Origin: Burkholderia sp. Bp8992
GTDB lineage: Bacteria; Pseudomonadota; Gammaproteobacteria; Burkholderiales; Burkholderiaceae
Direction: 5' to 3'
DNA: 47,248 bases
Assembly: GCF_003853705.1 (NCBI RefSeq)
Contig: NZ_QTQI01000043.1
Coordinates: forward strand, 1-47,248
The notes beneath the pieces were generated by a model. It was not told where the DNA came from and ran no database searches. It was given only the letters and a program-made list of their open reading frames with translations. The position numbers and the translations under genes are program-made. Position 1 is the first letter of the stretch; every line of letters begins with the position of its first letter. This document shows, one piece after another, positions 1-47,248 of the stretch.

Positions 1-77
1 TTGCTGGTGGCGGACGGATCCTGCGCGCACGCGGCCAATAGCAACAGCAGCCCCGGTGCGAGTAAACGGCGGTACAT
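1..77 (-). CDS. Small lipoprotein, N-terminus only (runs off left edge)
   Basis: The minus strand from 77 reads ATG and encodes MYRRLLAPGLLLLLAACAQD, a textbook lipoprotein signal: Arg-Arg n-region, a run of leucines, and an LAAC lipobox with the cysteine at residue 17. A GAGGAA ribosome site lies about 8 bases before the ATG. Only 25 codons are inside the window, so family and function cannot be told. The mature protein should be lipidated and anchored in a membrane facing the periplasm. It is divergent from the TetR gene at 554, so the 476-base gap between them may control both. Confidence 0.7.
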   Translation of the reverse strand, partial: MYRRLLAPGLLLLLAACAQDPSATS

Positions 78-390
78 GGGTACTTTCCTCACGTTCTTAT
101 TTGCGCCGCACTGCGTCGCGCGCACTCACCCGCGAGCCCGCCCCCGCAGCGGCGGCGGATATCGTCCGCCGGCCCGCATCCAGGGTTCTCTCAGGTTCTC
201 TTTTCGGCTTGAAACATCACGGCAACGCCGCACTGACGAAGACGCGGACGCGCACGAGGCGCCGCAACCGCCCTTTCTCGATGCCGTTACCGTGCCGTTG
301 CAGCACCACCCGACAGAAGCACCCCGCCCCTTATTTCCGTATCAATCCCGGAAAACGTCGATTGCCGCTTACTGGGTTCAAATGATACAT

Positions 391-400
391 ATCGGTCTAT
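391..400. promoter_or_regulatory. Candidate TetR-type operator half-site, copy 1
   Basis: ATCGGTCTAT is repeated exactly at 516-525. TAGACC/GGTCTA half-sites are typical of operators bound by TetR-family repressors of the NemR kind. The left half here (ATACAT) pairs poorly, so this is an imperfect palindrome. Autoregulation by the TetR protein at 554 is an inference. Confidence 0.4.
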
Positions 401-507
401 CTAATAGTCAAGGTGACTTGAAAACCGGCCCGACGGCCGAGTTTTCTCGAGGAAAGAAGCCTGCCGCGTAAAGGCCGGAACGCGGAATTTCATCGAGCGG
501 CAAGATG

Positions 508-525
508 CTAGAATAATCGGTCTAT
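508..525. promoter_or_regulatory. Candidate TetR-type operator, copy 2, overlapping the TetR promoter
   Basis: The stretch contains TAGA, eight bases, then TCTA (509-524), with the ten-base word ATCGGTCTAT at 516-525. It ends 28 bases before the GTG start of the TetR gene, where a repressor would block initiation or early elongation. TAGAAT at the left arm could also serve as a -10 element. The site is predicted only. Confidence 0.45.
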
Positions 526-553
526 GGCTTGAAATATCGAGGAGGAGCTGCTC

Positions 554-1156
554 GTGCGAGCCAACAAACGCCAACTGGTGGTTGACAAGGCGACCGAACT
601 GTTTTCCAGGCACGGATTCCACCCGGTGGGTGTCGACTGGATCATCGACGATTCCGGCGTCGCCCGGATGACGCTGTATCGACATTTTGCAAGCAAGGAC
701 GAACTCATCCGCGAAGTCCTCGTCCAGCGTTACGACCTGATCGTCGGCAGCATCGATGCGCAGCTTCGGCACATTGCCGATCCGGTCGAACGCGTCAAGA
801 CCATCTTCGACTGGTACGGGGCCTGGTTCAGGACGCCTGAATTTGCCGGATGCCTGTTCGAGCGCGCACTGGCCGAATTCGGCACCGCCTATGCGCCGAT
901 CTCGGACGTCGCCATCCGTTATCGCCGCAAGATGGTCGAGTGGATCACCGAACTGATCGAGGCGCTTGTGCCGCCCGACACGGCAAACCGGCTGGCGACC
1001 GTCTTCATGATGCTGCTCGATGGTGCAACGGTGGAAGCCCGGGCGTTCAACGATTCCGCCGCCGCCGGGCGCGCGTGGCAAGCCGCGCACGCGCTGCTCG
1101 ATCAGGCCATGCACACGGCGGCCTCGCCCGCCGAGGGGGCGGGCACCACGATGTAA
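554..1156 (+). CDS. TetR/AcrR-family transcriptional regulator
   Basis: This is a 200-residue regulator of usual TetR length. The N-terminal helix-turn-helix spans about residues 8-52, with the characteristic LYRHFASKDEL segment (41-51) at the end of the recognition helix. The rest is the alpha-helical ligand and dimer domain, with a conserved-looking WF..PEF.GCLF patch near residues 90-100 seen in many TetR proteins. The start is GTG at 554, chosen because GGAGGAG sits 7-13 bases upstream and the HTH would be cut by any later start. The repeated ATCGGTCTAT sites upstream suggest autoregulation. The effector is unknown. Possible targets are itself, the divergent lipoprotein at the left edge and the lipoprotein gene just downstream. 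Confidence 0.88.
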   Translation: MRANKRQLVVDKATELFSRHGFHPVGVDWIIDDSGVARMTLYRHFASKDELIREVLVQRYDLIVGSIDAQLRHIADPVERVKTIFDWYGAWFRTPEFAGCLFERALAEFGTAYAPISDVAIRYRRKMVEWITELIEALVPPDTANRLATVFMMLLDGATVEARAFNDSAAAGRAWQAAHALLDQAMHTAASPAEGAGTTM

Positions 1157-1218
1157 CGGGCGTCGCGGGTCGGCGTATCGCAAGCAAACCGGGGGCGAAC
1201 GGTGCCGGGGAGAATGAA

Positions 1219-1734
1219 ATGCATGACCGGATGCACTTGATCGGCTTCACGATGGGCGTGGCAATCGCCTTTGCAAGCTGCACGTCACTGGATGTCAGCC
1301 GATATGAAATCCAGAAGCGGGACTCGAACGGGCTCACGATCATTGCATTTACCACGCAAGATCCGGCGTCGTTCGACCAAACGCTGTGGGCCGACCACGT
1401 CTACCTCCAGTACGCAGTCACGCCGGTCACCGTTCGGCGGCAATTCGATGCGGGCGCAACCAATGTCGAGGACTATCCATTCGCCGCGAGGCGGCTCGAC
1501 ATTCACGCCCGATGCCCGATTCCCACGTCGGACTTCTGTTCCGCGTGGTTCATTCCGTTCCACGATCGCGCGGCACTTCATGGCCTGGATTACATGTCGG
1601 GGCTCGATGCAAACGAACCCGCGCTCCTGAAGTTGCGATTCGGCGGCGGCAGCATGGCCGGGGCCCGGCTGGTGTCGAAGGAACACACGATCAAGGTCGA
1701 TGCCGGCGACGCGGCCAGACCAGACGGGCCGTGA
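1219..1734 (+). CDS. Predicted small lipoprotein of unknown function
   Basis: The 171-residue protein opens with a short basic region, a hydrophobic stretch (LIGFTMGVAIAF) and a lipobox ending in FASC, so it should be processed at Cys20 or so and lipidated. The start is taken at ATG 1219, with GGGGAG about 7 bases upstream; ATG 1231 is also possible. The mature part has scattered aromatic residues and two cysteines near CPIPTSDFC that could form a disulfide. I do not recognise a family. It follows the TetR gene by 62 bases on the same strand and may share its control. Confidence 0.6.
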   Translation: MHDRMHLIGFTMGVAIAFASCTSLDVSRYEIQKRDSNGLTIIAFTTQDPASFDQTLWADHVYLQYAVTPVTVRRQFDAGATNVEDYPFAARRLDIHARCPIPTSDFCSAWFIPFHDRAALHGLDYMSGLDANEPALLKLRFGGGSMAGARLVSKEHTIKVDAGDAARPDGP

Positions 1735-1828
1735 CGCCCGCATGGCCGATGCGCATGACGCATCTCCGTGCGCGGGAAAAACTCTACCCGAGCAGGCGCG
1801 CGTGTCGCACTCCCTGGAGGCCCATGTC

Positions 1829-1891
1829 ATGAACGACAACGATTTTCTGCAGCCCGAGCTAACGGACCATCGCCCGCACACGGCAACGTAG
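1829..1891 (+). CDS. Possible 20-residue small ORF
   Basis: An ATG at 1829 with CTGGAGG 8-14 bases before it opens a 20-codon frame (MNDNDFLQPELTDHRPHTAT) ending in TAG. The ribosome site is good, but the peptide is hydrophilic, has no signal or membrane segment, and resembles nothing I know. It could be a genuine small protein, a remnant of a longer gene, or chance. Confidence 0.2.
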   Translation: MNDNDFLQPELTDHRPHTAT

Positions 1892-1983
1892 GTCGGGCGC
1901 CTTGCCCGCGGCCCGATCACCGGCGCCGCCGATGACGATCCTGCCGGGACAGGCACGTATTCACAGCCGCGCCCGGCGCCGTT

Positions 1984-2883
1984 TCACTGCCCCGGTTCGA
2001 TATATGCCGCGAGTTCTTCCGGCTGTCCGGACGGAAACGCGTCCTTCAGGTGATCGAGAAACGCGGAAACGCGCGCGCTCAACAGCCGCCTGGACGGATA
2101 CAGCGCCCACACCGCGATGTCAGGCCCCGGCACGTCGCCCCAGCTGACGAGCGTGCCGGCGGCCAGATCGCGGCTCACGAGCGATACCGGCAGGCATGCG
2201 GCGCCCAGGCCGAGGCGGACCGTATCGCGCACCATGATCAGCGACGACAGCCGTGCCACCGGTTCGATCGGGATGCGCGACGTTCCTGCCGCGTGCGAGA
2301 CCTCCCATGCAGCACGGCCGTCGTTCGCGCCGCGCACGACGGCCGGTACGGGCGCGTCGCCGCTCGGCCGCGCCAGCCCGGGCTTCGCGACGACGACCAG
2401 CCGGTCGCGCAGGAACACGCGCCCGATCAGGCTTTCGTCAGGGTCCGGGTTCACGCGGATCACGAGGTCGACACCTTCGTCGATCATGTCGACGGGCCGA
2501 TCTTCCGTCGTTACCTCCAGCCGGACGTCCGGGTATTTCAGCGCGAACGTCGCCACCAGCTTGCCCATCGCGAACTGCGAAAAGAGCATCGGCGCGCTGA
2601 TGCGCAGCCGGCCGCGCGGCCGCTCGCTCCCCGATGCGATCGCCGACGCGCTGTCGGCGAGCTCCGCGAGCAGCACGCCCGTGCGCTCGTAGAGCGCGCG
2701 CCCTTCCTGCGTGAGCGTCACGCCGCGCGAGCCGCGCTCGAACAGGCGCAGCGACAGGCTGTTCTCCAGTTCCGCAACGCGGCGCGACAGCGTCGCCTTC
2801 GGGCGATCGGCCGCGCGTGCGGCTTCCCCGAAGCTGCCATGGCGGGCGACGAGATTGAAATCGGCGAGAGCGAGCAGGTCCAT
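1984..2883 (-). CDS. LysR-family transcriptional regulator
   Basis: This is a 299-residue LysR protein. The winged HTH is at residues 1-60, with the usual FNLVARHGSFGEAARA start and the LSRRVAELE recognition helix; the LysR substrate-binding domain follows (about 88-290). The start is ATG 2883, preceded by GGTGGA; twelve more codons are open upstream but would put an unusual tail before the HTH. It is divergent from the NmrA-like gene at 2994 with a 110-base gap, the classic layout in which a LysR protein controls its neighbour and itself. The inducer is unknown. Proteins of this subgroup (CrgA/AaeR-like) often control a divergent oxidoreductase, which fits here. Confidence 0.9.
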   Translation of the reverse strand: MDLLALADFNLVARHGSFGEAARAADRPKATLSRRVAELENSLSLRLFERGSRGVTLTQEGRALYERTGVLLAELADSASAIASGSERPRGRLRISAPMLFSQFAMGKLVATFALKYPDVRLEVTTEDRPVDMIDEGVDLVIRVNPDPDESLIGRVFLRDRLVVVAKPGLARPSGDAPVPAVVRGANDGRAAWEVSHAAGTSRIPIEPVARLSSLIMVRDTVRLGLGAACLPVSLVSRDLAAGTLVSWGDVPGPDIAVWALYPSRRLLSARVSAFLDHLKDAFPSGQPEELAAYIEPGQ

Positions 2884-2916
2884 GTGTTCCACCAATGAGA
2901 CGGCACGTCTATTTAT

Positions 2917-2938
2917 CACATCTTCCGGATCGCATGTG
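2917..2938. promoter_or_regulatory. Candidate LysR binding dyad in the divergent promoter
   Basis: CACAT (2917-2921) and ATGTG (2934-2938) form an inverted repeat with a 12-base spacer in the 110-base gap between the LysR and NmrA-like genes. Size and position suit a LysR recognition site, but the arms are only five bases. Confidence 0.3.
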
Positions 2939-2993
2939 GATCACCTAACTTACGTGGGCAGTCAATCCCATCGTTACCTCAGGAGTGAACATC

Positions 2994-3857
2994 ATGACCA
3001 TTCTCGTTACCGGCGCCACCGGCCGTGTCGGCCGCCAGCTCGTCCGTCAACTCGTCGATCGCGGCGCCGACGTGCGCGTACTGGTGCGCGATCCGTCCAA
3101 GGCCGACTTTCCGGCGACAGTGTCCGTCGCGCAAGGCGACATGCTCGACGTCGACGCCCTTCGCACCGCGTTCTCCGGCGTCCGCACGCTGTTCCTGCTC
3201 AACGGCGTGGCGGGCGACGAATTCACGCAGGCGCTGATCGCGCTGAATCTCGCCCGCGAAGCGGGTATCGAGCGTGTCGTCTACCTGTCGGTCCTCCACG
3301 CCGACCGCTTCGTGAACGTGCCGCACTTCGCGGTGAAATCCGGCGCCGAGCGGATGATCGAGCAGATGGGCTTCAGCGCGACGATCCTGCGGGCCGCGTA
3401 TTTCATGGACAACGAAGCGATGGTCAAGGACATGATCGTCGGGCACGGCGTCTACCCGATCCCGATCGGCAACAAGGGCGTCGCGATGATCGACGTGCGC
3501 GACCTCGCGGAAGTCGCGGCGATCGAGTTGATCCGCCGCAACGACGCGCCCGGCAAGCTGCCGGTCGACACCCTCAACCTGGTCGGCCCCGACACGCTGA
3601 CCGGCCCGCAGCTGGCGTCGATCTGGTCGGACACGCTCGGCCGCCCGGTTGCCTATGGCGGCGACGATCCCACGCCGTTCGAAGACAATTTCGCGAAATT
3701 CATGCCGAAATGGATGGCATACGAAATGCGGCTGATGGCCGAACGCTACGTCAGCGACGGCATGATGCCGGAGGCCGGCGACGTCGAGCGGTTGACCGCG
3801 ATCCTCGGCCGTCCGCTGCGGAAGTATCGCGACTTCGTGGCCGCGCTCGTGCGTTGA
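2994..3857 (+). CDS. NmrA-like NAD(P)-binding protein (atypical SDR)
   Basis: The 287-residue protein begins MTILVTGATGRVG, a Rossmann GxxGxxG motif (residues 7-13) at the extreme N-terminus, as in NmrA/HSCARG and quinone-oxidoreductase-like (QOR2 type) atypical short-chain dehydrogenases. The Tyr-x-x-x-Lys of classical SDRs is not evident, typical of the NmrA group; these are redox sensors or NAD(P)H-dependent reductases. AGGAG lies 9-13 bases before ATG 2994. The gene is probably controlled by the divergent LysR regulator. The substrate cannot be told from sequence. Confidence 0.8.
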   Translation: MTILVTGATGRVGRQLVRQLVDRGADVRVLVRDPSKADFPATVSVAQGDMLDVDALRTAFSGVRTLFLLNGVAGDEFTQALIALNLAREAGIERVVYLSVLHADRFVNVPHFAVKSGAERMIEQMGFSATILRAAYFMDNEAMVKDMIVGHGVYPIPIGNKGVAMIDVRDLAEVAAIELIRRNDAPGKLPVDTLNLVGPDTLTGPQLASIWSDTLGRPVAYGGDDPTPFEDNFAKFMPKWMAYEMRLMAERYVSDGMMPEAGDVERLTAILGRPLRKYRDFVAALVR

Positions 3858-3910
3858 GCGCGATACCGCGCCTCCATGCGCCGCGCGGCTGTGCGGGCAG
3901 TTGCCGGGGG

Positions 3911-3938
3911 GAACCGGTCGCCGCTGCGTGGCCGGTTC
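3911..3938. terminator. Possible hairpin downstream of the NmrA-like gene
   Basis: GAACCGG (3911-3917) and CCGGTTC (3932-3938) form a seven-base stem with a 14-base loop, 54 bases after the NmrA-like stop. There is no T-tract, so its role as a terminator is uncertain. Confidence 0.25.
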
Positions 3939-4131
3939 GCCGCGGCCGCCATGCTGTCGCCGGTGACGACGGCCGCGCGACAGCGGCCCGGCCGATGTAC
4001 CGGATTGCGCAGCATCCGGACCTCGGGCAGCGAAATGACGACGTCAATATAATCGGCTGTTCCTGCCTGTCGGCGATCGGCCATCTGCCGGTGTCGATCG
4101 CGGCTGCGTACAACCGCCCACTGGAGACGAG

Positions 4132-4530
4132 ATGACCGCGCCTGCCCTTCCGTTTGCCGAATCGTTCGACCTCGAGGCCGCATTCGCCGACGTATCCGAA
4201 TACTGGTCGCCCAAGGTGGTCGCGCAGGTCAACGATCAGTATGTGAAGGTCGCGAAAGTACGCGGCCAGCTCGTGTGGCACGACCACGCGCACGAAGACG
4301 AGCTGTTCTTCGTCGTGCGCGGCCACCTCAGGATCGAGTATGAAGGCGGCCGCGTCGCCGACGTGCCCGCCGGCTCGATGCACGTCGTGCCGCGCGGCAC
4401 GCAGCATAATCCGGTCGCCGACGACGAATGCTGGATCGTGCTGATCGAGCCCGTGCAGACCCGGCACACCGGCGATGTCCAGTCGCCGCTGACCCGCACG
4501 ATCGACGAGCAACTGGGTCGGGCGCGCTGA
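4132..4530 (+). CDS. Single-domain cupin protein
   Basis: The 132-residue protein has the two cupin motifs. Motif 1 is WHDHAHEDELFFVVRG, giving probable metal ligands His50, His52 and Glu57. Motif 2 is HVVPRGTQHNPVADD, with His92. It therefore probably binds a divalent metal in a small beta-barrel. Proteins of this type are common and mostly uncharacterised, acting as isomerases, dioxygenases or sensors. The start at ATG 4132 follows GGAGACGAG. It is convergent with the GNAT gene at 4558 and 274 bases from the NmrA-like gene, so it looks like a single-gene unit. Confidence 0.8.
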   Translation: MTAPALPFAESFDLEAAFADVSEYWSPKVVAQVNDQYVKVAKVRGQLVWHDHAHEDELFFVVRGHLRIEYEGGRVADVPAGSMHVVPRGTQHNPVADDECWIVLIEPVQTRHTGDVQSPLTRTIDEQLGRAR

Positions 4531-4557
4531 ATTCGTCCGCCGCGGCGGGGCCGCGGT

Positions 4558-5460
4558 TTACAACATGGCCTGGCTGACCAGCCCGTACAGTCCGACTATC
4601 GGGTCGGCCGCGCCCTCGTGCGCCGCGGCCGGCGCGTTGCGAACCATCTTCGAACACGTATCCACCTGTTTCAGTCCCTGTTCGCCCAGCCACTCCGGTA
4701 GACAGGTCCCGTCAGGCACATCGATACGCACGAATTCGCCGTCCCGTTTCGTCAGCCAATAGGCGATCAGCGCCTTCGCGCACGCATCGTCGCTCGAACG
4801 CGGCGCGACTACCGGGCCGATCACGTAACCGCGACCGAAGCGCCGCAGCACCGAAAACCCGACGACCTCGCCGTCGCGTTCGAGCACGACGCATTCGCCC
4901 CGCATCTGCAACGCGGACAACAGCGCCTCGCGTTCGAGGCCGGACGCACGCGCGTCGAGTTCGACGAGGCGCGGCCAGTCGGCCGGCGAACCGGCACGCA
5001 GCCGCGCGCCATCGGGCACGGCCACCGCGGCGGGGCGCTCCACGTTGCCCTGATACTGGCCCAGCGATCCGCACACGTTGAACCCCAGTTTCTCGTAGAG
5101 CGGCCGACCGGCCGGCGTTGCGTGCAGAAACGTGATGCGCGGACCCAGTTCGTCGAGGAGCGTCTCCATCAATTTGCGGCCGATGCCCCGGCCCTGATGC
5201 GCGTCGGAGACGATCACGTGCCCGATCGCCGCGCGATCCGCGCCGTACTTCCAGCACATCGCCGTGCCGATGACCACGCCGTTTTCCTCGGCCGCGAACG
5301 CGATCGACGTGTCGGCGGAAAACTGCCAGTCTTCGGCCCTGAACGGCCAGCGAAGCGCCGTGGAAAGGGCATGAGCCGCGGGGACGTCCGCCGCGGTGAA
5401 TCTCCGGTAGCGAAGCGCCGACGTTGCGCCGCGCTCCGTTACTTCATGTTCCTGGTTCAT
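4558..5460 (-). CDS. Two-domain GNAT-family N-acetyltransferase
   Basis: This is a 300-residue protein with two GNAT-like halves. The N-terminal half carries the acetyl-CoA binding motif A (AIGHVIVSDAHQGRGIGRKLM, with the Q-x-x-G-x-G/A loop QGRGIG). The C-terminal half holds a second, degenerate acetyltransferase fold around FSVLRRFGRGYVIGP. The start is ATG 5460, with AAGGA about 9 bases upstream; the longer frame lacks a ribosome site. It closely resembles the GNAT protein at 20812-21672, and the pair flank the catabolic cluster. As the last gene of the minus-strand series (87 bases after the M20 amidohydrolase) it may acetylate an amine intermediate; the substrate is unknown. Confidence 0.82.
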   Translation of the reverse strand: MNQEHEVTERGATSALRYRRFTAADVPAAHALSTALRWPFRAEDWQFSADTSIAFAAEENGVVIGTAMCWKYGADRAAIGHVIVSDAHQGRGIGRKLMETLLDELGPRITFLHATPAGRPLYEKLGFNVCGSLGQYQGNVERPAAVAVPDGARLRAGSPADWPRLVELDARASGLEREALLSALQMRGECVVLERDGEVVGFSVLRRFGRGYVIGPVVAPRSSDDACAKALIAYWLTKRDGEFVRIDVPDGTCLPEWLGEQGLKQVDTCSKMVRNAPAAAHEGAADPIVGLYGLVSQAML

Positions 5461-5547
5461 CAAGCAGTCCTTCCAATTGGTGTCGTCGTGCAACATGGCA
5501 CGCCAGAAAAATCCGCGGCGATCACATCGAAGCGCCGCCCCGACGCA

Positions 5548-6744
5548 TCACGGCGATCGCGAGAAATAATGCTGCGCCAGCGCGACCCAGTACCGGACGC
5601 CGGCCGGAATGATGTCGTCGTTGAAGTCGTATTTCGGGTGATGCAGCGCCGGTGCCGTCGCGCCGTCCTGCGCATTGCCGATCAGCACGTAAGCGCCCGG
5701 CCGCTCCTCCAGCATGAAGCCGAAGTCTTCGGACGTCATGTTCGGCGGCACGTCGCGAAACAGGCGTTCGTCGCCGAACGTGTCGCGAATCACCGTCTCG
5801 CAGAAGGCCGTCTCTGCCGGCGTGTTGACCGTCGCCGGGTAGTACTGAAAGAATTCCACGTCGACCTGCGCGCCATAGGCGCTCGCCAATCCCTCGCACG
5901 CGAGCCGGACGTCGCGCTGCAGCTTCTGCTGCAGTGACGACGACAGCGTGCGGATCGTGCCGCGCAACTCGGCGGTGTCGGGAATCACGTTGTCCGTCGT
6001 GCCCGCATGGAACATGCAGACGGAAATGACCGCGGGATCCACCGGATCCTTGTGTCGCGCGGCGATGGTCTGGCACTGCAGCACCATCGAGCACGCGAGC
6101 GGCACCGGATCGATGCCCAGATGCGGCTGCGCCGCATGCGCGCCCTTGCCCGTCACCGTGATCCTGAAACGCGAGCCCGCGGCCATGATCGCGCCGGTGC
6201 GCAGTCCGAAATGCCCGGCCGGCAACCCGGGCCAGTTGTGCATGCCGAACACCGCTTCCGTCGGATATTGCTCGAACAACCCGTCGTCGATCATCCTGCG
6301 CGCGCCCGCGCCGCCCTCTTCGCCCGGCTGAAACACGAAATGGACGGTGCCGGCCAACTGCGGCATCTCCTTCAGCACGCGCGCGGCGCCGAGCAGCATC
6401 ACGGTGTGGCCGTCATGGCCGCACGCGTGCATGATCCCGTGCGTGCACGATGCATGCGAAAAGTCGTTGGCTTCGTGGATCGGCAATGCGTCGAGATCCG
6501 CGCGCAGCACGATGCCGCGGCCCGGATCCGCGCCGGGCAGGCTCGCGACCACGCCCGTGCCGCCCAGCCCGCGCGACACCGCATAGCCGAGCGCTTCGAG
6601 CTCGCGCGCGACGACGTCGGCCGTCCGGTGTTCTTCGAATCGCAATTCGGGATGCGCATGCAGGTCGCGGCGCAGTTTCGCCCAGTGCGCGTGATGCGCA
6701 TGCAGCGACGAGTCGGGGATGACGGGGTTGTCCAATTTCGGCAC
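5548..6744 (-). CDS. M20-family amidohydrolase (hippurate hydrolase / aminoacylase type)
   Basis: This is a zinc-type M20D amidohydrolase of about 398 residues that cleaves N-acyl or amide bonds in the cytoplasm. Visible metal-site motifs are HPEL near residue 31, RADLDALP (81-88), the HACGHDGH cluster (106-113) and GEEGG (141-145); a dimerisation lid domain follows. The start is uncertain: GTG 6744 gives the usual short lead to the first helix, while TTG 6768 adds eight residues; neither has a strong ribosome site. The gene lies 60 bases after the aldehyde dehydrogenase and reads with it. In this cluster it is the best candidate for cleaving an amide conjugate after oxidation of the amine end (inference). 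Confidence 0.85.
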   Translation of the reverse strand: MPKLDNPVIPDSSLHAHHAHWAKLRRDLHAHPELRFEEHRTADVVARELEALGYAVSRGLGGTGVVASLPGADPGRGIVLRADLDALPIHEANDFSHASCTHGIMHACGHDGHTVMLLGAARVLKEMPQLAGTVHFVFQPGEEGGAGARRMIDDGLFEQYPTEAVFGMHNWPGLPAGHFGLRTGAIMAAGSRFRITVTGKGAHAAQPHLGIDPVPLACSMVLQCQTIAARHKDPVDPAVISVCMFHAGTTDNVIPDTAELRGTIRTLSSSLQQKLQRDVRLACEGLASAYGAQVDVEFFQYYPATVNTPAETAFCETVIRDTFGDERLFRDVPPNMTSEDFGFMLEERPGAYVLIGNAQDGATAPALHHPKYDFNDDIIPAGVRYWVALAQHYFSRSP

Positions 6745-6804
6745 CTTCAGAATGTAGCGGGCTTCCAACTGTATCGCCGGCGCGTATCTCGCGCATCGGC
6801 TGGG

Positions 6805-8262
6805 TCAGTCGTAATAGCCGACGATAGACTTGATCTCCATATACTCCTCCATCCCTTCGATTCCATACTCGCGGCCGTTGCCCGACTGCTTGTATCCGCC
6901 GAACGGTGCCTGGGGATCCCATGCGGGGTAGTTCAGATGCACCTGCCCCGAGCGGATGCGTGCGGCCACCGCGCGCACGCGCTCCATATCAGTGCCCTGC
7001 ACATGCGCGCCGAGCCCGTAGACCGTGTCGTTCGCGATGGCGACCGCTTCGTCGACAGTGTCGTAAGGCAGGATCGTGAGCACCGGACCGAAGATCTCCT
7101 GCTGCGCGATCGCCATGTCGGTGCGCACGTCGGAGAAAATCGTCGGCCGCGTATAGAAGCCTTTATCGAAACCCGCCGGCCGACCGCGGCCGCCCGCGAT
7201 CAGCTTCGCGCGTTCGTCGATCCCGACGTCGATCATCTGCGCGACCCGGCCGAACTGCGCGCGATTGGCGAGCGGCCCGTGCGTGGTGGCTTCGTCGAAC
7301 GGATCGCCGACCACGAGCGTTTGCGCTGTCGCGATGGCCAGCGCCTCGACCTCGCCGAGCACGGCGCGCGGCACGATCATGCGGGTCGGCGCGCTGCACG
7401 ATTGCCCCATGTTGCGAAAAGCGGCGGCGACGCCCGGCGGGATCGCACGCGACAGGTCCGCATCCGGCAACACGATGTTCGGCGACTTGCCGCCCAGCTC
7501 CTGCGCGACGCGCTTGACGGTCGCGGCCGCCGCCTGCGCAACGAGCACGCCGGCGCGCGTCGATCCGGTGATCGACACCATGTCGACCTCCGGGTGCGAC
7601 GAAAGCGCCGCGCCCACCGTTTCGCCGCTGCCGCTCACGAGATTGAAGACGCCGGCAGGCACGCCCGCGTCGGCGATCACTTCCGCGAACAGCAGCGCGC
7701 TGAGCGGCGACAATTCGCTCGGCTTCAGCACCACCGTGCAGCCCGCCGCGAGCGCCGGCCCGACCTTCGCGGTGATCTGGTAGATCGGCCAGTTCCACGG
7801 CGTGATCAGCGCGCACACGCCGATCGGCTCGCGCGCGACCGCCGTCGTCCCGCGCCGCTCGACGAACGGGTAACGCGCGAGGTTGTCGCGTGCAACGCGA
7901 ATATGCTCGGCCGCGAGCGGCACGTGCGCACCGCGGGCATAGCCGATCGGCGCACCCATCTCCAGCGTGAGCGCGGTGGCGAACAACTCGGCGCGCTCAA
8001 GCATCAGCGCATGCACACGGTCGAGCAGCGCGGCACGTTCCTGCGGCGAAGTCGCGGACCAGCGTTCGAACGCATTGCGCGCGGCCTGCACCGCGCGATC
8101 GGCGTCGCGCGCGCTGCCGAGCGGGATCTCGCACAGAGCGTCTTCGGTGGACGGGCTGACGACCGCGAACCGGTCGCCGCCGTCGGGCAGCACCCAGTCG
8201 CCGTCGATGAAAAAGCGATCGAGCCGGCCGGCTTGCGTTAGGTGAACAACGGGGGAATTCAT
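6805..8262 (-). CDS. NAD(P)-dependent aldehyde dehydrogenase
   Basis: The 485-residue protein is a standard-length ALDH. Catalytic elements are visible: Asn157 in ITPWNWP, Glu255 in ELGGKS and the nucleophile Cys289 in MGQSCSAPTR. It oxidises an aldehyde to the acid in the cytoplasm. ATG 8262 overlaps the TGA of the upstream PuuB-like oxidoreductase (ATGA), with AAGGA before it, so the two are translationally coupled. This pairing of an amine-oxidising flavoprotein with an ALDH mirrors PuuB-PuuC of putrescine breakdown. The likely substrate is the aldehyde made by the oxidoreductase; the exact compound is not readable. Confidence 0.9.
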   Translation of the reverse strand: MNSPVVHLTQAGRLDRFFIDGDWVLPDGGDRFAVVSPSTEDALCEIPLGSARDADRAVQAARNAFERWSATSPQERAALLDRVHALMLERAELFATALTLEMGAPIGYARGAHVPLAAEHIRVARDNLARYPFVERRGTTAVAREPIGVCALITPWNWPIYQITAKVGPALAAGCTVVLKPSELSPLSALLFAEVIADAGVPAGVFNLVSGSGETVGAALSSHPEVDMVSITGSTRAGVLVAQAAAATVKRVAQELGGKSPNIVLPDADLSRAIPPGVAAAFRNMGQSCSAPTRMIVPRAVLGEVEALAIATAQTLVVGDPFDEATTHGPLANRAQFGRVAQMIDVGIDERAKLIAGGRGRPAGFDKGFYTRPTIFSDVRTDMAIAQQEIFGPVLTILPYDTVDEAVAIANDTVYGLGAHVQGTDMERVRAVAARIRSGQVHLNYPAWDPQAPFGGYKQSGNGREYGIEGMEEYMEIKSIVGYYD

Positions 8263-9536
8263 TGAAGCGTGTCCTTGAGTCGATACCAGGCGCCGACGAA
8301 CGGCAGGAACCAGGGTTTGCCGAAGTGACCCGGAATCGCGGGCCAGTCGAAACCTTTCCACGGGTTGAGATCGGCGCGTCCGTCCATGATCTCGGCCATC
8401 AACGTGCCCATCAGTGTGGCCATGTGCGTGCCGTGGCCGCTATAGCCCATCGAGTAATAGACGCCGTCGCGCTCGCCCGCGCGCGGCAGTCGGTTGGCCG
8501 TCATGTCGACCATTCCGCCCCAGCAGTAGTCGATGCGTACGGCGGCCAGCTCGGGAAACACGGCGGCCATCTGCTGCCGCAGGATCGCGCCGCTCTTCTC
8601 GTCCGAACGTGGATTCGACGTCGCAAACCGCGCGCGCCCGCCGAACAGCATCCGGTTGTCGGGCGTGACGCGAAAGAAATTGACGAAGTTCTTCGTGTCG
8701 GTGACCATCCGGCGCGTCGGCAGCAAGCGGTCGAGCAATTCGCGTGGCAACGGCTCGGTGACGATGATGAACGCGCCGACCGGCACGATCCTGCGGCGCA
8801 CCCAGCCGAACGGCCCGACCTGTGAAATACCGCTCGCGAGCAGCACCTGGCGCGCGCGGATCTCGCCGCGCGGTGTTTGCACCGCGTACGCGCCGCCCGC
8901 TTGTCGCTTCAGGCCGAGCACCGGCGCATGCTCGAGAATATGCGCGCCACGGGTTTGCGCGGCGCGCGCCAGGCCGCGCACATAACGGCCAACGTGCATC
9001 CCCGCGCTTTTGCCGAACAGCAGGCCGCCGTGATAACGGTCCGAGCCGATCTCGTCGCGCAGTTCGGCCTTCGTCACCATGCGCGTGTCGGGGTCCACGC
9101 TCGCCGCGAGCAGTGCCTGGCTGCGCGCGAGCTTGTCGTAGTGCTCGGGCTTCGCCGCGAGCTTCAGCTTGCCGCGGCGCACGAAATCGCAATCGATCGA
9201 CTCCTCCCTGACCAGCCGCTCGACCGTGTCGACGCCCGCGTCGAACGCGAGATAGAGCCGATTGGCCAGCTCCGTGCCGATGCGCTGCGACAGCGATGCG
9301 TAATCCTGCGCGAAGCCGTTGTTGCACATGCCGCCGTTGCGTCCCGATGCCGCCTGCCCGACAGTGCCCGCCTCGCAGACGATCACGCGCGCGCCTTTCT
9401 TGGCCAGCGCGAGTGCAGCCGCCGAACCGGTAATGCCGCCGCCCACCACCACGACGTCGCAACTTCCGTCATGCAACGCCGGCGAGTTGCTCGCGAATGG
9501 CTCCGACGTATCGAGCCAGTAGGAACTGAAACGCAT
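8259..9536 (-). CDS. PuuB/OrdL-like FAD-dependent amine oxidoreductase
   Basis: The 425-residue flavoprotein is of the DAO superfamily. It shows the dinucleotide-binding motif VVVGGGITGSAAA (about residues 29-41), the ASGRNGG motif typical of gamma-glutamylputrescine oxidase and its relatives, and a C-terminal GYSGHG FAD motif. Such enzymes oxidise a primary or secondary amine, often on a conjugated substrate, giving an aldehyde. ATG 9536 has GGGAG upstream. The stop overlaps the ALDH start by four bases. A second copy of identical length (12313-13590) lies in the same cluster. It may use a gamma-glutamyl-amine-like amide as substrate; this is inferred from family and neighbours. Confidence 0.88.
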   Translation of the reverse strand: MRFSSYWLDTSEPFASNSPALHDGSCDVVVVGGGITGSAAALALAKKGARVIVCEAGTVGQAASGRNGGMCNNGFAQDYASLSQRIGTELANRLYLAFDAGVDTVERLVREESIDCDFVRRGKLKLAAKPEHYDKLARSQALLAASVDPDTRMVTKAELRDEIGSDRYHGGLLFGKSAGMHVGRYVRGLARAAQTRGAHILEHAPVLGLKRQAGGAYAVQTPRGEIRARQVLLASGISQVGPFGWVRRRIVPVGAFIIVTEPLPRELLDRLLPTRRMVTDTKNFVNFFRVTPDNRMLFGGRARFATSNPRSDEKSGAILRQQMAAVFPELAAVRIDYCWGGMVDMTANRLPRAGERDGVYYSMGYSGHGTHMATLMGTLMAEIMDGRADLNPWKGFDWPAIPGHFGKPWFLPFVGAWYRLKDTLQ

Positions 9537-9613
9537 CAGGCACTCCCAAGCTGTCCACCGCACCGCGCTGCCAGGCCGACGAACGTTCGCCGCCCCGATC
9601 CGGCCGCTCGCCC

Positions 9614-9627
9614 GCGATCCGGATCGC
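9614..9627. promoter_or_regulatory. Perfect 14-base palindrome upstream of the oxidoreductase-ALDH pair
   Basis: GCGATCCGGATCGC reads the same on both strands and lies 78-91 bases before the start of the gene at 9536, inside the only sizeable gap (137 bases) of this part of the cluster. It could be an operator for a local promoter. No regulator can be assigned. Confidence 0.3.
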
Positions 9628-9673
9628 AGCACCTCGTCCGGAGGCTGCTCCGCGTCAGCGCGACGGCCTTGCA

Positions 9674-10999
9674 CTAGAAATCCGCGACCTTGCCCCATGC
9701 GGATTCGCTGAAACGGCCCGGCCGGTACGGCGTCGGGTCCACGAACGGCTCCGCACCGGACGCGAGATCCGCGATCAGGTGCCCGGCGCCCGGCCCGATC
9801 CCGAAGCCGTGCCCCGAAAAGCCCGCCGCGAGGATCAGCCCCGGCACGCCCGGCACTTCGCCGATGCCCGGCACGCCGTCAGGCGTGCTGTCGACGAAGC
9901 CGGCCCATGCGTGCGTGATCTTCGCTTCGCGCAATTCGGGCAACAGTTCGACCGCGCGGCGGTACGTTTCGGCGACCGTCGGCATGTCGGGCTTCGGATC
10001 GAGAATGCGCACCGCTTCCATCGGCGTCGGCGCATCGAGGCGCCAGCGCTTCAGCGTTTCATGCCCGCCGCGCACGCCTTCGAGGCCGCCCGGCAGCAGA
10101 TTGCGCCAGCGCTTCGCGAACATCGGCACGAATTGCGGGGCGAAGCGCAGGAACTGCGGCGTGAGGTCCACGCGCGCGCGGCCGCTGATCGCCAATGCGT
10201 AGCGTCCGTCGCTGCGGCGCGTCATGGACACGCCGGACGTGTACATCGCATCCGGCAGCGGCGTTTCGACGGGCGACACGCTCAGGATCGACTGACGGAT
10301 CGACGCCTGCGGAAAGCGGATGCCGAGCTGGCGGCAGAACGACGATGCCCATGCACCGCCGGCCATCACGGCCGTCCGGGTCTTGATGACGCCGGCCTCG
10401 GTGACGACGCCGGCGACGCGACCGCCCTCGAGCTCGATGCCGCGCGCCGCGCAGTGCTGGTGAACGCTGCCGCCCAGCTTGATCAGCGCGGCGGCCACGG
10501 CCGGCGCGGCCTTCCCTGGATCGGCCGTGCCGTCGGTCGGCGAGAACACGCCGCCTTTCCACTGCCGCCCGGTCGCCCGTCCGCGCTCGGCGGCCTGCTT
10601 GCTGTCGAGCATGTACGTGGTCACGCCCGCGGTCTTCGCGAATTCGCCCCAGCTGGCCCAGCGGGACAGCTCGGCCTCGTCGTTGCTGAGATACAGCAGC
10701 CCGCAGCGACTAAAGCCCGTGTCTTCTCCCGATTCGGCGGCGAATCGTTCCCACAGATCGATGCTCTTGCTCGCCATCGGCAACTCGCGCGCGTCGCGGT
10801 TCTGCTGCCGGCACCAGCCCCAGTTGCGGCTCGACTGTTCGGCGCCGATGCGCCCCTTCTCGACGAGCGCGACCGACAAACCGCGTCGTGCCAGATAGTA
10901 GGCGGTGAAGACGCCGATGATGCCGCCGCCGATCACGACGACGTCGGCCGCGGCCGGCGGCGTGGACAAGGTTTCGATATGGCGCAGCGGAGGGGACAT
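9674..10999 (-). CDS. DadA-like FAD-dependent oxidoreductase
   Basis: The 441-residue DAO-family flavoprotein carries an N-terminal FAD motif VVVIGGGIIGVFTAYYLARRG and a WGWCRQQNRD segment in place of the ASGRNGG of the PuuB-like pair, so it belongs to a different subgroup, nearer D-amino-acid dehydrogenases or opine/sarcosine-type oxidases. A GFSGHGFGIGP motif near the C-terminus completes the FAD site. ATG 10999 lies two bases beyond the stop of the bicupin gene, so the two are one transcript. It probably oxidises an amino acid or N-substituted amino acid; the substrate is unknown. Confidence 0.85.
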   Translation of the reverse strand: MSPPLRHIETLSTPPAAADVVVIGGGIIGVFTAYYLARRGLSVALVEKGRIGAEQSSRNWGWCRQQNRDARELPMASKSIDLWERFAAESGEDTGFSRCGLLYLSNDEAELSRWASWGEFAKTAGVTTYMLDSKQAAERGRATGRQWKGGVFSPTDGTADPGKAAPAVAAALIKLGGSVHQHCAARGIELEGGRVAGVVTEAGVIKTRTAVMAGGAWASSFCRQLGIRFPQASIRQSILSVSPVETPLPDAMYTSGVSMTRRSDGRYALAISGRARVDLTPQFLRFAPQFVPMFAKRWRNLLPGGLEGVRGGHETLKRWRLDAPTPMEAVRILDPKPDMPTVAETYRRAVELLPELREAKITHAWAGFVDSTPDGVPGIGEVPGVPGLILAAGFSGHGFGIGPGAGHLIADLASGAEPFVDPTPYRPGRFSESAWGKVADF

Positions 11000-11001
11000 G
11001 C

Positions 11002-11736
11002 TCAGTCTCGTTCGGTGGAGGGTTTGACGTTCTGCATCACGTAGAACTTCGCGACGCGTTCGCTGCTTTCCCACCCGATCGACGCGCCGCGCGGCACGAA
11101 CAGCGCATCGCCGGTACCGAGCGACTGCACGCTGCCGTCGGGCGCCGCGAACCGGACGCCACCGTCCAGCAGGAACATGAATTCGTTGGCACGATGCGGC
11201 CGGACGATCCGGTGATACGGCGTCGAATCCCAGGTGCCCGCGCAGTATCCGGCGCCGTCGTCGGTGAACACGTTGTCGCTGCGGCATTGCGGCGCGGGGC
11301 CCAGCAGTACTTCGGCCGGCAGCGTGGCGGACGGTTTGAAGTCCGCGTCGGCGCGCAGCTCGAAGAGGCCGCGTTTCGTCGGTTGCGCGCACGCTGCCGC
11401 GCAGAACGTCAGCAGCACGGGCGATTGCGCGGCGATGCGCAGCGCGGTGCCGCAGCCGATGACGGCGCCTTGCCCCGGGCCGAGCACCAGCGGTGCGGCG
11501 CCGTCCGCTTCGAGCGTCAGCTCGCCTTGGACGACGACGACGGTTTCGATGTGCGGAAAGCTCGACACGTCCAGTTCGCCGACGAAAACGATCCGCCCCG
11601 CGGCCATCGCGTCGGGGCCTTCCCACGCAATCTCGCGATGCGACGCGAACGGATCGCTCGCGCCGAACGCCTGCTTGCTGAATACGGTGGAAGACGGTGC
11701 GCCGTCGGCCCGGTGCAACACGAAAACTGCGGTCAT
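11002..11736 (-). CDS. Two-domain cupin protein (C-terminal Cupin_3/DUF861)
   Basis: The 244-residue protein has two cupin barrels. The first (about residues 50-115) centres on FPHIETVVVVQGELTLEADG. The second (about 155-240) has the Cupin_3 signature GTWDSTPYHRIVRPH followed by EFMFLLDG and FVPRGASIGWE. Cupin_3 proteins include EutQ-like and ureidoglycine-type proteins and many of unknown role. ATG 11736 is chosen for the AGGAG 6 bases upstream and because the longer frame adds an unrelated leader. It is followed two bases later by the DadA-like gene. The neighbouring AraC regulator lacks its own cupin sensor, so a sensing role is conceivable but unproven. Confidence 0.8.
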   Translation of the reverse strand: MTAVFVLHRADGAPSSTVFSKQAFGASDPFASHREIAWEGPDAMAAGRIVFVGELDVSSFPHIETVVVVQGELTLEADGAAPLVLGPGQGAVIGCGTALRIAAQSPVLLTFCAAACAQPTKRGLFELRADADFKPSATLPAEVLLGPAPQCRSDNVFTDDGAGYCAGTWDSTPYHRIVRPHRANEFMFLLDGGVRFAAPDGSVQSLGTGDALFVPRGASIGWESSERVAKFYVMQNVKPSTERD

Positions 11737-11855
11737 TTCTGCTCCTGTGCAGTGCGCGGCGGACTGGTTCAAAGCCGTCGCGCGATATCGGAAATCGTCG
11801 TTCTCCGGCTCGTCTGCCGGACATCCTCAGCGGGGCATGTCATCCATGCGTGCGC

Positions 11856-12287
11856 TTATGCTGCGTGACACGACGCCTCGCGGCGTTCGTCGCGCAGGCG
11901 CGCCGATGGCGTTCGCAGCGGCGCGCCGCCAGTCCGCGCAACCACGTAATCGCGCGGCGTGATCCCGAGCACGCGCCGGAAATGCCGGCACAGATGGCTC
12001 TGGTCGAAGAAGCCGACGTCGGTCGCGACGACCGACGGCGCAAGACCGGCGCGCAACAGGTCCTGCGCTCGCCGTATTCGCACGAGACACAGATACCGGT
12101 GCGGCGACAGTCCGGTTTCGCTGCGAAAGCGCGCGGTGAAACGCGACACGCTCAACCCGGCCACCGCCGCGAGCGTGTCCAGGTTCAGCGGCTGCGCGAA
12201 CGACGCGTCGATCGTGCGCAGCACGTCGTCGATCGCCGGCGAGACGGGCTGGGCGACGCGAGGCGAGCCAACGAATTGCACTGTCAT
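11856..12287 (-). CDS. Short AraC-family regulator (DNA-binding domain only)
   Basis: This is a 143-residue protein made almost entirely of the AraC/XylS double helix-turn-helix: HTH1 at about residues 37-56 and HTH2 at about 85-108, with the family signature GFFDQSHLCRHFRRVLGITPRDY running through the second. Typical AraC regulators are near 300 residues with an N-terminal sensor domain, which is absent here. ATG 12287 has GGAG upstream, and the preceding oxidoreductase ends only 25 bases away, so the missing domain is not hidden in another frame. It is probably a local activator of the cluster, like SoxS/MarA-type stand-alone proteins. Confidence 0.85.
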   Translation of the reverse strand: MTVQFVGSPRVAQPVSPAIDDVLRTIDASFAQPLNLDTLAAVAGLSVSRFTARFRSETGLSPHRYLCLVRIRRAQDLLRAGLAPSVVATDVGFFDQSHLCRHFRRVLGITPRDYVVARTGGAPLRTPSARLRDERREASCHAA

Positions 12288-12312
12288 TTCGAATTCTCCG
12301 GGGGCGCTCGCT

Positions 12313-13590
12313 TCAATGCAGGAAATCCTGCATCCGGTAATACGCGCCGACGAGCGGCAGGAACCACGCGTGCCCGAAATGGCCCGGCATCGCCGGCCAG
12401 TCGAGTTCGCGCCACGGGTTCGACGCAGCCGCCCCATACAGCACGTCGGCCATCACGCGGCCCATGTGCACCGACATCTGCACACCGTGGCCGCTGTAGC
12501 CCATCGAGTAATAGAGCCCGTCGTGCTGGCCCGCGCGCGGCAGCCGGTCGGCGGTGATGTCGACCAGCCCGCCCCAGCAGTAGTCGAGCCGCACGTTCGC
12601 CAGCTCGGGGAAATAGCCGGCCATGCCGGCGCGCAGGATGTCGCCGCTCTTCGCATCGGAGCGCGGGCTCGACATCGCGAAGCGCGCGCGGCCGCCGAAC
12701 AGCAGCCGGTTGTCGGGCGTCACGCGGAAGTAGTTGCCGATCTGGCGCGACGTCACGTACGCACGGCGATGCGGAAACAGCCGGTTCAACTGCGCATCGG
12801 GCAGCGGCTCGGTCACGACGATGAAGCTGCCGACCGGCGCGATGCGCCGCCGGAACCACGCAAAGGGCCCGTGCTGCGATGCGCCGGTCGCAACCAGCAC
12901 GCGGTCGGCGACGATCGTGCCGCGGGCGCAGGTGATCCGGTGGCGCTCGCCATCGAGCCTGTCGAGCTGCGTGACGGCCGCGTGCTCGTACACGCGCGCG
13001 CCGGCGCGCACGGCCGCTTGCGCGAGGCCGACGCCGAACTTGCCCATGTGCATCTGCGCGCCGTTGCGCTGCAGGAGTCCACCGTAAAAGCCGTCGGACG
13101 CGATTTCATCGCGGATCCGCGACGGCTCGATCAGTTCGATGTCCGGATCGACATCGCGCCGCAACGCGTCGAAGGTCTTTTCGAGCCCCGCGAAGTGCTG
13201 CGGTTTCGCGGCGAGCTTCAGCTTGCCCGCGCGCCGGAAATCGCAGTCGATCGCCTGTTCCGTCACGATCGTCTCGACGCTCTTCACCGCGCTTTCGTAT
13301 GCGAGATAAAACTGCTTCGCCTGCGCGGCGCCGATGCGCGCGGCCAGCGATGCGTAGTCCTGCGCGACGCCCGTATTGCACTGGCCGCCGTTGCGGCCGG
13401 ACGCTTCGCCCGCGACCTGCGCGGCTTCGAGCACGACCACCGATACGCCGCGCTGCGCGAGCGCGAGCGCCGCCGACAAGCCGGTGAAACCGCCGCCGAT
13501 CACGACGACGTCGGCGCGCCCTTCGACGGGCCCAACGCTGCCGGCGCGAAACGCGGGGCGAGTATCCAGCCAGTACGATTCCAGTTTCAT
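12313..13590 (-). CDS. PuuB/OrdL-like FAD-dependent amine oxidoreductase, second copy
   Basis: The 425-residue flavoprotein has the same architecture and length as the gene at 8259-9536: it starts MKLESYWLDT against MRFSSYWLDT, shares DVVVIGGGFTGLSAALAL, ASGRNGGQCN.G.AQDYASL, FRVTPDNR.LFGGRARF and YYSMGYSGHG, and ends in the same GA.YR..D.L tail. The two look like an intra-cluster duplication followed by divergence. It should oxidise an amine, as in gamma-glutamylputrescine oxidase. ATG 13590 follows AAGGA. It is the first gene after a 196-base gap and probably has its own promoter (see 13699-13714). Confidence 0.88.
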   Translation of the reverse strand: MKLESYWLDTRPAFRAGSVGPVEGRADVVVIGGGFTGLSAALALAQRGVSVVVLEAAQVAGEASGRNGGQCNTGVAQDYASLAARIGAAQAKQFYLAYESAVKSVETIVTEQAIDCDFRRAGKLKLAAKPQHFAGLEKTFDALRRDVDPDIELIEPSRIRDEIASDGFYGGLLQRNGAQMHMGKFGVGLAQAAVRAGARVYEHAAVTQLDRLDGERHRITCARGTIVADRVLVATGASQHGPFAWFRRRIAPVGSFIVVTEPLPDAQLNRLFPHRRAYVTSRQIGNYFRVTPDNRLLFGGRARFAMSSPRSDAKSGDILRAGMAGYFPELANVRLDYCWGGLVDITADRLPRAGQHDGLYYSMGYSGHGVQMSVHMGRVMADVLYGAAASNPWRELDWPAMPGHFGHAWFLPLVGAYYRMQDFLH

Positions 13591-13698
13591 TGGATCCTTC
13601 TTGTGCATGCCGGCAACGACGATCGGCGGCCGTTCAATGAGAATCATTTAATCACCGTCAAAAACCGCAGTTGCCGCGTATTCGCGCGCGGCACGCAT

Positions 13699-13714
13699 AC
13701 AAATTGCCGTTTTG
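13699..13714. promoter_or_regulatory. Candidate operator ACAAATTGCCGTTTTG
   Basis: This site lies 109-124 bases before the start codon at 13590. It shares 12 of 14 positions (ACAAA-TGCCG-TT) with the perfect-armed site at 19388-19403, which stands at a similar distance before the ABC transporter operon. The likely regulator is one of the cluster's own (AraC at 11856 or Lrp at 24258), which is inference. Confidence 0.35.
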
Positions 13715-13786
13715 CACGACCGCCGCGGCAGACTATGCGGCGGGCCGTCCACCGCGCCGCGCGATGAACGCCTCGTGCGCCACGGA

Positions 13787-15664
13787 CTACAGCTGCACCG
13801 GTGCGACGCCGGCCGGCGCCGGCTCCGCCTGGAAGCGCGCGAGATCTTCCTCGCTGCGATGACACAGCACCTGCGCGCCGTTCCCGAGCGTGCGCAGCGA
13901 CGGGGCCGTCCGGTTGCACACGCCGTCCACGCGCATCGCGCAGCGCGACAGGAACGGACACAGCTCGGCCTCGTTCTCGCGCTCGCCGATCGGCTCCAGC
14001 GGCCGGTGGCAACGCTCGGTCGCATCGTCGAGCCAGCCCGCACGCAGTTCCGGCGCGGACGACACCAGCAAGTGCGAATACGGGTGATAAGGCGGCGCGC
14101 ACAACGCGTCGCGGCTGCCCGTCTCCACGCGGCGGCCCGCGTACAGCACGACGATGTCGTCGCTGATCGCGCGCACCTTCGCGATGTCGTGCGTGATGAA
14201 CACGTACGACACGCCGAGCTTCGCCTGCAGGTCGCGCAGCAGCTCGATGATCGCGGCGCCGACGACGGTGTCGAGCGCCGACGTGACCTCGTCGCACAAG
14301 ATCAGGTCGGGCTCGGCCGCCAGCGCGCGCGCGAGGTTTACGCGCTGCTTCTGACCGCCGGACAATTCGCCGGTACGCCGCGCGGCCACGGCCGGCGGCA
14401 GCCGCACGAGCTCGAGCAGTTCCGCGACGCGCTGGCGTGCACGCGCGCCCTTGATCCCGTGATAGAACGCCAGCGGTCGCGCGAGCGTGCGCTCGACGGT
14501 ATGCACCGGGTTGAGCGCGGTATCGGCGTTCTGGAACACGATCTGCACGCGGCGATGCTGCTCCTTCGTTCGTTTGCCGATATCGCGCGCAAGCGGCTCG
14601 CCATCGAGCAGGATCGCGCCGCCGGTCGCCGGCACGAGGCCCGCGATCACCTTCGCGAGCGTCGTCTTGCCGGAGCCCGATTCGCCGATCACGCCGACGG
14701 TCTGCCCGCGCCCGATGCGCAGGTCGACCTCGTGCAGGATCACCTTCGCGGGCCAGCCCTTCGCGGTGCGGCCGCCGTAGCCGGCGATCGCGCCGCGCAC
14801 GTCGAGCAGCGGCACCGGTGCGGCGCTCGCCGCTATCGCGTCACATGCGGCATCGCGTTCGGCATCGTTCGGCGTGACCGCCGCGATCAGGCTCTGCGTA
14901 TACGGGTGCGTCGGCGCATGCAGGATCTGTTCGGTCGCGCCGGCCTCGCGGATCACGCCGTCGCTGAGCACGACGATCCGGTCGGCCATCTGCGCGACCA
15001 CGGCGAGGTCGTGCGACACGTACACCGCACTCATTCCGTAGCGCCGGATCACGCTCTTGAATGCCTGCAGCACGTCGATCTGCGTGGTCACGTCGAGCGC
15101 GGTGGTCGGCTCGTCGAGGATCACCAGCTCCGGATCGGTGATCAGCGCCATCGCGGCCATCAGCCGCTGCAGCTGCCCGCCCGATACCTGGTGCGGATAG
15201 CGCTTGCCGATCGTCTCCGGCTCCGGCAGCGCGAGTGCACGAAACAGCTCGATCGCCTTCGCCTGCGCGTCGCGCTTCGACATCGTCTTGTGGATCAGCG
15301 CGCTCTCGATCACCTGGTCGAGAATCGTGCGCGACGGGTTGAACGCGGCGGCGGCGCTCTGCGCGATATACGCGACCTTGCGGCCGCGCAGCGCGGTCAG
15401 CGCTTGCGCGGGCAGCGTGCAGACGTCCGTGCCGGCGAGCTTCACCGAGCCGCCGGCGATCCGGCAGCCGGTGCGCGCGTGGCCCATCAGCGACAGCGCG
15501 ATCGTCGTCTTGCCGGAGCCCGATTCGCCGATCAGCGCGAGCACCTCGCCGCGCCCGATATCGAAGTCGACGCCATGGACGATCGTCGTTTCCTCGCCGC
15601 CCGGCCGGCCGCCGACCACGCGCAGCCCGCGCACCTCGACGAGCGGAGTCGATTGATCTCGCAT
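13787..15664 (-). CDS. Dipeptide-type ABC transporter, fused double ATP-binding protein
   Basis: The 625-residue protein joins two nucleotide-binding domains, equivalent to DppD plus DppF. NBD1 has Walker A GESGSGKT (46-53), signature VSGGQLQR (160-167) and Walker B LVILDEPTTALD. NBD2 has Walker A GESGSGKT (327-334), signature LSGGQKQR (434-441) and LILCDEVTSALD. The C-terminus has the oligopeptide-transporter cysteine motif CPFLSRCAMRVDGVC. It powers uptake by the permeases encoded just upstream. ATG 15664 shares its A with the TGA of the permease gene (TGATG), so translation is coupled. A cytoplasmic, membrane-associated role is expected. Substrate class (peptide, or opine/amide) is inferred from the family only. 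Confidence 0.92.
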   Translation of the reverse strand: MRDQSTPLVEVRGLRVVGGRPGGEETTIVHGVDFDIGRGEVLALIGESGSGKTTIALSLMGHARTGCRIAGGSVKLAGTDVCTLPAQALTALRGRKVAYIAQSAAAAFNPSRTILDQVIESALIHKTMSKRDAQAKAIELFRALALPEPETIGKRYPHQVSGGQLQRLMAAMALITDPELVILDEPTTALDVTTQIDVLQAFKSVIRRYGMSAVYVSHDLAVVAQMADRIVVLSDGVIREAGATEQILHAPTHPYTQSLIAAVTPNDAERDAACDAIAASAAPVPLLDVRGAIAGYGGRTAKGWPAKVILHEVDLRIGRGQTVGVIGESGSGKTTLAKVIAGLVPATGGAILLDGEPLARDIGKRTKEQHRRVQIVFQNADTALNPVHTVERTLARPLAFYHGIKGARARQRVAELLELVRLPPAVAARRTGELSGGQKQRVNLARALAAEPDLILCDEVTSALDTVVGAAIIELLRDLQAKLGVSYVFITHDIAKVRAISDDIVVLYAGRRVETGSRDALCAPPYHPYSHLLVSSAPELRAGWLDDATERCHRPLEPIGERENEAELCPFLSRCAMRVDGVCNRTAPSLRTLGNGAQVLCHRSEEDLARFQAEPAPAGVAPVQL

Positions 15665-16650
15665 CAGTGTTCTCCGGCGGCGGCAGCCGCGCCCTTGCGG
15701 CGGCCGCGATGCGGCAGGCCGTCGATCATCAGGTTGACGCCCACCGTCAGGATCGCGATCGCGACCGCGGGCATGATCGCGACGGCCGAGCCGTCGCCGA
15801 GGCTCGCGATGTTCTCGCGTACGAGCGAGCCGAGGTCCGCATACGGCGGCTGCACGCCGAGCCCGAGAAAGCTCAGGCCGCTCAGCAGCAGCACGACGAA
15901 CGTGAAGCGCAGCCCGGTGTCCGCCAGCATCGGATGGATCATGTTCGGCAGCATCTCGACGCACGCGATGTACAGCGCGCTTTCGCCGCGCGCCCGCGCC
16001 ACCTGCACGAATTCGAGCGTGCTGATGTTGATCGCCAGCGCGCGCGCGATCCGGTACGAGCCGGGCATGTAGCTGACCGCGGCGGTGAGAACCAGCAGCG
16101 GCAGCGACGAGCCGAACGCGGCAACGAACATCAGCGCGAACATCTTCGACGGAATCGACGTGAGCGCGTCGAGCAGCCGGCTCATCGTCTCGTCGACCGC
16201 GCGGCCCGACACGGTCGCGAGCAGCCCGAGCGTCGTGCCGGTCACCGCGGCAAGCAGCACCGCGGCCAGCGCGAGCAGCACGGTCAGCCGCGTGCCGTAC
16301 AGGATCCGGCTCAGCATGTCGCGGCCGAGGAAGTCGGAGCCGAACGGCAGCTTCGCGCTGAACGACGCGAACACGTCGGTCGTGACGATCGTGCCGACGT
16401 CATGCGGCGCAATCAGCGGCGCGAACACGGCGACGAACAGCATCAGGCCGACCATCGACAGTCCGACGCGGCCGCCGGTCGTCAATGCGATGCGCGCGGC
16501 GCGGCGCTTGCGCGGCTGGTCGGGAGCAGGTGCGGCAGGCGGCATGCTGCCCCGCCCCAGGGGCGGGTCGCCGGATGGCGGCAGCGCGCTGCTGCGTTGT
16601 ACGGGTTCGATCGGTTGCATGGGCGGCATCTCGGCAGGAAAACGAAACAC
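15664..16650 (-). CDS. Dipeptide-type ABC transporter permease (DppC-like)
   Basis: The protein is about 328 residues with a long proline- and alanine-rich cytoplasmic lead, a first membrane segment near VGLSMVGLMLFVAVFAPLIA, the FGSDFLGRDMLSRILYGTR motif typical of DppC/OppC, and five more hydrophobic segments. The EAA-type loop is at ARARGESALYIACVEMLPN. The start is not certain: GTG 16650 abuts the TGA of the previous gene, while ATG 16629 and ATG 16620 would give slightly shorter leads. It pairs with the DppB-like permease at 16651-17604 and overlaps the ATPase gene by one base. Confidence 0.88.
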   Translation of the reverse strand: MFRFPAEMPPMQPIEPVQRSSALPPSGDPPLGRGSMPPAAPAPDQPRKRRAARIALTTGGRVGLSMVGLMLFVAVFAPLIAPHDVGTIVTTDVFASFSAKLPFGSDFLGRDMLSRILYGTRLTVLLALAAVLLAAVTGTTLGLLATVSGRAVDETMSRLLDALTSIPSKMFALMFVAAFGSSLPLLVLTAAVSYMPGSYRIARALAINISTLEFVQVARARGESALYIACVEMLPNMIHPMLADTGLRFTFVVLLLSGLSFLGLGVQPPYADLGSLVRENIASLGDGSAVAIMPAVAIAILTVGVNLMIDGLPHRGRRKGAAAAAGEH

Positions 16651-17604
16651 TCAGGTGCGCAGTCGCGGGTTCGACACGATCGAACACAGATCGGCGAACA
16701 GCACGAGCGTCAGGTAAGCGACGCAGAAAATCAGCGTGCAGGCCTGGACCAGCGGGAAATCACGGTTGCTGACGGCGTCGACCATCAGGCTCGCGAGGCC
16801 CGGATAGTTGAAGATCGTCTCGACGACGATCACGCCGCCGAGCAGATACGACAGGCTCAACGCGATCGCATTGGCGATCGGCCCGATCGCGTTCGGCAGC
16901 GCATGGCGCAGCACGACGCGCGCGGGGCTCGCACCCTTCAGCACGGCCATCTCGACATACGACGCGCTCAGTTGCTCGATCACCGCGGCGCGCGTCATCC
17001 GCGCCATCTGCGCGATCACGACCGCGCACAGCGTCAGCACCGGCATCGCATACGCACGCAGGAAATCGTGCGGGCTTTCGATCGGGCCGCTATACGACAG
17101 CGCGGACAGCCAGTGCAGCTTCACCGCGAACACGAGCACGGCAACCGTCGCGATCAGGAATTCCGGCGTTGCGACGAGCGACAGCGTGCCGAGGCTGATC
17201 ACGCGGTCGATCACCGACTCGCGCTTGACCGCCGCGAGGATCCCGAGCAGCAGCGCGATCGGCACCGACACGGCGGTCGTGATCGCCGCCAGCGTGAGCG
17301 ACTTCGGCAGGCGGCCGCCGATCAGCTCCGACACCGGCATGTCGCCGGACAGCGACCGGCCGAAATCGCCGTGCAGCAGCCCGCCGAGCCAGTGCACGTA
17401 ACGCACGTGCGCCGGCATGTCGAGGCCGAACTGCTGGCGCAGCGCGGCGACCGTCTCCGGCGTCGCCGACTGGCCGAGCGCGGCCTGCGCGGCGTCGCCC
17501 GGCAACAGGTTCGTGATCGTGAAGATGATCGCGGACACGATCAGCAGCGTCAGCGCGGTGACCGCGATGCGCCGGCCGATCAGGCCGATGAGAATTCGGT
17601 TCAT
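16651..17604 (-). CDS. Dipeptide-type ABC transporter permease (DppB-like)
   Basis: The 317-residue permease begins with a membrane segment and the NLLPGDAAQAALG motif, matching the DppB/OppB lead (LPGDP and related). It has six predicted membrane helices and an EAA loop around MAVLKGASPARVVLRHALPNA, followed by the GGVIVVETIFNYPGLA segment highly typical of this family. ATG 17604 has GGGAG upstream. It lies 79 bases after the binding-protein gene and directly adjoins the DppC-like gene, all one operon. Confidence 0.92.
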   Translation of the reverse strand: MNRILIGLIGRRIAVTALTLLIVSAIIFTITNLLPGDAAQAALGQSATPETVAALRQQFGLDMPAHVRYVHWLGGLLHGDFGRSLSGDMPVSELIGGRLPKSLTLAAITTAVSVPIALLLGILAAVKRESVIDRVISLGTLSLVATPEFLIATVAVLVFAVKLHWLSALSYSGPIESPHDFLRAYAMPVLTLCAVVIAQMARMTRAAVIEQLSASYVEMAVLKGASPARVVLRHALPNAIGPIANAIALSLSYLLGGVIVVETIFNYPGLASLMVDAVSNRDFPLVQACTLIFCVAYLTLVLFADLCSIVSNPRLRT

Positions 17605-17683
17605 TGAGCGGCACTCCCGAAAATACCGCGCGTGGCCGGCGCGGTGCTCCGCACCGGCCGCGCGACGGCGGCCAGCAACAACG

Positions 17684-19267
17684 TCATGCGTTCCACCACA
17701 CGTTCTCGGCGAACGTGAAGCCCATCATCGGGCCGGTCGGGATCGAGCCGAGGCCCGCGAGCCGCTTGTCGTATCCGTCGAGGAAGCTGATGAACGCCGG
17801 AATGCCGACGCGGCCCTGCTGCGACACGATCACCTGCATGTCGCCGTACATCTGCTTGCGCTTCGCATCGTCGGTTTCCGAACGCGCGGCGAGCAGCAGC
17901 TGGTCGAACTTCGCGTTCTTCCAGCCCGACTCGTTCCACGGCGCATCCGACTTGAAGAACTGCGTGAACAGCACGTCGGCGCTCGAGCGCGGGTTGATGT
18001 TGCCGAAGGTGAGCGGGTGCTTCATCCAGTGGTTCGACCAGTAGCCGTCGGGCGACGCGCGGTTGACCTGCAGGTTCAGCCCGATCTTCTGGCCGGCCTG
18101 CTGCAGCAGCACGGCCATTTCGATCGAACCGTTCGCGTCGGACGTCGCATAGATCGGCGGCAGCGTGGCGCCCAGCGCGCCCGCCTTCTGGAACAGGAAC
18201 TTCGCCTTGTCCGGATCGTGCGCCCGCTGCGGCAGCGACGCGTTGTAGTAGCGATGCCCCGGCGGAATCGGCTGGTCGTTGCCGATCACCGAGTAGCCGC
18301 GGAACACCGCCGTGCGGAGCTGCTCGCGATCGAACAGGTACTTCATCCCTTCGACGAAATCGGGACTCGAGACGATCGGGTTGTCGCTGCGCATGATCAG
18401 GTCGGTATAGAGGCCCGACTTGGTTTCCTTCAGCGCGTAGCCCGGCGTCGACGAGACCCGCTGCGTCGAGCGCGGATCGATCGCATTGATCAGGTGCACG
18501 TCGCCCGACAGCAGTGCGTTCAGGCGCGCGGCGCTGTCGCTGATGCCGATCAGCTCGATCTCGTCGAGATACGGCTTGCCCGGCTTGAAGTAGCTGTCGT
18601 TGCGCACGCCGACGGTCGATACACCCGGCTTGAACGATTTCAGCTTGTACGGGCCGCAGCCGATGCCGGTCGAGAAGTCGGTCGTGCCGTCCTTGACGAT
18701 CACGAGCTGCGGCGTCGCGAGAATGACCGGCAGGTCCGCGTTCGCGCTCGCGAGCGTCAACGTGACTTCGTCGGGCCCGCTCGCCTTCGCATCCGCGAAC
18801 TGTTCGGCAAGCGTCTTGACCTTCGACGCGGTGGCCGCGTTCTTGTGGCGCATCAGCGAAAACACCACGTCGGCCGGGCCGACGGGCTTGCCGTCGTGGA
18901 ACGTGACGCCCTTGCGCAGCTTGATGATCCACGTCTTCGCATCGGTCGTCTGTAGCGACTCGGCGAGGTTCATCTGCGGCGTCAGGCTCGCATCCAGCTG
19001 CGTGAGGCCGCTGTAGAACATGAAGAAGCGCGTATAGTCCGCGCCCGTCGAGCCCTTGGCCGGGTCGAGCGTGTCGGCCGTCGAGCCGGCTTCGTTCGCG
19101 ACCCGGATCTTGCCGCCGCGCTTCGGCGCGGGCGCGGCGAATGCAGAGCCGGGGGTCGTCAGCAGTCCGCCGGCGCCGGCGGCCATCATGCCGCTCGCCG
19201 CCATGACCTTCATCATGTCGCGGCGCGTGAAGCCGCCCTTGCCGCCGTTGTCGATATCGTCGCTCAT
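17684..19267 (-). CDS. Dipeptide-type ABC transporter substrate-binding protein
   Basis: The 527-residue protein belongs to the SBP_bac_5 (DppA/OppA) family. It has a twin-arginine-like signal (FTRRDMMKVMAASG) and a hydrophobic stretch ending near AFAAP, so export to the periplasm by Tat is likely. Family landmarks are the DTLDPAKG segment after the signal, LRKGVTFHDGKPVGPADVVFSL, and a C-terminal GRVGIPAFISFLDGY region. It is the first gene of the transporter operon and so sets its specificity. Members bind peptides, but also opines, nickel or sugars; here the surrounding flavoprotein and amidohydrolase genes point to a peptide- or amide-like amine. A 454-base control region precedes it. Confidence 0.9.
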   Translation of the reverse strand: MSDDIDNGGKGGFTRRDMMKVMAASGMMAAGAGGLLTTPGSAFAAPAPKRGGKIRVANEAGSTADTLDPAKGSTGADYTRFFMFYSGLTQLDASLTPQMNLAESLQTTDAKTWIIKLRKGVTFHDGKPVGPADVVFSLMRHKNAATASKVKTLAEQFADAKASGPDEVTLTLASANADLPVILATPQLVIVKDGTTDFSTGIGCGPYKLKSFKPGVSTVGVRNDSYFKPGKPYLDEIELIGISDSAARLNALLSGDVHLINAIDPRSTQRVSSTPGYALKETKSGLYTDLIMRSDNPIVSSPDFVEGMKYLFDREQLRTAVFRGYSVIGNDQPIPPGHRYYNASLPQRAHDPDKAKFLFQKAGALGATLPPIYATSDANGSIEMAVLLQQAGQKIGLNLQVNRASPDGYWSNHWMKHPLTFGNINPRSSADVLFTQFFKSDAPWNESGWKNAKFDQLLLAARSETDDAKRKQMYGDMQVIVSQQGRVGIPAFISFLDGYDKRLAGLGSIPTGPMMGFTFAENVWWNA

Positions 19268-19721
19268 CCGAACTGCTCCTGACTGTGGAAAGTGGGTCCA
19301 AGGGTCCAGCGTGGTTGTTCAATCCCGCCGCGCCCGCTTGCTGGTGGCGGGCGCAACGTCGTACACATGCAATTCATTTAAGCATCGACAAAATGCCGGT
19401 TGTCCCGATTCGGGGCGCCCTCACGATACGAATCGACCGTTTTGGGTAGCCCGCGCAGCATGATTTGCTGCGTGCTTGCAGGGACCGCAGGCGGGCGCCC
19501 GCTGCGTACCGCTGCGCGTCGTCCGGTGCCGCTGGCGACGCGCGTGTGAAAGCTCAGAGGATTGCTGGCGGCCGCCAGGCGTTCATCCCGAAGGCGCGAT
19601 GCAACGCGGACACCTGCGCGGCGTGGCGACGCCGCCGGCCTGCCCGGTGCGCGGGTTTTCCCCGGGTATCGCGACAGGCCGCGGCAGACGCACGCGACAT
19701 CGCACCGGGGAAACGCGTCGC
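19268..19721. other. Intergenic control region before the ABC transporter operon
   Basis: This 454-base stretch holds no credible gene. The part nearest the transporter operon (19360-19440) is AT-richer and contains the 16-base dyad at 19388-19403; the rest, up to the HAD gene stop at 19722, is GC-rich and shows no clear structure to me. Confidence 0.5.
19388..19403. promoter_or_regulatory. Candidate operator ACAAAATGCCGGTTGT
   Basis: ACAA and TTGT form perfect four-base arms around AATGCCGG, 121-136 bases before the binding-protein start at 19267. The core AAAATGCCG recurs at 22644-22652, about 120 bases before the aminotransferase start, and a near copy is at 13699-13714. This suggests one regulator acting on three promoters of the cluster; it remains a prediction. 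Confidence 0.4.
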
Positions 19722-20390
19722 TTACAGCCCGAGCTGCGTCGCGAGATGGCCGATGTCCGACACTTCGTAATAGTTGTAGAACGGCGTGCCCGGCTCGTGG
19801 CCGCGATTCACGAACGCCTTGTGCTTGATCCCGAGATCCTCGGCCGTCATCAGGTCGTAGCGCAGGCTCGACGACACGTGCAACACGTCCTCGGGCTTGC
19901 AGCCGAGCTTGTCGAACATGTATTCGAAGCCCTGCATGCGCGGCTTGTACGATTGGGCCTGCTGCGCGGTGAAGACGGCATGGAACGGCGCGCCGAGCTT
20001 GTTGACGTTGCTCATGATCTGCTCGTCCATTGCGTTCGACAGGATCACCAGCTTGTACTTCGAAGCCAGCCGCGACAGCCCGGCCGGCACGTCCGGATGG
20101 GGGCCCCACGTCGGCACCGCCAGGTAGAAGCGTTCGGCCTCGGCTTCGTCGAACTTCACGCCGACCCGCGCGCAAGTGCGGCGGATCGCGTTGACGACGA
20201 CGTCGCGGTACGGCTTCCAGGCGCCGAGCACCTCGTCGAGCCGATACGCGGCGAACGCGCGCACGAACGCCTCCATTGCGACCGGCGACAGCCGGTCCGC
20301 ATAGATTTCGCGCGCCGTCTCGGCCATCCGAAAATGGGTCAGCGTGCCGTAGCAGTCGAAGGTGATGTACTTCGGTTCAAACTGGATCAT
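19722..20390 (-). CDS. Haloacid dehalogenase type II / HAD hydrolase
   Basis: The 222-residue protein is a HAD hydrolase of the 2-haloacid dehalogenase type II group. The nucleophile is Asp12 in ITFDCYGTLTHF. Motif II is the Ser/Asn of LVILSNAMDE, and motif III the Lys of QSYKPRMQGFEYM, followed by an SSSLRYDLMTAEDLGI motif IV region. Members hydrolyse 2-haloacids, but many act on phosphate or other substrates; those found in amine or amino-acid catabolic clusters are mostly of unknown substrate. ATG 20390 is preceded by AGGACG. It is divergent from the GNAT gene at 20812. Confidence 0.85.
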   Translation of the reverse strand: MIQFEPKYITFDCYGTLTHFRMAETAREIYADRLSPVAMEAFVRAFAAYRLDEVLGAWKPYRDVVVNAIRRTCARVGVKFDEAEAERFYLAVPTWGPHPDVPAGLSRLASKYKLVILSNAMDEQIMSNVNKLGAPFHAVFTAQQAQSYKPRMQGFEYMFDKLGCKPEDVLHVSSSLRYDLMTAEDLGIKHKAFVNRGHEPGTPFYNYYEVSDIGHLATQLGL

Positions 20391-20811
20391 GGTGACGTCC
20401 TGTCGGTGTGAAGCCCCGGGCCGGGCCGGGGACGGGCTGGGTTTGATGAAATTGAATCAAGGCAAAAAGTGCCGCGCGCGTCGTTTGGCGCCGTCCGAAA
20501 CGCAGAATCGCCGCGTGTTGCGCGGCGCGAGCAGCACGATATGCGGCGCGCCCCGCACCGCCGGCCGCTGCGGTCCGCAGGCATTCGGGCATGACGCCGC
20601 GCTTTCATCGTAGTACCGCCCTCACAGCAGGAACGGTCGAATTGACCGGCCGCGCCGGCACGACATGCGCAATCGTCCACGCCGGTCGGGCGGATTCGCA
20701 TCGATCGCGCACGCGAGGGCCCGCCGCCGGAAAACAGGCGAATCGTCCTATCCGTTGCGCCGCCGCGCTGGCAGAGTAATCGCGTCATTTCCACCCCATC
20801 CGGAGTCCGGC
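20391..20811. other. Divergent intergenic region between HAD and GNAT genes
   Basis: These 421 bases contain no credible gene. Near the HAD gene they hold a GC-rich hairpin (CCCCGG 20414-20419 with CCGGGG 20426-20431) that would lie in the HAD mRNA leader, and a dyad TTGAT-N8-ATCAA (20443-20460) that may be an operator. The side nearest GNAT is GC-rich, with no clear promoter to me. Confidence 0.45.
20443..20460. promoter_or_regulatory. Candidate operator dyad TTGAT-N8-ATCAA
   Basis: Five-base inverted arms with an eight-base AT-rich spacer stand 53-70 bases before the HAD start, in an otherwise very GC-rich gap. This position suits a promoter-overlapping operator of the HAD gene. No regulator is assigned. 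Confidence 0.3.
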
Positions 20812-21672
20812 GTGTCCGACCACAATCCTTCCCGCACGCTCACGTATCGCCCGCTCGCCGAAGCAGACCTGCCCGCCGCGCATCGGCTGTCGGAGGCGGT
20901 CAAGTGGCCGCACCGGCTCGACGACTGGCGCTTCGTGTTCGCGCTCGGCAACGGCTTCGTCGCCGAAGACGAAACCGGCATCGTCGGCACCGCGTTTGGC
21001 TGGCCCTTCGGCGAATCGCACGCATCGCTCGGCATGGTCATCGTGTCGCCCGAGCGCCAGGGCCATGGCATCGGGCGCGAGCTGATGACCCGCGTGGTCG
21101 ACAGCCTCGGCACGCGCACCATTTTTCTGCATGCGACGCCGGCGGGCGAGCCGCTGTACGCGAAATTCGGCTTCGAAGCGATCGATACGATCGATCAGCA
21201 CCAGGGCGCGGCCTTCCAGCCGCCGCTGATCTCGCTGCCGCCGGGCGAGCGCCTGCGCCCGCTCGGCACCAACGACGGGCCGCGCCTCGCCGCGCTCGCG
21301 TCGCGCGCGGCCGGTTACGAACGCGGCGCCGTGATCGATGCGCTGCTCGACGTCGCGAACGGGATCGCGCTCGACCGCGACGGCGAGCTGCTCGGCTTCG
21401 CGCTGTTCCGCCGTTTCGGCCGCGGCCACGTGATCGGCCCGGTGATCGCACCGGATGCGCTGCGCGCGCAGGCGCTGATCAGCCACTGGCTCGCGCTGCA
21501 CGAGGGCATGTTCGTGCGGCTCGACGTGCCGGGCGACAGCGGGCTGTCCGACTGGCTGCAGGGGCTCGGGCTGCCGCGCGTCGACACCGTCGTCGCGATG
21601 GCGCGCGGCGCGGCGCCCGAACGCGACCCGGCGCTGCGCGCGTACGCGATCGTGAACCAGGCACTCGGTTGA
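20812..21672 (+). CDS. Two-domain GNAT-family N-acetyltransferase, second copy
   Basis: The 286-residue protein resembles the one at 4558-5460 along its length: LTYRPLAEADLPAAHRLS against LRYRRFTAADVPAAHALS, acetyl-CoA loop ERQGHGIGRELMTRV, TIFLHATPAGEPLY.KFGF, and the C-terminal FRRFGRGHVIGPV region. The start is GTG 20812 with GGAG 7-11 bases upstream; the upstream part of the frame is Arg-rich and has no ribosome site. It is 12 bases before the GhrA-like gene and forms an operon with it. The acceptor amine is unknown. Confidence 0.82.
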   Translation: MSDHNPSRTLTYRPLAEADLPAAHRLSEAVKWPHRLDDWRFVFALGNGFVAEDETGIVGTAFGWPFGESHASLGMVIVSPERQGHGIGRELMTRVVDSLGTRTIFLHATPAGEPLYAKFGFEAIDTIDQHQGAAFQPPLISLPPGERLRPLGTNDGPRLAALASRAAGYERGAVIDALLDVANGIALDRDGELLGFALFRRFGRGHVIGPVIAPDALRAQALISHWLALHEGMFVRLDVPGDSGLSDWLQGLGLPRVDTVVAMARGAAPERDPALRAYAIVNQALG

Positions 21673-21684
21673 GCAGGACGCACG

Positions 21685-22611
21685 ATGAGCTTTCTCTACA
21701 AGGCCGACCCGGTGCGCGGCGCGCAGTGGGCGGCGCGCTTCGCGCAACTGGCGCCCGATCTGCCGTTCCGGATCTGGCCTGACCTCGGCGACGCCAAAGC
21801 CGTCCGCTATCTCGCCGCATGGCAGCCGCCGGACGACCCGGTCGCACTCCTGCCGAATCTCGAGGTCGTGTTCTCGGTCGGTGCCGGCATCGACCAGTTC
21901 GACCTGTCGCGCGTGCCTTCGCACATTCCCGTCGTGCGGATGATCGAGCCGGGCATCGTCGAAGGGATGGTCGAGTACGTGACGCAGGCCGTGCTGACGA
22001 TCCACCGCGACCTGTTCGACTATGCGGCGCAGCAACGCGAGCAGGTATGGCGCGAGCATCCCGTGCGCGCAGCCGCGTCGCGGCGCGTCGGCGTGCTCGG
22101 GCTCGGCACGCTCGGCCAGGCCGTGCTCGACACGCTGCGGCGCTTCGGCTTCCCGTGCGCCGGCTGGAGCCGCACGCCGCGCACGCTCGACGGCGTCGAC
22201 TGCTACGCGGGCGACGCGGCGCTCGAACCGTTCCTGGCCCGCAGCGACATCCTGATCTGCCTGCTGCCGCTCACCGACGGCACGCGCGGCCTGCTCGGCA
22301 CGCGCGTGTTCGACGCGCTGCCGGCCGGTGCATCGCTCGTGCAGGTCGGGCGCGGCCCGCAGCTCGATGCAGCCGCGCTGCTCGCCGCGCTCGACGGCGG
22401 CCGCCTCGACAGCGCGATCCTCGACGTGACGGACCCCGAACCATTGCCGGCCGGCCACCCGTTCTGGACGCACCCGCGCATCCGGATCACGCCGCACATT
22501 GCCAGTGCGACGCGGCCCGACACCGCCGTCGACGCCATCCTCGCGAACCTCGCGCGCCATCGCGCGGGCCAGCCGATGGTCGGCGTCGTCGATCGCGCGC
22601 GCGGCTACTGA
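21685..22611 (+). CDS. ghrA: Glyoxylate/hydroxypyruvate reductase A-type D-2-hydroxyacid dehydrogenase
   Basis: The 308-residue protein is a GhrA-type member of the D-isomer-specific 2-hydroxyacid dehydrogenase family, reducing glyoxylate or hydroxypyruvate with NADPH. It has the Rossmann motif GLGTLG (139-144), the catalytic set Arg223 (VGRGPQ), Glu252 (DPEPLP) and His271 (ITPHIA), and the GVVDRARGY C-terminus shared with E. coli GhrA. In this cluster it might remove a 2-oxoacid made by the transaminase or oxidoreductases. ATG 21685 follows the GNAT stop by 12 bases, with GAGCAGGA upstream. Confidence 0.82.
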   Translation: MSFLYKADPVRGAQWAARFAQLAPDLPFRIWPDLGDAKAVRYLAAWQPPDDPVALLPNLEVVFSVGAGIDQFDLSRVPSHIPVVRMIEPGIVEGMVEYVTQAVLTIHRDLFDYAAQQREQVWREHPVRAAASRRVGVLGLGTLGQAVLDTLRRFGFPCAGWSRTPRTLDGVDCYAGDAALEPFLARSDILICLLPLTDGTRGLLGTRVFDALPAGASLVQVGRGPQLDAAALLAALDGGRLDSAILDVTDPEPLPAGHPFWTHPRIRITPHIASATRPDTAVDAILANLARHRAGQPMVGVVDRARGY

Positions 22612-22705
22612 CGAGCGCGCCCGGCCAGCCGGGCGCGCAGCAGAAAATGCCGAAGCGCCCCGTGCAAACGCCGCGCGCGTACGTTTCGAGCCGCAAATTG
22701 AAGAC

Positions 22706-22715
22706 GCATGCGGAT
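22706..22715. promoter_or_regulatory. Repeated promoter-region word GCATGCGGAT
   Basis: The word lies 57-66 bases before the aminotransferase start and recurs exactly at 40655-40664 before the polyamine binding-protein gene; both are followed by a similar T-rich stretch ending TxTxCGxxxGTT. It may mark a shared regulator, such as the Lrp-type protein at 24258. The AAAATGCCG core at 22644-22652 is also in this 160-base promoter gap. Confidence 0.3.
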
Positions 22716-22771
22716 TTCTCGCCCGTTAGCATGAACTCACCGCTGACACCCGACGAGAGTCCCGCCTTCCC

Positions 22772-24172
22772 ATGAACCAAGCCGCGCTGATCGAAGCCGA
22801 TCGTCAACACCTGATCCACCCCGTCGTCAATTACCGTGCGCACGAAGCGCGCGGCGTCACCGTGCTGGAATCCGCCGACGGCGTGTTCCTGCGCGACGCC
22901 GCGGGCCATACGCTGCTCGACGCGTTCTCGGGCCTGTGGTGCGTGAACGTCGGCTACGGCCGCGACAGCGTCGTGAAAGCCGCCGCCGACCAGATGGCGA
23001 AACTGCCCTACGCGACCGGCTATTTCCATTTCGGCTCGCAGCCCGCGATCGAGCTGGCCGAACGGCTCGCGGCACTCGCGCCGCCGTCGCTGAACCGCGT
23101 GTACTTCACGCTCGGCGGATCGGATGCGGTCGACTCCGCGGTGCGCTTCATCACGCACTATTTCAACGCGACCGGCCGCCCGTCGAAGAAGCACATGATT
23201 GCGCTCGAACGCGGCTATCACGGCTCGTCGTCGATCGGCGCCGGCCTGACTGCGCTGCCGGCGTTCCACCGCCACTTCGACCTGCCGCGCGCGGACCAGC
23301 ACCACATCCCGTCGCCCTACCCGTACCGCAATCCGCTCGGCGACGATCCGCCCGCGCTGATCGCCGCGTCGGTCGCCGCGCTCGAGGCGAAAGTCGCGGA
23401 ACTCGGCGCGGACAACGTCGCGGCCTTCTTCTGCGAGCCCGTGCAGGGTTCGGGCGGCGTGATCGTGCCGCCGGCCGGCTGGCTGAAGGCGATGCGCGAA
23501 GCGTGCCGGCGCCTCGGCATCCTGTTCGTCGCCGACGAGGTGATCACCGGCTTCGGCCGCACGGGCCCGCTGTTCGCGTGCGAGCGGGAGCAGCTCGATC
23601 CGGACCTGATGACCGTCGCGAAGGGACTGACCGCCGGCTATGCGCCGATGGGCGCCGTGCTGATGTCCGACGAAATCTACGAAGGCATCGCGGGCAGCCG
23701 CACGGAATCGGCCGCGGTCGGCCACGGCCATACGTATTCCGCGCACCCGGTCAGCGCGGCGATCGGCCTCGAGGTGCTGAAGCTCTATCACGAAGGCGGG
23801 CTGCTCGCGAACGGCCAGGCGCTGGCGCCGCGCTTCGCGGCGGGGCTCGACGCGCTGCGCGCGCATCCGCTCGTCGGCGACGCGCGCTCGGTCGGCCTGC
23901 TCGGCGCGCTCGAACTGGTCGCCGACAAGGCGCGCAAGACGCGCTTCGACGCGGCGCTGAACGTGCCGGACAAGATCGCGGCGGCCGCGTACGCGAACGG
24001 CGTGGTGTTTCGCGCATTCGGCGACGGCATACTCGGCTTCGCGCCGGCGCTGAGCTTCTCCGCAGGCGAGTTCGACCTGCTGTTCGAACGCCTGCGCAAG
24101 ACGCTCGACGACGTGCTGGCCGACCCGGGCGTGCAGCGCGCGCTGGACGCCGCGCACGCGCAGCCGGCCTGA
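22772..24172 (+). CDS. Class III omega-aminotransferase (SpuC / beta-alanine-pyruvate type)
   Basis: The 466-residue PLP enzyme transfers the terminal amino group of an omega-amino compound (putrescine, cadaverine, GABA or beta-alanine in relatives) to pyruvate or a similar acceptor. Features are GLWCVNVGYGRD (54-65), FCEPVQGSGGV (220-230), the PLP-binding DEVITGFGRTG (255-265) and Schiff-base Lys284 in TVAKGLTAGY. ATG 22772 follows a 160-base promoter gap with two candidate motifs. Downstream lies an Lrp-type regulator and a GabD-like dehydrogenase, so the pair could convert a C4 amino acid to succinate. Specificity cannot be fixed from sequence alone. Confidence 0.88.
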   Translation: MNQAALIEADRQHLIHPVVNYRAHEARGVTVLESADGVFLRDAAGHTLLDAFSGLWCVNVGYGRDSVVKAAADQMAKLPYATGYFHFGSQPAIELAERLAALAPPSLNRVYFTLGGSDAVDSAVRFITHYFNATGRPSKKHMIALERGYHGSSSIGAGLTALPAFHRHFDLPRADQHHIPSPYPYRNPLGDDPPALIAASVAALEAKVAELGADNVAAFFCEPVQGSGGVIVPPAGWLKAMREACRRLGILFVADEVITGFGRTGPLFACEREQLDPDLMTVAKGLTAGYAPMGAVLMSDEIYEGIAGSRTESAAVGHGHTYSAHPVSAAIGLEVLKLYHEGGLLANGQALAPRFAAGLDALRAHPLVGDARSVGLLGALELVADKARKTRFDAALNVPDKIAAAAYANGVVFRAFGDGILGFAPALSFSAGEFDLLFERLRKTLDDVLADPGVQRALDAAHAQPA

Positions 24173-24257
24173 CGGGCCAAGGGAAAGCCGGGCTTGTGGC
24201 GGCCATCGTTCGACTCTAAAGTAACCGGACATTCCATTTTTTCCGACTCACGTGAAC

Positions 24258-24749
24258 ATGACGGACAGCAAGCTGGATCGCATCGACCTGCGCATCCTCT
24301 CCCAGTTGCAGAAGCGCGGCCGCATGACCAACGTCGAACTGGCCGACGCGGTCGGGCTGTCGCCCAGTCCATGCCTGATCCGCGTGAAGCGGCTCGAGAA
24401 GGCCGGCTACATCGGCGGCTACGGCGCGCACATCCAGCTCGAGAAACTCGGCGACGTGCAGGTCGTGTTCACCGAGGTCACGCTGGCCGACCACCGCCGC
24501 GAGGACTTCGACCGCTTCGTCGCGGCCATCCGCAACGTCGACGAGATCGTCGAGTGCCACCTCGCGAGTGGCGGCTACGACTATCTGCTGAAGTTCATCA
24601 CGCGCAGCGTGAGCCACTACCAGACGATCGTCGAAGGGCTGCTCGAGCAGAACATCGGCATCGAGAAGTATTTCAGTTACGTGATCATCAAATCGCCGTT
24701 CGTCAAACGGCACTACCCGCTCGAATCGCTGTTCGGCGAACGGCACTGA
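24258..24749 (+). CDS. Lrp/AsnC-family transcriptional regulator
   Basis: The 163-residue protein has an N-terminal HTH (LDRIDLRILSQLQKRGRMTN, then VELADAVGLSPSPCLIRVKRLE) and the RAM/AsnC ligand-binding domain (about 70-150), with GGYDYLLKFITR in the usual place. The start is either ATG 24258 or GTG 24252 two codons earlier; neither has a strong ribosome site. Lrp-type proteins respond to an amino acid. Its place between the aminotransferase and the GabD-like gene suggests that it controls them and perhaps the divergent catabolic genes. Confidence 0.9.
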   Translation: MTDSKLDRIDLRILSQLQKRGRMTNVELADAVGLSPSPCLIRVKRLEKAGYIGGYGAHIQLEKLGDVQVVFTEVTLADHRREDFDRFVAAIRNVDEIVECHLASGGYDYLLKFITRSVSHYQTIVEGLLEQNIGIEKYFSYVIIKSPFVKRHYPLESLFGERH

Positions 24750-24853
24750 CCGCAGCGTGCGATCGCCCTGAACGCGGCAGCCCGCTGTCCGCGCAGGATC
24801 GTCACGCGCCCGCGCAGCCGCTGTCGCCGAACCGCTCCATCCAAGGAACTGCC

Positions 24854-26326
24854 ATGCCGCTTACGCTGTCCCGAACCGAACTCGTTCGCACCGCCAACCT
24901 GATCGACGGCACGTGGCGCGACGCGCTCGACGGCCGCCGCTTCGACGTCGCCGATCCGGCGACGCTCGAGACCGTTGCCTCCGCACCCGACAGCAGTGCC
25001 GCCGACGCGCGTGCCGCGACCGATGCGGCCGCACGCGCGCTGCCTGCATGGCGCGCGACGCCGGCCCGCGAACGCGCCGCGATCCTGCGTGCATGGCATG
25101 CGGCGATCGTCGCGCACACCGACGATCTCGCGAAACTGATGTCGCGCGAACAGGGCAAGCCGCTCGCCGAAGCGCGCGGCGAAGTCGCGTACGGCGCGTC
25201 GTACGTGCTGTGGTTCGCCGAGGAAGCGACGCGCACGTACGGCGACCTGATTCCGCAGCAGCAGCGCGGCAAGCGGCTCAGTGCGGTGAAGGAGCCGATC
25301 GGCATCGTCGCCGCGGTCACGCCGTGGAATTTCCCGCTCGCGATGATCGCGCGCAAGATCGCGCCCGCGCTCGCGGCCGGCTGCACGGTCGTCGCGAAGC
25401 CGGCGGAGGACACGCCGCTGACCGCGCTCGCGCTCGCCTTCCTCGCGCAGGAAGCCGGCGTGCCGCCCGGCGTGCTGAACCTGATCGCCGCGTCGCGCGA
25501 GCGCGGCATCGAGGCGGTGGGCGACTGGCTCGCCGACGGCCGCGTGCGCAAGATCACGTTCACCGGATCGACGCCCGTCGGCAAGCTGCTCGCTCGCGAG
25601 TCGGCGGCGACGCTGAAGAAGCTGTCGCTGGAGCTCGGCGGCAACGCGCCGTTCATCGTGTTCGACGACGCCGAGCTCGACGCCGCGGTCGACGGGCTGA
25701 TGGCCGCGAAATTCCGCAACGGCGGCCAGACCTGCGTGTCACCGAATCGCGTGTACGTGCAGGCCGGCGTCTACGACGCCTTTGCCGCGAAGCTCGCCGC
25801 GCGCGTCGCCGCGCTGAAGGTCGCGCCGGCCACCGACCCGGCCGCGCAGATCGGCCCGATGATCAACGCGCGTGCGGTGGACAAGATCGCGCGCCACGTC
25901 GGCGACGCCATCGAGCGCGGTGCGCGCGTGCTCGCCGGCGGCAAGCGCCTGGCCGAACTCGGACCGAACTACTACGCACCGACGGTGCTCGCCGACGCCA
26001 CCGCCGACATGCAGCTGACCTGCGAGGAAACCTTCGGCCCGGTCGCAGCGTTGTTCCGCTTCGAGTCCGAGGACGAGGCCGTCGGCGCCGCGAACGACAC
26101 GCCGTTCGGGCTTGCCGCGTATTTCTATACGCAGGACGTGCGGCGCATCGCGCGCGTGTCGGCGCGGCTCGAAACCGGCATCGTCGGCATCAACGAAGGC
26201 GCGCTCGCGAGCGAAGCCGCGCCGTTCGGCGGCGTGAAGGAATCGGGCTACGGCCGTGAAGGCTCGCGCTACGGCCTCGACGACTACCTGTCGATCAAGT
26301 ACCTGTGCCAGGGCGGGCTCGACTGA
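24854..26326 (+). CDS. Succinate-semialdehyde dehydrogenase-like ALDH (GabD type)
   Basis: The 490-residue ALDH carries the GabD hallmark segment KFRNGGQTCVSPNRVYVQ with nucleophile Cys294, plus Glu260 in LELGGNAP and Asn159 in VTPWNFP. It oxidises succinate semialdehyde (or a close C4-C5 semialdehyde) to the acid in the cytoplasm. The start is ATG 24854, with AAGGA 7-11 bases upstream; the frame is open far upstream but overlaps the Lrp gene. With the class III aminotransferase it completes a GABA-to-succinate step pair. It is convergent with the ABC genes at 26396. Confidence 0.88.
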   Translation: MPLTLSRTELVRTANLIDGTWRDALDGRRFDVADPATLETVASAPDSSAADARAATDAAARALPAWRATPARERAAILRAWHAAIVAHTDDLAKLMSREQGKPLAEARGEVAYGASYVLWFAEEATRTYGDLIPQQQRGKRLSAVKEPIGIVAAVTPWNFPLAMIARKIAPALAAGCTVVAKPAEDTPLTALALAFLAQEAGVPPGVLNLIAASRERGIEAVGDWLADGRVRKITFTGSTPVGKLLARESAATLKKLSLELGGNAPFIVFDDAELDAAVDGLMAAKFRNGGQTCVSPNRVYVQAGVYDAFAAKLAARVAALKVAPATDPAAQIGPMINARAVDKIARHVGDAIERGARVLAGGKRLAELGPNYYAPTVLADATADMQLTCEETFGPVAALFRFESEDEAVGAANDTPFGLAAYFYTQDVRRIARVSARLETGIVGINEGALASEAAPFGGVKESGYGREGSRYGLDDYLSIKYLCQGGLD

Positions 26327-26395
26327 AGCCGGGCCGCCGGGCGCGAGACCGCGGCCCCGCACCGGCCGGGCGGCAGTCACCTGTCGCCCGACGCA

Positions 26396-27145
26396 TCAGC
26401 GCGCGGCGGCTTCGGTGTGCCGGACGCTGCCCAGAAACCGCGTCAGCTCCACGGTCTGCGGCCGCTCGAAGATCTCCTCGGCCGTTCCGGTTTCCCACAC
26501 CCGGCCCTGGTGCATGAACACGATCCTGTCGCTCACCGCCCGCGCGAAGTTCATCTCGTGCGTGACCATGATCAGCGTCATGTCCTCGCGCGCGAGTTGC
26601 TCGACGACGCCCAGCACCTCGCCGACCAGCTCGGGATCGAGCGCCGACGTGATTTCGTCGCACAGCAGCACGCTCGGCTTCATCGCGAGCGCACGCGCGA
26701 TCGCGACGCGCTGCTGCTGGCCGCCCGACAGCTGCTCCGGAAACGCGTCGAACTTGTCGCCGAGCCCGACGCGCTCGAGCATCAGCTCCGCGATCGCGCG
26801 CGCCTGCTGACCGTGAGTCTTCTTCACGACCGACTGCGCGAGCATCACGTTCTGCCCGGCGCTCAGATGCGGAAACAGGTTGTATTGCTGGAACACCATC
26901 CCGACCTTCAGCCGCAGCGCACGCAGGTCCGCGTGCCGCGCGTCGACGCGTTCGCCGTCGATCGAGATCGTCCCCGCGTCGATACTCTCGAGCCCGTTGA
27001 GCGTGCGCAGCAGCGTGCTCTTGCCCGAGCCGCTGCGGCCGATGATCGAGACGACCTGCCCGCGCTCGACGGAGAAATCGATGCCCTTGAGCACATGATG
27101 GGAGCCGAAGTTCTTTTCGATCCCCCGGGTTTCAACGAGCGGCAT
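26396..27145 (-). CDS. Polar amino-acid ABC transporter ATP-binding protein (HisP/GlnQ type)
   Basis: The 249-residue ATPase has Walker A GRSGSGKS, Q-loop VFQQYNLFPHL, signature LSGGQQQRVAIARAL, and a Walker B segment with SVLLCDEITSALDPELV. It powers the PAAT-family uptake system encoded upstream. ATG 27145 has AGGAG 8 bases away and overlaps the permease end by 14 bases, so it is coupled. It is the last gene of a four-gene minus-strand operon (binding protein 29361 to ATPase). Confidence 0.92.
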   Translation of the reverse strand: MPLVETRGIEKNFGSHHVLKGIDFSVERGQVVSIIGRSGSGKSTLLRTLNGLESIDAGTISIDGERVDARHADLRALRLKVGMVFQQYNLFPHLSAGQNVMLAQSVVKKTHGQQARAIAELMLERVGLGDKFDAFPEQLSGGQQQRVAIARALAMKPSVLLCDEITSALDPELVGEVLGVVEQLAREDMTLIMVTHEMNFARAVSDRIVFMHQGRVWETGTAEEIFERPQTVELTRFLGSVRHTEAAAR

Positions 27146-27782
27146 GCCATCTCCTTTGCAACGTGCGCGCATATCGGGTGAGCGGATAACAGAGCGCGAA
27201 ATAGATCAGCGCGACGAGCCCGTATACGACGAACGGCCGGAACGTCGCGTTCGAGATCGCGATACCGGCCTTCGTCAGTTCGGTAAAACCAATGATCGAC
27301 ACCAGCGCCGTATCCTTCACGGCCTGCACGCCGAAGCCGACGGTCGGCGCGATCGCGATGCGCGCGGCCTGCGGCAGGATCACGTGACGCAGTTGCTCGA
27401 CATAGCTCATCGCCAGGCTCGCCGACGCCTCCCACTGCCCTTTCGGCACCGCCTCGACGCAGCCGCGCCAGATTTCGGCGAGATACGCGCTGGTGAAGAA
27501 CGTGAGCCCTGCGGTGGCCGCGACCCACGGCGGAACGTCGAGCCCGACGAGCGGCAAGCCGAAGAACACGATGAACAGCTGCATCAGCAACGGGGTGCCC
27601 TGAAACACCTCGATGTAGAGCTTCGCGGCGCCGCGCAGCACCGTCGAGTTCGACACGCGCATCACGAGCAGCCCGAGGGCGACGAGGCCGCCTGACACGA
27701 ACGACACGATCGACAGCACGATCGTCCAGCGCGCGGCCAGCAGCAGGTTCGCGAGAATCTGCCCGAACGTGAAATCGGTCAT
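27132..27782 (-). CDS. Polar amino-acid ABC transporter permease
   Basis: The 216-residue HisM/GltK-type permease has five or so membrane segments, the FQGTPLLMQLF motif near residue 60 and the EAA loop AVPKGQWEASASLAM. It closely resembles the permease at 46401-47057 (FTF...NLLLAARWT start, TVGF.VQAVK.TAL.SIIG.TELTK core). Its start overlaps the previous stop by four bases (ATGA). It forms a heterodimer with the permease at 27779-28465. Confidence 0.9.
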   Translation of the reverse strand: MTDFTFGQILANLLLAARWTIVLSIVSFVSGGLVALGLLVMRVSNSTVLRGAAKLYIEVFQGTPLLMQLFIVFFGLPLVGLDVPPWVAATAGLTFFTSAYLAEIWRGCVEAVPKGQWEASASLAMSYVEQLRHVILPQAARIAIAPTVGFGVQAVKDTALVSIIGFTELTKAGIAISNATFRPFVVYGLVALIYFALCYPLTRYARTLQRRWHAAR

Positions 27783-28465
27783 CGCGCACCTCGCAAGCGA
27801 CGGGAGAACAGGCGGCGGCCCATCGCGCCGAGCGTGGCACGCAGCAGCAGCGCCATCGCCAGATACGAGAGCGTGATCACGAAATACGTCTCGAATGCGC
27901 GAAAGTTGCGCGACTGAATGTAGCCCGCCGCATAGGTCAGGTCGGCCACCGAGATCTGCGACACGACGGCCGACCCGAGCATCGTGATCACGATCTGGCT
28001 CGAGAGCGCCGGAAACACCTTGGCGAGCGCCTGCGGCAGGACGACGTGGCGCAGCATCTGCGCGCGCGACATCGCCAGCGCGGAGGCCGCTTCGAGATGC
28101 CCTTTCGGCACGGCGGCGACGCCCGCGCGCACGATCTCGACCGCGTACGCGCCGAGATTGAGCGTCATCGCGAGGAGCGCGGCCGTGTATTCGCCGATGT
28201 GCACGCCGAGCGCGGGCAAGCCGAAAAAGATGAAGAACAGCTGGACGACGAACGGCGTGTTGCGGATCGCCTCGACGTACCCGCCGATCAACGGGCGCAA
28301 CCGCACGGCCGTGCGCGCATCGGCGCTGTACGCGGCCGCGCCGAGCACGCCGATCGCCACGCCGAGCACGGTCGCGACCGCGGTCAGTGCCAGCGTGATC
28401 GCCGCACCGCTCGCGAACACGCCGGCATACTCGCTCAGTTCGCCGAATTGAAGCTGATAACTCAT
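27779..28465 (-). CDS. Polar amino-acid ABC transporter permease
   Basis: The 228-residue permease shows RNTPFVVQLFFIFFGLPALG and the EAA loop AAVPKGHLEAASALAMSR, typical of PAAT permeases. It aligns well with the permease at 45640-46404 (ISV.DLTYAA..IQSRNFRAFE), and that alignment supports ATG 28465 (MSYQLQF) over the longer frame, though no clear ribosome site is seen. It is 89 bases after the binding-protein gene. Confidence 0.88.
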   Translation of the reverse strand: MSYQLQFGELSEYAGVFASGAAITLALTAVATVLGVAIGVLGAAAYSADARTAVRLRPLIGGYVEAIRNTPFVVQLFFIFFGLPALGVHIGEYTAALLAMTLNLGAYAVEIVRAGVAAVPKGHLEAASALAMSRAQMLRHVVLPQALAKVFPALSSQIVITMLGSAVVSQISVADLTYAAGYIQSRNFRAFETYFVITLSYLAMALLLRATLGAMGRRLFSRRLRGAR

Positions 28466-28554
28466 GACTAAGGGATGGATTCGGGGTCGGACAACGACAT
28501 CCGCCGCGCCGGGCATGCCGGCCGCGGCGGCGCATCAGGCACGGCTACGCACGC

Positions 28555-29361
28555 TCACAGTCCGGCCGGCAACGGCTGGCCGAGCCACTTCTTCGACATC
28601 GTGCCCAGCGTGCCGTCCTGCTTCGCGTGCGCGATCGTGTCGTCGATCTTCGCGAGCAGGCGCGGTTCGTTCTTGTTGACGCCGACGAAGCACGGCGAAT
28701 TCTTGATCACGAACTTGACCTCGGGCCGGCGCGGCGGATTCTTCGCCAGAATGGCCGCCGCGACGATGTTGCCGGCGGCGATCAACTGCACTTGCCCCGA
28801 CAGGAACGCCTGGATCGTCGCGTTGTTGTCCTCGAAGCGCTTGATCGTCGCGTTCGGCGCGAGCTGCGACAGCGCGATCTCCTCGAGCGCGCCGCGCGTG
28901 GCGCCGACCGTCTTGCCGGTCAGGTCGGCGGGCGCGCTCACTTTCATGTCGGCCGGCCCGAACACGCCCTGGAAATACGGCGCGTACGCGGTCGAAAAGT
29001 CGATGACCTTCTCGCGCTCCGGCGTCTTGCCGAGCGACGAGATCACCATGTCGACCTTGTTGGTCGTCAGGTACGGAATCCGGTTCGCGCTGTTCACGGG
29101 CACCAGCTTCAGCTTCACGCCGAGCGACTTGGCGAGCAGTTCGGCCATGTCGATGTCGTAGCCCTGCGGCTGCATGTCCGTGCCGACCGAGCCGAACGGC
29201 GGATAGTCCTCCGGCACCGCGACGCGCAACGCGCCGTTCTTCGCGATGGTGTCGAGCGCATCGGCATGCGCCGGTGCGGCGGCGAGAAGCGCCATCGCGG
29301 ATGCTGCGATCAGCGCAGCCAGCCAGGTGCGGCGGGGAAACGGTCGAGTCGTCGGGCTCAC
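28555..29361 (-). CDS. Polar amino-acid ABC transporter substrate-binding protein
   Basis: The 268-residue SBP_bac_3 protein has a Sec signal (RRTWLAALIAASAMALLAAA, cleavage near AHA-DA) and begins its mature part ADALDTIAKNG, as does its paralogue at 44772. The PEDYPPFGSVGTDMQPQGYD segment and the PEREKVIDFSTAYAPY segment form the ligand cleft; the Arg expected to bind the substrate carboxylate is in the GATRGALEE region. The start is GTG 29361, preceded by AAGGAAG. It is the first gene of the operon; the ligand is probably a polar amino acid, but which one is not readable. Confidence 0.9.
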   Translation of the reverse strand: MSPTTRPFPRRTWLAALIAASAMALLAAAPAHADALDTIAKNGALRVAVPEDYPPFGSVGTDMQPQGYDIDMAELLAKSLGVKLKLVPVNSANRIPYLTTNKVDMVISSLGKTPEREKVIDFSTAYAPYFQGVFGPADMKVSAPADLTGKTVGATRGALEEIALSQLAPNATIKRFEDNNATIQAFLSGQVQLIAAGNIVAAAILAKNPPRRPEVKFVIKNSPCFVGVNKNEPRLLAKIDDTIAHAKQDGTLGTMSKKWLGQPLPAGL

Positions 29362-29852
29362 GGTGAATCTTCCTTGTCTGGTATGTCGTCGGGCAGCGCA
29401 ACCGTTGCGCGGCCCGAACCACTTCAGCAAGAACCGGACCATCGCCGTGCGAAGCTTGCCGCGCCGGCACCGGACGGCATGCCTCGCGTGCCGCATTCCT
29501 CATTTCGGTGCATGGGCCGGCACCGGCCGCGGCGGCTGCCCATTTGCAGCGCGCCCCGGCGCACCAAATTAACCATTCTGTTCACGCGCCGGCCTGCGAC
29601 CGGCTCGCCGGGCGGGATCGTGGCCGATCCCGTATGCACGGATTCGAACAGGCCCAGTCGAAATTTGCATGCCGTTTGTGATCGGAATAACGGCTGAATA
29701 CGTTCACGACGTACCGGACCTGCGCCGCGCCCGGCGACACGCGATCAGGCTGGCCAGGCTGGGTTCCGCGCCGCTGTTTCTCCGGTACCGGTGGTTCCGG
29801 TCGTCTCGCGACCGGAATGACTCCAATCACATTCGTGCACGAGGATGCAGCC
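29362..29852. other. Divergent intergenic region before the ABC operon and ansP
   Basis: These 491 bases carry no credible gene. An AT-richer patch near 29565-29585 and another at 29660-29700 may be promoters for the minus-strand ABC operon and for ansP. The stretch next to ansP holds a nine-base-pair perfect hairpin (29795-29817). Confidence 0.45.
29795..29817. promoter_or_regulatory. Perfect 9-bp inverted repeat upstream of ansP
   Basis: TTCCGGTCG (29795-29803) and CGACCGGAA (29809-29817) pair perfectly around a five-base loop TCTCG, 36-58 bases before the ansP start. It could be a DNA operator or a hairpin in the ansP leader. Confidence 0.4.
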
Positions 29853-31343
29853 ATGGCATCGATTCCCGAACCGTCGACAACCGGCGACACCGACAAACGC
29901 AACTGGCTCGAATCACACGAAGCCGGTTATCACAAGACCCTCGGCAATCGACAGGTGCAGATGATCGCGATCGGCGGGGCCATCGGCACGGGGCTGTTTC
30001 TCGGCGCCGGCGCCCGGCTGCAGGCGGCCGGGCCGGCGCTCGCGATCGTCTATCTGGTGTGCGGTGCGTTTTCGTTCCTGATCCTGCGCGCACTCGGCGA
30101 GCTCGTGATGCACCGCCCCAGCAGCGGCAGCTTCGTGTCGTACGCGCGCGAATTCCTCGGCGAGAAGGCGTCGTTCGTCGCAGGCTGGATGTACTTCCTG
30201 AACTGGGCGATGACCGGCATCGTCGACATCACCGCGGTCGCGCTCTACATGCATTACTGGGCGCCGTTCGCCGGCGTGCCGCAATGGATCTTCGCGCTCG
30301 TCGCGCTTTGCATCGTCGCGACGATGAACCTGATCGGCGTGAAGTGGTTCGCCGAAATGGAGTTCTGGTTCGCGCTGATCAAGGTTGCCGCGATCGTGCT
30401 GTTCCTCGCGATCGGTTCGCTGATCCTCGGCACGGGCATGCCGGTCGCCGGCCATGACACCGGGCTGCATCTGATCACCGACCACGGCGGCTTCTTTCCG
30501 CACGGGCTGATGCCGGCGCTGGTGCTCGTGCAAGGCGTGGTGTTCGCGTTCGCGGGCGTCGAGCTGGTCGGCACGGCCGCCGGCGAATGCAAGGATGCGC
30601 GCAAGGTGCTGCCGCGTGCGATCAACAACGTGATCTGGCGCATCGCGATCTTCTACGTCGCGTCGGTCGTCCTGCTCGTCTGCCTGCTGCCATGGAGCGC
30701 GTACAAGGCGGGCCAGAGCCCGTTCGTCACGTTCTTCGGGGCGCTCGGCGTGCCCGGCATCGGTTCGGTGATGAACCTGGTCGTGCTGACGGCCGCGCTG
30801 TCGAGCCTCAACTCCGGCCTGTATTCGACCGGGCGCGTGTTGCGTTCGCTGTCGATGGGCGGCTCGGCGCCGGCGTTCCTCGCCCGGATGAGCGCGCAAT
30901 CCGTGCCGTACGCCGGCATTCTCGTGACGGTCGCGATCTACGTGGTGGGCGTGCTGCTCAACTATCTCGTGCCGTCGAGCGTGTTCGAGATCGTGCTGAA
31001 CATCGCGTCGCTCGGCATCATCAGCACGTGGGGATTCATCGTCGTATGCCAGATGAAGTTCCGCGCCGCGGTCAGGCGCGGCGAGGTGGACGGCGTGTCG
31101 TTCAGGATGCCCGGCGCGCCCGTGACGTCGTGGCTGACGCTGATGTTCCTGCTCGGCGTGCTGGTCCTGATGGCGTTCGACTACCCGAACGGAACGTGGA
31201 CGATCGCATCGATTCCGCTGGTCGCCCTGCTGCTCGTGGCCGGCTGGAAGTGGCTGAGCAGCCGTGCGCGCCGCGCGTTGCTCAAGCCGACGATTCCGTC
31301 GGTCGCGCTGACGCAGAGCGTGCTCGAGAAGGGTGACGACTGA
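29853..31343 (+). CDS. ansP: L-asparagine permease (APC superfamily)
   Basis: The 496-residue protein is an amino acid:proton symporter of the APC family with about 12 membrane helices. Its opening GYHKTLGNRQVQMIAIGGAI and the GTGLFLGAGARLQ, HRPSSGSFVSYAREFLGEKA, MTGIVDITAVALYMHYW and VKWFAEMEFWFALIK segments match AnsP of E. coli closely, so asparagine uptake is the best call, although related permeases carry proline or GABA. ATG 29853 has GAGGA 9-13 bases upstream. A strong hairpin follows the stop directly. It is a single-gene unit between two transport operons. Confidence 0.88.
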   Translation: MASIPEPSTTGDTDKRNWLESHEAGYHKTLGNRQVQMIAIGGAIGTGLFLGAGARLQAAGPALAIVYLVCGAFSFLILRALGELVMHRPSSGSFVSYAREFLGEKASFVAGWMYFLNWAMTGIVDITAVALYMHYWAPFAGVPQWIFALVALCIVATMNLIGVKWFAEMEFWFALIKVAAIVLFLAIGSLILGTGMPVAGHDTGLHLITDHGGFFPHGLMPALVLVQGVVFAFAGVELVGTAAGECKDARKVLPRAINNVIWRIAIFYVASVVLLVCLLPWSAYKAGQSPFVTFFGALGVPGIGSVMNLVVLTAALSSLNSGLYSTGRVLRSLSMGGSAPAFLARMSAQSVPYAGILVTVAIYVVGVLLNYLVPSSVFEIVLNIASLGIISTWGFIVVCQMKFRAAVRRGEVDGVSFRMPGAPVTSWLTLMFLLGVLVLMAFDYPNGTWTIASIPLVALLLVAGWKWLSSRARRALLKPTIPSVALTQSVLEKGDD

Positions 31344-31347
31344 CGCG

Positions 31348-31394
31348 ACGCCCGACGCGGCCGGCAACCGTTGCCGGACCGCCGCATCGGGCGT
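31348..31394. terminator. Large nested hairpin, probable bidirectional terminator
   Basis: Five bases after the ansP stop an outer stem ACGCCCGA/TCGGGCGT (31348-31355 and 31387-31394) encloses GCGG/CCGC and an inner stem CCGGCAA/TTGCCGG (31361-31367 and 31371-31377) with a three-base loop. It lies between the convergent ansP and hutC-like genes. There is no long T-tract, as is usual for terminators in GC-rich genomes. Confidence 0.6.
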
Positions 31395-31426
31395 GGCGCG
31401 CTCCGTGCGGCCGGCCGGCGACGCCC

Positions 31427-32182
31427 CTACACTTTCCCCGCCAGATGAAACCGCGACGCCGGATGCCACAGCGTGACCGACGTGGCAACCTGCTCGCCGA
31501 CCCAGGTGCGGCGCCTCAACAGCAGGCACGGCTCGCCGATTTCCATCACGAGATGCCGGCGCACCTGCGCATTGGGCTTCTCCGCGTAGATCCTGAACTC
31601 GGCACGCTGAATCGGCGCCAGGCGCACCATGTAATGATTCGGCGTCTCGATCGAGAAGTCCTGCTCCAGATACGCAGGAAACAACGCTGGATTGACGTAG
31701 CGATCCTCGAACTGGATCGGTTCGTCTTCCTCATAGTGCACGATGCGTGAATGAAACACGGGCCCGGAACGCAGTCCGAGCGCATCGATCGCTTCCGGAT
31801 CGACGCTGCGCTCGATCTGCAGGACCCGCGCACGGTGCCGATGACCGCGCTCGGCAATCTCGTCCGCGATGTTGCGGATCTCCAGCACCGTCGATTCGTA
31901 ATGCCGGCGCTCGACGAACGTGCCGGCTCCCTGGATGCGGGTCAGCACGCGTTCGGCCGTCAGTTCGCGCAGCGCGCGCGATACCGTCATCCTGGCCACG
32001 CCGAACTCCTTGACCAGTTCGGCCTCGGTCGGAATCGCGCCGCCGGGCTTCCAGTCGCCCTTCGCGATCCGTTCGACGACGTAGCGCTTGATCTGCTGAT
32101 AGGCCGGCAGTGCGCGCGCCGGCACGGCGTCGCCCGATGCCCGCGCCGCCCATGCGGAAGGTTCGCGTTCCGTTTCGTTCAT
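31427..32182 (-). CDS. HutC-type GntR-family transcriptional regulator
   Basis: The 251-residue regulator has a GntR winged HTH (about residues 25-92: LPAYQQIKRYVVERIAKGDW, then AELVKEFGVARMTVSRALREL) and a UTRA ligand domain (about 112-248), the HutC layout. ATG 32182 has GAGG upstream. It is the last gene of the operon that carries the HAL-like gene and the basic-amino-acid ABC transporter, 49 bases after the HAL-like gene. Classic HutC represses histidine-utilisation genes and is relieved by urocanate; here the effector may differ, since the enzyme next door is unusual. The TTGTCTATACAA site at 37048 is its likely operator. Confidence 0.88.
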   Translation of the reverse strand: MNETEREPSAWAARASGDAVPARALPAYQQIKRYVVERIAKGDWKPGGAIPTEAELVKEFGVARMTVSRALRELTAERVLTRIQGAGTFVERRHYESTVLEIRNIADEIAERGHRHRARVLQIERSVDPEAIDALGLRSGPVFHSRIVHYEEDEPIQFEDRYVNPALFPAYLEQDFSIETPNHYMVRLAPIQRAEFRIYAEKPNAQVRRHLVMEIGEPCLLLRRRTWVGEQVATSVTLWHPASRFHLAGKV

Positions 32183-32231
32183 GCGCCCTCGACCGAATGA
32201 ATAATGGATGACTCTCCGTCGTCGCCCGTCG

Positions 32232-33725
32232 TCACTGCAACGAAGGCGGCACACCCGCGACGATCGCGGCCGCGATCGCGATGTCGTCCGCCAGCGGCCG
32301 GTCGTCGCGATACGCCGGCACGCGTTCGCGCACGTGGCGCCACAACGCATCGGTAGACGCGGCGCGCCCGGTTTCGTCCCGCTGCAGATCGTACGCCTGC
32401 GCAGCGGCCAACAGCTCGATCGCGAGCACGCGCGTCGTATTCTCGATGATGTCGAGCGCCTTCAGCGCCGCCGGTGTCGCATGACACAGGTGATCCTCCT
32501 GCAGCCCCGACGTGATGCCGCCGTCGAGGCTCGCCGGCGCCGCGAGCCGCTGGTTCTGCGCGACCAGCGCGACCGCCGTGTATTGCGCGATCATGAAACC
32601 CGAGCAGCTTCCGCCCGGCGTCGCGAGAAACGCCGGCAGCCCGCTGACGAGCGGATTCACGAGCCGGTCGAGACGCCGCTCGGCGATCGCCGCGACCTGC
32701 GCCATCGCGGCCGCGAGGCTGTCCATCGCGAGCGCGATGCCCGCACCGACCGCATGCGCCTGCGAATGCACGGCCGGCGCCTCGCGCGTGCCGGCAACGA
32801 TCGGATTGTCGGTGACGGACGCGAGTTCGCGATCGACCACCTCGGCCGTGACGTCGAACACATCGCGCGCCGCGCCGTGCACGTGCGGAATCGTGCGCAG
32901 GCTGAGCGGATCCTGCGTATGCCGGCCGCTCGCCGCAGCCAGCATGCCGCTGTCCGCCAGCATCGCACGCAAACGGCCACCGACCTGCCCGATGCCGGGC
33001 GAAATCCGCAGCGCAAGCGAGGCCGGGTCGAATGCGGCAAGTTGTCCGCCGAGGTTCTCGAAGCTCATCGCCGCGATCCAGTCGGCCCAGTCGAGCAAAC
33101 GTTCCGCACGGGCAAGCGCGAGCGCGGCCAGCCCCGTGACGCATGGGGTGCCGTTGACGAGGCTCAGCCCCTCCTTCGCGCCGAGTACGAGCGGTTCGCG
33201 GCCGATACGGCGCAGCGCCTCGTCGCCGCGCATGCGCTCGCCGCGATAGCGCGCATGACCGTGGCCGATGCAGACGAGCGCGACGTGCGCCATGTGGGTC
33301 AGGTAGCCGACCGAGCCGTGCGCCGGCACTTCGGGCAGGCAATCGTGCTCGAGCAGTGCGACGAGCTGCTCGACGACGTCGACGCGCACGCCCGAATAGC
33401 CATGCGCGTAGTTGTTGATCGCCGCCGCCATGATCGCGCGCGTTTCCGCCGCGCCGAGCGGCACGCCGACGCCCACCGCGTGGCTCATCAGGATGTTGCG
33501 CGAGAGTTCGCTCTGCTGAGCGGGCGACACGATCACGTTGCACAGCGCACCGACGCCCGTATTGACGCCGTATGCGCGAATGCCGCGCGCCACGAGCGCG
33601 TCGACGAGCTCGCGTGCCGCGACGACGCGTTCGCGCGCGTCGCCGGTCAAGCCGAGCGGATCGCCGGCCGCCACGGCCGCGACCTGCCGCCATTCGAGCG
33701 GCGTGGTGGAACGAAACACGGTCAT
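32232..33725 (-). CDS. Histidine/aromatic ammonia-lyase homologue lacking the MIO triad
   Basis: The 497-residue protein is clearly of the HAL/PAL family: YGVNTGVGALCN (Tyr52), GLSLVNGTP (Asn191), QDPLSLR (Gln271, Arg277), TDNPIV (305-310) and QEDH (409-412) stand where HAL has its active-site loops. However, where family members read GSVG-ASG-DLAPLAH, this protein reads GSVGYLTHMAH (137-147): the Ala-Ser-Gly that cyclises to the MIO electrophile is gone. The usual Tyr280 is Leu274 and the usual Phe329 appears as Val. Ordinary MIO-based deamination is therefore not expected. It starts at ATG 33725, seven bases after the ABC ATPase, in a basic-amino-acid uptake operon with a HutC-type regulator. 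Possible roles are a new reaction on an imported amino acid, ligand sensing, or a dead copy. Confidence 0.85.
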   Translation of the reverse strand: MTVFRSTTPLEWRQVAAVAAGDPLGLTGDARERVVAARELVDALVARGIRAYGVNTGVGALCNVIVSPAQQSELSRNILMSHAVGVGVPLGAAETRAIMAAAINNYAHGYSGVRVDVVEQLVALLEHDCLPEVPAHGSVGYLTHMAHVALVCIGHGHARYRGERMRGDEALRRIGREPLVLGAKEGLSLVNGTPCVTGLAALALARAERLLDWADWIAAMSFENLGGQLAAFDPASLALRISPGIGQVGGRLRAMLADSGMLAAASGRHTQDPLSLRTIPHVHGAARDVFDVTAEVVDRELASVTDNPIVAGTREAPAVHSQAHAVGAGIALAMDSLAAAMAQVAAIAERRLDRLVNPLVSGLPAFLATPGGSCSGFMIAQYTAVALVAQNQRLAAPASLDGGITSGLQEDHLCHATPAALKALDIIENTTRVLAIELLAAAQAYDLQRDETGRAASTDALWRHVRERVPAYRDDRPLADDIAIAAAIVAGVPPSLQ

Positions 33726-33732
33726 GGCAGCC

Positions 33733-34524
33733 TCAGTTCGCGGTGCGGTCGTGATGGCTCGACACGAACTGCCGGAAGCGTTCCGAGCACTGGCCGCCGA
33801 ACAGCGCATCGGGTGCGCCGTCCGCATCGACTTCGCCCTGATGCAGGAACATCACACGATTCGACACATGGCGCGCGAAGCCCATTTCATGCGTGACGAC
33901 CAGCATCGTGCGGCCCTCCTCCGCGAGCGAGCGCATCACGCGCAGCACTTCGCCGACCAGCTCGGGGTCGAGCGCCGACGTCGGTTCGTCGAACAGCATC
34001 ACCTTCGGATGCATCGCGAGCGCGCGGGCAATCGCGACGCGCTGCTGCTGGCCGCCCGACAGGTGCGCGGGATAGTAGCCGCGCTTGTCGGCAAGCCCGA
34101 CGCGCGCGAGCAGCGCCTCGGCTTCCTCCACCGCTTCCGCCCGGCTGCGCTTCTGCACCCGCAGCGGCCCTTCGACGAGGTTGTCGAGCACCGTCATGTG
34201 GGACCACAGGTTGAAGTTCTGGAACACCATCCCGAGCTGGGAGCGAATCCGGTCGACCTGGCGCCGGTCGCTCGGGTGCAGCTTGCCGTCGCGCGCGCGC
34301 TTCATCGCCAGTTCCTCGCCCGCGAGCGCGACGGAACCGTCGTCGGGCGTCTCGAGCAGGTTCAGGCAGCGCAGGAACGTGCTCTTGCCCGATCCGCTCG
34401 CGCCGAGGATCGAGATCACGTCGCCCTCGTGCGCGTCGAGCGAAATGCCCTTCAGCACATGATGATCGCCGAACGACTTGTGGATGTTCTTGACCGACAG
34501 TGCGACGGGAGCAGCGGTGTTCAT
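33733..34524 (-). CDS. Basic amino-acid ABC transporter ATP-binding protein (HisP type)
   Basis: The 263-residue ATPase has Walker A GASGSGKS, Q-loop VFQNFNLWSHMTVLDN, signature LSGGQQQRVAIARAL and Walker B VMLFDEPTSALDPELV. The insertion carrying ARDGKLHPSDRRQ and the FRQFVSS C-terminus are typical of HisP/OccP relatives that serve histidine, arginine or opine uptake. ATG 34524 starts 27 bases after the upstream permease. The HAL-like gene follows seven bases after its stop. Confidence 0.92.
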   Translation of the reverse strand: MNTAAPVALSVKNIHKSFGDHHVLKGISLDAHEGDVISILGASGSGKSTFLRCLNLLETPDDGSVALAGEELAMKRARDGKLHPSDRRQVDRIRSQLGMVFQNFNLWSHMTVLDNLVEGPLRVQKRSRAEAVEEAEALLARVGLADKRGYYPAHLSGGQQQRVAIARALAMHPKVMLFDEPTSALDPELVGEVLRVMRSLAEEGRTMLVVTHEMGFARHVSNRVMFLHQGEVDADGAPDALFGGQCSERFRQFVSSHHDRTAN

Positions 34525-34551
34525 CGGTTTCTCCAGGAAAGATTGGCGCGC

Positions 34552-35298
34552 TCAGGAAGCGACGCGGCGGGCATTGCGGGTCGCCGCGGCCGGCGCACCG
34601 GACGGCTTCGGCGCACGCAGGTGCCCCGAGAGCCGCCATTCGAGCGCGCCGAGCAGGCGCACGACGATGAAGTTCAGGCCCAGGTAGATGACGGCCGCGC
34701 AGACGAACACCTCGGTCGTCCGGTAGGTTTGCTGAATGATCTGCTGCGCGACGCCCGTGACCTCCCATACCGTGACGAGGCTCGCCAGCGCGGTCGACTT
34801 GACCAGCAGCACGGCTTCGGTCGAATACGCGGGCAGGCACTGGCGCAATGCGATCGGGCCGATCACGCGCCGCAGCAGCGCGAAACCCGACAAGCCGATC
34901 GAATAGCCGGCCTCGATCTGCCCGACCGGCACGGCCATCAGCCCGCCGCGCAGGATTTCGGCCGTATAGCCGGCCGTGCACAGCGCGAGTGACAGCACCG
35001 CGCAGACGTACGGCTCGCGCAGCAGCGGCCACATGAAGCTCTCGCGAATCACGCCGAACTGGCCGAGCCCGTAATACACGAGGAACATCTGGATCAGCAG
35101 CGGCGAGCCGCGAAATACCAGGATGTAGGCGCGCGCAAAGCGGTTCGGCAGCCAGTTCGGCGACACGCGCATCGTGACGATCACGAGCGACAGCAGGCCG
35201 CCGAGCACGAGCGACGCGAAGAACAGGCCGAGCGTGGTCGGCACCGCCGCGAGCAGCTGGCGCAGCGTGTCGAGGAGAAAAGCGAAATCGATGGACAT
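34552..35298 (-). CDS. Basic amino-acid ABC transporter permease (HisM type)
   Basis: The 248-residue permease has the FRGSPLLIQMFLVYYGLGQFG motif near residue 65, characteristic of HisM/OccM/NocM permeases, and the EAA loop MAVPVGQIEAGYSIGLS. It ends in a basic, alanine-rich tail that may be cytoplasmic. It starts 12 bases after the HisQ-type gene and forms the membrane heterodimer with it. Confidence 0.9.
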   Translation of the reverse strand: MSIDFAFLLDTLRQLLAAVPTTLGLFFASLVLGGLLSLVIVTMRVSPNWLPNRFARAYILVFRGSPLLIQMFLVYYGLGQFGVIRESFMWPLLREPYVCAVLSLALCTAGYTAEILRGGLMAVPVGQIEAGYSIGLSGFALLRRVIGPIALRQCLPAYSTEAVLLVKSTALASLVTVWEVTGVAQQIIQQTYRTTEVFVCAAVIYLGLNFIVVRLLGALEWRLSGHLRAPKPSGAPAAATRNARRVAS

Positions 35299-35310
35299 GC
35301 CCGTTCTCCG

Positions 35311-36033
35311 TCAGTTGCGCGCGAAATTACGGCGGAACGACCGGCCGACGATCGCTTCCGCCCGGTTGAACACGCGGTTCGACAAGCCCGTCATCAGCAG
35401 GTACAGCGCCCCGCCTGCGACGAAGAACACGAAATACTGGTGCGTCGAGTTCGCGGCGATCTGGCTCGTGCGCAGCAGCTCGGCGAGCCCGGTGACCGAG
35501 ATCAGTGCCGAGTCCTTGAGGCTCAGTTGCCACACGTTGCCGATACCGGGCAGCGCGAAACGCAGCACCTGCGGCACCAGGATGCGCCGCAGCACCATGC
35601 TGCGCGGCATGCCGATCGAGCGCGCCGCCTCGAGCTCGCCCTTCGATACCGCGAGCACCGCCGCGCGATACACCTCCGCCTGGTAGGCGCCCGAGATCAT
35701 TCCGACCGCGAGCGCACCGATCACGAACGGCGGCACGCCGATGAAACCTTCCGCGCCGAACCACTGGCCGACGGCCGTGACGAGCGTCGAGCCGCCGAAA
35801 TAGAACAGGTAGATGACGAGCAGTTCGGGCACGCCGCGAAACACGGTCGTATAGAGGTCGCCGAGCAGGCGCGCGCTGCGGTGGCGCGACAGCTTCGCGG
35901 CCGCGATCGCCGCGCCGATCACGGCGCCGACCGCGAGCGCCGCGAGCGTCAACGCGACCGTCATCAGTGCGGCGAGCAGCAGCACACCGCCCCAGCCTTC
36001 GGTTCCGAAGCCGAGCATTTCAAGAATCGCCAT
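35311..36033 (-). CDS. Basic amino-acid ABC transporter permease (HisQ type)
   Basis: The 240-residue permease shows YTTVFRGVPELLVIYLFYFG, the HisQ/OccQ signature, and the EAA loop LAVSKGELEAARSIGMPRS. Five or so hydrophobic segments are visible. It lies 93 bases after the binding-protein gene and 12 bases before the HisM-type gene in the same operon. Confidence 0.9.
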   Translation of the reverse strand: MAILEMLGFGTEGWGGVLLLAALMTVALTLAALAVGAVIGAAIAAAKLSRHRSARLLGDLYTTVFRGVPELLVIYLFYFGGSTLVTAVGQWFGAEGFIGVPPFVIGALAVGMISGAYQAEVYRAAVLAVSKGELEAARSIGMPRSMVLRRILVPQVLRFALPGIGNVWQLSLKDSALISVTGLAELLRTSQIAANSTHQYFVFFVAGGALYLLMTGLSNRVFNRAEAIVGRSFRRNFARN

Positions 36034-36126
36034 GCGTGCCTCCCGGCAAGCGTTGAGTGAATCCGCAGGATGCGTGCCGCCGCGCGTCGTTCGAAGGACC
36101 TGGCGCGGCAGCGGCAGGACGCGCGC

Positions 36127-36987
36127 TTACGGCGTGACGTCGGTCTTGAACCACTTGTCGGCAAGCTTCTTCACGGTGCCGTCCGCGAGCGCCGCGCCGA
36201 TCGCCGTATCGAACTTCGTCTTCAGGTCGGCATCCTGCTTGCGGAACGCGAGCCCTTCGCCCGGCCCCCAGATCGGCCCGCCGAGCTTCGGCCCCGCGAG
36301 CACGATCGATGCGGTGTCCTTCTTCGCGTTGTTCGCCGCGTAGTACGTCACGTCGTCGAACGATGCATCGATGCGCCCGGCGACGAGGTCGAGGTCGCGT
36401 TCGGGCGACGTCTTGTACACGCGAATCGACGCGATGTCCTTGAAGCTGTCGTTGATGAATTTCGTGTAGACGGTGCCCGACTGGATGCCGATCGTCTTGC
36501 CCTTCAGTTGCTTGCGCAGGGCGTCGACGGTGGGTTTGTCTGCATTCGCGTCACCCGTCAGCTTGACGATCGGTGCGCCGGGCGCGGCCTTCGGCAGGAT
36601 CTTCGTATCGGTGACGGCGAACGTCGCCGGCGTTGCCGCATAGGGGCGCGAGAACAGCAGGATCTTTTCGCGATCCGGCGTGATGGAAATCGCATCCATC
36701 AGGATGTCGAACTTGCCGGCCTGCAGGCCCGGAATCATCCCGTCCCAGTCCTGCGCGACCATGTTGCACTGCACCTTGATCCGCTCGCACACATTCGCGA
36801 GCAGCTCCGGCTCGAAACCGCCCAGCTTGCCGCCCGGCAGCGTGAGGTTCCACGGCGCGTAGCCGCCTTCCAGCGCGACCGTCACCGTCTTCCATTCCTT
36901 GGCCTGCACGGGCGCCGCGAGCGTTGCCGCTGCAGTTGCGATGACGCCGATCGTCCTGACTGCCCACTTGATGCGCTTACCGTTCAC
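36127..36987 (-). CDS. Basic amino-acid ABC transporter substrate-binding protein (ArgT/HisJ type)
   Basis: The 286-residue SBP_bac_3 protein has a Sec signal (KRIKWAVRTIGVIATAAATL, cleavage near VQA-KE). The GGYAPWNLTLPGGKLGGFEP and ANVCERIKVQCNMV segments, with a cysteine pair as in ArgT/HisJ/OccT proteins, and WDGMIPGLQAGKFD support lysine/arginine/ornithine/histidine or opine binding. The start is GTG 36987, favoured over ATG 37017 by AAGGAG seven bases upstream. It is the first gene of the operon that ends in the HutC-type regulator; the ligand is probably the substrate or inducer of that system. Confidence 0.88.
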   Translation of the reverse strand: MNGKRIKWAVRTIGVIATAAATLAAPVQAKEWKTVTVALEGGYAPWNLTLPGGKLGGFEPELLANVCERIKVQCNMVAQDWDGMIPGLQAGKFDILMDAISITPDREKILLFSRPYAATPATFAVTDTKILPKAAPGAPIVKLTGDANADKPTVDALRKQLKGKTIGIQSGTVYTKFINDSFKDIASIRVYKTSPERDLDLVAGRIDASFDDVTYYAANNAKKDTASIVLAGPKLGGPIWGPGEGLAFRKQDADLKTKFDTAIGAALADGTVKKLADKWFKTDVTP

Positions 36988-37047
36988 GAGATTTCTCCTT
37001 GCGTTGAAGTTCGCCATCCCTTCGGTTCATCGAGCCGCCTCAGGAAT

Positions 37048-37059
37048 TTGTCTATACAA
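37048..37059. promoter_or_regulatory. Candidate HutC-type operator TTGTCTATACAA
   Basis: TTGT and ACAA arms flank CTAT, resembling the TTGTATATACAA-like operators of the HutC/GntR subfamily. The dyad is 61-72 bases before the ArgT-type gene start, where a repressor would cover the promoter. The regulator is probably the protein at 31427-32182. Confidence 0.5.
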
Positions 37060-37212
37060 GCATGCAAGAAGAAAAACGGCGAGACAAGCAGCGTTCAAAA
37101 AAAACCGGTGAAACGCGGGAAATCCCCTAATTAAAGGCTCCCGGCGTGCGTCGTCATGGGGAATTCAGGCACGCACTTGGTGCAGTCCTGACGATCCAAT
37201 CGCAAGGATGAC

Positions 37213-37224
37213 TAGACAAATTCC
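37213..37224. promoter_or_regulatory. Second HutC-type half-site (inverted GGAATTTGTCTA)
   Basis: TAGACAAATTCC is the exact reverse complement of 37043-37054, which includes the left half of the dyad at 37048-37059. The right arm is degenerate (GTCAT for ACAA). It stands about 234 bases before the AruI-like start and may be a secondary operator or one for the divergent promoter. Confidence 0.35.
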
Positions 37225-37457
37225 GGATTCGATCACCAGCGCTGCGCGAGCCGGCGCGAGAAGCCCCGCATGCCGGACCGGCCTGCATGAAGACCGGCAC
37301 GCTGCGCGCCGCGAATCGATGGCGCCATGAACGGTGCTCATGCGGCGCATGAAAACTTATCGATTGTTGGCACCCCGGATCGACGCCGACAATCCGCTTC
37401 ATGTCCCCTCGCTTGCGGTACGGGCCACTCCCCCTCCCAATCGGCACATCACGATCC

Positions 37458-39152
37458 ATGAACCATCCCCTCGCCGTCTCCTGCATCGCCGAGGCCCGCG
37501 CGGCCACGGCGGCACCGTTCCCTGCCCGCCGCCGCACCTGCGGCGAAGCACTCGTCGACCTCCTCGAACGCCAGGGCGTCGAATGCGTGTTCGGCATTCC
37601 TGGCGTGCATACCGTCGAGCTCTATCGCGGCCTCGCCGCATCGTCGATCCGTCACGTGACGCCGCGCCACGAGCAGGGCGCCGGCTTCATGGCCGACGGC
37701 TACGCACGCGTCACGGGCCGGCCGGGGGTCTGCTTCATCATCACCGGGCCGGGCATGACCAATATCGCGACCGCGATGGCACAGGCCTACGCCGATTCGA
37801 TCCCGATGCTGGTGATCTCGAGCGTCAACGCACGACGCGAGCTCGGCAGCGGCGACGGCCGCCTGCACGAACTGCCGTCGCAGCGCGACGTGTTCGCGGG
37901 ACTCACCGCGTTCTCCCACACGCTGCTCGACGCGGCCGACCTGCCACAGGTCCTCGCGCGCGCCTTCGCAGTGTTCGAGAGCGCGCGGCCGCGGCCCGTG
38001 CACATCGAGATTCCGCTCGACGTGATCGTGATGCCGGCGCCCGCGCTGCCCGCCGCGCCGCTCGCGCTGCCCGCGCGCCCCGCGCCGGATGCGAACGCCC
38101 TCGCGGCGGCCGCCGACCTGCTCGCGCATGCGCGCCGGCCGCTGATCCTCGCCGGCGGCGGTGCGATCCACGCGGCGGCGGAACTGCGCGAGCTCGCCGA
38201 ACGCCTGCACGCGCCCGTCGCGCTGACGATCAACGCCAAGGGCCTGCTGCCGCCCGGCCACCCGTTGCTGATCGGCTCCACCCAGTCGCTGCCGGCCACC
38301 CGCGCGGCGATCCGCGATGCCGACGTGGTGCTCGCCGTCGGCACCGAGCTTGGCGAAACCGATTACGACGTCACGTTCGACGGCGGCTTCGCGATCGACG
38401 GCCGGCTGATCCGCATCGACATCGACGCGCAACAGCTGATGCGCAACGCCCGCGCGGAAATCGCCATCGCCGGCGATTCCCGGCTGGCGCTCGGCGCACT
38501 GTCGACCCGCCTGCACGAGCGGCCCGCGCCCACCCCCGAGACCGGCTGGGGGGCGCTGCGGGTGGCGGCCGTTCGCGCCGCGATCACTTCCGGCCACGAC
38601 GGCCCCGCGCACGCGCAGGCGCGGCTGATCGACACGATCGTCGCGGCGCTGCCCGGCGCGATCATCGCCGGCGATTCGACGAGCCCCGTCTACGTCGGCA
38701 ATTTCACGCACGATGCGCCGGCGCCACGCAGCTGGTTCAACTCGTCGACCGGTTACGGCACGCTCGGCTACGGGCTGCCCGCCGCGATCGGCGCAAAGCT
38801 CGCCGCGCCTGCCCGGCCGGTCGTCTGCCTGATCGGCGACGGCGGCCTGCAGTTCACGCTGCCGGAGCTCGCGAGCGCGGTCGAGGCGCGGCTATCGGTG
38901 ATCGTGATCGTCTGGAACAACCGCGGCTACGGCGAGATCCGCAAATACATGGTCGCGCGCGACATCACGCCGGTCGGCGTCGAGCCCTATACGCCCGATT
39001 TCCAGGCACTCGCACGCGGGTTCGGCTGCGCGGCGCACGCAGCCGCGACGCCCGATGCACTGGCCGAAGCGCTGCGCGAAGCGACAGCACGCACGATTCC
39101 GACCGTGATCGAAATCGACGAGGCAACCTGGTTCGGTCAGGTGCAACGATGA
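37458..39152 (+). CDS. aruI: ThDP-dependent decarboxylase, AruI-like (5-guanidino-2-oxopentanoate decarboxylase)
   Basis: The 564-residue protein belongs to the acetolactate synthase/benzoylformate decarboxylase superfamily. The activating Glu72 is in RHEQGAGFMADGYAR, and the ThDP-Mg motif runs from GDG (460-462) to NN (487-488). Overall it resembles the AruI type (GIPGVHTVELYRGL, then PRHEQGAGFMADGYAR), which decarboxylates 2-ketoarginine to 4-guanidinobutyraldehyde in the arginine transaminase pathway. The ALDH that overlaps its stop fits that next step. The start is ATG 37458; ATG 37401 is also open, and neither has a strong ribosome site. An ordinary acetolactate synthase is less likely without a small subunit gene. 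Confidence 0.75.
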   Translation: MNHPLAVSCIAEARAATAAPFPARRRTCGEALVDLLERQGVECVFGIPGVHTVELYRGLAASSIRHVTPRHEQGAGFMADGYARVTGRPGVCFIITGPGMTNIATAMAQAYADSIPMLVISSVNARRELGSGDGRLHELPSQRDVFAGLTAFSHTLLDAADLPQVLARAFAVFESARPRPVHIEIPLDVIVMPAPALPAAPLALPARPAPDANALAAAADLLAHARRPLILAGGGAIHAAAELRELAERLHAPVALTINAKGLLPPGHPLLIGSTQSLPATRAAIRDADVVLAVGTELGETDYDVTFDGGFAIDGRLIRIDIDAQQLMRNARAEIAIAGDSRLALGALSTRLHERPAPTPETGWGALRVAAVRAAITSGHDGPAHAQARLIDTIVAALPGAIIAGDSTSPVYVGNFTHDAPAPRSWFNSSTGYGTLGYGLPAAIGAKLAAPARPVVCLIGDGGLQFTLPELASAVEARLSVIVIVWNNRGYGEIRKYMVARDITPVGVEPYTPDFQALARGFGCAAHAAATPDALAEALREATARTIPTVIEIDEATWFGQVQR

Positions 39153-40621
39153 GCACGACGCCCGATTTCGCGTTCGATCCGCCGCTGCACACGCGCCACT
39201 TCATCGACGGGACGTGGCGCGCGAGCGTCGGCGGCGCGACGCTGCCCGTCGTCGATCCGTCGACGGAAGCGCACCTCGCCGACGTCAGCGCAGGCGGCAA
39301 GGCAGACGTCGAACACGCCGTGCAAGCCGCGGCGCGCGCGTTTCCCGGCTGGAAACGCACGACCGGCGCCGAACGCGCGGCCCTGCTCCGCGCGATCGCG
39401 CGCGGCGTCGACGCACGCCGCACGCGGCTCGCCACGCTGCAGTCGCTCAACAACGGCAAGCCGTTCGCCGAAGCCGAGATCGACGTCGCGGACGTGATCG
39501 CCACCCTCGACTACTACGCAGGCCTCGCGGACCGTCTCGACACGGACGGCGAAACCGAGGTATCGCTGCCCGGCAGCGACCATCGTGCGTGGATCCGGCG
39601 CGAACCGGCCGGCGTCGCCGCGCTGATCGTGCCGTGGAATTTCCCGATGGTGACCACCGCATGGAAGCTCGCGCCCGCGCTCGCGGCCGGTTGCACCGTC
39701 GTGCTGAAGCCGTCCGAGATCACGCCGCTGCCTGAGCTCGAACTCGCCGCGATCGCCGCCGAGGCGGGCGTGCCGCCCGGCGTGCTGAACGTCGTGACGG
39801 GCACCGGCCACGACGTCGGCGCCCGGCTGTGCGCGCATCCGCTCGTCGCGAAGGTGTCGTTTACCGGCAGCACGGCGGTCGGCGCACAGGTCATGAAGAC
39901 GGCCGCGGACACGATCAAGGGCGTCGGCCTCGAACTCGGCGGCAAGTCGTCGATCGTCGTGTTCGACGACGCCGACCTCGATCACGCGGTCGAACTGATC
40001 GCGGGCGGCGGCCTCTTCAACGCCGGGCAGATGTGTTCGGCGACCTCGCGCGTGCTCGTCGCCGCCCCGCTCGCCGACGAACTCGTCACGCGCCTCGCGC
40101 GGCGGATCGACGCGACCGTCGTCGGCCCGCCGTTCGCGCCCGGCGTACAGATGGGCCCGCTGACGAACCGCGCGCAATACGAACGCGTGAAGCGCCACAT
40201 CGCGCAAGGCCGGGCCGACGGTGCACGGCTCGTCGCGGGCGGCGACGTGCTCGACGGCCCCGGCTACTTCATCCGGCCCGCGCTGTTCGTCGACGTGCCG
40301 ACCGGCAGCCCGCTATGGTCTGAGGAAATCTTCGGCCCGGTGCTGTGCGTGCGCGCGTTCGACACCGAAGACGACGCGATCGCGGCCGCCAACGATACCG
40401 AGTACGGGCTCGTCGCCACCGTCGTCACGCGCGACACGGCCCGCGGCAAGCGAGTCGCCGACGCGCTCGAGGCAGGCGTCGTATGGATCAACACGCCGCA
40501 GCTGATCTATCCGCAAACCTCATGGGGCGGCTACAAGCGCAGCAGCATCGGACGCGAGCTCGGTCCGTTCGGGCTGGCCGCGTTCCAGGAGATCAAGCAG
40601 GTCATGATGCCGGCCCGCTGA
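39149..40621 (+). CDS. Aminoaldehyde/betaine-aldehyde-type dehydrogenase
   Basis: The 490-residue ALDH has Asn164 (VPWNFP), Glu262 (LELGGKS) and nucleophile Cys296 in GQMCSATSR, a motif shared with aminoaldehyde and betaine-aldehyde dehydrogenases. ATG 39149 overlaps the stop of the AruI-like gene by four bases (ATGA), so the two are coupled. It probably oxidises 4-guanidinobutyraldehyde or a similar aminoaldehyde to the acid. It is followed, 150 bases on, by a polyamine-type ABC operon. Confidence 0.88.
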   Translation: MSTTPDFAFDPPLHTRHFIDGTWRASVGGATLPVVDPSTEAHLADVSAGGKADVEHAVQAAARAFPGWKRTTGAERAALLRAIARGVDARRTRLATLQSLNNGKPFAEAEIDVADVIATLDYYAGLADRLDTDGETEVSLPGSDHRAWIRREPAGVAALIVPWNFPMVTTAWKLAPALAAGCTVVLKPSEITPLPELELAAIAAEAGVPPGVLNVVTGTGHDVGARLCAHPLVAKVSFTGSTAVGAQVMKTAADTIKGVGLELGGKSSIVVFDDADLDHAVELIAGGGLFNAGQMCSATSRVLVAAPLADELVTRLARRIDATVVGPPFAPGVQMGPLTNRAQYERVKRHIAQGRADGARLVAGGDVLDGPGYFIRPALFVDVPTGSPLWSEEIFGPVLCVRAFDTEDDAIAAANDTEYGLVATVVTRDTARGKRVADALEAGVVWINTPQLIYPQTSWGGYKRSSIGRELGPFGLAAFQEIKQVMMPAR

Positions 40622-40654
40622 GACCGCCCGGCCCATGCGTTTATGTCATGGCGC

Positions 40655-40664
40655 GCATGCGGAT
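40655..40664. promoter_or_regulatory. Repeated promoter-region word GCATGCGGAT, second copy
   Basis: This is an exact copy of 22706-22715, here 108-117 bases before the polyamine binding-protein gene in a 150-base gap, followed by a related AT-rich stretch with a second near-repeat (GCGGATATTT, GCGGAAATTT). Confidence 0.3.
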
Positions 40665-40771
40665 ATTTCGTTTGTTGCGGAAATTTGACCTCCCTACAGT
40701 TCATCCACACCCCGCGCCGCCGTTCGGCGACCGGCATCGAACCACACGGCATCGTTCATCAGGAGACGGCC

Positions 40772-41869
40772 ATGCAACACTTCAAGGCGGGCAGAAGGCA
40801 GGTGATCAAAACCCTCGGCACGGCACTCGCTGCATCCGCCCTTCCGATGCCATTCATCAGTACTGCGAAGGCACAGTCGAGCAGCTTCGCCGGCAAGACG
40901 CTGCGCCTGCTCACCTGGTCCGACGATACCGGCGCGGCCGCCCTGCGCAACATCGCGGAAACCTTCAGCAAGCAGACCGGCGCACGCGTGATCGCCGATC
41001 GCGCGGACGGCACGTCGGGCATGGTCGCGAAGGTCAAGGCCGCGGGCGAGCGGCCGACCTACGATGTCATCACGCTCGCCGGCGTGGGTGCGGCGGGTCT
41101 CGCCGATGCGGGCCTGCTCACGAAGCCGGACCTGAACCGGCTGCCGAACCTGAAGGACGTCGCGCCGCCCTACCGCACCGGTGCGAACGGCTTCGGCATC
41201 GGCTACCTGCTGTGGTCGGACGGGCTGATCTACAACACGGCGACCGTGAAGAGCGCGCCGGCGAGCTACGAGGCACTGTGGGATCCGAAGTATGCGGGCC
41301 GCCTGTTCCTGCCGCCGCCCGAGTGGGCCGAAGCGGTCGACCTCGCGATCATCGCCGCGAAGCTGGCCGGCGGTTCGCAGCAGAACATCGATCCGGGATT
41401 CCGGAAGCTCGCGCAGTTGAAGGATCGCGTGATGACGCTCGGTGAAAACCCGAACCAGGTGGCCGACCTGTTCCGCACCGGCTCGCTCGACATCGGCGGC
41501 ATCTATTCGCCCGCGTTCTTCCCGGACCAGATCCGCAAGCCCGACTACAAGATGGGCGTGACGTACGGGATGAAGGAAGGCTTCGCGACGCAACTGATGT
41601 TCACCGTGATCCCGAAGGCGCACCCGGGCGACCTCGACCTGATTCACGCATTCATCAACCATTCGCTCGACGCGGGCGTGCAGGGCCGGATGGCGGCCGA
41701 CGTGCTGAACGGCCCCGTGAACGCGAAGGCCGTGATTCCCGCGGAAAGCCGCGCGTTCGTGCCGTCGCCGCAGCAGATCGCGGAGAAAGCCGTGCTGCAC
41801 GACGACAAGGCGCTCGCAGTCGTCCAGCCCGCGTGGATCAAGCGCTACACGGGCCTCTTCTCGGCGTAA
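40772..41869 (+). CDS. Polyamine-type ABC transporter substrate-binding protein (PotD/SpuD family)
   Basis: The 365-residue periplasmic protein opens with GRRQVIKTLGTALAASALP, a twin-arginine-like signal with cleavage near AKAQ. The mature part begins KTLRLLTWSDD and belongs to the SBP_bac_6/8 group that binds spermidine, putrescine or related cations. ATG 40772 has AGGAGA upstream, and longer readings have no ribosome site. It lies four bases before the first permease gene. Lack of a clear full set of polyamine-binding acidic residues by eye leaves the ligand open. Confidence 0.85.
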   Translation: MQHFKAGRRQVIKTLGTALAASALPMPFISTAKAQSSSFAGKTLRLLTWSDDTGAAALRNIAETFSKQTGARVIADRADGTSGMVAKVKAAGERPTYDVITLAGVGAAGLADAGLLTKPDLNRLPNLKDVAPPYRTGANGFGIGYLLWSDGLIYNTATVKSAPASYEALWDPKYAGRLFLPPPEWAEAVDLAIIAAKLAGGSQQNIDPGFRKLAQLKDRVMTLGENPNQVADLFRTGSLDIGGIYSPAFFPDQIRKPDYKMGVTYGMKEGFATQLMFTVIPKAHPGDLDLIHAFINHSLDAGVQGRMAADVLNGPVNAKAVIPAESRAFVPSPQQIAEKAVLHDDKALAVVQPAWIKRYTGLFSA

Positions 41870-41873
41870 CGAC

Positions 41874-42788
41874 ATGGCCTCCCTGTCTTCCCCCCGCGAT
41901 GCAGGGTCGGCCGGCACCGTAACGGCCGGTGCCGGCCCCGACGCCGCCCCCGCGCTGGCCGGCGTGCCGCCGTGGCTGCTGCTCGCACCGATCCTCGCGT
42001 TCCTCGCGGTACTTGCCGCCGCGACGCTCACGGTATTGCGCATGAGCGTCGGCGTGTCCGGCGACGAATGGCGCACCTTCACGCTGCAGAACTACGCCGA
42101 TCTCGCGGATCCGTACTTCACGACGTCGCTGTGGCTCACGCTGCGCCTCGCGTTCCAGAGCATGGTGTGCGCGGTGCTGCTCGCGATCCCGGTTGCACTC
42201 GCGATGGCACGCACCGAATCGCGGCTCGCGCGCCGGCTGCTGCTCGCCGGCGTCCTGCTGCCGCTGCTCGTGAACCTGCTGCTGCAAGGGTACGGCTGGC
42301 TCGTGATGCTCGGCCCGGCCGGGTTGCTCAACCGCACGCTGCTCGCCACCGGCATGATCGGGCGGCCGCTGCAATTGCTGTACCGCGAGCACGGCGTACT
42401 GCTCGGCCTGATCCAGACCGCGTTCCCGCTCGCCGTGCTGCCGCTGTCGAGCGCGCTGCGCGCCGTGTCCCGCGCGTACGACGAAGCCGCCGCGACGCTC
42501 GGCGCGAGCCGGTGGCAGACGCTGCGGCACGTGACGCTGCCGCTCGCGATGCCCGGCCTCGTCTCGGGCGCGCTGCTCGTGTTCGCGTACAACGCCAGCG
42601 CATTCGCGGTGCCGCTGCTGCTCGGCGGCCGGCGCGTGCCGATGCTTGCGGTGCTCGTGCACGACGAAGTCGCACCGCTGCTCAACTGGCCCGCCGCATC
42701 GGCATCGGGCGTCGTGCTGATGGGCGCGACGCTCGTCGTGATGGCGGTTTCCCAGCGCCTCGCGCGCACCCTCGAGGTGAACCGATGA
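41874..42788 (+). CDS. Polyamine-type ABC transporter permease (PotB-like)
   Basis: The 304-residue permease has six predicted membrane helices and the EAA loop YDEAAATLGASRWQTLRHVTLPLAMPG, as in PotB. The N-terminal 30 residues are soluble and Ala/Gly-rich. ATG 41874 follows four bases after the binding-protein stop. Its stop overlaps the next permease (ATGA). It should pair with the PotC-like permease at 42785. Confidence 0.9.
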   Translation: MASLSSPRDAGSAGTVTAGAGPDAAPALAGVPPWLLLAPILAFLAVLAAATLTVLRMSVGVSGDEWRTFTLQNYADLADPYFTTSLWLTLRLAFQSMVCAVLLAIPVALAMARTESRLARRLLLAGVLLPLLVNLLLQGYGWLVMLGPAGLLNRTLLATGMIGRPLQLLYREHGVLLGLIQTAFPLAVLPLSSALRAVSRAYDEAAATLGASRWQTLRHVTLPLAMPGLVSGALLVFAYNASAFAVPLLLGGRRVPMLAVLVHDEVAPLLNWPAASASGVVLMGATLVVMAVSQRLARTLEVNR

Positions 42789-43627
42789 ATGCCCTGCTCC
42801 TGCGCGCGCCCATGCCCGGGCGCCTCGGACGCGTGACGGGCGCGCTCGCGACGCTCGTGCTGTTCCTCGCCGCGCTGCCGATCCTGACGATGATCACGAT
42901 GTCGTTCGGCGCGTCGGGCACGCTCGAATTCCCGCCGCGCGAATTCAGCCTGCACTGGTATCGCGCCGCCTGGCAGACGTTCGTGTCGTCCGATGCGGGC
43001 AGCGCACAGTCGATGGGCGCCGCGTTGACGACGAGCCTCGTCGTCGCGGTCGCGACGATGCTGATCGCGACCGCCGTGTCGGTCCCCGCGGCTTACGCAC
43101 TGTCGCGCTACCGCTTCCGCGGCAAGACGCTCGTCGAGCAGCTCGTCGCGCTGCCGATCGTCTATCCGCTCGTGATGCTCGGCCTCGCGCTGCTGATCGT
43201 GTTCAATGCGCTGCCGGTCGAACTCGGCATCGTGCGGCTCGTCGTCGCGCACGTGATCCTGACGCTGCCGTTCACCGTGAAGAACTGCGCCGCCTCGGTC
43301 GCGTCGATCGGCCCCGATTTCGAGGAAGCCGCGTGCCTGATGGGCGCGAGCCCGCGCCGCGCGCTCGTCGACGTCGTGCTGCCGCTGATGCGGCCCGGCA
43401 TCCTCGCCGGGATGCTGTTCGCGTTCATCGTGTCGTTCAACGAATTCACGGTGACGTTCTTCCTGTACAGCATCGACACGATGACGCTGCCCGTCTGGCT
43501 CTACAGCCGCACCGTGTCGTCGCTCGACCCGACCGTGTTCTGCTTCGCCGTGTTCACGGTCGCGATCGACTTCGCGCTGATCTGGATGCTCGAAAAACTC
43601 GTCGGCGACAAGGGCGTCGCGCTCTGA
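42785..43627 (+). CDS. Polyamine-type ABC transporter permease (PotC-like)
   Basis: The 280-residue permease has six membrane segments, the PREFSLHWYRAAW lead of PotC-like proteins and the EAA loop FEEAACLMGASPRRALVDVVLPLMRPG. ATG 42785 overlaps the previous stop by four bases. It precedes the ATPase gene by 38 bases. Confidence 0.9.
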   Translation: MNALLLRAPMPGRLGRVTGALATLVLFLAALPILTMITMSFGASGTLEFPPREFSLHWYRAAWQTFVSSDAGSAQSMGAALTTSLVVAVATMLIATAVSVPAAYALSRYRFRGKTLVEQLVALPIVYPLVMLGLALLIVFNALPVELGIVRLVVAHVILTLPFTVKNCAASVASIGPDFEEAACLMGASPRRALVDVVLPLMRPGILAGMLFAFIVSFNEFTVTFFLYSIDTMTLPVWLYSRTVSSLDPTVFCFAVFTVAIDFALIWMLEKLVGDKGVAL

Positions 43628-43665
43628 CGCGCGCCGCCTCGCCATCGCCCGTGCAAGGAATCCTC

Positions 43666-44730
43666 ATGACCCAGCTCATCCTCCAGAACGTGACGAAGCG
43701 CTTTCATCAGGCGTATGCGGTCGATCACGTCGACCTGTCGGTGCCCGACGGCAAGCTCGTCTGCTTTCTCGGCCCCTCCGGCTGCGGCAAGACCACGCTG
43801 ATGCGCATCATCGCCGGCCTCGAAACGCCGACCTCCGGCACCCTGACGTTCGCCGGCCGCGACCTCACGCACGTGCCCGCCAACCGGCGCGACTTCGGCA
43901 TGGTGTTCCAGTCGCTCGCGCTGTTTCCGCACATGACCGTCGCGCAGAACATCGCGTACCCGCTGCGGCTGCGCAAGACGGCCAAGGCCGCGCAAGCGCG
44001 GCGCGTCGCCGAGCTGCTGGAGCTGATCCAGCTTCCGCACATGGCCGACCGGCTCGTCACGCAGCTGTCGGGCGGGCAACGCCAGCGCGTCGCGATTGCA
44101 CGCGCGATCGCGTCGTCGCCGCGCCTGCTGTTGCTCGACGAACCGTTGTCGGCGCTCGACGCGAAGCTGCGCGAAGCGATGCAGGTCGAGATCCGGCTGC
44201 TCCAGCAACGGCTCGGCATCACGACGATCATGGTCACGCACGACCAGCGCGAGGCGATGACGATGGCCGACGAGATCGTCGTGATGGAGAAAGGCCGGAT
44301 CCAGCAGGTGGGCCGGCCGCTCGACATCTACCGCGATCCGGTCAATGAATTCGTCGCCGATTTCATCGGTCTCGGCAACATCCTGCCGGTCGCGTGCGAC
44401 GGCGACGACGCGATCGTGCTGCCGGGCGGGCAGCGGCTCGCGATCCGGCCGGCACCGCGCACCGCGGACGCCGTACGCCTGCTGATCCGTCCCGAGGACG
44501 TGTGCGTGCGCACGGCTCCGGCACAACAGCCCGGACCGAACACGCTCGCGGGCACCATCACGTTCGTCCGTGATGTCGGCGCATCGATCGAGGCAACGAT
44601 CGATTGCCGCGGCTTCACGCTGACGGCCGCGACGACACCGCGCGAAACGCCCGATCTCCAGGTCGGCATGCCGGTGCTCGCGGAGCTGCCGGCCCATGCA
44701 TGCAAGCTCATCGCCGCACGCGGCGCCTGA
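43666..44730 (+). CDS. Polyamine-type ABC transporter ATP-binding protein (PotA-like)
   Basis: The 354-residue ATPase has Walker A GPSGCGKTT, signature LSGGQRQRVAIARAI, Walker B LLLLDEPLSALDAKLRE and a C-terminal TOBE domain (about 275-350), as in PotA. ATG 43666 has AAGGAA 7-12 bases upstream. With 40772-43627 it completes a four-gene importer that begins 150 bases after the aminoaldehyde dehydrogenase and may be co-expressed with it. Confidence 0.92.
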   Translation: MTQLILQNVTKRFHQAYAVDHVDLSVPDGKLVCFLGPSGCGKTTLMRIIAGLETPTSGTLTFAGRDLTHVPANRRDFGMVFQSLALFPHMTVAQNIAYPLRLRKTAKAAQARRVAELLELIQLPHMADRLVTQLSGGQRQRVAIARAIASSPRLLLLDEPLSALDAKLREAMQVEIRLLQQRLGITTIMVTHDQREAMTMADEIVVMEKGRIQQVGRPLDIYRDPVNEFVADFIGLGNILPVACDGDDAIVLPGGQRLAIRPAPRTADAVRLLIRPEDVCVRTAPAQQPGPNTLAGTITFVRDVGASIEATIDCRGFTLTAATTPRETPDLQVGMPVLAELPAHACKLIAARGA

Positions 44731-44771
44731 CCGCCTTTCCCTTTCTCCAGCGCAACAACGAGGATCTCGCC

Positions 44772-45596
44772 ATGAACGCAACGACCCACGCCATTCGCCA
44801 CGCGCAGCGCCTGCTCGCCCGCTCTGCCCTTCTCTGCGCCTGCGCCGGCGCCGCCGGCCTCGCCGCCTTCGCGCCGCTCGCGCACGCCGACGCGCTCGAC
44901 ACGATCGCGAAATCGGGGGTCGTGCGCATCGGCGTGTTCGAGGACTATCCGCCGTTCGGCTCGATCGGCCCCGACATGAAGCCGCAAGGCTACGACATCG
45001 ACATGGCCAACCTGATCGGCCGCGCGTTGAATGCGAAAGTCGAACTCGTGCAGGTCACCGGCGACAACCGGATGGCGTATCTCGCCGACCACAAGACCGA
45101 CATGCTGCTGTCGGTCGGACAGACGCCGGAGCGCGCGAAGGTGATCGACTTCTCGAACGCGTATGCACCGTACTACCTTGCGGTATTCGGCCCGAAGTCG
45201 CTGGCCGTGAAGGGCACCGCCGATCTCGCCGGCAAATCGGTCGCGGTCGCGCGCGGCACGCTCGAGGACCTGAGCGTCAGCAAGGTCGCGCCGCCGAGCG
45301 CGACGATCAAGCGCTTCGACGACCCGAACGGCGCGATCGCCGCGTTCCTGTCGGGACAGGCGCAACTGCTGGTGGTCGGCAACGACGTCGGCGCGACGAT
45401 CATCGCACGTCATCCGTCGATCGATCCGGAACAGAAATTCTCGCTGTTCAGCTCGCCCGATCACGTCGGCCTGAACAAGAACGAAGCGCGCCTGATGCAG
45501 AAGGTCAACGACGCGATCGCCGGCGCGAAGAAGAGCGGCACACTGAACACGTTGTCGCAGAAGTGGCTGCACGCGGCATTGCCGGCCGACCTGTGA
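44772..45596 (+). CDS. Polar amino-acid ABC transporter substrate-binding protein, second system
   Basis: The 274-residue SBP_bac_3 protein is a paralogue of 28555-29361: signal LLARSALLCACAGAAGLAAF, then the mature start ADALDTIAKSG, EDYPPFGSIGPDMKPQGYDIDMA, TPERAKVIDFSNAYAPY. Its signal region has two cysteines and ends near AHA, so Sec export and cleavage are likely. ATG 44772 has GAGGA about 8-12 bases upstream. It is 41 bases after the PotA-like gene and may belong to that transcript. Confidence 0.9.
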   Translation: MNATTHAIRHAQRLLARSALLCACAGAAGLAAFAPLAHADALDTIAKSGVVRIGVFEDYPPFGSIGPDMKPQGYDIDMANLIGRALNAKVELVQVTGDNRMAYLADHKTDMLLSVGQTPERAKVIDFSNAYAPYYLAVFGPKSLAVKGTADLAGKSVAVARGTLEDLSVSKVAPPSATIKRFDDPNGAIAAFLSGQAQLLVVGNDVGATIIARHPSIDPEQKFSLFSSPDHVGLNKNEARLMQKVNDAIAGAKKSGTLNTLSQKWLHAALPADL

Positions 45597-45639
45597 TGCA
45601 CGCCGCCCCAGCCCCGTATTCACGACGAAAGGCATTGCG

Positions 45640-46404
45640 ATGACCTACGTGTTCGACTTCAGCGATTTCGGCCTCTACGCCGGCATGCTTGCGCGCGGCA
45701 TCGGCGTGACGCTCGGCCTCACCGCGGCCGCCACCGCGCTCGGCGGCCTGATCGGCACCGCCGGCGCCTGGATCGCGCTGGCCGGCCCGCGCTGGGCGCG
45801 CGCGCTCGTCGCGGCCTACGTCGAACTGATCCGCAATACGCCGTTCCTGGTCCAGTTGTTCTTCATCTTCTTCGGACTACCGGCGATCGGCGTGCACATC
45901 GACGAAGCGCAGGCGGCCGTACTGGCCATGACGGTCAACCTGGGCGCGTATGCGGTCGAGATCCTGCGTGCCGGCATCGAATCGGTGCCGCACGGGCAAG
46001 TGCAGGCCGCGCGGGCGCTCGGGCTGCACGGCCGGCAGGTGTTCGGTCACGTCGTGCTGCCGCAGGCGCTCGCGAACGTGTACCCCGCGCTGCTCGGGCA
46101 GGTGCTGATCGTGATGCTCGGCTCGGCCGTCGTCTCGCAGATCTCGGTGCCCGACCTGACCTACGCGGCGAACTTCATCCAGTCGCGCAATTTCCGTGCG
46201 TTCGAGATCTACATCGTCGTGACCGCGATCTACCTGCTGCTGTCGATCGCGCTGCGCATGCTGCTCAATCGCGTCGGCCGGCGGCTGTTCTCGGGCCGCA
46301 CGCCGCACGGCGCGGCGGCCGCGCCTCGGCGCGCGCGCGTTGCCCGCTTCACGTGGCGCGCCCGCGCGCCTGAAACCCGCCTTCCCACTGAGCGTGCACG
46401 ATGA
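45640..46404 (+). CDS. Polar amino-acid ABC transporter permease, second system
   Basis: The 254-residue permease matches 27779-28465 in its core (RNTPFLVQLFFIFFGLPAIG; ESVPHGQVQAARALGLHG). It carries an extra C-terminal stretch of about 30 Arg/Ala-rich residues (PRRARVARFTWRARAPETR) absent from the paralogue, possibly cytoplasmic. Its stop overlaps the next start by four bases. Confidence 0.9.
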   Translation: MTYVFDFSDFGLYAGMLARGIGVTLGLTAAATALGGLIGTAGAWIALAGPRWARALVAAYVELIRNTPFLVQLFFIFFGLPAIGVHIDEAQAAVLAMTVNLGAYAVEILRAGIESVPHGQVQAARALGLHGRQVFGHVVLPQALANVYPALLGQVLIVMLGSAVVSQISVPDLTYAANFIQSRNFRAFEIYIVVTAIYLLLSIALRMLLNRVGRRLFSGRTPHGAAAAPRRARVARFTWRARAPETRLPTERAR

Positions 46405-47057
46405 TCGAATTCACCTTCCAGGATATTGCATGGAACCTGCTGCTCGCCGCGCGCTGGACCGTGCTGCTGTCGCTGATCACGTTCGTCGGCGGCGGCATCG
46501 CCGGCTTCGCGCTGCTCGCGATGCGCATTTCGCCGGTGCCGGCGCTGCGCCGCTTCGTGGTCCTGTACGTCGAGCTGTTCCAGGGCACCCCGTTGCTGAT
46601 GCAACTGTTCCTCGGCTTTTTCGGGTTGCCGCTTGTCGGCATCGACGTGACGCCCTGGGTCGCCGCATCGGTCGTGCTGACGCTGAACGCCAGCGCCTAT
46701 CTGGCCGACATCTGGCGCGGCTGCGTCGACGCGGTACCGCGCGGCCAGTGGAGTGCGGCGGCAAGCCTCGGCATGACGTGGATTCAGCAGCTGCGCTACG
46801 TGGTATGGCCGCAGGCCTGGAAGATCGCGCTGCCGCCGACCGTCGGTTTCCTCGTGCAGGCGGTGAAGAGCACCGCGCTCACGTCGATCATCGGGCTGAC
46901 CGAACTGACCAAGACCGGCAACATCATCACCAACGCGGTATTCAAGCCGTTTCCGATCTATGCGATGGTCGCGCTGCTCTACTTCGCGATGTGCTTCCCG
47001 CTGACGCAGTACGCCCGCGTGCTCGAACGCCGCTATCGCGTCGCGAAGGCGCGTTGA
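46401..47057 (+). CDS. Polar amino-acid ABC transporter permease, second system
   Basis: The 218-residue permease is a close paralogue of 27132-27782, sharing NLLLAARWT, FQGTPLLMQLF.GFFGLPLVG and SIIGLTELTKTGN. The EAA loop is AVPRGQWSAAASLGM. It starts within the stop of the previous permease (ATGA) and precedes the ATPase gene by 40 bases. Confidence 0.92.
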   Translation: MIEFTFQDIAWNLLLAARWTVLLSLITFVGGGIAGFALLAMRISPVPALRRFVVLYVELFQGTPLLMQLFLGFFGLPLVGIDVTPWVAASVVLTLNASAYLADIWRGCVDAVPRGQWSAAASLGMTWIQQLRYVVWPQAWKIALPPTVGFLVQAVKSTALTSIIGLTELTKTGNIITNAVFKPFPIYAMVALLYFAMCFPLTQYARVLERRYRVAKAR

Positions 47058-47097
47058 ACCGGCGCTGCGCGCGCCTCACCACGATCCAGGTACTTCC

Positions 47098-47248
47098 ATG
47101 ATTTCCATCAGCAACGTTTCGAAGTGGTACGGCCAGTTTCAGGTCCTCACCGACTGTACGACCGAGGTCAGGAAAGGCGAAGTGGTCGTCGTGTGCGGCC
47201 CGTCGGGCTCGGGCAAGTCGACGCTGATCAAGACCGTCAACGGCCTCG
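47098..47248 (+). CDS. Polar amino-acid ABC transporter ATP-binding protein, partial (right edge)
   Basis: Fifty codons are visible: MISISNVSKWYGQFQVLTDC, then KGEVVVVCGPSGSGKSTLIKTVNGL with the Walker A motif. This is the GltL/GlnQ type of PAAT ATPase. It should complete the second system. It differs in its opening from the ATPase at 26396-27145 (KNFGSHHVLKGIDFSVERG), so the two systems' ATPases are less alike than their permeases, as far as can be seen. Confidence 0.9.
   Translation, partial: MISISNVSKWYGQFQVLTDCTTEVRKGEVVVVCGPSGSGKSTLIKTVNGL

Follow-up and report, generated by a model that had tools for sequence, protein, structure and literature searches.

A HutH1-type relative of histidine ammonia-lyase that lacks the MIO triad: a candidate hercynine trimethylamine-lyase in a Burkholderia transporter operon

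Histidine, phenylalanine and tyrosine ammonia-lyases (HAL, PAL and TAL) depend on MIO, the cofactor formed from their own Ala-Ser-Gly triad, and the HAL literature assigns the pocket residues of that enzyme to an imidazole, a carboxylate and an amine side of the substrate. A first-pass annotation of the DNA described here had taken the need for MIO as established for all these enzymes, which holds for HAL, PAL and TAL but not for the superfamily as a whole, since ergothionase, which Burkholderia is reported to have, works without MIO (PMC13405746). A second hutH-like gene has been described in Pseudomonas fluorescens SBW25, in which hutTu, hutXWV and hutH1 are inserted between hutU and hutH, with hutH1 reported as dispensable for growth on histidine and HutC of Pseudomonas reported to respond to urocanate (PMC8871633).

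The window (the whole stretch of DNA analysed, 47,248 nucleotides of Burkholderia sp. Bp8992, contig NZ_QTQI01000043.1) carries a lyase gene whose frame is intact and full-length, as stated in the first-pass annotation, and which does lie in an operon, the genes for a solute-binding protein (SBP), two permeases, an ATPase, the lyase and a HutC-type repressor following one another in this order on the minus strand (Table 1). In near-full-length alignments, the lyase matches the HAL structure 7tqr with 301 bits, Pseudomonas putida HAL with 261 and the ergothionase 6s7j with 170. It belongs to the aromatic amino acid lyase superfamily (PF00221; ~465-508 bits for members of its Tyr family) and scores below the cut-off of the hutH equivalog TIGR01225 (454.3 versus 539.15 bits). 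Where HAL reads GSVG-ASGD-LAPLAH, the window lyase reads GSVG-Y-LTHMAH, with GSVG at residues 137-140 (positions 33317-33306) followed by Y141-LTHMAH, and alignment with HALs from the PDB and from the family puts a single Tyr in place of ASGD, a net loss of three residues that removes the MIO triad exactly as had been noticed from the sequence.

Table 1. Features of the lyase operon, in coordinates of the window
Feature	Positions	Strand	Remarks
HutC-type repressor (GntR/UTRA)	31427..32182	minus	TIGR02018 282.5 bits, cut-off 220
MIO-free HAL-like lyase (HutH1-type)	32232..33725	minus	497 aa, without internal stops
Tyr382 codon	32580..32582	minus	HAL: Val; Treponema denticola ergothionase: Lys; family: Tyr 108/108
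GSVGYLTHMAH, residues 137-147	33285..33317	minus	Tyr141 codon 33303-33305, in place of HAL Ala-Ser-Gly-Asp
ABC transporter ATPase, HisP-like	33733..34524	minus	
ABC transporter permease	34552..35298	minus	
ABC transporter permease	35311..36033	minus	
Solute-binding protein (SBP)	36127..37017	minus	closest solved relatives: nopaline/octopine-binding proteins
Palindrome TTGTCTATACAA (TTGTATAGACAA on opposite strand)	37048..37059		putative HutC operator, 30 bases 5' of SBP start codon

The replacement is fixed among relatives of the window lyase. All 80 genome relatives kept, the best 80 of at least 499 relatives of all kinds, are full length and read GS[VA]GYL[ST]H, and GS[VA]GY[LI] is found in every one of 22 loci from an even draw across the phylum, in which 23 of 398 genomes and 14 of 212 genera have the family (the survey counts cover 22 of the 23 loci, G001 being left out, and at least two loci occur in both sets, L156 having the genes of L033 and L157 those of L058). 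With the same Tyr in 108/108 distinct family members and ASGD restored in none of them, a sequencing error and a pseudogene are ruled out, and with them the decay that the first-pass annotation had not found obvious. The HutH hallmark, the MIO-forming Ala-Ser-Gly triad, is likewise absent from all 108 members, and in all six annotated plasmid loci that we read the lyase is labelled hutH or histidine ammonia-lyase.

The distinct members (P0001 and 107 distinct sequences from 148 gene copies, with a minimum length of 440 aa) retain HAL residues Y53, H83, N195, Q277, R283 and E414 without exception (108/108 in the alignment), in agreement with the family loops listed earlier for the window protein (Tyr52, Asn191, Gln271, Arg277 and QEDH at 409-412). 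Equally invariant (108/108 each) are the Tyr at the MIO site, a Leu for HAL Y280, which had been read correctly, and a Tyr for the Val after 'MIAQ'. The position of HAL F329, by contrast, had been misread as Val: the alignment puts Ala325 of the window lyase there, where 94 of the 108 members have Ala and the other 14 have Pro. In 39 HAL rows, a group from which the MIO rows L090, L091, L092 and L103 were excluded as lyases of other types, these positions hold Ala-Ser-Gly-Asp, Tyr, Val and Phe. The clade has thus retained the imidazole and carboxylate side of the pocket and remade its alpha-amine side, which, with a canonical-scoring HAL in 26/26 lyase-bearing genomes, favours the different chemistry that the first-pass annotation had put forward; ligand sensing or a structural role, its other two suggestions, finds no support, the remaining catalytic residues being invariant. 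A structure model built from 30 family members (mean pLDDT 90) has the HAL fold, with P. putida HAL 1eb4 as its top match (TM 0.93), other HALs next and ergothionase at TM 0.90, although its loop 402-412, which contains Glu410, is of low confidence. The matching solved structures include HAL mutants at F329, Y280 and D145, so that positions changed in the lyase have already been targets of HAL study.

In a tree of 61 rows, from which near duplicates (82% identity or more to a retained row) had been removed, the Tyr family forms one group with support 100/100, and ergothionase 6s7j lies with other MIO-free rows beyond a well supported branch (100/99), in a part of the tree with long branches. 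On this phylogeny the lyase family derives from HAL and is distinct from ergothionase. The AU test did not reject a tree that unites every MIO-free row against those with MIO (p 0.431), and given the long branches of the ergothionase part, MIO may have been lost either once or separately in each group. Ergothionase-like genes were also encountered: one reading GSIGEADI, with a hydrophobic, signal-peptide-like N-terminus, is present in the nearest genome (G001; L102:1417-3033, minus strand, and L180), where it adjoins a diverged HutU homologue 50% identical to Rhizobium etli HutU, and L184 has a similar pair. HutU of the hut operon in the nearest genome is 72% identical to R. etli HutU, and the hutU products adjoining the lyase in L054-L058 and L060 are 71-72% identical to it. 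The ergothionase-like and HutU pair of L102/L180 is likely an ergothioneine degradation locus. A further variant without MIO, which reads GSVGYLIATSH and is HAL-like in its other motifs, is encoded in a Rhizobium rhizogenes genome (G024; L187:10983-12644, and L186), near an ergothionase-type lyase with GSIGAAD, hutC and a betaine-type ABC transporter, and L106 and L127 encode very diverged, MIO-free PF00221 proteins with GT[LV]GEGDL instead of the MIO loop.

Genome context, tallied over ~20-kb stretches around the lyase in the best 80 and the 22 survey loci, ties the family to histidine utilisation. At least one of hutU, hutI, hutG and hutF lies near the lyase in 18/22 survey loci and in 16 of the best 80 (in 2 of 56 Burkholderia and Paraburkholderia loci), and hutC does so in 16/22 and 66/80, respectively; hutC is directly downstream on the same strand in 45/80. 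The gap, whose conservation had been proposed as a check, is present in 80/80 loci. An ATPase of the window type lies immediately upstream of the lyase in 65/80 loci of this set, which Burkholderia and Paraburkholderia dominate. In six Caballeronia-type loci (L054-L058 and L060) the order is sbp-permeases-ATPase-LYASE-hutU-hutD-hutI-hutF-hutG, and the lyase occupies the place of hutH, as it also does in Aureimonas (hutF-LYASE-hutI-hutG-hutU-hutD), for which the search covered this one plasmid and a hutH may lie elsewhere. The R. etli lyase adjoins a whole hut cluster that has its own canonical hutH, the lyase immediately precedes canonical hutH in several survey genomes of one family (f15), and L166 has the order hutU, cytosine/purine-type permease, OpuAC SBP, permease, ATPase, lyase, hutH. 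A canonical-scoring HAL (PF00221, at least 598 bits) is also encoded in all 26 lyase-bearing whole genomes scanned, and it lies in the same stretch as the lyase in 13/22 survey loci; in each of the eight genomes for which the loop was read, the best PF00221 match has GSVGASGD. We conclude that the lyase does not stand in for histidase. Hut enzymes are missing around the lyase in eight loci (L061, L062, L068, L069, L074, L080, L163 and L175), which also lack a transporter of either of the two types described below immediately upstream; they include both Pseudomonas-named loci of the best 80 (L069 and L074) and a contig of 5.5 kb (L068). On a Rhizobium daejeonense plasmid (L109), the lyase is flanked by a desaturase-like gene on one side and by cytochrome c/2Fe-2S/molybdopterin oxidase genes on the other, and L080 has weak matches to the solute-binding protein and the desaturase of that locus.

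Other genes flank the operon in the window. On the plus strand, positions 37401-40621 encode a 5-guanidino-2-oxopentanoate decarboxylase-type TPP enzyme (875 bits, cut-off 500) and then an aldehyde dehydrogenase, a pathway of the arginine transaminase type divergent from the lyase operon, and an amino-acid permease gene (29817-31343, plus strand; 851 bits against an L-asparagine permease cut-off of 773) converges with hutC. Because close matches to the divergent aruI-type decarboxylase and aldehyde dehydrogenase genes occur in just 5/80 loci (L001, L006, L010, L011 and L012), we dropped a link to arginine; the amino-acid pathway of the operon, to which the first-pass annotation had alluded, is hut and not that of the adjoining arginine-type genes.

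Upstream of the SBP gene lies an operator-like palindrome. The pattern TTGTMTAKACAA has one match in the window and none in 100 shuffles, a test that serves as a guide only, the pattern having been taken from the window site; the comparison across loci is firmer. Of the 69 loci in which an SBP gene precedes the lyase, 53 have the core TGT[AC]TA[GT]ACA, likewise derived from the window site after it had been seen, close to the start of that gene, against 20 occurrences over the rest of the sequence (1.42 Mb). The canonical hutH frame of the nearest genome (L179) carries two copies at its 5' end, and L108, L158 and L159 are without the core. HutC may control the lyase operon at this palindrome, although in Pseudomonas aeruginosa HutC is reported to recognise another sequence, and this solely ahead of hutIG (PMC12772324).

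The transporters encoded next to the lyase are of two types. The partner SBP and ATPase are of the glycine-betaine type in 10/22 survey loci and 3/80 best-80 loci (L177, with betaine-type permease matches only, is outside the ten), as is the partner transporter of Sinorhizobium, and Pfam reads an OpuAC domain in the partner SBPs of L108 and L166. Of 16 SBP rows, 14 are partner SBPs and the other two are paralogues from genes further upstream, and some come from near-identical genomes; all 16 retain three tryptophans that align with those of ProX, which form its quaternary-ammonium cage. In Burkholderia and others the partner SBP is of the SBP_bac_3 type: that of the window matches nopaline- and octopine-binding proteins with 208 and 204 bits and the histidine-binding HisJ with 98, and the ABC genes of R. 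etli CIAT 652 are annotated as octopine transport. In opines the alpha-nitrogen of an amino acid carries a substituent, so that the betaine-type and opine-type transporters point the same way. In L071, L072, L076, L111 and L161, a gene for a SolA-like N-methyl-amino-acid oxidase comes after that of the lyase; among the neighbours as named there were no trimethylamine-utilisation genes.

The gene order of L166, whose lyase is MIO-free, matches the hutTu-hutXWV-hutH1 module of SBW25, and for this reason the window gene is very probably the orthologue of SBW25 HutH1, in a clade that very probably includes Pseudomonas HutH1 and Sinorhizobium meliloti HutH2. Like HutH1, it is a second hutH beside a dedicated ABC transporter and a HutC-type gene, its control with hut being putative. 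Mutants in S. meliloti hutH2 reportedly grow about 30% more poorly on histidine, and PA5093 of P. aeruginosa would, by the PAO1 annotation, also be a HutH1-type gene, the second one resembling hutH. A PA5093 mutant, in which the gene is called hutG, is reported to be impaired in growth on histidine and urocanate (PMC12772324). The 'hutG' mutant of that paper may concern a MIO-free lyase.

The retained HAL contacts, the lost electrophile, the hut context and the betaine- and opine-type transporters together make the conversion of an alpha-N-substituted histidine to urocanate the best reading. We put at about an even chance that the lyase acts on an alpha-N-quaternised histidine, most likely hercynine (N-alpha-trimethylhistidine, or histidine betaine), with urocanate and trimethylamine as products; hercynine is favoured because it is the simplest such compound, has been reported from several organisms and contains a trimethylamine that leaves readily. 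It is described in a mushroom, in mycobacteria, in latex and in nine of ten cyanobacterial strains tested (PMC9103826, PMC3826126), and neither a hercynine lyase nor HutH1 as a MIO-free protein appears in the titles and abstract openings of the openly licensed PubMed Central papers listed. The ABC transporter would import a hercynine-type compound, from which the lyase would produce urocanate for the ordinary HutU-HutI-HutF-HutG route, and urocanate would relieve repression by HutC. In the pocket, Glu410, His82, Arg277, Asn191 and Gln271 would grip the imidazole and carboxylate as in HAL, Tyr52 would abstract the beta proton, and Tyr141, Tyr382, Leu274 and Ala325 would form a pocket for the trimethylammonium group. 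Trimethylamine, a far better leaving group than ammonia, could then leave without a MIO adduct, and MIO would be dispensable because a quaternary nitrogen cannot form one.

Several observations count against hercynine: the eight loci without hut or transporter context, a hut enzyme in only 2/56 Burkholderia and Paraburkholderia loci, the absence of any named trimethylamine gene, the growth defects told of hutH2 and PA5093 mutants, the operator core missing from L108, L158 and L159, and the low confidence of the Glu410 loop in the model. The different HutC sequence reported in P. aeruginosa (PMC12772324) is a further one.

The main rival to hercynine is an opine-type or less methylated histidine, such as histopine (N-carboxyethyl-histidine) or N-alpha-mono- or dimethylhistidine, that would be cleaved to urocanate and the corresponding amine; we regard it as possible but rather doubtful. 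The opine-type SBP of Burkholderia could mean that an N-carboxyalkyl histidine is the substrate instead, and the nopaline/octopine-binding type of the window SBP, the octopine annotation in R. etli CIAT 652 and the SolA-like oxidases after the lyase in five loci all agree with such a compound, whereas the glycine-betaine-type partners with conserved tryptophans in 10/22 survey loci and Sinorhizobium do not, and by general chemistry secondary and tertiary amines are worse leaving groups than the trimethylamine of a quaternary nitrogen. A histidase independent of MIO, that is, a backup HutH that deaminates L-histidine by another mechanism, would fit the HAL pocket residues and hut operon position that were kept, the operator-like site common to the lyase operons and the canonical hutH of the nearest genome, and the partial growth defect that hutH2 mutants are said to have. 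We nevertheless consider it unlikely, given that the residues surrounding the amine are all replaced and that a canonical-scoring HAL is present in 26/26 genomes, in the same stretch in 13/22 survey loci.

Plain ergothionase, a trimethylamine-lyase for ergothioneine or ergothioneine sulfonate, found no support as a candidate and seems very unlikely, even though ergothionase is a MIO-free member of the same superfamily known in Burkholderia (PMC13405746) and the GSVGYL-type variant of L187 adjoins an ergothionase-type gene: the window family lies in another clade, its deletion is of three residues rather than one, it has Tyr and not Lys at 382, and in the nearest genome an ergothionase-like gene of its own adjoins the 50% HutU homologue, while the hutU next to the lyase in L054-L058 and L060 is of the 71-72% kind. 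Loss of the hallmark cofactor would also be expected of an inactive homologue whose role would be to bind histidine or urocanate and to modulate HutH or transport, which we hold to be the least probable of these readings; the remaining catalytic residues and the two new tyrosines are invariant (108/108), and the lyase has its own transporter upstream in most loci.

If cleavage of hercynine is indeed what these proteins do, a clade that is widespread in Proteobacteria and at present carries the annotation 'histidine ammonia-lyase' would consist of hercynine trimethylamine-lyases, HALs that dropped MIO, an assignment that in our judgement stands evenly between acceptance and doubt. Histidine betaine of fungi, mycobacteria and cyanobacteria would then enter the classical hut pathway through these enzymes, which would define a catabolic route for this compound. 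The second hutH found in hut operons of Pseudomonas and rhizobia would have a function, the histidase annotation of many genes would be corrected, and a second MIO-free lyase type, besides ergothionase, would be added to a textbook family of enzymes with a self-made cofactor.

With HutH (P. putida 1b8f and its mutants, Thermoplasma acidophilum 7tqr), the lyase has in common the fold, ~36% identity, the imidazole and carboxylate residues and the hut context, but HutH has the MIO triad, whereas the lyase lacks it and replaces Y280, F329 and a Val near the amine. Ergothionase (T. denticola 6s7j) is likewise MIO-free and of the same superfamily and fold (TM 0.90), and the elimination of an amine without MIO, which it performs, is by analogy proposed for the lyase. 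The two are 27% identical and fall into separate groups in the tree; the ergothionase loop SSIGEGDI is that of HAL minus one residue, and the lyase loop that of HAL minus three; ergothionase has Lys at query position 382, against Tyr in 108/108 members of the lyase family, and S-C-N where HAL and the lyase family have N-G-T. The module of SBW25, finally, has the order seen between hutU and hutH in L166 and differs from the Burkholderia operon in its partner transporter, which is of the glycine-betaine type in SBW25 and of the opine/His type in Burkholderia.
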